DNA from: a virus
DNA: 29,556 nucleotides
Virus record (IMG/VR): IMGVR_UViG_3300033571_026852
Coordinates: 1-29,556 of that record
Strand: one strand, 5' to 3'
Translations under genes and position numbers: made by a program
Notes under the pieces: generated by a model
The model's input: only the letters and a program-made list of their open reading frames with translations
Database searches by the model: none
What the model was told of the DNA's origin: nothing
Shown: in pieces, positions 1 to 29,556 of the stretch
Numbering within the stretch: the first letter of the stretch is position 1
How the letters are laid out: the number at the start of each line of letters is the position of its first letter

Positions 1-90
1 ACTGGTGCTACTGGAGAAACTGGTCCAACTGGTGCTACTGGAGAAACTGGTGCTACTGGAGAAACTGGTCCAACTGGTGCTACTGGAAGT
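1..90 (+). repeat. Short tandem repeats coding a collagen-like stalk
   Basis: An 18-bp unit beginning actggtgctactggagaa recurs almost perfectly, interspersed with 9-bp actggtcca units, and codes Thr-Gly-Ala / Thr-Gly-Glu / Thr-Gly-Pro triplets. The array runs off the left edge. The low divergence between units means length change by slippage is plausible. Confidence 0.85.
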
Positions 91-3000
91 GGAGGAGGTG
101 GAGGAGTAACAGAAGTCACATATGATGAACTCACAGCTCTTATAAATTCCGATGATCTAGTTGTTGGATCATACTATTCGATTACAGATTTTCAAACTTG
201 TTATGATCAACCTGATTATGATTACAATGGAAGTGCTATCATAAATGGAGGAACTGGGGCAACTGGTAATTATAGAACAGGAAGCGTTTCACCCATAATT
301 GTATTCGCTATAGATTCGAATTCTTTAGCATCTGATGCGTATCAACCCCAATGGCCGAATGATAACATTAAATATGATATTACATTTAATCAAACCGAAG
401 CAACATCTAATCCTGCATTTGGTAGAATAACATATAGAAAAGACAACCAAGGAAACGAATTTGATTACGACTTTAGAGAAGTTCTTTTCAAAAGATATGA
501 CACATACATTTCCGACAATGTTTATGTAGGAACCGCCTCTCTTGAGTTTTCAATATTAGGTGCCAACTTTGCTGATGTAACAGGAGTTGGTACTACTTTT
601 ACTGATTTCACAACTGGACAGATTGTTGGTATTTTGAATTTAATCACTGATCCTATTGTAACCTATTACGAAATTATATCAATCGAAGATGATACCAATA
701 TGGTCGTTACTGGAAATGTAATTACTACTCTTAATAATACTCGTTTATTAAATGCAAATCTATTAGAAGGAATGTCTTGGAAACAAAACAATATTCCGTC
801 TAATACAGATTCAGTAGAATTACCAACCTTTGTTGATATAACTGAATGTTTTAATAACACATCTACAAATACAGCTGCATTTGAGGTATGGGATGAAAAT
901 ACTTTCTTATTACCAAACAATGTATTCAAAGGTGAAAACCTTTATAGAGATAATTCATTCTCACAAGGTTTTCGAAATAACACATTTAATGGTGCTAGTT
1001 GTAACTCTAATAGAGTTATGGATAGATTTTATAATAACATTATTGATAACGATTTTGATAATAACACAATCAATGATCAGTTTTACGATAATATAATAGA
1101 TTGTGATTTTCAAAACAACACAATTAATGGTGAGTTCTACAATAATCATTTCGGAGATTATGATGAGAATGAGGATTTTGATTATAATACCATTAATGGT
1201 AGTTTTTATAATAATTTTTACACAGGAGATGATAATTTTGAATATAACATAATCAACGGAAGTTTTTACCAAAACATCATACTTGATGAGTTTAGTAAAA
1301 ATACTCTTAAAGGGTTTTACGAGAATGTGTTAGAAAATGATTTTAGTGATAATCAAGTAGGCGAAGGGTTTGGGGGAAATAAGACATACGCAGAATTTAG
1401 AGAAAATGTAATATGTGATGAGGTTTATGATAATAACTTCTATAGCACATTCATGGGAAATACATTAACGGGTGATGAGATTTATAATAATAACTTTTAC
1501 AGTTATACTGAGGATAATCAAATTGGGGCAAACTTTCAAGAAAACACCATAGGAGATCCGGGAGAACTAGCCAATTTTTCTTTTAGCAGAAACTGCATCG
1601 GAACGGATGCGAAAGGGAATCTCATATCAGGTTCTTTCGAAGGAAACAAAATAGGTTACTTATTTGGAGCTAACGAAATAGGAGATAATTTTAACAATAA
1701 CAATATTGGAAATTATTTCGTAGAAAACGATATACTAGATGGGTTTTCAGACAATTTTATATTGAATACGTTTGGCTATAATAACATAGCAAATGGTTTC
1801 AAAGGTAATAGAATTGGTAATAGTTTCACAGGAAATACTATTGGTGATGACTTCGGTTATGGCGGCTCAAACTGGAGAGGTAATGTGATTGGAAACTATT
1901 TTGCTGATAATAACATCGGTGAGTATTTCTACAATAACAACATCGGAGACAACTTCGAAAACAATACGATAGGCAATGACTTCCAAGCTAATAGAATAGA
2001 AACACCATTATATTCAATAGATTTTACACCTAATTATGGCAACCTAATAGATTTTACATATACCGCACTGGGGGCATCAGGGGCAACGGCTACTGATAAT
2101 ACCTATGTAGGATTAACTGGAACATCAAACGGGCCTGGTGTTGATGCAACTTTTGATATTGAAGTGTCTGGAGGTATCGTTATTGGGGTTACAGGTGATG
2201 CACCAGGTAAGTTATATCAGACAGGTGAAACAATAACAATAACAGGGAATAAAATTGGGGGTTTAACTGGTGTCATCACCACATTTTCAACCGATAATTT
2301 GAGTGTTAAAATTTATAAACCTGCCAACTCAACATACGAATATCCAGCTGATGAAACAGAAATGGATTATCTAATAGACAATAGCCCTCTTTTTGCTACC
2401 TACTATTCTCCTAATATCCAGGAGGTTTCATATTCAACAAAAACAGGTGCTCAGCAAAATAACTACGGAATGGTTATCGAGGGTTATATACAGATACCTT
2501 CTGATGACACATATTATTTTGGGTTAAGTAGCGATGATGGTTCAGACGCATTCATTAACGAAATTAAAGTTGCTGATTGGTATGGTCCTCATGGCGCTAG
2601 TGGAAACACTCCGGGAGGAAATCAGTATCCTATACCATTAACAGTCGGAACATATCCTATTAAAGTTAGATTACAGGAAAGAGATAATACAGACTCTGTA
2701 AGTTTACTATATAGTTTGGATAATGTCTCTTGGAACATAATACCAGATAATTGGTTTCCTCTTAATGTAACAGGCTCTGAAGGTTCATACCCTAATATAC
2801 CCGCCACAGGTGGTGTTGGAATAGGTTCAACTTTTGATGTTACAGTTGTTGATGGATTGGTTGATAGTGTGACTTTAAGCGATGGTGGGGGTTATTATTC
2901 AGTTGGAAGTACATTAACGATACAAGGAAGCACATTCGGGGGAATACAAGATATAAACATAACTGTTGATCAAATTTATTCTGATGACGTAGTTATTACA

Positions 3001-3135
3001 GTTACGGATGTTGGTCCTAATCCATCTGTTTATGAATCCTATACTTGTCAGATATTTGAAAGACAGGGTGGCGATAAGAGATTGTCGTATTACGATTCTT
3101 CGGATGTATTGACAATTAAAGATATAAATCAGTAA
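1..3135 (+). CDS. Large collagen-like tail fibre / adhesin protein, 5' end outside window
   Basis: The frame is open from base 1 to the TAA at 3133-3135, so at least 1044 residues lie in the window and the start is upstream. Order of parts: a Gly-X-Y collagen-like stalk (window residues 1-35); a module with SITDF and later ITYRKD and YDFR motifs (about 36-170); a long solenoid of nine-residue repeats of the form [F/Y]xxNxI (about 320-667); then two related beta-rich modules (about 700-760 and 934-990) flanking a PA14-like domain (about 763-925, with the SSDDGSDAFI core typical of PA14). PA14 domains usually bind carbohydrate, so a role in host-surface recognition is likely. The SITDF module recurs in the fibre gene at 16219, so the two are probably partly paralogous. 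The TTG at 634 is an internal leucine codon, not a start. The exact place in the virion is not shown by the sequence. Confidence 0.8.
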   Translation, partial: TGATGETGPTGATGETGATGETGPTGATGSGGGGGVTEVTYDELTALINSDDLVVGSYYSITDFQTCYDQPDYDYNGSAIINGGTGATGNYRTGSVSPIIVFAIDSNSLASDAYQPQWPNDNIKYDITFNQTEATSNPAFGRITYRKDNQGNEFDYDFREVLFKRYDTYISDNVYVGTASLEFSILGANFADVTGVGTTFTDFTTGQIVGILNLITDPIVTYYEIISIEDDTNMVVTGNVITTLNNTRLLNANLLEGMSWKQNNIPSNTDSVELPTFVDITECFNNTSTNTAAFEVWDENTFLLPNNVFKGENLYRDNSFSQGFRNNTFNGASCNSNRVMDRFYNNIIDNDFDNNTINDQFYDNIIDCDFQNNTINGEFYNNHFGDYDENEDFDYNTINGSFYNNFYTGDDNFEYNIINGSFYQNIILDEFSKNTLKGFYENVLENDFSDNQVGEGFGGNKTYAEFRENVICDEVYDNNFYSTFMGNTLTGDEIYNNNFYSYTEDNQIGANFQENTIGDPGELANFSFSRNCIGTDAKGNLISGSFEGNKIGYLFGANEIGDNFNNNNIGNYFVENDILDGFSDNFILNTFGYNNIANGFKGNRIGNSFTGNTIGDDFGYGGSNWRGNVIGNYFADNNIGEYFYNNNIGDNFENNTIGNDFQANRIETPLYSIDFTPNYGNLIDFTYTALGASGATATDNTYVGLTGTSNGPGVDATFDIEVSGGIVIGVTGDAPGKLYQTGETITITGNKIGGLTGVITTFSTDNLSVKIYKPANSTYEYPADETEMDYLIDNSPLFATYYSPNIQEVSYSTKTGAQQNNYGMVIEGYIQIPSDDTYYFGLSSDDGSDAFINEIKVADWYGPHGASGNTPGGNQYPIPLTVGTYPIKVRLQERDNTDSVSLLYSLDNVSWNIIPDNWFPLNVTGSEGSYPNIPATGGVGIGSTFDVTVVDGLVDSVTLSDGGGYYSVGSTLTIQGSTFGGIQDINITVDQIYSDDVVITVTDVGPNPSVYESYTCQIFERQGGDKRLSYYDSSDVLTIKDINQ
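958..2001 (+). repeat. Nine-residue (27-bp) degenerate repeat array coding a solenoid
   Basis: Within the first fibre gene an aromatic residue (F or Y) recurs every nine residues in most of the tract, followed three residues later by Asn and five later by Ile or a similar residue; later copies favour FxxNxIGxx. Roughly 35-40 copies fit. The DNA of the copies is strongly diverged, so the pattern is kept by selection on protein structure. An elongated beta-helix with an Asn ladder is the natural reading, but that is inference. Confidence 0.75.
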
Positions 3136-3148
3136 AAAAATAATTAAT

Positions 3149-3415
3149 ATGAGGATCTGTATATTATGTGAAGTATCTAAACTTTCACAAGTAAGAGAAA
3201 AAATGAAAAATGGTAACATCTTAAATATAGATTTATCACCAACTGGAGAATTGCCGGCAACTCATAAAATGTGTGTTATGGCAGTTACAGAGGAGAAGGC
3301 TGAAAATATGATTAATTCAGCTGAATTTACCATCATTGAGGCTATGAACCCAAAAGAATTCTTAGAAAAACACAACTTGAAAAAAATTGGAAAACACGGA
3401 ATCAAATATATGTAG
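3149..3415 (+). CDS. Hypothetical 88-residue protein
   Basis: Small ORF 13 nt after the fibre gene, starting ATG and ending TAG. The product is mixed in charge, with a Cys-containing N terminus (MRICILCEV) and a Lys-rich C terminus. I recognise no family. No Shine-Dalgarno sequence precedes the ATG; the upstream stretch is only A/T-rich, as elsewhere in this window. An ATATAAA element ends 20 nt before the start (3122-3128) and could be a late promoter. The 3' end overlaps the TTG start of the next gene by 29 nt. The composition looks like a genuine phage protein, but no function can be stated. Confidence 0.6.
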   Translation: MRICILCEVSKLSQVREKMKNGNILNIDLSPTGELPATHKMCVMAVTEEKAENMINSAEFTIIEAMNPKEFLEKHNLKKIGKHGIKYM

Positions 3416-4025
3416 ATACAAAAAAAATTTCATCACAAACGATGAGGTAACCAAAATAGTGAATTGGATTCAAGGACTTCAACATGCTCAAAATGACACA
3501 AACCATCACCTGACAGAACTATCCAAAACTCTCAATGGTAAATCTTTTATTTTTGATATATCCAATTCTTCTCTAACAAATTACATTACGAAATTTCAAT
3601 CAATAACTAAGGTTTCCTACGAAATATTACCCGATTTTATTTACAAAATATTAGACAAAATATCAGAAGAATTTGATTTCCCGAAAGACAACGTGTTTTT
3701 ACAAGCGGTTGATATGGATAAAGGTGGGAAGATTGATCCACATTATGACGCTTCATTAGATGGTTATATAAATTATAAATGTAATGTTAGTGTATTATCT
3801 GACAATTACCAATTATTCTTAGATAAAGAATCAATAAACATCGAACAAACAGACCTTTATGGTTTTGAAGCCTCTTTATATAAACATTGGACAGAAGAGT
3901 TTAATTCAAGAAGAATTTTCTTGAGCTTTGGTTTTTTGTTGAAATACGAACAATTAAATAGAAGTTCAAACGACCCGAGAGTGAGATTAAGTAAGAGAAT
4001 CAAAAAATATTTCCAAAATAATTGA
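3387..4025 (+). CDS. 2-oxoglutarate/Fe(II)-dependent oxygenase-like protein
   Basis: A protein of about 212 residues with the iron-binding triad of the 2OG-Fe(II) dioxygenase fold: H119-Y-D121 in DPHYDASLDGY, a distal H167 in LYKHWTEEF, and R175/R176 placed to bind 2-oxoglutarate before a final beta strand (IFLSFGFLL). Such oxygenases are common in T4-like phages and their substrates are mostly unknown; protein or nucleic-acid hydroxylation is possible. The start is uncertain. The only standard in-frame start I found is TTG at 3387, inside the end of the preceding gene; homology-like sequence begins near residue 10 (RYKKNFITNDE). The region 4026-4097 downstream is an A/T-rich gap with no clear signal. 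Confidence 0.72.
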   Translation: MENTESNICRYKKNFITNDEVTKIVNWIQGLQHAQNDTNHHLTELSKTLNGKSFIFDISNSSLTNYITKFQSITKVSYEILPDFIYKILDKISEEFDFPKDNVFLQAVDMDKGGKIDPHYDASLDGYINYKCNVSVLSDNYQLFLDKESINIEQTDLYGFEASLYKHWTEEFNSRRIFLSFGFLLKYEQLNRSSNDPRVRLSKRIKKYFQNN

Positions 4026-4097
4026 AATTTTTTCGTATCTACTAGATTTTAAAAATGCTTTTTTTTCGATTAAGAATTGATCAATCAATGAAATGAT

Positions 4098-4439
4098 ATG
4101 CCTTTAAAAAATTATCTTTCAACTCTAGAAGGAAACTGGAAAGAAGTAAATCGGATCGATTTCACACCTGAGCAATTATCGTTGTTTTTGTCTACTGATC
4201 CAGAGGATCGAATCGCAAAAAGAACATTAGTTGAAAGTGTAAGAGCCCAAACATACACAAACGTAGCTCAAGAAAAATCTGACGAACTTAGCACTTGGTA
4301 CAACTCTTTCAAAGCATCTATCAATATTGAAGGAGAATTTGCTCTAGTATACATGAACATTATCGAGAAATCTATGGGTGTTTTTACTGGAGTAATTAAC
4401 TATAAGATTGATGGAATTGGAAAACTAAAAAGATTCTGA
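4098..4439 (+). CDS. Hypothetical 113-residue protein
   Basis: ATG-initiated ORF of 113 codons (MPLKNYLSTLEGNWKEV...). It is acidic to neutral and soluble, with no membrane segment or signal peptide and no motif I can assign. It lies alone between two short A/T-rich gaps, after the oxygenase gene and before the ATATATA promoter candidate of the 772-residue protein. The start is preceded by an A/T-rich stretch rather than a Shine-Dalgarno sequence. Uninterrupted length and balanced composition support it as a real gene. Confidence 0.65.
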   Translation: MPLKNYLSTLEGNWKEVNRIDFTPEQLSLFLSTDPEDRIAKRTLVESVRAQTYTNVAQEKSDELSTWYNSFKASINIEGEFALVYMNIIEKSMGVFTGVINYKIDGIGKLKRF

Positions 4440-4470
4440 TCTTCATTTCATAGAAATCTAGGAATAGAAT

Positions 4471-4480
4471 GGATATATAC
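4471..4480 (+). promoter_or_regulatory. Candidate late promoter GGATATATAC
   Basis: The element GGATATATAC lies in a 58-nt gap; its ATATATA core ends 18 nt before the ATG at 4498. The identical 10-mer occurs at 16192-16201 with the same 18-nt spacing to the fibre-gene ATG. T4 late promoters are a lone TATAAATA-type -10 element read by gp55, and a gp55 homologue is encoded at 7058, so a late promoter is the best reading. Confidence 0.6.
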
Positions 4481-4497
4481 TAAAAAAAAGAATCAAG

Positions 4498-6816
4498 ATG
4501 GAAAAAAATAATAATCCAGAGATCGACAGATTAAACATGGAGACTTCAAAAAGTGTTGCTGAATCAATGAAGTCTTGGGGGGGTTTGGATGTTTCTAAAT
4601 CACCTGTTGCATCTTCTTTTCTTAATGGGTCAACCGCCCAAATGTTGAAAGAGTCTGCAAACAACGAATATTTTCCAAAATCAAACAATACGGTCTTCAG
4701 TTTTGGATTAGTTAATACCATCTCAGCTTTGCGTAATTCTACTCTTAACGAATTGCCTGCGGGAAAAATATTACTTGACAAATATGAGTCCTTGATTCTT
4801 CATAACGGAATTTCAGAAGCTTTTGTATTTGAATCTTTTTTGAACGATCTCAAGTCATTTTCTTGGGAGACCTCAGTTGTTTCTGTGGTGGAAAATTTGA
4901 ACCAAATATTTGCCAATAGAAGAAGGGAAATTGAAGTTGTTAAAGTTTACGAATCAATTAAGGCAGCTCCGGGAAAAGATTTGTTTTCTGATGCAACTTC
5001 TCAAATGAAGAATTGGTTAATTTCAGAAAATCATGTTTCTGATACATTGATTCACGGATTAAAAAGATTTGGATTCAATCCTTTGGTTAGAAACCTCGTT
5101 AGCTTCCTTTCACTCCACGAAAACAGCAATCCAAACAAGTTCAATCTTGGTGTTGATAATAACATTTGTCACGTAACTAATATTTATTCCCCAATAATGG
5201 TTACAGAAAGTGGATCCATTTTCTTTTCCAGTGGGAAATTTTTAGCAATTGACGATGCATCTAAAACTATCAATGAGTGTTCAGCTGAAGATGTTCCAGC
5301 AGATTTTCAAAACAAGGCTCTTGTCGTTGTAGATAGAGAGGTTAGAATTGATGGTGACAGAATTTCTTTGAATGTTGGTAAAAGTAAAGTTGACATTGTT
5401 TTCGAAAATGAACAAAAGAGAATTTACTTAGATGGCAAACACATTCATGAAGCAGATCTTCCAGCTGCTATTAGTGTGACCACAAACAACCTTTTAGAGA
5501 ACTCTAATTATAAAGCGGCTAAAGCTGCTTTCATTGCACAAACGGCCGATGAAATTGTAGATATCGATTTTGGTAAGAAGATCAAATCAAAATTATACGA
5601 AGGTGTGGAAGCAAACATTTTCAAGTATGAAAACAGAATTTACGTGCAAACAGTAAATCCTGCGATGCGCTTGAACAAGATTTACGAGTCAAACGCAACC
5701 CAGGCCATCAATATCATCAAAGAGTTCATGAAATATGACATTTCTGAGTCTCTAACAGAGTTCTTACAAGGGGAACAAGCTTTCTTAAGTGTCATGAAAA
5801 ATGATAAGAAAGAGATTGTTAAAAACATTGAACTTCTTGAGGCAGAACTGATCAAGATCACGAAAGTAAAATCAGAAAATCCTTTGATCGCAAATTCCAC
5901 ACAATTATTAAATCTAGAAGAGTCCCTAGAAAATGAACTTCAGATTCTAAAGGATAAATGGAACCAAATTAATGTTGGGATCAAAAGATTCGAAAGTTCA
6001 GCAAATGAAATTTCTGTTAACGAAGAAATGGGATATCCTATTGATACAGAGGTTAGAATCAAAAGAAACGGTAATAAGGGTAAAATCGTAGGTGTAGATG
6101 GTAGTTCTAAAACATATACTGTTTTATTTAAGGAAGGTAAAACCGGAGAATATTTCTTCTCTGATGTTGAGGATTTAGTTGATGAGGTAGATAACTACGA
6201 CATCCAAACTCCCGACATGAGTCTAGAATTTAGTGGTGAGGCTAATGAGGCTATGAACCAAGGATTCTCTACTGCACCTGCTCCAACAAGAGGGACAAAA
6301 AAAGATGGTGCTTTGATGGGACAAGCTCGTAAGAATATGGCAGCTGCTCCTTCGAAACAAACAAAGTCTAGCCCTAAATTCATCAACGATCCAAAAAATG
6401 CTAACATGGCCAGTGTTAAAGGTGAAGCTAAAAATTCTCCAGTGACTGGTTCAGCTAAAACGAAAAAACAAAACCTAGCTTCAGCTCCAGGTGGTAAAAG
6501 TGGTAAAGGCAAAAACTTTGCACAGGATCTAAACAATTCCAATCTTGCAAAGGCACCTTCGTCAGTCATTAAAAGTGCATCTAAATTTATCGAAGATTTA
6601 AAAGGTCACAACTTGGCTTTAAAAGAAAGCCAGAAGAACTCACACATTGAGAAAGCTCCTAAAGCCAAGATGCCAAAGCCAAAGAAGTTTATTGAAAAAG
6701 AAACAGATGCTAATTTGGCAGAAGCGCCAGGAAATCACAAAAGGAACAACAAGAAGTTTATGGAAGACGAAAAAAGAGCTACTCTTTCTTCTGCTCCTAA
6801 AACAAAAAAAAAGTAA
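4498..6816 (+). CDS. Large unknown, possibly virion-associated protein with basic repeat tail
   Basis: A 772-residue protein that I cannot assign to a family. Visible parts: a mixed alpha/beta N-terminal half; a helical, coiled-coil-like segment (about 440-500, rich in Leu, Glu and Lys); a small SH3/KOW-like stretch (about 515-560, VRIKRNGNKGKIVG then YTVLF); and a lysine-rich C-terminal tail (about 592-772) of 23-residue repeats with the core NLAxAP...KFIED. The basic tail could bind nucleic acid or capsid. The triplets I-S-E/A and I-Y-E/S fit the prohead protease rule and would be consistent with a head protein, but that is weak evidence. It follows a strong late-promoter candidate, which supports late expression. 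The ATG is chosen because it sits 18 nt after that element. Confidence 0.7.
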   Translation: MEKNNNPEIDRLNMETSKSVAESMKSWGGLDVSKSPVASSFLNGSTAQMLKESANNEYFPKSNNTVFSFGLVNTISALRNSTLNELPAGKILLDKYESLILHNGISEAFVFESFLNDLKSFSWETSVVSVVENLNQIFANRRREIEVVKVYESIKAAPGKDLFSDATSQMKNWLISENHVSDTLIHGLKRFGFNPLVRNLVSFLSLHENSNPNKFNLGVDNNICHVTNIYSPIMVTESGSIFFSSGKFLAIDDASKTINECSAEDVPADFQNKALVVVDREVRIDGDRISLNVGKSKVDIVFENEQKRIYLDGKHIHEADLPAAISVTTNNLLENSNYKAAKAAFIAQTADEIVDIDFGKKIKSKLYEGVEANIFKYENRIYVQTVNPAMRLNKIYESNATQAINIIKEFMKYDISESLTEFLQGEQAFLSVMKNDKKEIVKNIELLEAELIKITKVKSENPLIANSTQLLNLEESLENELQILKDKWNQINVGIKRFESSANEISVNEEMGYPIDTEVRIKRNGNKGKIVGVDGSSKTYTVLFKEGKTGEYFFSDVEDLVDEVDNYDIQTPDMSLEFSGEANEAMNQGFSTAPAPTRGTKKDGALMGQARKNMAAAPSKQTKSSPKFINDPKNANMASVKGEAKNSPVTGSAKTKKQNLASAPGGKSGKGKNFAQDLNNSNLAKAPSSVIKSASKFIEDLKGHNLALKESQKNSHIEKAPKAKMPKPKKFIEKETDANLAEAPGNHKRNNKKFMEDEKRATLSSAPKTKKK
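6337..6813 (+). repeat. 69-bp repeats coding a basic NLAxAP / KFIED tail
   Basis: Cores of the type N-[LM]-A-x-A-P begin at about 6337, 6403, 6472, 6541, 6610, 6643, 6712 and 6781. Spacing is 66-69 bp except one 33-bp step at 6610-6643, which looks like a half-unit inserted or lost. The linker usually holds K-F-[IM]-x-[DE] and many lysines. The copies differ at DNA level, so the array is old and selected. Confidence 0.75.
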
Positions 6817-6845
6817 GATCGAGTTTAGTATCTGAGTCTGTTTCC

Positions 6846-7061
6846 TTGCCCGAAGAGGGATTAGGAAATAGACTCAGTTTTGTTTTGGATGATTTAAAGA
6901 CATGTTTGGATAAACTAACTGAATTGGAAACTTCCAGTTTAGAAAATGGTAGAATAGGGATAGAGGTAATTAAGGGTTCTAGGGAAAATTTGGAAAAATT
7001 GAAGACAAGCTTAGAAAATCAAATCGAAAAGTTCCAAAAAAATCTCCCTATCGAACAATGA
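6846..7061 (+). CDS. Hypothetical small helical protein (71 residues)
   Basis: A short, highly charged, Leu/Glu/Lys-rich ORF predicted by eye to be almost wholly helical (LSFVLDDLKTCLDKLTELE, then LEKLKTSLENQIEKF), possibly a coiled coil. It starts at TTG 6846; the frame is open further upstream but I found no better start. It ends in a TGA that overlaps the ATG of the gp55 gene, which argues for translational coupling and for the ORF being real. No family recognised. Its position just before the late sigma gene makes a role in late transcription conceivable but unproven. Confidence 0.5.
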   Translation: MPEEGLGNRLSFVLDDLKTCLDKLTELETSSLENGRIGIEVIKGSRENLEKLKTSLENQIEKFQKNLPIEQ

Positions 7062-7414
7062 TCTACGTTAAAAACAAAGAACTCAAAAGAGCTTTATTAG
7101 AAAGCAAAGAACAAGGTGAACTAACCTCAGAAACAATTAAGATGTTCACTCTTATTGTCAATGGAATGAGCAAGACACATTCATATCGAGACACAGAAGA
7201 TCGTGAAGATTGTATCTCGTCTGGTCTTGAGGATCTCATAAAGTATTGGAATCGATATGATCCAGAGAAGTCTGACAATCCATTCGCATTCATCTCCCAA
7301 ATAGCTCATAATGGAATGAAAAAAGGGTGGAAAAAAATTCATCCACCTAAGTCCATCAAGACTATCCCATTTTCAAGAATCGTGAAAGAAGAAAACACAA
7401 ATTATAATATTTGA
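7058..7414 (+). CDS. 55: T4 gp55-like late-transcription sigma factor
   Basis: A 118-residue protein with the sigma region-2-like core of T4 gp55: DREDCISSGLEDLIKYW (48-64), then RYDPEKSDNPFAF (66-78) and QIAHNGMKKGW (81-91). gp55 replaces the host sigma factor, recognises a lone TATAAATA-like -10 element, and in T4 works with gp33 and the gp45 sliding clamp. The protein is much shorter than T4 gp55 (about 185 residues), mainly at the C terminus where the T4 protein contacts the clamp, so clamp coupling may differ here. The start overlaps the previous stop (ATGA). Its presence supports reading the ATATATA elements in this window as late promoters. Confidence 0.88.
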   Translation: MIYVKNKELKRALLESKEQGELTSETIKMFTLIVNGMSKTHSYRDTEDREDCISSGLEDLIKYWNRYDPEKSDNPFAFISQIAHNGMKKGWKKIHPPKSIKTIPFSRIVKEENTNYNI

Positions 7415-7428
7415 TTGCTTTTGGCAAT
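7414..7428 (+). terminator. Weak hairpin after gp55 gene
   Basis: ATTGC (7414-7418), a five-base loop and GCAAT (7424-7428) are followed by TTTAG. The stem is only 5 bp and the T run is short, so this is a marginal terminator or attenuator candidate in the 34-nt gap before the next gene. Confidence 0.2.
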
Positions 7429-7448
7429 TTTAGAAAGGCCACACCTCT

Positions 7449-7949
7449 ATGAAGAACATCAAGAATTTAAGGCCCACAAAAAATTCCAAATACAAACAAG
7501 GATTGTATGCTCCTTTAAATCCCTCTAAGTATATTGGAGACATCAACAATATAATCTATAGAAGTTCTTGGGAAAGGAAGTTTTGCCAATATTGTGATAC
7601 AAATCCCAACATCGTTAAATGGTCTTCTGAGCCACTTTCTGGAATAAAATATTGGTCACCAATTGACAAGAAGGAGCACACTTATTTCGTTGACTATTAC
7701 ATACAGGTCAAAAAACTTGATGGAACAATTGAAGATTGGTTGATTGAAATAAAGCCGGAAAACCAATATGATATTAACAAGAGACCAAAGGAACCTGTAG
7801 GCAATCTTACAGAAAAGAAAGTTAGAGCATACAACCAAAAGCTTCAAATCTGGATAACTAATCGTGCTAAGTTTGAAGCTGCAACAAGATTCGCTGAGTC
7901 AAGAGGATATAAATTTGGAGCTATTAACGAGAAGTTCATAATGCGATGA
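7449..7949 (+). CDS. 4: Head completion protein, T4 gp4-like nuclease fold
   Basis: A 166-residue protein matching the T4 gp4 (gp50/gp65) head completion family. The hallmark is YRSSWERKFCQYCD (37-50) followed by NIVKWSSEP (54-62), then a PD-(D/E)xK-type set: E42, D82 (YFVDYYI) and E100-x-K102 (LIEIKP). In T4 the protein finishes packaged heads so that tails can join; the nuclease-like fold suggests trimming of DNA ends. It starts 34 nt after gp55, and its end overlaps the next start (GCGATGA). Length is close to the family's usual 150-170 residues. Confidence 0.85.
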   Translation: MKNIKNLRPTKNSKYKQGLYAPLNPSKYIGDINNIIYRSSWERKFCQYCDTNPNIVKWSSEPLSGIKYWSPIDKKEHTYFVDYYIQVKKLDGTIEDWLIEIKPENQYDINKRPKEPVGNLTEKKVRAYNQKLQIWITNRAKFEAATRFAESRGYKFGAINEKFIMR

Positions 7950-8539
7950 AACCTTTCAATCAAAGATTTGAGGATTTTAGATTACAATCTTCCACTCTCA
8001 ATTCTCCAGGCGAGGATTCTTTTCTATTCTGGTTTGAAAATTACGTTAACCAAAGAAAAGAATTCAACCCTGATGAATTTCTAACGGGAAAGGTTTATTC
8101 TTTTGAGTATAATGACAAACTGGAAAAAAGTAAAAAATTCATAAATAAAAGACCCGTTGTTTTTTTTACCGGGTATTTCATAAAAGAAGAAAAAAATCTT
8201 TTCAGCGGTATTGATTTAATTCTTATGCCTCCGATGATCAGAATTCCATTCTTTACAAAAATTCAAAGTGTATTCGGTTCCCAGATCGAAACCAACATCA
8301 AAAAAGTTGAAGAGGGACAGGCAAAGAGTCAAATTCAGTTCAAAACTGACTATGAAACTCTCAACACCATATTAACTGGAATTCCCTTCAAGAATTCCTA
8401 CAGGGTGTGGGATCTTAAAAAAGTGAGAGACATTATAGAAATTCCTGTCGAAGAATGGACTAGAATAGTTTATCTTCACACTAGAGCAATTGAAGGGACC
8501 CCGATTGAAGAGATATATAAGAAAAATATGCAGTTTTAA
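7946..8539 (+). CDS. Conserved-looking unknown phage protein (197 residues)
   Basis: Begins at an ATG overlapping the gp4 stop and ends at a TAA whose last base is the first base of the portal start, so it is tightly coupled to head genes. Recognisable features are only general: GKVYSFEYND (48-57), a hydrophobic RPVVFFTGYF stretch (69-78), and GIDLILMPPMIRIPFF. This resembles a type of small protein often found among structural genes of T4-like phages, but I cannot name it. It does not resemble T4 gp53, which follows gp4 in T4. The portal promoter candidate lies inside its 3' end. Confidence 0.7.
   Translation: MKPFNQRFEDFRLQSSTLNSPGEDSFLFWFENYVNQRKEFNPDEFLTGKVYSFEYNDKLEKSKKFINKRPVVFFTGYFIKEEKNLFSGIDLILMPPMIRIPFFTKIQSVFGSQIETNIKKVEEGQAKSQIQFKTDYETLNTILTGIPFKNSYRVWDLKKVRDIIEIPVEEWTRIVYLHTRAIEGTPIEEIYKKNMQF
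8511..8521 (+). promoter_or_regulatory. Candidate late promoter (AGATATATAAG) for first portal gene
   Basis: An ATATATA core at 8513-8519, inside the 3' end of the preceding gene, ends 19 nt before the portal ATG at 8539. Spacing matches the elements before 4498, 16219 and 23783 (18, 18 and 19 nt). Being inside a coding region lowers certainty. Confidence 0.45.
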
Positions 8540-10128
8540 TGGCTGGATTTACTGACGGAAAGAAAACATTTTTTGATACAATAATCGAAAACATTAGGAA
8601 AGTAGGCAGTTTTGGAATGGCCTATGGAGATCTCGTTGTCAAAAATTCACAAGCCGTTGGGGTCACTGAAGCACAGTTTCTCAAAAAAGGAGGGATCAAA
8701 GATGAGGCTTTTCTATTTGGTTTAAAAAGATCTGATACAACAACAAAGCAATACATAGCTTATTTTGATAAAGATTTTAAGAACAAAAGACACTATGTAC
8801 AGGGTTTTGCACAAAACCCAGAGATTGAATTCATTCTTGATACAATTTGTGACGAATCGATAGTTTACGACGAGAAAAACTTTTGGGCTTATTTTTCTTT
8901 CATGCAACATGATGATGTGGATGAAGATGTTTCTTCTAAGGTTCAAAAAAGATATAAGGAAATCTATAATTTGTTTGGGTTTAACCAAGACATTCTTGCT
9001 TGGCACCTCTTCAGAAAATTTCTGGTCGAGGGAAATCTATCATTCGAAATCATATTTGACAAGAAAGGAAAAAACATCATAGGATTCAAGGAGATCGATG
9101 CTGCTTCATTAGTTCCCACAGTTGAGCAGCAACCAGATGGTTCTTATGTTGACATTTGGATTCAATACCCAGATAATCCGTCACTCACAAGAAAACTTTA
9201 TGACTCCCAAATTATCTACATAAGTTATGCAAAGGGTGGAGGAACCGCTGCTAGAATTAGTTATGTTGAGAGGCTTATTAGGTCATTTAACTTATTGAGG
9301 ATTATGGAGCACACCAGAATAATTTGGAACGTGATGAATTCCTCATTCAGGATGGCGATGACAGTTCCTATTGGGACCAAATCCCCACAGAAAGCCAAAC
9401 AAACGCTTGGTGAATTGATGAGCATTTACAAGGAGGACATAAGACTCAACACTGATAGTGGTGAATTGACTGTTGATGGACGTCCTAAGATTCAATTTTT
9501 CAAGAACTATCTCATGCCATCCTCACCGAATGGTACACCTGATATTCAGCCATTGACTGGAGCAGGAGACGCAACTGCTTTTTCTGACACGAAGGCTCTG
9601 CAATATTTTGCCAACAAACTTCGGATCGATTCTAAAGTTCCTGCCAGTAGGTTCGGTAGGGATGATTCTGGATCAGAGGGAACTATCACATTCTCTGCTG
9701 ATGGTCTAGACCAGGAGGAAATAAGATTTGGTAAGTTTATAAATCGTCTTCGCTCTATCTACCAAGAGATTCTGATGAAGCCCCTTTGGGTCCAATTTTG
9801 TTTGGACTTTCCACAAATGAAAAATGACTATCTAATCAAATCGGAGTTTGGATTAGATTACGTTAAAGAGAACATGTTCAAGGAGGCCAAAGAGATGGAG
9901 GTAATGACAGCAAGAAAAGACCAGGTCATCAAAATACTAGGCTTGAAAGATTCAGAAGGCAAGTCATATTTCAATTTGAAATTTGCCCTAGATAGATGGT
10001 TAGGGATGTCTAACCAAGATATGCTCGACAACGAGAAATTCAAAGAAGAAGCCAAAAAGAAAAAGGAAAAATCAGGAGAGGGAGAAAAGAAAGAAGGCGG
10101 TGAAAAAGAGGGAGAATTTACAATTTAA
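8539..10128 (+). CDS. 20: Portal vertex protein gp20-like, copy 1
   Basis: A 529-residue homologue of T4 gp20, which forms the dodecameric ring at the head vertex through which DNA is packaged and ejected, and which starts prohead assembly. Family signatures: AYFDKDF (74-80); EFILDTICDESIVYDEKNF (about 94-112); RIMEHTRIIWNVMNSSF; MTVPIGTKSPQKAKQTLGEL with YKEDI shortly after; and KPLWVQFCLDFPQMKND near the C-terminal third. It ends in a Lys/Glu/Gly-rich tail. A second, clearly paralogous portal gene follows after only 3 nt. Copy 1 has a middle segment with TPDIQPLTGAGDATAF that differs from copy 2. Nothing suggests decay in either copy. Confidence 0.88.
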   Translation: MAGFTDGKKTFFDTIIENIRKVGSFGMAYGDLVVKNSQAVGVTEAQFLKKGGIKDEAFLFGLKRSDTTTKQYIAYFDKDFKNKRHYVQGFAQNPEIEFILDTICDESIVYDEKNFWAYFSFMQHDDVDEDVSSKVQKRYKEIYNLFGFNQDILAWHLFRKFLVEGNLSFEIIFDKKGKNIIGFKEIDAASLVPTVEQQPDGSYVDIWIQYPDNPSLTRKLYDSQIIYISYAKGGGTAARISYVERLIRSFNLLRIMEHTRIIWNVMNSSFRMAMTVPIGTKSPQKAKQTLGELMSIYKEDIRLNTDSGELTVDGRPKIQFFKNYLMPSSPNGTPDIQPLTGAGDATAFSDTKALQYFANKLRIDSKVPASRFGRDDSGSEGTITFSADGLDQEEIRFGKFINRLRSIYQEILMKPLWVQFCLDFPQMKNDYLIKSEFGLDYVKENMFKEAKEMEVMTARKDQVIKILGLKDSEGKSYFNLKFALDRWLGMSNQDMLDNEKFKEEAKKKKEKSGEGEKKEGGEKEGEFTI

Positions 10129-10131
10129 AAG

Positions 10132-11772
10132 ATGGCAGGATTTATAGATAATTTAGGGAAAATCAACCCCAACGTTTCAAGAATCATTAAAACGATCAGT
10201 GGATTGGGATCCTTTGGAATGGAATACAAGGACATGGTGATTCAGGATTCGATGGCAATCGGTATTTCTGAAGCCAACATGAGAGAACGATTCGGATACG
10301 CTCAAGATGATGAGGATTTCATTTATAGTATTGCAGCGCAAGATTCATCTAACAGAAAATACATTGCCTATTTTGATAAGGACTACCCTGTAAGAAGGGA
10401 CTTTCTAAGAACTTTTGCGCTCAACTCCGAGATAGAATACATTCTAGATACTCTTTGTGACGAGGGGATAGTTTATGACGAGAAAAACTTCTTTTGTCAT
10501 CCCGCAACCATGAACATGGATTTGAAGGATGAGGTCATGAAAGCTCTAAGAAAGAATTTCAGAAAGCTCTACGTCCTACACAACTTCACCAACGGATTAA
10601 CAGCTTGGCAATACTTTAGACAACTTCTGGTAGAAGGATTTCTGGCATTTGAAATCATATATTCTAGTGATGGAAAGGATATAGTTGGATTCAAAGAATT
10701 GGATGCAACAAGTTTGACCCCTGCGGTTGAAAAGAAACCTGATGGTACCAGAGAGAGTGTCTGGTGGCAGTATTATGGAGAGACAACTAGACAAAGAAAA
10801 TTGTTGGATGCTCAATTGATTTACATTTCTTATGCTAAATCAAACACGGTTGCTAGAACATCTTATTGTGAAAGACTAGTTCGATCTTACAACTTGTTGA
10901 AAATCATGGAGCATTCTAGAATCATTTGGAATGTGATGAACTCCCAATATAGAATTAAGATGACTGTTCCAATAGGGAGCAAGTCTCCACAAAAGGCAAA
11001 GGAAACATTGGGAGAGCTAATGTCTGCTTATAAAGAAGATATTAAGCTAGACACAAGTTCTGGAGAACTTGCTATTAATGGTAGACCAGATTTGCAATTC
11101 TATAAGAACTATCTTTTTCCACAAGCTGGGGGAGAATCAACCAAGGTAGAGACGATCAATGCACAAGGTCCCAATCTCAACATAATGGATTCTGTAGTTT
11201 ATTTCTATAATAAACTCAGAATGGATTCTAAAATTCCCTATAATAGATTCTCAGCAAGATGGGGATCTGGTTCTGCAGCAGCTTATAAAATACCAGCCGA
11301 TGGTTCTGAAAGGGATGAAGTGCGTTTTGCCAAATTCATAACTCGTTTAAGATCTATTTTCCAAGAGATCATGGTGAAGCCACTTTGGATCCAGATGTGT
11401 TTGGACTTTCCCAATTTAAAAAATGATTCAGAGTTTAGAAGCCAAATAGGAATCAAATATGAAAGCGACAACACGTTTGGTGAATCTAGAGAAATTGAGC
11501 AACTACTCAAGCACATAGATTTTATTAATTCATTGGGTGAAATCAAAGAAACCGTCAATGAAGAGGAGGTACAATATTTTGACCAAGACTTCTTAATTGA
11601 AAGATGGTCGGGTCTTTCATATGAAGACATAATGGCTAACAAAAAATATAAGCAAACAGAGAAGGTTGAATCGGCTCCTGCTGAAGCTCCAGAAGGAGGA
11701 GCAGAGGAAGAGGCACCAGCGGCCACTCCTGAAACCGAAGCCCCTGCTGAAGGAGGAGAGGAGACAGCTTAG
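10132..11772 (+). CDS. 20: Portal vertex protein gp20-like, copy 2
   Basis: A 546-residue paralogue of the preceding portal gene, sharing all its signatures: AYFDKDY, YILDTLCDEGIVYDEKNF, KIMEHSRIIWNVMNSQY, MTVPIGSKSPQKAKETLGEL and KPLWIQMCLDFPNLKND. It differs from copy 1 in the N-terminal 60 residues, in the segment around QAGGESTKVETINAQG, and in the C-terminal tail, which is rich in Ala, Pro and Glu (APEGGAEEEAPAATPETEAP) instead of Lys/Glu. Both copies look intact and co-transcribed. Mixed rings, a division of labour, or one copy being an assembly or regulatory variant are all possible. Which copy builds the vertex cannot be told from sequence. Confidence 0.88.
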   Translation: MAGFIDNLGKINPNVSRIIKTISGLGSFGMEYKDMVIQDSMAIGISEANMRERFGYAQDDEDFIYSIAAQDSSNRKYIAYFDKDYPVRRDFLRTFALNSEIEYILDTLCDEGIVYDEKNFFCHPATMNMDLKDEVMKALRKNFRKLYVLHNFTNGLTAWQYFRQLLVEGFLAFEIIYSSDGKDIVGFKELDATSLTPAVEKKPDGTRESVWWQYYGETTRQRKLLDAQLIYISYAKSNTVARTSYCERLVRSYNLLKIMEHSRIIWNVMNSQYRIKMTVPIGSKSPQKAKETLGELMSAYKEDIKLDTSSGELAINGRPDLQFYKNYLFPQAGGESTKVETINAQGPNLNIMDSVVYFYNKLRMDSKIPYNRFSARWGSGSAAAYKIPADGSERDEVRFAKFITRLRSIFQEIMVKPLWIQMCLDFPNLKNDSEFRSQIGIKYESDNTFGESREIEQLLKHIDFINSLGEIKETVNEEEVQYFDQDFLIERWSGLSYEDIMANKKYKQTEKVESAPAEAPEGGAEEEAPAATPETEAPAEGGEETA

Positions 11773-11796
11773 CAAATAATATCTCAATTCATTTTT

Positions 11797-11823
11797 TTGA
11801 TTCTGTAGGAATTTCTACATTTG
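11797..11823 (+). promoter_or_regulatory. Bacteroidota-type host promoter before ligase gene
   Basis: TACATTTG (11816-11823) is an exact match to the TAnnTTTG -7 element of Bacteroidota primary-sigma promoters. A TTG (11797-11799), the usual -33 element, lies 16 nt upstream, slightly closer than usual. The pair sits in a 67-nt gap and would start transcription about 10 nt before the ligase ATG. This suits an early or middle replication block read by host polymerase. Confidence 0.5.
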
Positions 11824-11839
11824 TATCAAATCAAGAAAT

Positions 11840-13162
11840 ATGAAACAGGAATTAGAGGTATTGCTTAAGGTAGAGTCAACCACTGGTGAGGGCTCACAAA
11901 AATTCAAACAAGAACTCATTAAAGGAAATCGAGGACAGGTCCTTGATTATTTTCTGAAAGTTGCACTCAACCCCTTTCTAACTACTAAACTTCACAAACT
12001 GGAGGTTATCGAACATAGCCCCTATCTTGTCGACTACGATCCTTTCGAAAAGTTCGAGGATCTTACTTCCAGACTATTCGTGGCTCCAGCTCCAAATGAC
12101 AAATTTCGTGAGGAAGCGTTCGAACTAGTCAACTGTATAGATCTTCCTTTTGAACACAGGAAGTTACTAGGTAAGATTTTGACTAAGAGATTGAACATTG
12201 GGATAGGAGCAAAACTCATCAACAAAGCGGTAGGAATTGAGCTTATTCCTGATCCAAGTCTGATGCTAGCCCAAGATGACGAAGACGAAATCAACAACTG
12301 GCCACAAATCATTTGTGAGGAAAAGTATGATGGTGTTCGTATAGCAGCTTTCGTATCAGGAAGGGAGGTTAAATTTTTTACACGAGCATTTAATGAAATC
12401 CCCTCACACTACTTAAAGAAAATTGCTGATGAGTGTTTGGAGCTTATAGAACACTCTGGTTTACAAGGTGATTGGTTTTTTGACGGAGAACTTACAGATG
12501 CAAATCGCAAAACTGTTTCAGGAAAGGTCAATCAAATGCTCAAAGGAAAACCACAAGACTCAATAGGAAATGATCTTCTATTTAATGTTTTTGATCTTGA
12601 AGATGCAGAAACACTTAAAAATGGTAAAGGAGTTATTCCTTTCTCCCTAAGAAGGGCCTCATTAGAAGCTGTTTTTAATACGTGTACGACATCTTTGGTG
12701 GTGCTGGCAGAATCTTTTATAGCTAGGGAAAAAGAACTCATATACGACTACTATAATCATATTGTAAGCCGTGGTGGTGAGGGAGTTATTTTGAAAAATC
12801 CAGATCACGTCTATGAATGTAAGAGGTCTAAGAATTGGATTAAACTCAAGGAGGTTAACGAATGTGATTTGGTTATCAAGGGTTGGTACCCAGGGGAAGG
12901 AAAAAGAGAAGGCCAAATTGGTGGATTCATTTGTGAGGATCTGTCCGGACAATTGAAAGTGAAAATAGGTTCAGGATTTACCGATGATGATTTGAAAGAA
13001 TTAAGTGAAAATCCTGACTCCCACATGAATAAAATCTGTTCTGTACAGTATAATGTAATAATAAGTGATAAGAACTCAAACTGGTCTTTGTTCTTGCCAC
13101 GATTTGTTGAAATGAGGAACGATAAAACACAACCTGACGATTTGAAAGACAAACTAAAATGA
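11840..13162 (+). CDS. 30: ATP-dependent DNA ligase
   Basis: A 440-residue ligase of the T4 gp30 type, somewhat shorter than T4's 487. It seals nicks in phage DNA during replication and repair using ATP. Motif I is EKYDGVRI, with K162 as the adenylated lysine. Later motifs are GDWFFDGELTD (III-like), GGEGVILKNP (IV) and KNWIKLKE (V), followed by an OB-fold with IKGWYPGEGKREGQIGGF. The N-terminal domain (1-150) matches the helical DNA-binding part (LNIGIGAKLINKA). It follows a Bacteroidota-type promoter and overlaps the clamp-loader gene by 4 nt (ATGA), making a replication operon that continues to 16173. Confidence 0.93.
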   Translation: MKQELEVLLKVESTTGEGSQKFKQELIKGNRGQVLDYFLKVALNPFLTTKLHKLEVIEHSPYLVDYDPFEKFEDLTSRLFVAPAPNDKFREEAFELVNCIDLPFEHRKLLGKILTKRLNIGIGAKLINKAVGIELIPDPSLMLAQDDEDEINNWPQIICEEKYDGVRIAAFVSGREVKFFTRAFNEIPSHYLKKIADECLELIEHSGLQGDWFFDGELTDANRKTVSGKVNQMLKGKPQDSIGNDLLFNVFDLEDAETLKNGKGVIPFSLRRASLEAVFNTCTTSLVVLAESFIAREKELIYDYYNHIVSRGGEGVILKNPDHVYECKRSKNWIKLKEVNECDLVIKGWYPGEGKREGQIGGFICEDLSGQLKVKIGSGFTDDDLKELSENPDSHMNKICSVQYNVIISDKNSNWSLFLPRFVEMRNDKTQPDDLKDKLK

Positions 13163-14112
13163 TACAAGAACTTTTAACAGAAAAACTAAGACCGAAAGAG
13201 CTCAGACACATGATCCTTCCAGAAAGGATCAAAAGCTCCTTTGAATCTGGCTTACAACAAAACGTTCTCCTATCTGGATCCCCAGGTTCAGGCAAAACGA
13301 GCATGGCCAAAATTCTAATCAGAAACCACCCGAGCTTGTTCATCAATGTTTCTGATGAGAGTTCCGTTGACACAATCAGAACCAAGATCCACGATTTTTG
13401 TTCAACAGTTTCCATTATGGATGGGGAAAACAAGATGAAAGTTGTGGTGCTAGATGAGTTCGATGGAGCGTCTGAACAATTTTATAAAGCTCTTAGAGGA
13501 ACAATCGAAAAGTACGCTAAGGGAACTAGATTTGTTGCCACCTGTAATTATCTTAACAAAATCCCGGAAGCCATTCGTTCAAGATTTGAACTTTATGATT
13601 TCGACCCATTGAGTCAATCAGAAGAACAAGAAATCAAAACTCAATGGAAAGAGAGAGTGGACAAGATTCTAAGTGCTTTAGGGATTGAACACGAAGAAAA
13701 GAATTTAGAGATCTTTACCAAGAAGTACTTTCCTGACATGAGGTCTGCTTTAAATACAATCCAAAGGTGGAATATTGACGGGGTAACAGATCTGACGGAA
13801 TCCAAAATAAACGAAGTTCTCTGGGATGACGAAGAACTATTCGAACTTGTGTTCTCGAAATGTGACCCAATCAAAAATTACCAATTTATAGTTGGACAAT
13901 ATTCTTCGAAAATAGATGATGCCATGTCCTCCCTTGGAACGGAGTTCATCAAATGGATTCAAGAAAAACGTCCACAGAATATAGGATTGGTTCCGGGAAT
14001 AATCATTTCAGTTGCCAAATACCAATCAGAGAGAAATCTTGTTATTGATCCGGTTCTGAGTCTACTAGCACTTGTTTACACATTACAGCAGTTAACGAAT
14101 AAGAACGCCTAG
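13159..14112 (+). CDS. 44: Sliding-clamp loader large subunit, gp44-like AAA+ ATPase
   Basis: A 317-residue AAA+ protein matching T4 gp44. Walker A is GSPGSGKT (40-47), Walker B VVVLDEFD (95-102), sensor 1 is N130 in ATCN, and the arginine finger is in RSRF (140-143), the phage version of the SRC motif. Sensor 2 lies in PDMRSALN. The complex opens the gp45 clamp and loads it onto primed DNA for polymerase. The start is coupled to the ligase stop by a 4-nt overlap. gp45 itself is not in the window. The small partner gp62 may be the gene at 15772. Confidence 0.92.
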   Translation: MIQELLTEKLRPKELRHMILPERIKSSFESGLQQNVLLSGSPGSGKTSMAKILIRNHPSLFINVSDESSVDTIRTKIHDFCSTVSIMDGENKMKVVVLDEFDGASEQFYKALRGTIEKYAKGTRFVATCNYLNKIPEAIRSRFELYDFDPLSQSEEQEIKTQWKERVDKILSALGIEHEEKNLEIFTKKYFPDMRSALNTIQRWNIDGVTDLTESKINEVLWDDEELFELVFSKCDPIKNYQFIVGQYSSKIDDAMSSLGTEFIKWIQEKRPQNIGLVPGIIISVAKYQSERNLVIDPVLSLLALVYTLQQLTNKNA

Positions 14113-14170
14113 CAAATTACCCGTTAAGTCAGAAAACAGATACAACGAGTAGTAAACTACACAATTTTAG

Positions 14171-14638
14171 ATGCAAAACAAAATTATCATAGTTGGACCG
14201 GGGGGATCAGGAAAAGACTATCTAAGGAAGAAGTTTGAAACTAAAGGTTTCAGCTTTGGTGTTCTCCATACGTCCAGACCACAAAGAAAAGAAGAGGAAG
14301 AGGGAAGAGACTATTTCTTTAGAAACAGGGATTTCTTTCTCGATAACAAGGAGATGTTTGTTCAGGTGCAGATTTTCAATGATTGGTTTTATGGGCTTTC
14401 AAGGGAAGAATTCATCATGAAAGATTTATTTATCCTTAGCCCAGCAGGTCTGACAGGTCTCTCTGATGAGGATAAAACAAACTCTTTAGTGATCTACCTT
14501 AATCCCCCTGCTGAACTGAGAAGACAAAGACTTTCTGCTAGAAGCGATGCAGACACTGTAGATAGGAGGATTTCAGCTGACGAGAGGGATTTTTCAGCAT
14601 TTTCAGAGTATGATATTATGATAACAAATATTTTTTAG
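14171..14638 (+). CDS. Guanylate-kinase-like nucleotide kinase
   Basis: A 155-residue P-loop protein: GPGGSGKD (9-16) is the ATP-binding loop, HTSRPQRKEEEEGRDYFF (33-50) is the guanylate-kinase GMP-binding signature (TSRPxRxxExxGxDYxF), and RRQRLSARSD supplies lid arginines. It is shorter than cellular Gmk (about 190-210 residues), with a compact lid and C terminus. It likely phosphorylates (d)GMP or another deoxynucleoside monophosphate for phage DNA synthesis, consistent with its place between clamp loader and 5' nuclease. A 58-nt gap precedes it. The next gene starts immediately after its stop. Substrate choice is inferred, not visible. Confidence 0.82.
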   Translation: MQNKIIIVGPGGSGKDYLRKKFETKGFSFGVLHTSRPQRKEEEEGRDYFFRNRDFFLDNKEMFVQVQIFNDWFYGLSREEFIMKDLFILSPAGLTGLSDEDKTNSLVIYLNPPAELRRQRLSARSDADTVDRRISADERDFSAFSEYDIMITNIF

Positions 14639-15772
14639 ATGATAACAGCAATAATTGATAGTAACTACATTTTCCATAAAACGTTTGGTATTTTTTCAGG
14701 TTTTGGAGCTAAGTCCCCTGGGGATGTTCTTTCCTCAGAGGGGGACAGGAACATGTTCGTTAGAAAGGTTATGACAGATCTCTGTTATTCATTAAATCAA
14801 ATTCCTGACTTGCATCGTGTTATTTTTTGCAAGGATTCTCGATCCTGGAGGAAAGATTATCAAATTACACGAAGTGTTTACAAGGAAAGCCGGGTAAAAA
14901 CAGAAGGTGTCGATTGGGGTTCTTTTTTTAAGTTGCTTGAAGAGTTGGGAGAATTTCTTTCCGAGAATGGTTATATTTATAGTACATGTGGGGGTGCGGA
15001 AGGCGACGACTTGATTTGGGCATGGTCAGAACATTTAAAAGATTCTGATGATGATATCATAGTAATTACTGGTGACAAAGATATGCACCAATTGGTTAGG
15101 GCATCGAATAGCAACTGGACTTGTATTTGGAACAGCCAGTCAAAAAACAACAAGTTTACTGTTCCACAAAATTGGAGATTAGAGGAGGAAAAGGAACCAA
15201 CAATTTTTGATGTTACCCCCTCTTCTGGATCCAACGATCACAAGCTCAAACATTTAATTTCCTCTTGCACTATTGAAGAAATAGACACCAAAGAATTTGT
15301 TTTCAAAAAGATTTTAATGGGAGATAGGAAAGACGATGTTCCTGGTGTATTCCCCCATGTCAACAAAGGGGGAAAGAATTCCAACATCGCTGAAGGTAAA
15401 GCTCAAAAGATTTGGAATTTATATGTGCAATCTCCTTGGTCAAGCTTATCAATGGAGGAACTTTGGGACAATGATGAATTCCTCACTTGGCTTGCAGGTT
15501 TGTCTTTAAGACTAATTAACCAAACGGATAACTCGGAAAATCGTGCGATCTTCAAACAGTTTTATGAGGAAAATGGAAAACTTGTTTGGCTCAACCATAG
15601 AGCGCTTCCAGAAGATATGGTTCTGAAGTTAAGAGAACATGTCTCTAAGTTAGATGCACAATCTCCTGCCAGAAATCCCCTGATTGACAAGAAGACTATG
15701 ATTGAAAAGTCACCTTGGTCCGATGACTCAAACACTCCACAAGCTTTCGATCCTTTTGCTTTTTTTAACTGA
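14639..15772 (+). CDS. rnh: 5'-3' exonuclease / RNase H of FEN family
   Basis: A 377-residue FEN-family nuclease like T4 RNase H, which removes RNA primers and short flaps in lagging-strand synthesis. Metal-binding acids are seen in order: D7 (IIDSNY), D66 (FCKDSRSWRKDY, with the basic R71/K72/Y74 set), E121/D123/D124 (GAEGDDLIW), D146/D148 (ITGDKDMHQL), and a helix-hairpin loop region GDRKDDVPG (228-236). All expected acids are present, so it should be active. It abuts the kinase gene and its stop overlaps the next start by one base (TGATG). It is somewhat longer than T4 Rnh (305), mainly in the middle and C terminus. Confidence 0.9.
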   Translation: MITAIIDSNYIFHKTFGIFSGFGAKSPGDVLSSEGDRNMFVRKVMTDLCYSLNQIPDLHRVIFCKDSRSWRKDYQITRSVYKESRVKTEGVDWGSFFKLLEELGEFLSENGYIYSTCGGAEGDDLIWAWSEHLKDSDDDIIVITGDKDMHQLVRASNSNWTCIWNSQSKNNKFTVPQNWRLEEEKEPTIFDVTPSSGSNDHKLKHLISSCTIEEIDTKEFVFKKILMGDRKDDVPGVFPHVNKGGKNSNIAEGKAQKIWNLYVQSPWSSLSMEELWDNDEFLTWLAGLSLRLINQTDNSENRAIFKQFYEENGKLVWLNHRALPEDMVLKLREHVSKLDAQSPARNPLIDKKTMIEKSPWSDDSNTPQAFDPFAFFN

Positions 15773-16173
15773 TGACAAATCCATTCGAACTGATTAAGTC
15801 TTTCTACACGTCTGATTGGCACAAAGTCAGAGATCGAGACAAAGCAAGAAATTTCTTTATGGTTAACAGATTGTGTGGAATAGCTTATCCTTTACAGGCA
15901 AATTCATTTAACCATTTGAAAATTCAGCCTGAAAAAGTCGTAGATTTTTGGAAACTTTTCATTACTCATCACAATAAAAAATCACCACAGTGGCTTTGGA
16001 CTAAAACACAAAAACCAAATCTAACCAAGGGTGATCCTAAGTATAAAGAAGATGTGATGGAATTTATTAAAACTAAGTATGGCATCTCTAATCGAGAAAT
16101 GGTCGAGATAATCGATTTTTTTCCAGAAAAGTTCAAAATTTTCTACCACGAGATAGAATCACTCCTCAGTTGA
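15772..16173 (+). CDS. Possible clamp-loader small subunit (gp62-like)
   Basis: A 133-residue protein in the replication operon, overlapping the nuclease stop by one base. FFMVNRLCGIAYPLQANSFN (28-47) and the later WLWTKTQKP resemble a small protein that accompanies gp44 and other replication genes in many T4-superfamily phages and is often taken as the clamp-loader small subunit gp62. T4 gp62 is 187 residues and very divergent, so this is a context-supported guess. There is no nucleotide-binding motif, as expected for gp62. The alternative is an unknown replication accessory protein. Confidence 0.4.
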   Translation: MTNPFELIKSFYTSDWHKVRDRDKARNFFMVNRLCGIAYPLQANSFNHLKIQPEKVVDFWKLFITHHNKKSPQWLWTKTQKPNLTKGDPKYKEDVMEFIKTKYGISNREMVEIIDFFPEKFKIFYHEIESLLS

Positions 16174-16191
16174 GGTTGGCTGTTGAAGTCC

Positions 16192-16201
16192 GGATATATA
16201 C
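16192..16201 (+). promoter_or_regulatory. Candidate late promoter GGATATATAC before fibre gene
   Basis: This 10-mer is identical to that at 4471-4480 and has the same 18-nt spacing from the ATATATA core to the ATG (16219). It lies in the 45-nt gap after the replication block, where a switch from early or middle to late transcription would be expected. Confidence 0.65.
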
Positions 16202-16218
16202 ACCAAACTTCTTCCGGA

Positions 16219-19200
16219 ATGCAGGAATTAAATCAAATCAGTATCAAACAATTATTGGCCTCGAACACCATAGGGGCTAATAACTCGATAACCAACTCCA
16301 ATTTTGCTCAGATAAATGAAGCACTAAGACTTATCAATGGTGCTTTTGGTATTTCTATCCAAGAAAGATCTATGAACTTTCCTTCGGGAAAGCTCAATGT
16401 CGGAAGTCTGAAGTCCAATTTGGTAAGACTTCCTATTCAAGGCAATACTGCTATCCAATTAAACGGAAGTAATGGAGAAGTTCTTGCAAATGGATTGAAC
16501 ATCACCAACGATGCTTTCATCGGAAGACACGCCATTGTTGGGAACGCAAATACAGGAGGAAGACTAAGATTAATTTTAGATAGAACTTATCCCAATCCTC
16601 TTTTACAGCCAGGACTTCCTGGTCAAGTCAGATACATTGGGGACGACTTTGAAGGATATACCGAATATGGAGAAGTTCAAGCAACATTTTCTTTCACGAT
16701 TGATTCAACAGGAACAACGGGACAAAGCATAAGTGTTGTTTATAATGGCACAACTGCTGGAACAGCTTCTTGGACATTCAACAATACAATCACGGCTCAG
16801 GAGCTTACTAACGCCATATTGACCAACACCACAGGTCCTTGTTTAGCTTCTTACAATCTCAATACCGTTACGATTATAGCCTTAGCAGGTGCAGGATCAT
16901 CTGCAAATGGTGACACAGTCGTACTTTCTGGTCCTTTGCCAGTCAGTCCAACTTCAGGCTCAATGGCCGGTGGTGTTGATGGTGTTGGCACTTGGGTTTC
17001 ATTCACAGGCGTAACCGGTACTGCAGGTCCGACCGGACCAACTGGTCCTGGTGGTGGTCCCGCTGGTGTCACAGGTGCAAAAGGTGCAACAGGAAATGCT
17101 GGGCCTACTGGTCCAGTGGGTGCCACTGGCGTTGGAATAACAGGTCCTACTGGATTAGGACCAACAGGACCAACAGGAATTGCAGGACCGACTGGTGAAA
17201 CTGGACCTCAAGGTCCACAAGGACCAAAAGGGACTGTAGGTAACACTGGACCAAAAGGAGATGCAGGTGTGACAGGAGCAAAAGGAGCAACTGGTGCCAG
17301 TGTAACAGGTGCCAAAGGAAGCACTGGAGTAACCGGACCAGCAGCCACGGGTCCCACAGGTCCTACTGGCACAAATTGGACATCTGGTATTGGCGCTCCA
17401 TTTAACCCAGCGAATCCGGGCGACCTTTATCTAGATGGTCAAACTGGTAATGTGTTTGTTTATTCGTCAGGTGTTTGGAATCTCTCTTACAATTTAAAGG
17501 GATTGACAGGCACAACTGGGGCAACTGGTGATGGCGTTACAGGAGCAACAGGAACCAATGGAACAACCGGGGCCACAGGCCCAACTGGAGCAGGATCAAC
17601 AGGACCAACTGGACCAGTAGGACCTACCGGAGCAGCAGGATCTATTGGCACGATGCCTTATTTAGATCTTTCTAATAATTCTATCTCACAAAGCATATCT
17701 TCCGGTGGTAATTTACCGGTGAAGTTCGATACCACTAATTTAATTGATTCTTTATTCTTCGCAACTGGAGATTATGTCCCTTCTGGAATCACAGGCACTT
17801 ACTTCGAAACTTTAGTTGCTGGAAAATATTTTGTGAGCTATAAAGTTGGATTAGATAACACAGATGCGAACGCTTCCTCTCTAATTACTACAAGATTGAT
17901 GAGAAGTGTTTCTGCTCCAGTAGAGGTTGCAAATCTGAGAGCATTCAAAACTATCGAGAATGTAGCAGGGTCCGAAGCCCCTTTCGAAACTGTTATAGTG
18001 ACTGGAATTATTGATTCCGCTGCAAACGACAAGTATTGGGTAAAAGTTGAATATGATGCAGGTGGTGTAGGAACTGTAAATGTAACATTAGGAGACACTG
18101 GTATTTCAGTACTTTCACTTTTAGGGCAAATGGGACCTACTGGCCAATCCGGCATCACTGGTCCTACTGGACCTGGGGGAGGTCCGGCAGGACCTGCCGG
18201 ACCAACAGGAGCAGCGGGTGAAACTGGTCCAACTGGTTCTGCTGGAGCCACTGGTCCAACTGGAGGTGGGGCAACAGGACCAACAGGAGCAGCTGGTGCC
18301 ACTGGACCAACAGGATCGGTCTCTACAGTGTCTGTGAGTTATGCAACTTTTTATGCAGCTCTGACAGGAGGAACTTTGACCCCTGGGGCTTTGTATTTGA
18401 TCAATGACTTCGCCACCACTCATTACATTTTGGAGTGTGCCTCTCCCACAACCAACACAGGAACAACCGAACCAATTTATGTGCTTGCAACAAGTGCAAC
18501 TACAATTGATAAAAGAGTTATTTCTAGCATCTATCCTCAAGATTTGATCTATTGGGACCCTGATCCAGCTAGTTTTTACAACGATGAAGCCTTCACAACT
18601 GCAGCAGCTCCTACTACAATCATTTCAGGATTCAAGGGGGGAATTACTCATCGCAAAGACACCACTAGAAATATAGAGGCTTACTATGATTGGAGAGCAT
18701 TCGTTTTCAGAAGGTGGAGATTGGATTCTGCGATTTACACTGCTACTTGGACAAGTTTGGTTTCTTATTCAGTTGGAGCTATAGTGACAGCCGGTTCAAC
18801 ACTTGATTATTTCTTGTGTCTAATCGCAGATCCCAGCTCTAGTTTGAATCCTTCTGCGGGATCCAACGGAAGGTGGATCAAGATATTCGAGGCCGGTGCC
18901 GAGTACGTGTTTGCTCAACCATATAACCACGTAATCAACTTGCCAGACGGCACAACGTTTACTGTGCAAGTAGACACTTCTGACTTTAATGATTATAAAT
19001 CCGTTGATGTGACCGAATTCGACGATATAACGAACATTTCAATTGCTACATTGGCTGTCCCCCAGTCAAAAACGTCGACATGGACATCCACCCCTGTCTA
19101 CTCATCAAAGATACCAAACAACATCATAGTTGGGGAGGCAACAGCAGGAAAGAAAGTAACTGATGTATCCTTTGATGGACATTCCAACGTGAATACACTC

Positions 19201-19728
19201 ATACTAGGCTCGGCTACGACTGCTTTATCAGGAGCTAGGTTTCAGTCCTCTTATTTCAACATATTTACACAAACAATACCAAGTGGCTCCACAATCACAA
19301 GTTCTGACTTCAAGTTTTTGTTTCAGGTTATTTTAGTTGGAACAATAAATTATTCTAAAATAATGAATTTCCAGGAAGCTATCATACAAGGATCTTTGTC
19401 GAATACGCATATTACAGCTTGTGAATCGATCACCTCATCGCGAAACATTCTTGGAAGTAATTTGACACGAATATCTGGGTCTTACCTTTACTCCAGAGTG
19501 GAATATTCCGATATTATGGATTTCAGTAACTGTTACTTAGGAAAGAAGTCAACAGCGACAATATTTCAGTTTACAGATTTGTATAGTGTCGATGGGGAGG
19601 ATTTCGAGACATCCACTTACATTTATTCAGCAAGTTATGCCAAGAAAGTCATGGGTACTACTGGAGCTTCTTATGTTCTTTACATAGATAACAATGGAAC
19701 TGTTCAAACAGATTTGACTACAAATTAA
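16219..19728 (+). CDS. Collagen-like phage fibre / receptor-binding protein
   Basis: A 1169-residue structural protein. Residues 1-150 look like an attachment region ([19 protein letters not shown]...). Three Gly-X-Y collagen-like stretches follow (about 265-384, 429-478 and 638-699). Between the second and third is a C1q/TNF-like beta sandwich (about 479-634, with [13 protein letters not shown] and [10 protein letters not shown]) like those that cap collagen stalks in spore and phage fibres. After the third comes the module shared with the fibre gene at 1-3135 (YLINDF, then GGITHRKD and [11 protein letters not shown]), a CBM5/12-like segment (about 839-888, [14 protein letters not shown]), and a beta-rich C terminus. 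I chose the ATG at 16219 over TTG 16183 because the latter would contain the promoter element. Likely role: binding host surface polymers. Confidence 0.82.
17011..17370 (+). repeat. Collagen-like Gly-X-Y stretch 1 of fibre gene
   Basis: About 120 residues of Gly-X-Y triplets, mostly GPT, GAT, GAK and GPQ, coded by GC-richer sequence than the surroundings. A short break, [20 protein letters not shown], follows before stretch 2. Confidence 0.85.
17503..17652 (+). repeat. Collagen-like Gly-X-Y stretch 2 of fibre gene
   Basis: About 50 residues of Gly-X-Y triplets ([12 protein letters not shown]) leading directly into the C1q/TNF-like domain. Confidence 0.85.
18130..18315 (+). repeat. Collagen-like Gly-X-Y stretch 3 of fibre gene
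   Basis: About 60 residues of Gly-X-Y triplets following the TNF-like domain and leading into the module shared with the fibre gene at the left edge. Confidence 0.85.
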
Positions 19729-19731
19729 TAA

Positions 19732-20283
19732 ATGCTAATGGTGATTTCAGACAAAAACAAGATATTAATTCACAGGGTATTAGATACAGTAGATTGGGAT
19801 CTGATTTTCAAATTTTACAAGCTAGTTGGAAGAGTCATTGGTAACGAAACCACACAAATCCCAGGAATTAAAAAATTGGCCAAGAACGAAAAATTAAGCA
19901 CAAATCACATCAAGGATGAGGTTAAAGCTATAGTGAATCACATAGTGGAAAACGATATTACACAATTTGTTTATGGACCGTGGAACATCGCCTGGGTTAA
20001 CGGAGAATGGGAAATGGAGATGCCAGAAATAGATGAAGATGGTAATGAGATAGAAGGTGGAGACTCAGACTATGTTCCCATCTTAGAGTCAATTTTAGAA
20101 GTTAGATTTTCACCAATGGTTGTTGTTTCCAAAGAGATGGTGATGGAACCTGGGCAAGAAGTAGCAGAGAGCGAAGAGACAATCGGACTGAAAAAACAAT
20201 TGGACAAAGCTCTAGAAGAGGAGAACTACGAGTTGGCTTCTAAGATCAGAGATCTGATTGACATGTATAAAAAGAAAAAATGA
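19732..20283 (+). CDS. Unknown protein with UVR-like C-terminal helix pair
   Basis: A 183-residue protein starting 3 nt after the fibre gene. The N-terminal part is mixed alpha/beta and unassigned; an acidic loop (EMPEIDEDGNEIEGGDSDY) follows. The last 35 residues, KKQLDKALEEENYELASKIR and on, match the UVR (UvrB/UvrC interaction) motif, a helical hairpin also found in proteins unrelated to excision repair. The C terminus is Lys-rich. Two ATG codons (19732 and 19738) are possible starts. It overlaps the next gene by 4 nt (ATGA). A role in repair is not implied by the UVR hairpin alone. Confidence 0.65.
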   Translation: MLMVISDKNKILIHRVLDTVDWDLIFKFYKLVGRVIGNETTQIPGIKKLAKNEKLSTNHIKDEVKAIVNHIVENDITQFVYGPWNIAWVNGEWEMEMPEIDEDGNEIEGGDSDYVPILESILEVRFSPMVVVSKEMVMEPGQEVAESEETIGLKKQLDKALEEENYELASKIRDLIDMYKKKK

Positions 20284-21158
20284 GTAAGAAAAAAATCAAG
20301 TCATTAGATGAATACTATTCGCAAACCCTAACAGGGGATAGCTTTAACAGCTCGAATGGAGTCTTCAAGGTTGACTACAAACCATTTCAGGATCTTTCAA
20401 TTTCTGTGGGCAGGGATCCTGATCCAAGCATTTTGATCAAAGACTCTAGATTCGGGGTAGGGGATTTTGTAAAAGGAAATGTCAATGGAAGAAAGAAAAA
20501 GGTTGTTGGTGAGATCATAGATGTTTCAAAATCACAAGACGGAAAGTTTTACATCATAAAGATACAAAGTGAGAGAGACAAAAAAACTCACACACTCGTT
20601 CCAGGTTCAATAGAATTTGTTGAAGATAGGGGAAATTCCACGAATGTGATGGGCATGAATGTAAGTGCAAGAGAAAGAATGGCTCAGAACACCAAATATA
20701 ATGGGGGTAACATTGTTTGGGGTTCACTCGAATCAGAAACTCAAGACTTTATCCCTGTAGGAAATAGGATGGGGGAAACGATAGATTGTCCGTTTGGTAC
20801 TGGTTGGAAAGCAAAGATAGTGGAACAACTTCCACAAGGTGAAACCATGTTTGGTTGTATATGTGTAGATCCCACACAAAAAATCATTTCTTGCTTGTCG
20901 AATCCAAACACGGAAAAGCTTAAAAATATAATCAAGGCGGCAGAAGCTCAATGTTTTCTTGCTCATCACGAAGATCTCAAGAATCATCCCTTGGATCTCA
21001 AAAGCCTCATGTCGGTAATCTTTTTAGATATGAAGAATGAACCAGAGGCTAAGAAGGTGATTGTACAATACTTTCCTGAAATCACTGGAAAGTCTTATGG
21101 AGAGTGTAAAGATCTAAACTACAACCAAGCCAAATCTATGATCAATAGATTTTTGTAA
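20280..21158 (+). CDS. Unknown 292-residue protein with SH3/KOW-like segment
   Basis: No family recognised. Residues about 58-115 (FGVGDFVKGNVNGRKKKVVG, later FYIIKIQ and HTLVPGSIEFV) look like an SH3/KOW-type barrel, comparable to the segment in the 772-residue protein at 4498. The rest is mixed alpha/beta with several cysteines. The C-terminal 70 residues are helical (LKNHPLDLKSLMSVIFLDMK). It is coupled to the previous gene by ATGA and to the next by a 1-nt gap, so these three genes probably form one transcription unit behind the fibre gene. A structural or assembly role is possible from position only. Confidence 0.65.
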   Translation: MSKKKIKSLDEYYSQTLTGDSFNSSNGVFKVDYKPFQDLSISVGRDPDPSILIKDSRFGVGDFVKGNVNGRKKKVVGEIIDVSKSQDGKFYIIKIQSERDKKTHTLVPGSIEFVEDRGNSTNVMGMNVSARERMAQNTKYNGGNIVWGSLESETQDFIPVGNRMGETIDCPFGTGWKAKIVEQLPQGETMFGCICVDPTQKIISCLSNPNTEKLKNIIKAAEAQCFLAHHEDLKNHPLDLKSLMSVIFLDMKNEPEAKKVIVQYFPEITGKSYGECKDLNYNQAKSMINRFL

Positions 21159-21159
21159 G

Positions 21160-21969
21160 ATGTCAATAGAAAGAAAAAGAAATCTTTTAAGATTTAGTAG
21201 AGAAAAATCAAGAAATCCTGATTTTACAGGTTATCCTCCGGTACAAAAGAAGGAGCAAGAAAGACTTTATCTTAACAACCAAGATCACAAAACTGTGAGT
21301 ATACCCACTTCAATAAGAAGAATCAAAACCAGCCCTAAAAGTCAACATATTGGAAACAATTTATTTCCTGACTACATTGGGAAATATGAAGGTAAATCTT
21401 TCATAGTAGCAGGCTGTGGATCATCTCTAAACTTGTTTTCAGACACAGACTTAAGTAAATACTACATCGTTGGTGTAAACGACATCCAGAGAATTCTTAC
21501 ACCTGATTTTTTAGTTGTTGTGAACGAGATTCGTACCTTCATGAGAGGTCGATGGGAATGGGTAAGAGATTCGTTAAGTCCTGTTATCTTTTCACATTTA
21601 GATGACCCAGGTCCAATCGTGAGAAAGGATCATTTGGTCAAATTGAAGATAGGACAAAGAAATCAAGCTAGATTGGATCAATTTCAGGAAGTTGACCACA
21701 CGATGAATTCTCCCTATATGGCAGCAATAATAGCTTACCAATTAGGGGCAAAGAAGATAGGAATAGTTGGGGTTGATTTTACGAACCATCATTTCTTTCA
21801 AGAAACCGGGTCGCATAAGTTATCAAAACACATCAAATCTATAGATGCTGAATTTATGGCTTTGAGAAGTGCCCTAGAAAAGAAAGGTGTGAAAGTTGCA
21901 AATCTCTCGCCTATCAGCCAGTTGGAGGCTTGGCCCAAAATGACCCTGGCAGAATTCGACAATCTATAA
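21160..21969 (+). CDS. DUF115-like Rossmann-fold protein (possible glycosyltransferase relative)
   Basis: A 269-residue protein. After a basic N-terminal region (1-75) comes KSFIVAGCGSSLNLF (79-93), IVGVNDI (103-109), PDFLVVVNE (115-123), NSPYMAAIIAYQLGAKKIGI (183-202) and VGVDFT (203-208). This order fits the DUF115 / MptE-like family, whose members include enzymes related to sialyltransferases and flagellin glycosyltransferases. In a phage it might modify a sugar on the virion, the DNA or the host surface, but the reaction cannot be told. The 33-nt gap downstream holds a TATAAAA stretch next to the following ATG. Confidence 0.55.
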   Translation: MSIERKRNLLRFSREKSRNPDFTGYPPVQKKEQERLYLNNQDHKTVSIPTSIRRIKTSPKSQHIGNNLFPDYIGKYEGKSFIVAGCGSSLNLFSDTDLSKYYIVGVNDIQRILTPDFLVVVNEIRTFMRGRWEWVRDSLSPVIFSHLDDPGPIVRKDHLVKLKIGQRNQARLDQFQEVDHTMNSPYMAAIIAYQLGAKKIGIVGVDFTNHHFFQETGSHKLSKHIKSIDAEFMALRSALEKKGVKVANLSPISQLEAWPKMTLAEFDNL

Positions 21970-22002
21970 GAAACTCTTCCTACTAAGCTCTGTATAAAAG
22001 AC

Positions 22003-22752
22003 ATGAGCTTGACAAGAAGTGGAATTGTTTTAAGATTACCCTTAGTTTCAAAAGAATCATCTTTGTGTAGAAGAATATGCGACCAGATCAAAAGTCATAT
22101 TCCTTTAGGGTACAAAATGTTTGTTATTGAAGTTTCAGAAAAGGATTTAGAGCTAAATTTAGACGTCCATCCGGCGGAAAAGGAAAGATTTTTTTATTTT
22201 CTAGAAGACCTGGAGATAAGGTTAGCTTTTTATCTCAAGAGCAAAAACCCGATAGTTTCTACAGATTCATCTTCCAAGAAGAATGCTAAGGTTGAAATTT
22301 CTAAGCTTGGTCACTTGATCGACGAAATTGATGGAGGAAAATTTGATATTCCCTTGATTTGTCACATAGGTGGGGCAAAAGGGAATAGAAGAAAAAGTAT
22401 GTTTGAGTTTTGCAAAGCTTTTGATAGCCTATCATGGAAGACTCAAAAAAAGATCTGTTTGATCAATGATGAGAAACCAAGTCTTTTTTCTGTAAAGGAT
22501 CTTCTTTCTGTGACTTATGTGGAAAAAAAGATCCCGATTGTGTTCAGGGCTTCTTCTCATAGGACCAATCAAGGCGGACTAACCTACAAGGAAAGCTTTT
22601 TCCTTGCAGCTTCAACATGGGCGGAAAGAGATAACCCAATCATGTTTTATTGTCCTTCGAGTGAGGAGGAGATGGTGACAATCAAAGATTTAAACCCATA
22701 TAACTTAGTTGTTGATGTTGCTTTTGATAATTCTCTTCCTGATCCAGAATGA
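22003..22752 (+). CDS. Divergent UVDE-like (UV damage endonuclease fold) protein
   Basis: A 249-residue protein whose second half follows the motif order of UvdE/UvsE, a TIM-barrel metal nuclease that nicks beside UV lesions: LICHIGGAKGNRRKSMFEFC, KICLINDEKPSLFSVKDLL, IPIVFRASSHRTN, then STWAERDNPIMFYCPSSEE. In the family these read HPG, LEND, FDxxHH and tW...kxHySS. Here the LEND glutamate is Ile, the FD aspartate is Arg, one His is Ser, and the late His is Tyr/Cys. Several expected metal ligands are therefore missing. The N-terminal part is also divergent. It may be an inactive or repurposed member; family membership itself is only moderately sure. It ends 2 nt from the convergent gene at 22755. 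Confidence 0.45.
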   Translation: MSLTRSGIVLRLPLVSKESSLCRRICDQIKSHIPLGYKMFVIEVSEKDLELNLDVHPAEKERFFYFLEDLEIRLAFYLKSKNPIVSTDSSSKKNAKVEISKLGHLIDEIDGGKFDIPLICHIGGAKGNRRKSMFEFCKAFDSLSWKTQKKICLINDEKPSLFSVKDLLSVTYVEKKIPIVFRASSHRTNQGGLTYKESFFLAASTWAERDNPIMFYCPSSEEEMVTIKDLNPYNLVVDVAFDNSLPDPE

Positions 22753-22754
22753 GA

Positions 22755-23021
22755 TTACCATCCAACATATCCTTTGGGTTTTCTCTCTTTCATCACTGGT
22801 TTGCTGGAAAATTCATGAGCTTTAACAAGAGCATCAATGTCTTTGACAAAATATCTTGTTTGGCCTGGCATTCCCCATTTACCATTGGAAGTTATGTCAA
22901 TAAAGTCGTAATTTGTGAGGTGTTTGTGCTCGACAGGTTTGTTTGGAATTTGTGTGTCTTTTTTGGATGCCTTTTCAAATTCGTCCCTCGAGCTAATGTT
23001 TTTGTAACCGTACTTTTCCAT
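22755..23021 (-). CDS. Lone minus-strand hypothetical protein (88 residues)
   Basis: The only likely gene on the minus strand. The product (MEKYGYKNISSRDEFEKASK, then ITSNGKWGMPGQTRYFVKDI) is hydrophilic and of balanced composition. The competing + strand frame (22749-23045) is Phe/Val/Cys-rich and has few charged residues, unlike a soluble phage protein. The gene fills the gap between 22752 and 23038 almost exactly, ending 2 nt from the UVDE-like gene. Just upstream of its ATG, on the minus strand, lies GATATATAAATGAACT, which resembles the late-promoter element but is close to the start. I do not recognise a family. Confidence 0.6.
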   Translation of the reverse strand: MEKYGYKNISSRDEFEKASKKDTQIPNKPVEHKHLTNYDFIDITSNGKWGMPGQTRYFVKDIDALVKAHEFSSKPVMKERKPKGYVGW

Positions 23022-23027
23022 AGTTCA

Positions 23028-23037
23028 TTTATATATC
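23028..23037. promoter_or_regulatory. Near-palindromic TATATA element between divergent genes
   Basis: TTTATATATC on the + strand reads GATATATAAA on the minus strand. It separates the minus-strand gene (ATG at 23021) from the exonuclease gene (ATG at 23038) and is the only sequence available for starting either. It is closer to both starts (6 and 0 nt) than the 18-19 nt seen elsewhere, so transcripts would be leaderless or nearly so. Confidence 0.35.
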
Positions 23038-23739
23038 ATGATTGATAAAACTTTGATTCAAAATTGCACTTTTCTTGATATCGAAACAGTTGGTGCTTAT
23101 CCAACACTAAGTGCCTGCGCTGATCTGGATCCACATTTATCGTATCTTTGGATCAAAAGATGTAAATGGCTACAGAAAAATGTTGAACTTGGTGGATCTA
23201 CAGATCCACATGATTTATGGATTTCGAATGCTGGTCTCCATCCTGAATTTGGAAAAATTATTTGTGTGAGTTTCGGGGTATTTTCTTCTGACCTTGCCAT
23301 GGAGAGAATCACAAGTTTTCATGGTGATGATGAGAAAGAGATACTAGAAAAGGCGAACAAGGTACTAGCCAACACTAGGATTAAGGGAAACAAAATTGGT
23401 GGACAAAACATAAAGAACTTCGATTTACCTTATTTAGGAAAGAGAATGCTTATCAATGGATTGGTCCCTGATCCAATTATTCAAACATGGAACAAGAAAC
23501 CGTGGGAGACGGCTTTCGTGGATTTAATGGAGATTTTTTCATTTGGAGCCTGGGGACAATCATTTTCTTCACTTGATCTCATCTCACATGTCTTGAAAGT
23601 GCCATCCTCCAAGATCAAGATGGAAGGATCTCAAGTTCATAATTTTTACTGGGAAAAAGAGGCGGTAGATGAAATCAAGGATTATTGTGAAGAAGATGTC
23701 CTTTGTACCATGAATTGTTTTAAAAGAGTCTCTTCCTAA
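23038..23739 (+). CDS. DnaQ-fold 3'-5' exonuclease (PolB-related type)
   Basis: A 233-residue DEDD exonuclease. Exo I is FLDIETVG with D14 and E16; Exo II is GGQNIKNFDLPYL (121-133) with D129; Exo III is DYCEEDVLCT with Y216 and D220, the DEDDy form. It resembles the stand-alone 3'-5' exonucleases related to the proofreading domain of family B polymerases. It probably trims 3' ends in phage replication or repair. There is no polymerase domain and the length is that of a free nuclease. It lies opposite the minus-strand gene across a short A/T element. Confidence 0.82.
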   Translation: MIDKTLIQNCTFLDIETVGAYPTLSACADLDPHLSYLWIKRCKWLQKNVELGGSTDPHDLWISNAGLHPEFGKIICVSFGVFSSDLAMERITSFHGDDEKEILEKANKVLANTRIKGNKIGGQNIKNFDLPYLGKRMLINGLVPDPIIQTWNKKPWETAFVDLMEIFSFGAWGQSFSSLDLISHVLKVPSSKIKMEGSQVHNFYWEKEAVDEIKDYCEEDVLCTMNCFKRVSS

Positions 23740-23753
23740 TTGATTTAGAGTTT

Positions 23754-23765
23754 GGAATATATAAG
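23754..23765 (+). promoter_or_regulatory. Candidate late promoter GGAATATATAAG
   Basis: The ATATATA core (23757-23763) lies in a 43-nt gap and ends 19 nt before the TTG start at 23783, in line with the 18-19 nt spacing of the other elements. The preceding GG is also shared with 4471 and 16192. Confidence 0.5.
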
Positions 23766-23782
23766 AAGTTGTAATTCCGAAT

Positions 23783-24538
23783 TTGAAAAATATTTTAAAG
23801 TTTTCCACTTGGGTTCTTGAAAAAAACGAGAGAGATGATTTTTACAAGAAAGAACTCAATCCCTCATTTTGGACAGGTGACAAGTTCGACCAGGACATTA
23901 GAGAGAAACTCCTAAGTATAGCACAAGACTTCTATAAAACTCTAAGTCTAGATATTCCTATTGCTGACATTCAACTAACAGGATCGTTAGCAAACTATAA
24001 TTGGACTGACAAGTCAGATTTGGATGTACATATATTAATTGATTTTACGAAGATTGATGACAACTTAGATCTCGTGAAAAAAGCTTTAGATGGTCCAAGA
24101 CTAATTTGGAACATGAGGAATAAGGTGATTTTGAGGGGACATGATGTTGAACTTTACATACAAGACATTGATTTTCCACATACAGCTTCAGGTCTCTTCT
24201 CATTAAAGAATAATAGTTGGATCAGGATTCCTAAATTCAATCCCCCAGAAATAGATTACAATGATGTTGACAAGAAATTCGATGGGATAGTTTCTGAGAT
24301 TCTCGAAATGGAGAACCTCCTGAGCTCTGCGAACTTCTCATCTGTGTCGGAAAAAGAAATCTACCAATACGGAAGAAAGATTAAATCAAAAATTATGAAC
24401 ATGAGAATTGAGGGACTTGCTAGGGAGGGAGAATTTTCTATCGAAAATTTAGTATTCAAAAAATTAAGGAACGAAGGATATATAGAGAAAATAATTGAGC
24501 TCATCTCAAAAGCCTACAAAAACATCTACAATGAATAA
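23783..24538 (+). CDS. Nucleotidyltransferase-fold protein
   Basis: A 251-residue protein with the DNA polymerase beta-like nucleotidyltransferase signature: LTGSLANYNWTDKSDLDVHI (65-84), with G67-S68 and the metal pair D79/D81, and a likely third acid, E123, in GHDVELYIQD. The fold transfers an NMP group to a protein, RNA or small molecule; the target is not evident. The C-terminal third is helical and Lys/Glu-rich. The start is TTG at 23783, the first start in frame and 19 nt after a promoter candidate. The last 8 nt overlap the next gene. Its neighbours are head genes, so it may be expressed late. Confidence 0.75.
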   Translation: MKNILKFSTWVLEKNERDDFYKKELNPSFWTGDKFDQDIREKLLSIAQDFYKTLSLDIPIADIQLTGSLANYNWTDKSDLDVHILIDFTKIDDNLDLVKKALDGPRLIWNMRNKVILRGHDVELYIQDIDFPHTASGLFSLKNNSWIRIPKFNPPEIDYNDVDKKFDGIVSEILEMENLLSSANFSSVSEKEIYQYGRKIKSKIMNMRIEGLAREGEFSIENLVFKKLRNEGYIEKIIELISKAYKNIYNE

Positions 24539-27080
24539 CAAGAAAGATCTTTACAAAGGGTACAACCCCATTTACGAAAGTATGATGTCTTCGATGATGG
24601 AAGACAAAGAGAAGGGAACTGATAAGAAGGCAGCGAATCTTGATTCCATGTCTTTAATTTCAACTGTGATGAACACTTTCTTCACAATACTTCTAAACTC
24701 TAAAATGGAAAATCTTAAAACTCCAAGGGGTTTTCAGGAAGTTAAAAACAAAATCTTAGGGACCAACAACTTTGGGTCATTTAGACAATACATCATCTCA
24801 GTCTTGGATTCTTTGGCAGCCATGGATCTAGCTCAGAAGGAAGCTTACAAGAAGAATATTGAGTTTGTGACTCAAATCTTTTCACAACTTGAGCCTTCTT
24901 TGTCTGATCAAAAGATCTTCAATGCTCTCAAGAAAGAGTCAGTAACAGGACTTCTTACTAACTTTGAGGAAGATCTTAAGGAAAGAGAAAAACAAATGCA
25001 AAAAACCAATCCTAAGTTATTTGGTGAGGTTGTAAAACAAGGCTTGGTGGTAAAAGAGGCAAAGAGAACAGGTGAGGAAACAAGTGTAGAAGATGCTGAG
25101 TTTAGAGGAAAAGCATTTAACAAATCAAAAGAGTCATTAGATGCGGCGAATGCTTTTGTAGGCACGATTGATAGAGATAGACAAGTTGCTGTACTAAAGA
25201 ATAACGAAGATATTAAGAGATATTTGGAGATTGCCCAAAACTTAAGCAAAAGAGCTCAAGATCTCCAAATGATAGACAGAAAGGGTATAAGAAACATTGT
25301 TACCCCATCTGGAGAGATTAAGAGGAATGATTACATGAGACAGCAAGACTCTTTGATCAATGACATTATTAGACAGAAAAAAGAATATCAAAGAATCAAA
25401 GATGGAATTCTTAAATCAGGGGGATTAACCACACCTGAACCAGTTATTCCTGTGTGCCCCCCAGGTCAAGTTTTTGATCCATCTAAAGGAATTTGTGTTC
25501 CTGCGAAAAAACAAGATGGAGAATCACAAACTGACCAAGGAGGTAAAAAGAAGCCACCAGTTCCAGTTCCAGTCAAGACTTGCCAATTTCCCATTACTAT
25601 TGGGCAAAAATGCGAGCAGGTTGGTGATGTACAAAACAAATTGATGGAACTAATCCCATCTGTGAAAAGTTATCTAGAAAAGAAAGGTGGTGCAGACAAA
25701 ATTTACGGAAAAGGCACTGCTGCAGTTTGTAATATTGTTTGGGGATATCTTTCTGGGCAAACAGGACAAGCTCTGACTTCAGACCTTGACCAAGCTATGT
25801 ATGATGCAATTATGGCATTGACAGAAGGTGATATAGATACATCCCCAGAAATCTTTGGAATGGCAATCAAAGACAGTAAAAACTGGGAAATGAGCATCCA
25901 AGAGAAATTGCAAGAAAGAGAGGAAATCAAGGGAGCACCAGTTCTTTCATTTGATGATTTCTTCTCTGTAATTGAAGAATCTCTTCATTTTGCAAAATTA
26001 CAAGAAAACAATCCTCTCGATAGATTGGCTAAAGGCAAAGAGAAGAAAGAAGAGACTAGTCCTAGTACGGTGGCACCAGTCGATGCAAAAGCAGAGATCA
26101 AAGCAAAGAAACTAAAAGATAAGTGCATCAAAGATTCCTTGGCTGTGGGAAAAGTTTTGCCCTGTATGGCAGGAACAGGACCTGTACCGGGACCATCAGG
26201 AGAATCAGGAGCTTCAGGAGAGTCTGGAACAACTGGTCAAGAAGCAAAATGGAAAGGACTTAAACCAGTTAATGATGGTGCATACACTATTTACTATGAT
26301 GAAAGCTGGAGCCAATGGTGGGGTGATTTTGCAAAAGGGGCTTTGATAGGTGGAATTATTATTGGTGCCGTAGTAATGACTGGAGGAGCAGCTATAGGTG
26401 CAGCTCTAGGAACTGGAGCACTAGCAGGAGCTGGCTCTGCAGGTGCGGCTCTGGTTACAAGTTCAACAGGGGCATTGACCTTGAGCCTTGGAGCTATTGG
26501 AGGTGGAACTATAGGAAAATGGGCAGGAAGCGATAGAAAGCCAGTTACCATATTAGTCTATAATGGGTATATCGAACCAATAGCAGTGAAAGCGATGGCG
26601 AGAGGAATTTACAACAGTTTAACTGGAACAGTTTCTTCTCAGGATCTTCTAGCAATTTATTCTACTCTCATTCTTTGTAGAGGTACTTTTACAGAATCAA
26701 ATGGTAAGGCCGTTTCGGTTTGGGAGAAAATAAAGTCAGACTACACTTCATTTGATGGGGATAACTTACAAACAGACATTTCAGATATAGAAACCACCGA
26801 AGGTGTTGCTGGATTCTTTAAGGATATAGGAACAGATATGGATGATATTCCAGGATTTCCAAAAAGCTTTAAAACTAAGGATCCTACACAAGGTGGAGTT
26901 GAAGCCACTTTTGAAACGGCTAAAGATGCATGTGATGATGCGGTGCAAAGGCTTAATGACAATAAAGGAAAGCTTGAATCGAATTTAACTTTTATATCTG
27001 AGGAGGATTTGGAATTGCTATCAGAGGGAATGGAAGAGATCACTTCTGGAGTAGAAGAAGAATATTTAGAAGAAGATTAA
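24531..27080 (+). CDS. Large unknown protein with glycine-rich membrane segment and peptidoglycan-binding-like region
   Basis: An 849-residue protein starting at ATG 24531 (overlapping the previous stop); an upstream TTG is less likely. Residues 1-310 are helical and charged. Around 349-425, CEQVGDVQNKLMELIPSVK and IYGKGTAAVCNIVWGYLSG resemble the PG_binding_1 pattern (GDxVxxLQ...GxYGxxT). A short Gly-X-X collagen-like break (GPSGESGASGESG) follows, then a strongly hydrophobic Gly/Ala-rich stretch (about 597-667, GALIGGIIIGAVV onward) able to cross a membrane. The C terminus is acidic. IYE/S near the N terminus and IEE/S fit the prohead protease rule. An internal virion protein that acts on the cell envelope during DNA entry is an attractive but unproven reading. 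It sits directly before the protease-scaffold gene. Confidence 0.6.
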   Translation: MNNKKDLYKGYNPIYESMMSSMMEDKEKGTDKKAANLDSMSLISTVMNTFFTILLNSKMENLKTPRGFQEVKNKILGTNNFGSFRQYIISVLDSLAAMDLAQKEAYKKNIEFVTQIFSQLEPSLSDQKIFNALKKESVTGLLTNFEEDLKEREKQMQKTNPKLFGEVVKQGLVVKEAKRTGEETSVEDAEFRGKAFNKSKESLDAANAFVGTIDRDRQVAVLKNNEDIKRYLEIAQNLSKRAQDLQMIDRKGIRNIVTPSGEIKRNDYMRQQDSLINDIIRQKKEYQRIKDGILKSGGLTTPEPVIPVCPPGQVFDPSKGICVPAKKQDGESQTDQGGKKKPPVPVPVKTCQFPITIGQKCEQVGDVQNKLMELIPSVKSYLEKKGGADKIYGKGTAAVCNIVWGYLSGQTGQALTSDLDQAMYDAIMALTEGDIDTSPEIFGMAIKDSKNWEMSIQEKLQEREEIKGAPVLSFDDFFSVIEESLHFAKLQENNPLDRLAKGKEKKEETSPSTVAPVDAKAEIKAKKLKDKCIKDSLAVGKVLPCMAGTGPVPGPSGESGASGESGTTGQEAKWKGLKPVNDGAYTIYYDESWSQWWGDFAKGALIGGIIIGAVVMTGGAAIGAALGTGALAGAGSAGAALVTSSTGALTLSLGAIGGGTIGKWAGSDRKPVTILVYNGYIEPIAVKAMARGIYNSLTGTVSSQDLLAIYSTLILCRGTFTESNGKAVSVWEKIKSDYTSFDGDNLQTDISDIETTEGVAGFFKDIGTDMDDIPGFPKSFKTKDPTQGGVEATFETAKDACDDAVQRLNDNKGKLESNLTFISEEDLELLSEGMEEITSGVEEEYLEED

Positions 27081-27104
27081 TTTATTGCCGTAGATATATA
27101 AAAG

Positions 27105-29198
27105 ATGGAAAACAATAAAAACCTGGACTATGTCCTGATTTTGGAGAAATCCTCGAAGAATCTTTCTAGTATGAAGAAAGATGGAGAGTATTTTCTGGAA
27201 GGAGTAGCGGCTGTATTTGGAGTCGAAAATTCTAATCATAGAATTTACGAAGAGAAAGAATACTTGCCTCACTTGGACTATTTGAAGAAGAAGATTGACC
27301 AGAATAGACTTGTTGGTGAATTAGATCATCCGAAGGAATTTGATGTTTCTTTAAAAAATATTTCTCACATCATCATAGACTTAGAGTATGACAAGAGCAA
27401 TCGTCTGGTGAAAATCAAAGTTAAGTTGTTGGATACTCCAGCAGGAAGAATAGCTAAAAGTCTTGTTGATGCTGGTATTCCGATCTCTATTTCTTCGAGA
27501 GCAGCTGGAAATGTAAACAATGATAAGAAGGTGGAGATTAAAAAGATTTTCACGTATGATCTTGTGGCAGATCCTGGATTCGAAAATGCACAATTAGAAA
27601 GAGTTCAAGAGAGTTTATATGAGAGTTTAGGATTCGAATCTTTCAATGTCGAGCAAAAAAATTCAATAATTTCCACTCTTACTAATATAAATGAAAGCTT
27701 TGGATTGAGAAAAAATTCTAATGTGCAGATATATAGAATCAAAGACTCTGAGAAAATATCCAGACTTTTAAAAGAAAACATAACAAATAATTCTAAGAAT
27801 ATGGACAATAACTTTGTCACTGCAGAAGAACTAAACGAATATTCTCTCATCCTTAAGAAGGAAATGAATTCTTTAAGAAACGAGATAAAATCAGCTAATA
27901 GAGGATCTGGTGGAAGCTCTGATTTAGAGGAAAGAGTTAAAAGGCTAGAGAAATATTCTGAGTATTTGGCTGAAAATTTGGAGTCTTCAATTAAGTATGG
28001 TGATTATTTAGCTGAGAACTTGGAAGGATCAATTTCTTACAATAAATATCTAGCTGAAAATCTGGACAAGGCTATTTCATACGCTAAATATCTTGCAGAA
28101 CATGTTGATGGGAATATCTCTTATTCCGAGTATATTGCAGAAAACCTAGATAACAATATTGCTTACAGTAAATATTTGGCTGAAAACTTGGATAAGAACA
28201 TTTCTTATTCCGAATACTTGGCTGAAAATCTAGACAAGAATATCTCTTACTCTGAATATCTTGCTGAGAACTTAGATCAGAACATTTCTTATTCTGAGTA
28301 TCTTGCAGAGAATCTTGACAGAAACATTTCTTATTCGGAATACTTGGCTGAAAATCTCGACAAGAACATTTCTTACTCTGAATATCTAGCTGAGAATTTA
28401 GACAGAAACATTTCTTACTCTGATTATCTAGCTGAGAACTTGGATAAGAACATCTCTTACTCAGATTACTTGGGAGAAAATCTAAATGGTAATATTAACT
28501 ATTCTGAATATCTTGCTGAGAAAGTTAAATCTGGAATTGAATACACTCAATATTTAGCTGAGTCAATTAACAACAGAGGAGGAATCGCTCAGGATAATCT
28601 CGGGAAACAAGTTAACGAATCAGTTTCTACAGGAAAGAGAACTTCAGGATTCTCAGGTGATTACACTTCATTATCAAGCAAAGTTGACCAATTAATTGAG
28701 TCACTAAATACAAATAAAACCAACGAGCTCATTAGTGAGAACAAATATTCTTTCTTGAAGCTAGTTGATGACAGAACTAAGAAAGGTTTCCTTTCTTTGA
28801 ACGAGGCCGAAAAACAAAAGGTCGTGAAAGCTCTAAACGAGTCGAACTACAATTCGGGTACGGATGTAGCTCAAATTATGGGGTCTGCTTTAACTGAACA
28901 AGCTAAATCAGGTGAAAAATTCCTAGACATGATGCCAGAAGATTTGGTACCTGTTTGGGCGTCTCTGAATGAATCACAGAAAGGGTCTATTATCGCCCAG
29001 AGTAAGTTTTATCATTTAGATACTCCTTATCAGATCAACCACTTCTGGAGAACCCGTCCAGGTTTCAATACACCTGCAGCTAGCTTAGAGCAGTTGAACG
29101 AGTCCCAGACAATCCAACCTGATGCGGTAAGAACAGGGGTAAGTAATGCTTATCTCCAAAACATCGCAGCAGAATTGGATAAAAGATTCAAAAAATAA
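27105..29198 (+). CDS. 21: Prohead protease fused to repeat-bearing scaffold-like protein (gp21-gp22-like)
   Basis: A 697-residue protein. Residues 1-170 are a T4 gp21-type prohead protease: EGVAAVFGVENSNHRIY, GELDHP with catalytic His75, ISISSR with Ser130 or Ser131 as nucleophile, and YDLVADPGFENAQL. T4 gp21 is a separate protein of about 212 residues. Here the chain continues into a helical region: residues 284-493 are fifteen 14-residue repeats (YSEYLAENLDKNIS), followed by a C-terminal domain ending near HFWRTRPGF, as expected for a scaffold core protein like gp22, whose gene normally lies between gp21 and gp23. No separate gp22 gene exists here. Many [LI]xE/[SNA] triplets, including LAE/N in most repeats and INE/S and LNE/S, fit the protease's own cleavage rule. 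An in-frame ATG at 27801 could give scaffold alone. Confidence 0.85.
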   Translation: MENNKNLDYVLILEKSSKNLSSMKKDGEYFLEGVAAVFGVENSNHRIYEEKEYLPHLDYLKKKIDQNRLVGELDHPKEFDVSLKNISHIIIDLEYDKSNRLVKIKVKLLDTPAGRIAKSLVDAGIPISISSRAAGNVNNDKKVEIKKIFTYDLVADPGFENAQLERVQESLYESLGFESFNVEQKNSIISTLTNINESFGLRKNSNVQIYRIKDSEKISRLLKENITNNSKNMDNNFVTAEELNEYSLILKKEMNSLRNEIKSANRGSGGSSDLEERVKRLEKYSEYLAENLESSIKYGDYLAENLEGSISYNKYLAENLDKAISYAKYLAEHVDGNISYSEYIAENLDNNIAYSKYLAENLDKNISYSEYLAENLDKNISYSEYLAENLDQNISYSEYLAENLDRNISYSEYLAENLDKNISYSEYLAENLDRNISYSDYLAENLDKNISYSDYLGENLNGNINYSEYLAEKVKSGIEYTQYLAESINNRGGIAQDNLGKQVNESVSTGKRTSGFSGDYTSLSSKVDQLIESLNTNKTNELISENKYSFLKLVDDRTKKGFLSLNEAEKQKVVKALNESNYNSGTDVAQIMGSALTEQAKSGEKFLDMMPEDLVPVWASLNESQKGSIIAQSKFYHLDTPYQINHFWRTRPGFNTPAASLEQLNESQTIQPDAVRTGVSNAYLQNIAAELDKRFKK
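27954..28583 (+). repeat. Fifteen 42-bp repeats coding 14-residue YSEYLAENLDxNIS units
   Basis: The array is exactly in register: unit 1 starts at 27954 and unit 15 at 28542. Central units 6-12 are nearly identical in protein but vary in codons, and the outer units are more diverged, as in arrays that grow and shrink from the middle. Fourteen residues equal two heptads, so a continuous helix or coiled coil is likely. Thirteen of fifteen units carry Leu-Ala-Glu; unit 5 has Ile-Ala-Glu and unit 13 Leu-Gly-Glu. Confidence 0.95.
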
Positions 29199-29209
29199 GA
29201 TCTATAAAA

Positions 29210-29556
29210 ATGCAACTCTTAAATCAAAACGAGATCTACGAAACGTGGTCTCCAATCATTGAGAGCAAGACTGGCATGACTGATCGTACAAAAGTTGAAT
29301 GGCTTTCTAAATATTGTCATTTCCACTCATTGAACGAATCGGCTGGAGCCTATAACTCTCTTTCTGTTCTAAACGGCATGGGTAACATCCTGCCTCCAGG
29401 TAACTATTCAGGTGGTGCTGCTGGTGCAGGTCCTGCTGGTTTTTACTACAACAACACTTACAACGCTGGTACTCCATATGTTGGTTCTGGTGATAAGTTC
29501 CCTTCATTACTTCCATTGGCTATTCAGGTAGCTGCTAAAACCGTTGGTTTTGACAT
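29210..29556 (+). CDS. 23: Major capsid protein gp23-like, 3' end outside window
   Basis: The first 115 codons are present. The N-terminal region matches T4-type major capsid proteins: WLSKYCHFHSLNES (31-44), NGMGNILPPG (54-63), then GSGDKFPSLLPLAIQVAAKT and VGFD. This is the main shell protein, whose N-terminal peptide is removed by the prohead protease during maturation. LNE/S at 41-44 fits the [LI]xE rule and would leave a mature chain starting at Ser44; IIE/S at 16-19 is a second candidate. Codon use shifts to GGT, GCT and AAC, as expected for a very highly expressed gene. The start is 11 nt after the protease-scaffold gene, preceded by TATAAAA and no Shine-Dalgarno sequence. Confidence 0.93.
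   Translation, partial: MQLLNQNEIYETWSPIIESKTGMTDRTKVEWLSKYCHFHSLNESAGAYNSLSVLNGMGNILPPGNYSGGAAGAGPAGFYYNNTYNAGTPYVGSGDKFPSLLPLAIQVAAKTVGFD

Follow-up and report, generated by a model that had tools for sequence, protein, structure and literature searches.

Why would a phage keep two portal genes? We analyzed a stretch of viral DNA of 29,556 nucleotides (IMG/VR record IMGVR_UViG_3300033571_026852, positions 1 to 29,556; hereafter the window) in which this question arises. To our knowledge, the portals that have been solved are rings of one protein. As described in the original prediction, positions 8539-11772 contain two intact tandem open reading frames (ORFs), and the coordinates and the 3-nt gap between them are exactly as claimed; both start with ATG:

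Positions 8539 to 10128, plus strand: portal A, the upstream paralog (529 aa; PF07230, E = 2e-59; phrog_213; A clade SH-aLRT 98).
Positions 10132 to 11772, plus strand: portal B, the downstream paralog (546 aa; PF07230, E = 6e-59; phrog_213; B clade SH-aLRT 97), with an AlphaFold model that resembles T4 gp20.

Both proteins match the Portal_T4 family (PF07230) over their full length, scoring 201.9 bits for A and 200.4 bits for B against a curated cut-off of 22.9, and a profile of A, B and their relatives matched T4 gp20 (PDB 3JA7, 6UZC, and 9LU6) at ~1e-26. For B, an AlphaFold model with a mean pLDDT of 70 aligned with T4 gp20 chains at Z scores of 21-23, with the next family at 16.4; 9MKB is a further PDB entry for the T4 portal. 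The wing-stem-clip-crown fold was computed for the B model, and A was judged by its 49% identity to B (69% similarity over 515 aa). Wing, stem, clip, and tunnel parts are retained in both proteins, and wing, stem, clip, tunnel loop, and crown follow one another in the same order as in T4. Together, the ORF positions, the PF07230 and phrog_213 matches, the gp20 profile match, and the fold of the B model establish that the window holds two intact T4-type portal genes, with A and B as unexceptional gp20 family members. All three motifs that had been quoted as gp20 signatures (CDExIVYDEKNF, IIWNVMNS, and KSPQKAK) occur in both proteins, but they characterize this phage group and not gp20 generally, since the aligned clip tip reads NMPARKAAEH in T4 and GGKSKTRAKQS in single-portal relatives. 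The two proteins had also been described as differing at the N terminus, in one internal segment, and in the tail; the differences extend beyond these three places, as half of all residues differ.

The genes surrounding the pair include neighbors expected of a T4-type head cluster, with gp4 and gp2 homologs directly upstream and a head protease elsewhere in the window:

Positions 7449 to 7949, plus strand: gp4-like head-closure gene (phrog_218, 3e-43), upstream of the portals and in the same gene run.
Positions 7946 to 8539, plus strand: gp2-like DNA end protector (phrog_429, 6e-11), which overlaps the start of A by 1 nt.
Positions 11816 to 11823, plus strand: TACATTTG box (Bacteroidota-type -7 element), located past B and ahead of the ligase gene and found at the same place in many relatives.
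Positions 27105 to 29198: head maturation protease, distant downstream of the portals.

On the 3′ side, the portals are followed by genes for a DNA ligase, a gp44-like clamp loader, a guanylate kinase, an exonuclease, a tail fiber, and a glycosyltransferase-like protein, and finally by the protease. The ligase, clamp loader, guanylate kinase, and exonuclease genes (11840-16173) thus split the head cluster, with the portals on one side and the protease far away on the other. The large tail-fiber gene (16183-19728) matches several tail-fiber and collagen-like tail families, and an ORF at 21160-21969 weakly matches an alpha-2,3-sialyltransferase (phrog_4603), making it a possible glycosyltransferase for phage or host surfaces. 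In many relatives, the TACATTTG box sits within TTTCTACATTTGY, ahead of the ligase gene. As this box is conserved in position and resembles the Bacteroidota -7 promoter element, the ligase gene probably opens its own transcription unit there. Within the window, neither TACATTTG as a bare pattern nor the Bacteroidota TTTG-TAnnTTTG promoter patterns were more frequent than expected by chance; sigma-70 consensus sites numbered 21 where 14 were expected, which is weak evidence.

The closest relatives in GenBank are the single portals of Mahaphages (LR756500, 462 kb; LR756501-04 and LR745206, 634-735 kb) and of Lak phages, and the phage group of the window belongs near the Mahaphage clade. The largest members of this clade of huge phages are predicted to infect Bacteroidetes (PMC7162821). 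In a bacterial genome collection, the one relative was a single-portal contig binned as Bacteroidetes; searching GenBank phages for near matches in DNA, and plasmids for matches in protein, returned nothing. The Mahaphages have one full-length portal, which lacks the channel-loop insertion described below and carries an acidic tunnel loop. The LR756500 portal is 42-45% identical to the window portals, and the two genes upstream of it (166 and 212 aa) match the gp4-like and gp2-like genes of the window in size. Downstream of it, ORFs of 632 and 550 aa occupy the places of the protease and the major capsid protein, and the capsid match was confirmed. Thus, LR756500 has its capsid gene a short distance past the portal, where the window has a ligase gene instead. 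From the gene order around the one portal of LR756500, the duplication most likely occurred at the ancestral portal position.

T4-like phages had been said to have one portal as a rule, and this holds: among GenBank phage records with a detectable T4-type portal, tblastn with A hit 1277 places in 1275 records and B hit 2046 places in 2044. The two-place records among those listed were two copies of a single 735-kb genome, in which the second hit covers a fragment of 62 aa; we rejected it as a second portal. This fragment (LR756501.1, 15166-15351, minus strand) resembles the C-terminal part of gp20 and lies far from the full portal. The window breaks the rule, as do all nine long contigs with the pair (69-219 kb), for which whole-record profile searches found exactly two full-length portals each. 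All 16 single-type records, which include the 462-735 kb Mahaphage genomes and Lak, contained one full-length portal; two of the 16 seem to duplicate genomes already in the set. The search of related genomes that had been proposed showed that the pair recurs in dozens of independent contigs. Scans of IMG/VR yielded scores of contigs, drawn from many samples, that carry a relative of A, of B, or of the two together, and 42 distinct protein pairs were adjacent and open. Both genes were complete at 95 loci (45 distinct at the DNA level), several of which are one and the same contig; the order was always A then B, with the B start 2-11 nt past the end of A, and the genes were adjacent in every relative with enough flanking sequence.

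We examined the history of the pair in a maximum-likelihood tree that combined 23 pairs with 36 single portals. Each of the three sets, A, B, and singles, fell on one side of a branch (SH-aLRT 98, 97, and 99, respectively); A and B were reciprocally monophyletic, and their subtrees mirrored each other in branching order, with similar branch lengths. Joining the A and B of the deepest lineage (L081/L082) to each other, as a separate duplication in that lineage would require, was rejected by the AU test (p = 5e-7), which rules out an independent duplication there. These data show that one tandem duplication preceded the deepest split and was followed by strict joint retention. Comparing the window with its relatives, dN was 0.05-0.12 for both copies. 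The median dN/dS was 0.040 for A and for B, computable in 23 of 78 comparisons because dS was mostly saturated. Purifying selection therefore acts strongly, and to the same degree, on A and B (dN/dS about 0.04, with dS near saturation).

A second copy in decay among related phages would have spoken against the original prediction; we looked for such cases and found none except for one nonsense codon in a short contig. All complete copies in the relatives were open apart from this A gene (L026, 1542-3160): a single TAG interrupts its frame, which is open elsewhere, and this may be a sequencing error or a true break, which would be rare. All other copies that seemed incomplete were cut by contig ends. 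A single old duplication, no decay, dN/dS about 0.04 for A and for B, and the complementary fixed differences described below strongly support the view that two distinct portals have been kept over the long term. We found no earlier description of paralogous portals in one phage in openly licensed papers. Within that literature the lasting pair appears to be a new variant of the known gp20 family.

What distinguishes the two proteins? We mapped the A/B differences on the domains of T4 gp20 (PMC4493910). The fixed differences include parts that line the DNA channel, and the loop and tail counts given here are descriptive, as related sequences were counted separately:

Positions 9568 to 9573, plus strand: two-residue insertion (D344-A345) in the channel loop of A, present in 41 of 43 distinct A proteins, 0 of 44 B proteins, and 0 of 124 single portals.
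Positions 9655 to 9711, plus strand: acidic tunnel loop of A, GRDDSGSEGTITFSADGLD (mean net charge -3.7 in A and -3.3 in single portals).
Positions 9712 to 9714, plus strand: codon for Q392 of A, in place of the arginine after the tunnel loop (T4 R398).
Positions 11251 to 11310, plus strand: tunnel loop of B, near neutral with a basic tip, SARWGSGSAAAYKIPADGSE (mean net charge -0.16 in 44 B proteins).

The arginine after the tunnel loop is present in all B proteins (44/44) and all single portals (124/124) and in none of the 43 A proteins. The net charge of the tunnel loop was higher in B than in A in every pair (42/42). At the site of T4 T349, whose SPP1 counterpart affects packaging, all A proteins have proline, while threonine is found in 42 of 44 B proteins and 59 of 124 single portals. 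Overall, A departs from the single portals at 10 conserved sites and B at three. The basic residues of the T4 inner clip, R338 and K342, are missing from nearly all A and B proteins; the clip and stem parts of A and B are alike.

The tails differ as well. The ORF of A ends in a short motif that is usually lost from B:

Positions 10114 to 10125, plus strand: C-terminal EFTI motif of A, an EF[KT]L-type end found in the A protein of 34 of 41 distinct pairs.

Using an EF-x-[LIF] pattern that was chosen after the tails had been viewed, we found this end in A and its loss from B in those 34 of 41 pairs; GGGEFEF is the counterpart in one single-portal group. The two deepest pairs (L081/L082) are reversed, as B ends in SFTL and A lacks the motif, leaving one carrier per pair. 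In five of the 41 pairs, neither tail fits the pattern. In one group of relatives (L058, L059, L060, and L094), A and B both end in GGDMGTI, and these identical ends suggest conversion of the tail between copies; for the cores, the tree gave no sign of conversion of A and B toward each other. In relatives such as L166, the portal tails (10050-10125 and 11660-11769 in the window) contain collagen-like Gly-X-Y runs such as GATGAEG, which reach up to seven triplets in A and five in B. A contrast between a Lys/Glu-rich and an Ala/Pro/Glu-rich tail, also part of the original prediction, holds for this phage and a few others, but in most relatives both tails are rich in Ala/Gly/Thr/Glu; what persists at the C terminus is the EF[KT]L end of A. 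Thus, the losses are complementary: A lacks the post-loop arginine and the usual channel-loop length, while B lacks the acidic tunnel loop and usually the EFxL motif.

The T4 ring consists of 12 copies of the product of one gene (PMC4493910), whereas the window encodes two paralogs that differ in their tunnel and channel loops. With moderate confidence, we favor a model in which A and B are specialized, mutually dependent subunits that co-assemble in one heteromeric ring at a single portal vertex. The original reading, distinct jobs or a mixed ring, fits these data; the mixed ring is favored because each copy keeps an element that the other lost, and all subunits of a homomeric ring would be expected to carry such elements. 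In this model, for which we infer co-expression, co-assembly, stoichiometry, and subunit order, a single T4-type portal gene would have been duplicated once in tandem in an ancestor of the Mahaphage-related group, and both copies would have become specialized and mutually dependent. A and B would most likely be translated together from neighboring cistrons to form one heteromeric ring at a single vertex, probably a dodecamer and perhaps an alternating A6B6 one. A would provide acidic tunnel loops, a modified channel loop, and a C-terminal EFxL tail inside the head, and B would provide basic tunnel-loop tips and the canonical post-loop arginine. T4 tunnel loops probably contact the loops of neighboring subunits, and deleting them alters ring size (PMC4493910); by analogy, differently charged loops could favor A-B neighbors or alternation. 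An AlphaFold prediction for an A-B read-through fusion, used as a stand-in for the dimer with 27 paired rows, was of low confidence (mean pLDDT 47, pTM 0.35), and we gave it no weight. Counting against a mixed ring are the five of 41 pairs without the motif in either tail and the L058 group, in which both tails end alike.

The main competing idea is that A and B each form a homomeric ring of their own and that the two rings serve different stages or head classes, such that each capsid contains only A or only B. Clip and stem parts are alike in A and B, which is compatible with homomeric rings, and the differences between the two proteins could also specialize two such rings. No portal domain is missing from either protein, the clip region included, and the fixed differences could tune each ring to a different terminase or packaging state. 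However, the long pair contigs lack a second major capsid gene (those with a capsid match have one gene only, and thus no sign of two capsid types), the genes are conserved 1:1 in tandem rather than in separate operons, and A alone and B alone would each lack an element conserved in single portals. We consider separate rings unlikely. We assign a slightly lower probability to a scenario in which one paralog forms the portal vertex while the other has moved to head-assembly initiation, the internal core, or head closure. T4 offers a precedent for specialization of a duplicated structural gene in gp23 and gp24, capsid paralogs that are both kept in one virion, and the greater departure of A from the single portals (10 conserved sites, compared with three in B) fits such a move. 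In that precedent, gp24 occupies separate vertices; A and B would share one ring if the mixed-ring model is right. Against a new task for one copy, the retention of wing, stem, clip, and tunnel parts under equal constraint in both would be unexpected had one of them left the DNA channel.

That two interchangeable portals are retained for dosage or redundancy is improbable: the genes are intact, in tandem, and probably co-transcribed, but they have diverged by 51%, all 42 pairs carry clade-specific fixed differences, and their cores show no mutual conversion. Apart from the metagenomic origin of the data, nothing points to an assembly artefact or to a duplication that is recent and transient. 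The probability of this is negligible, as the pair occurs in dozens of contigs from many samples and half of its residues differ; we rejected an artefact because independent contigs carry the pair. Given the complementary losses, tandem pairing, equal constraint, and lack of a second capsid gene, division of labor within one heteromeric ring requires the fewest assumptions. A bolder version, which we regard as possible but tentative, is that the ring is obligately heteromeric and alternating (A6B6), with genome-encoded sixfold symmetry that matches the sixfold tail and a charge-complementary DNA gate made of two kinds of tunnel loop.

Symmetry mismatches at the portal vertex (12-to-5 and 12-to-6) have long been puzzling, and an A6B6 ring would itself have sixfold symmetry, as does the tail. 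If such a ring exists, its charge-complementary gate would be well matched to a genome that is very large and densely packed. With two proteins in a natural portal, the roles of single subunits and of their tunnel loops could also be tested genetically; a homomeric ring offers no such handle. The portal pair is a clean trait, visible in sequence, that marks one branch of the huge phages. While, as far as is known, other viruses build this ring from a single protein, these very large phages may use two.

Follow-up and report, generated by a model that had tools for sequence, protein, structure and literature searches.

In bacteriophage T4, the prohead protease gp21 cuts its substrates after the sequence L/I-X-E (PMC9026906, PMC9958956). 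The scaffold protein gp22 is digested by gp21, and the resulting fragments exit the head through the shell (PMC9026906, PMC9958956, PMC5694885). The gene for gp22 is situated between those for the protease and the capsid protein. The gp22 protein is helical and, as a known gp21 substrate, is enriched in the cleavage motif, with 16 copies of [LI]xE in 269 residues against 5.8 expected by chance, while spacing controls are flat.

In some other phages the protease and the scaffold are joined. Tenacibaculum phage pT24 and the Prevotella Lak phages encode a single ORF composed of an S77-type protease, a variable middle and a scaffold-like C-terminal part. The middle of the pT24 protein is irregular and rich in [LI]xE, whereas that of the Lak proteins is acidic and is not. 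Neither fusion contains a regular repeat array, and no description of repeats in the scaffolds of huge phages was found in the open-access literature.

The window analysed here, a 29,556-base virus record that is itself a fragment (IMGVR_UViG_3300033571_026852), encodes a fusion of the same general kind which, unlike those of pT24 and the Lak phages, contains an array of 14-residue units. Judging from its sequence, it is quite likely that a huge T4-like phage uses this gp21-type protease-scaffold fusion as the core of its head assembly, and that the units of its array are cut sites for the attached protease.

Organization of the locus

The features of the locus are as follows; a slash marks the predicted cut.

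27105..29198, plus strand: ORF encoding the fused prohead protease and scaffold, 697 amino acids (ORF list, phrog_207, Pfam); the coding span of the 697-residue protein is given as 27105-29195
27105..27629, plus strand: predicted N-terminal protease domain, about residues 1-175 (AlphaFold2 match to 5JBL, hhalign, invariant columns)
27687..27698, plus strand: candidate self-cleavage site INE/S, residues 195-198 (conserved motif between protease and scaffold)
27954..28583, plus strand: fifteen tandem units of 14 residues, every one spanning two coiled-coil heptads and bearing one [LI]xE
28584..29195, plus strand: C-terminal part of the scaffold, in which about residues 540-650 form a helical domain (AlphaFold2, alignments)
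28833..28844, plus strand: candidate site LNE/S, residues 577-580 (E in 63/65 sequences, P3 L/I/M)
28965..28976, plus strand: candidate site LNE/S, residues 621-624 (E in 61/65, P3 L/M, P1' G/S)
29094..29105, plus strand: candidate site LNE/S, residues 664-667, in a disordered tail (P1 E in 61/65)
29210..29554, plus strand: start of the major capsid protein gene, truncated by the end of the window (relative is Gp23)
29330-29341, plus strand: candidate capsid maturation site LNE/S, residues 41-44 (LNES in 87/92 relatives)

The capsid gene is of the Gp23 type, the full-length protein of a close relative being Gp23 (PF07068, 8e-39), and it begins 11 bases past the protease-scaffold ORF, so that the scaffold occupies the position of a gp22-like gene. 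A close search recovered 34 related loci, and a profile search gave 477 confirmed matches in viral contigs. Also related are the huge phage records LR756500-LR756504 and LR745206, of 462-735 kb, and the 697-residue protein belongs to a phage clade that includes them. These records encode the same fusion, in proteins 36-40% identical to that of the window, with an array of 12-14 units (degenerate in LR756500) and a capsid site of the form [LIM]xE/N; in some, the unit is also found in genes other than that of the scaffold.

The N-terminal domain matches the head maturation protease family phrog_207 (3e-37) and, above cut-off, the Pfam S80 (3e-9) and S77 (2e-8) families (PF03420, PF20034). A profile search of PDB sequences gave no match; with Foldseek, the best match of the AlphaFold2 model among solved structures is T4 gp21 (5JBL, E 6e-9). 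In hhalign alignments the motif GELDHP (His75) pairs with GELNHP of gp21, and SSRAAG (Ser130/131) with SSRGLG. The columns of the catalytic His and Ser motifs are invariant across relatives. As regards the Asp of the triad, D152 and D156 are both invariant in relatives, and the gp21 alignment stops short of both. By sequence and by model, the domain is a predicted T4-type (S77/S80) prohead protease. With T4 gp21 (MEROPS S77) and S80 relatives such as phiKZ gp175 it has in common the fold, the His and Ser motifs, the position before the capsid gene and the presence of candidate aliphatic-x-Glu sites, one of them right after the catalytic domain. Unlike gp21, it is fused to the scaffold in a single ORF, and its activity and specificity are predicted.

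The scaffold half has no scaffold family match in PHROGs or Pfam, and for this reason it is classed as gp22-like in its working, and not as a gp22 homologue. Like gp22, it lies between protease and capsid, is helical and is enriched in [LI]xE, with 26 copies in about 523 residues. Sites occur at a comparable density in the two scaffolds; those of gp22 are scattered, whereas those of the window array are regular, one per 14-residue coiled-coil unit. The helices of the C-terminal scaffold part are predicted by AlphaFold2 with pLDDT 60-75.

The repeat array

An earlier note on this DNA had described fifteen 14-residue units at 27954-28583, nearly all of them with L-A-E, I-A-E or L-G-E and mostly followed by N. 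The array coincides exactly with residues 284-493, is gap-free and perfectly phased, and has [LI]xE in every unit. The unit sequence is Y-S-E-Y-L-A-E-N-L-D-K-N-I-S. Positions P3-P1 read LAE in thirteen units, IAE in one and LGE in one, while P1' is N in twelve and H, K and S in one each. The further sites that had been listed in the flanks were also found, at residues 195-198 (INE/S), 565-568 (LNE/A), and 577-580, 621-624 and 664-667 (LNE/S), as was LNE/S at residues 41-44 of the capsid protein.

The hydrophobic moment, computed from the mean hydrophobicity of the units, has its maximum at 103 degrees per residue, or 3.5 residues per turn, and the rod is therefore probably a coiled coil. AlphaFold2 models the array as a helix at very low confidence (pLDDT about 30-40), too low to show packing. 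The claim that the repeat is purpose-built for chopping up the scaffold holds in so far as the array evolves like one of Glu-specific sites; its 14-residue period, however, is foremost that of two coiled-coil heptads. The array is thus probably a structural rod into which cut sites are integrated, more than a spacer for chopping, and its cleavage would yield 14-residue peptides.

Conservation of Glu7

With the register of the units determined blind to position 7, 126 proteins yield 469 distinct units, of which 458 (98%) have Glu7 and all 469 an aliphatic P3; these counts are not independent, since the units of an array share ancestry. Substitution of Glu7 by Asp occurs just twice among these units, as against 65 occurrences of D at position 3 and 40 of E at position 10. 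On a tree of 65 proteins, position 7 has the lowest rate within the unit, 0.13, approaching that of the catalytic residues (0.04-0.11). In heptad geometry it is equivalent to position 14, and both are 176 degrees from the hydrophobic face, yet position 14 evolves at a rate of 1.02. Since both lie opposite the hydrophobic face, packing is not the reason for the conservation of Glu7. At the DNA level the Glu7 codon alternates between GAA (596) and GAG (352), with the residue altered in 16 of 964 DNA units; it is therefore the residue that is kept and not the DNA.

The way in which units erode is also informative. Among 16 distinct units that have lost Tyr1, Tyr4 and Ala6, all retain an aliphatic P3 and 14 retain Glu7 (for example LTER, ISER, MDES, LNEK, LSEK and LEES), and Glu7 is retained in 86 of 91 units without Ala at P2. 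In LR756500 (L038) only 7 of 12 units have Glu7. The clade of this record has fewer units, and its most degenerate members keep Glu7 in 56-67% of them. A scan of the whole clade that ignored position 7 found Ala at P2 in 34% of units, Tyr4 in 60%, Glu7 in 86% and an aliphatic P3 in 100%, as in VNEN, IIEN, IKEN and LVEG. LR756500 on its own was considered as counter-evidence and dropped, because across its clade P2 is released from constraint and Glu7 is still found in 86% of distinct units. Read from these alignments, the pattern of erosion, aliphatic-free-Glu, is the profile expected of a short protease motif. Tyr1, Tyr4 and Ala6 are also conserved, so that part of the unit must serve a purpose beyond the [LI]xE rule. 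Comparison supports the proposal that the repeats evolve as a series of sites for a Glu-specific prohead protease would, and the geometry of the array is apparent together with selection for one aliphatic-x-Glu in each unit.

Candidate sites outside the array

Within the repeat, [LI]xE occurs 15 times, where shuffling of the repeat gives 5.3. Units that arose by duplication cannot be counted as independent, and the non-repeat scaffold therefore provides an independent test. Here, [LI]xE was counted 11 times, compared with 4.0 after shuffling, and [LI]xE[SNAGT] 8 times, compared with 1.5 (p about 0.001), whereas the spacing controls [LI]E, [LI]xxE and [LI]xD are not enriched; in the C-terminal scaffold part alone there are 7 copies of [LI]xE against 1.9 expected. 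An excess of [LI]xE in the non-repeat scaffold is also found in nine other relatives, with p below 0.03 in seven and marginal values (p about 0.05) in two. The scaffolds of syn9, PA5oct and pT24 are likewise enriched; in the scaffold of the Lak phages no [LI]xE enrichment was found.

Motifs of the same type recur at each place where a cut would be expected. At the capsid site, LNES is present in 87 of 92 relatives (one of the other five entries being a mis-picked ORF), and distant relatives have INEN, IHEN, LYEN or MNEN. Near the same place in the capsid proteins of other phages are LVE/N, LME/N, ILE/S and LTE/T. All clades keep [LIM]xE/[SN] at this site, which left a test for covariation with changes there uninformative. 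The junction of protease and scaffold reads [ILVM]-N-E-[SNA] across 65 proteins, one row being gapped at P3, and N196 and E197 are invariant. Its location matches that at which T4-type proteases are processed, their C-terminal end (PMC9026906). Many relatives of the window protein have a further [LI]NE immediately before the protease domain. T4 gp21 carries a comparable motif, LIE-9.

In the C-terminal scaffold part, the tail site at residues 664-667 lies in a region for which AlphaFold2 predicts no structure. It has L or I at P3, a fast-evolving P2 (rate 2.41), a slow P1 Glu (rate 0.21) and S or N at P1'. The site at 621-624 falls between two predicted helices and could instead be a helix N-cap. 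The cleavage rule put forward in the earlier note, [LI]xE/[SN], stands as to type, while the true rule would be wider, an aliphatic residue [LIVM]-x-E. P1' is mostly N or S, is G in one protein family, and is K or H in roughly one in four of the units of the repeat, where it may reduce cutting.

The family with G at P1' is encoded by the gene after the capsid gene, in which [LIV]xE/G is found in 22 of 22 sequences. The product is an unknown head-cluster protein (for example L002 9865-10944) with a conserved N-terminal [LIV]xE/GLG site, and its sequence makes it a probable internal head protein that bears a propeptide. Within the window, 4498-6813 encodes a protein of 772 residues and unknown family, whose gene precedes those for head closure, the end protector and the portal. 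The protein is conserved in the clade, contains [LI]xE[SNAGT] 13 times against 3.4 expected, and may be regarded as a candidate substrate of the same protease.

Unit copies in other proteins

Short runs of the unit are found in unrelated small proteins of huge phages: L118 (LR745206 460483-460635), L116 and L119 (LR756501, about 620 kb and 716 kb) and L218 4184-4411. One such protein has collagen-like repeats and two have a C-terminal hydrophobic helix. There are four units in an 83-residue protein at 460 kb of LR745206, and three in a 210-residue protein at 620 kb of LR756501. Glu7 is present in 8 of 13 copies outside the scaffold, the lost forms being LAAS, VASY, LSQS and LASK; as these copies are few and were found with a profile favouring Glu7, the comparison of Glu7 loss is suggestive only. 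It has been considered that the unit is a reusable head-assembly brick, short runs of which serve as tags that pair with the rod and so bring cargo into the head, to be cut or kept depending on Glu7. This idea is speculative and improbable.

Alternative explanations

The array might be purely structural, with Glu7 engaged at a second interface, through a salt bridge or a hydrogen bond to the Tyr stripe, the shell or adjacent rods, and the scaffold being cut elsewhere, if at all. The moment peak at 103 degrees, or 3.5 residues per turn, is in keeping with a structural rod, Tyr1 and Tyr4 are nearly as constrained as Glu7, and the array persists where Glu7 is partly lost. Yet Asp, which is accepted at positions 3 and 10, is nearly never found at position 7, and aliphatic-x-Glu also occurs at sites that are not part of the repeat. 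Moreover, the two features can be separated: eroded scaffold units keep LxE without Tyr, while the copies outside the scaffold keep Tyr, often without Glu7, although the latter observation is suggestive only. A purely structural array is considered unlikely, if not negligibly so.

Two further explanations treat the cleavage motif as incidental or accidental. Were the array a ruler, the number of units would set the length of the scaffold and hence the size of the head, and this number is indeed narrow for a tandem repeat, mostly 13-16. However, records of 735, 642, 636 and 462 kb carry 13, 14, 13 and 12 units respectively and close relatives vary by 1-2 units, so there is no visible link between unit number and genome size. 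A head-size ruler, which leaves Glu7 unexplained, was rejected as unit number does not track record size, and is thought very improbable. Alternatively, an ancestral unit that by chance contained LAE might have been copied recently without selection. Adjacent units of the window array are almost the same, as would follow from duplication or conversion, but such an expansion does not explain a Glu7 codon that varies while its residue rarely changes, or why no position of the unit evolves more slowly on the tree than position 7; this explanation is scarcely credible.

Other genes of the window

Two tandem gp20-like portal genes are present at 8539-10128 and 10132-11772, sharing a frame and separated by TAA AAG ATG; their products are 49% identical over 515 residues. 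The pair is kept in five of six relatives searched and was not found in the remaining one, a 97 kb fragment (G013). T4, LR756502 and LR756500 have one portal gene each, and LR756501 has one and a short weak match. It would be unusual for a portal ring to be made of two paralogues. In relatives the two genes seemed to be fused (open frame 1093), an artefact produced by translating past a stop. Two large proteins, encoded at 1-3135 and 16183-19728, contain collagen-like Gly-x-y repeats, and the second of these matches tail-fibre families.

A model for scaffold removal

If the units of the array are indeed cut sites, the following model can be proposed. The fifteen units would form a long coiled-coil rod that helps to build the prohead core, each unit presenting [LI]-A-E/N on its solvent-exposed side. 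Once the shell is complete the protease would be activated, releasing itself at INE/S (residue 197) and trimming the capsid protein at LNE/S (residue 43). One cut in each unit would reduce the rod to peptides some 14 residues long; these would leave the head, making room for DNA. The identity of the cut sites, the order of events, and the size and exit of the peptides are all predictions from sequence.

The strategy itself is that of T4; what is new is the regular array, with one site per two-heptad unit, and its fusion to the enzyme. Little is known of how the heads of very large phages are assembled and emptied. If the model is correct, it would give the clade to which a 735 kb record belongs a named scaffold, together with a cleavage rule that is open to direct test. 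The array would then be a natural structural rod designed for disassembly at regular intervals, and could serve as a self-removing assembly template.

Follow-up and report, generated by a model that had tools for sequence, protein, structure and literature searches.

The locus examined here raises the question of how the ratio of prohead protease to scaffold can be set when both are encoded in one reading frame. In phage T4, gp21 and gp22 are made from two genes, and their copy numbers are about 580 for gp22 versus about 55-100 for gp21 (PMC9958956, PMC5694885). In the window, the whole stretch of 29,556 nucleotides that was analysed (IMGVR_UViG_3300033571_026852, itself a 29.6-kb genome fragment), a gp21-type protease runs into a scaffold-like region within a single 697-aa frame (Table 1). 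The original prediction pointed out that such a fusion would fix protease and scaffold at 1:1 unless scaffold were also made alone. The sequence points to the second possibility, through an internal ATG and a nested promoter-like element, so that the concern about a 1:1 ratio is probably answered inside the gene by an additional scaffold-only product. We propose, with a probability of roughly 0.8, that protease and scaffold are produced here from one nested gene working like herpesvirus UL26/UL26.5.

Table 1. Features of the protease-scaffold locus, in window coordinates.
Feature	Position	Strand	Basis or remark
Fused protease-scaffold ORF, 697 aa	27105..29198	+	ATG start, one frame without a stop; fusion present in all complete relatives
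gp21-type (S77/S80) protease domain, residues 1-165	27105..27599	+	Pfam/PHROG matches, Foldseek, invariant residues
Protease-scaffold junction, LxE-type sites after E169, E173, E197	27609..27698	+	Motif in 43/43, 43/43 and 41/43; R-site-like, putative cleavage
Predicted scaffold-alone product, 465 aa, in-frame ATG (Met233)	27801..29198	+	Conserved ATG, A-rich leader, synonymous constraint
15 tandem 14-residue repeats, consensus SYSEYLAENLDKNI, residues 283-492	27951..28580	+	Perfect register; predicted helical; one LxE per unit
Conserved C-terminal helical domain, residues 519-697	28659..29195	+	Common to Mahaphage, Lak and pT24 fusions and a separate PAU frame
LNE/S site at E666, 31 aa from the C-terminus	29100..29105	+	Motif in 42/43; herpesvirus M-site-like, putative cleavage
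Major capsid protein precursor, 5' part	29210..29554	+	LNE/S propeptide site at E43
GATATATA preceding the fused gene, candidate late promoter	27093..27100	+	RATATATA <=60 nt upstream in 48/53 relatives; strand-specific enrichment
GATATATA inside the gene, candidate nested promoter	27728..27735	+	73 nt upstream of the internal ATG

A protease fused in one frame across the clade

The N-terminus of the fused protein matched Peptidase_S80 (3e-9), Peptidase_S77 (2e-8) and the head maturation protease family phrog_207 (3e-37), with Pfam scores above the curated cut-offs (PF20034, 36.8 versus 23.4 bits; PF03420, 34.1 versus 27). The T4 gp21 structure 5JBL was the best PDB match of the AlphaFold2 model (Foldseek E 6e-9, TMt 0.66), and herpesvirus proteases followed it as weak structural matches. 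Residues H75, S130, S131 and D152 were invariant in 43 relatives, and the complete gp21-type domain with His75 and Ser130/131 that had been read from the letters alone was thereby confirmed. Short additional matches to gp21-type protease lie outside the fused gene in the contig of L057 (58051-58302) and in LR756501 (11386-11787), and a weak one lies in LR756500 (154951-155127).

In scans of IMG/VR, the protease was recovered at 80 loci and the C-terminal domain at 34, the two sets overlapping in part. All complete copies in the window clade were single ORFs of about 560-720 aa (53 after removal of near-copies, <95% identity), and no copy with protease and scaffold split was found among these complete relatives. 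A sequencing error hiding a stop or start between the domains is therefore excluded, and the joining of protease and scaffold-like region is not only borne out for the window but extends across the clade. An assembly artefact that joined two genes can be practically dismissed: nothing was found in its favour, and deposited phage genomes and dozens of independent contigs all show the same frame. Nearly all relatives have the capsid gene next after the fused ORF, and approximately 0.1-1 kb lies between the two in L072, L074, L077 and L079. In the window, where the fused protein had been placed directly before gp23, the gap is indeed only 11 bases, and a capsid gene starting at position 29210 leaves room for no gene in between. 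Further upstream, the window encodes two adjacent paralogues of the T4 gp20-type portal (8539-10128 and 10132-11772, both phrog_213), of which T4 has one, and a predicted nucleotidyltransferase-type protein (23783-24538, phrog_36119) just upstream of the head genes.

Among phage records, the fusion was also found in LR756500-LR756504, in Lak phages and in pT24, and the protease was encoded separately in PA5oct, XacN1, Atu_ph07, S-SSM7, Va1, V45v66, PAU and T4. Listeria phage LIS04 carries a 559-aa "peptidase" just before its capsid gene, in which a gp21-type protease is likewise fused, but to an unrelated, coiled-coil-like tail that lacks the C-terminal domain. A protease tree of 37 rows required two changes of state, with LIS04 on the split side and PAU inside the fused group as sister to pT24, both placements being unsure because of long branches. 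The simplest reading would be one old fusion in the group comprising the window clade, Mahaphage, Lak and pT24, followed by a later split in PAU, and LIS04 probably represents a separate fusion event.

The scaffold-like half and its cleavage motifs

The identification of the second half of the protein as gp22, made at first from its place, stands as far as position before the major capsid gene is concerned, but sequence homology to T4 gp22 was not detected. For the repeat and C-terminal parts, hhalign gave a probability of about 1-2%, and hmmsearch, including 26 gp22 sequences, gave nothing significant; "gp22" thus denotes here a place and a role, not descent. The repeat-rich helical region of the original prediction was resolved into fifteen 14-residue units, and structure prediction, suggested there as a check, returned helical repeats and a C-terminal domain, albeit with a poor full-length model over the repeats (mean pLDDT 60) and moderate confidence for the C-terminal domain (pLDDT 69). 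A fold search of the PDB with the C-terminal domain gave no match, and its significant BFVD matches comprised one unnamed protein and a further protease fusion, pT24 being weaker.

The C-terminal domain occurs once per record in 16 related records, including genomes of 462-735 kb and Lak genomes, and no second scaffold with the same domain was present in them; the absence of a separate gp22 candidate noted earlier applies to the 29.6-kb window. In addition, its profile matched (5e-12) a 98-aa frame of Sphingomonas phage PAU that lacks an annotation and is followed by the capsid gene, indicating that PAU encodes the same domain separately from its protease, at the place of gp22. This frame and the final part of gp155, which are read in different frames, overlap at a run of nine A (JQ362498; L113, 6306-7330), reflecting either a sequencing error or a frameshift. 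The lack of detectable T4 gp22 homology and of a PDB fold match would be compatible with an internal head protein or some other function for the repeat and C-terminal region, with a diverged scaffold located elsewhere. We consider this improbable, since the region adjoins the capsid gene in the window clade, is strongly enriched in cleavage motifs, is a separate frame at the gp22 position in PAU and is present in a single copy per related record. The position, the density of cleavage motifs and the PAU arrangement support the assignment of the C-terminal part as a scaffold. Taken as a whole, the original prediction of a fusion before gp23 holds, without demonstrable gp22 homology of the second half.

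The T4 protease gp21 cuts after L/I-X-E (PMC9026906). The fused protein contains 29 such motifs (z=5.5), and only two other window ORFs exceeded a z of 3 (4498-6816, 3.3; 14639-15772, 3.1). The 861-aa protein encoded upstream (24495-27080), considered as an additional core protein, was rejected, as LxE was not enriched in it (z=0.6). Any triplet is inflated by a repeat, so the raw enrichment of LxE was not relied on by itself, and a test on held-out columns took its place. When distant repeats were found by a matrix ignoring the LAE columns, the hidden columns were still LIV in 97% and E in 92%. The repeat copies differ from one another with saturated synonymous sites (pS 0.80 versus pN 0.30), which indicates that the array is old and has been kept at the protein level. 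Conservation of LxE may also have a structural reason, as the motif suits a helical repeat. In the capsid protein, the column of the E43 propeptide site was [LM]xE in 53/53 sequences, and the LxE-type sites of the fused and capsid proteins may be cut by the gp21-type protease.

A predicted internal start and its promoter-like upstream element

An ATG matching Met233 was present in 52 of the 53 relatives (<95% identity), just before the conserved motif FVTxEELNxYS, in a linker that is otherwise variable in sequence and length; the sole relative without an ATG at the expected place was L081. In the Mahaphage-class and Lak proteins, an in-frame ATG also precedes the same motif. The mean A content of the 20 nt upstream of the Met233 ATG was 0.62, equal to that of true starts (0.62), versus 0.39 for 380 other in-frame ATGs, and A was found at -15 and -14 in 52/52. 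Part of this A-richness arises because the linker is rich in N and K, and the effect of synonymous choice alone was modest (mean z 0.98). Synonymous conservation over residues 221-241 was in the top 1-5% of windows among 14 close relatives. A second stretch of raised synonymous conservation was observed inside the scaffold, at residues 563-592 (28791-28880).

The second feature is the octamer GATATATA, a candidate late promoter of this phage group according to its distribution. Its sense-strand copies cluster 20-60 nt upstream of ORFs, where 71 were counted for 288 ORFs, versus 0.35 per 20-nt bin inside ORFs. The six sense copies in the window (4472, 8512, 16193, 24477, 27093 and 27728) all lie 12-75 nt before a gene start, provided that the ORFs at 16183 and 24495 begin at their first ATG. 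The former (16183-19728) encodes a collagen-like, GPTG-rich tail fibre, whose likely start is the ATG downstream of the listed TTG, after the element at 16193. The copy that precedes the fused gene in the window is just 12 nt away from the full-length ATG, which would leave little room for a leader if it acts as a promoter.

Exact copies of GATATATA inside ORFs of at least 150 aa were rare: across 430 kb of coding sequence there were 34, of which 31 fell in the 110 nt preceding the internal ATG. The expected number at this place was 0.04 from the rate elsewhere and 1.3/52 under synonymous resampling, compared with the 31 observed, these counts being drawn from related sequences and hence not independent. 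The internal copy is found at -67 to -79 in 27 relatives and at -34 to -37 in four others, and such a shift from one lineage to another speaks for selection acting on the motif itself. In all 27 of the former, Ile209 is ATA and Tyr210 is TAT, a uniformity matched by no other conserved Ile or Tyr codon. The exact internal element was missing in 21/52 relatives, seven of which have GATAAATA and one GATAGATA, at -34 to -43.

These data bear on two alternatives to a nested gene with its own promoter. The first is a simple fusion with no second product, in which every scaffold subunit would carry a protease at a ratio of 1:1. It is favoured by the single open frame, the one feature strictly demonstrated, and by P2 gpO, a single protein with a protease at its N-terminus and a scaffold domain at its C-terminus (PMC7552001). 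A conserved internal ATG, its leader, the synonymous constraint and the clustering of GATATATA are, however, not expected from it, and it appears unlikely, if slightly less so than a non-scaffold function of the second half. The other alternative, that the short product arises by internal translation of the long mRNA and that GATATATA serves another role, deserves appreciably more weight, although we rate it well below even odds. The leader features are found at the ATG itself, the exact motif is missing in part of the relatives, and the annotation of T4 gene 21 includes an internal start of translation (gp21'); on the other hand, nearly all in-frame copies of GATATATA fall at this place, and the motif shifts between lineages yet stays upstream of the ATG.

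With its parts in the same order as in UL26, a predicted internal start and a promoter-like element, the locus is best explained by a UL26/UL26.5-like division of labour. According to this nested-gene reading, the full-length protein would be the minor form, whose scaffold tail would carry the attached gp21-type protease into the prohead. Most of the scaffold, free of protease, would be translated from Met233 on a second transcript that starts at the internal GATATATA, so that the ratio would depart from 1:1. The 14-residue repeats would form the helical body of the core. Upon closure of the shell, the protease would cut after (L/I)xE: cuts at the junction (E169/E173/E197) would free the protease itself, one cut per repeat would reduce the core to peptides, and further cuts would fall close to the C-terminus (E666) and, in the capsid protein, at E43. 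Towards the wider picture we lean only slightly. In it, a large clade of giant T4-type phages would rely for head assembly on a nested protease/scaffold gene that contains a late promoter of its own, the scaffold being an array of the protease's cut sites, on the UL26/UL26.5 plan; the fusion would be old and common to the window clade, Mahaphage, Lak and pT24, with a probable later split in PAU.

Comparison with known systems

The fusion is not unique to the window, and entries of Tenacibaculum phages pT24 and PTm1 had been deposited earlier under scaffold/protease names; the new part would be the predicted nested gene, and no description of such an arrangement in T4-type phages was found in the open PMC literature. 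The present analysis places a strong candidate in several giant-phage groups, suggests how one gene can set the protease:scaffold ratio, and names a promoter-like element found across the clade.

The locus shares with T4 gp21 and gp22 a homologous protease, the position before gp23 and an LxE-rich scaffold, but T4 uses two genes and the scaffolds have no detectable homology. In pT24, the protease is fused to the same C-terminal domain in a 527-aa protein named "prohead core scaffold (and protease)", without the 14-residue array, and the 564-aa PTm1 protein is likened to that of the window by its name and a weak fold match. The Mahaphage-class (LR756501/502/504) and Lak fused proteins, of 581-807 aa, share the fusion and the in-frame ATG but are unannotated, and the array is absent in Lak. 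In lambda, Nu3 is nested in the C frame and the short form is produced by internal translation. Lambda C/Nu3 and P2 gpO also have protease and scaffold in one frame, with proteases of families other than the gp21 type.

The closest parallel is HSV-1 UL26, which has an N-terminal protease followed by an R site, carries an M site 25 aa short of its end and contains the start of UL26.5 midway, the long form accounting for approximately 10% of the scaffold (PMC12474303). Both systems have an N-terminal protease of related fold, the structural match being only weak, and a C-terminal scaffold in one frame; the window locus would resemble the herpesvirus gene further in a predicted in-frame nested start for scaffold alone, in a candidate promoter of the short product (GATATATA in 31/52 relatives) and in putative cleavage sites after the protease and near the C-terminus (approximately 31 aa from the end). 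It differs in its phage host, its gp21-type specificity motif and its 14-residue array of cleavage motifs. The likeness is one of working, with no claim of scaffold descent from the herpesvirus or gp22 scaffold, and the locus would thus represent a phage parallel of UL26/UL26.5 built on a related protease.
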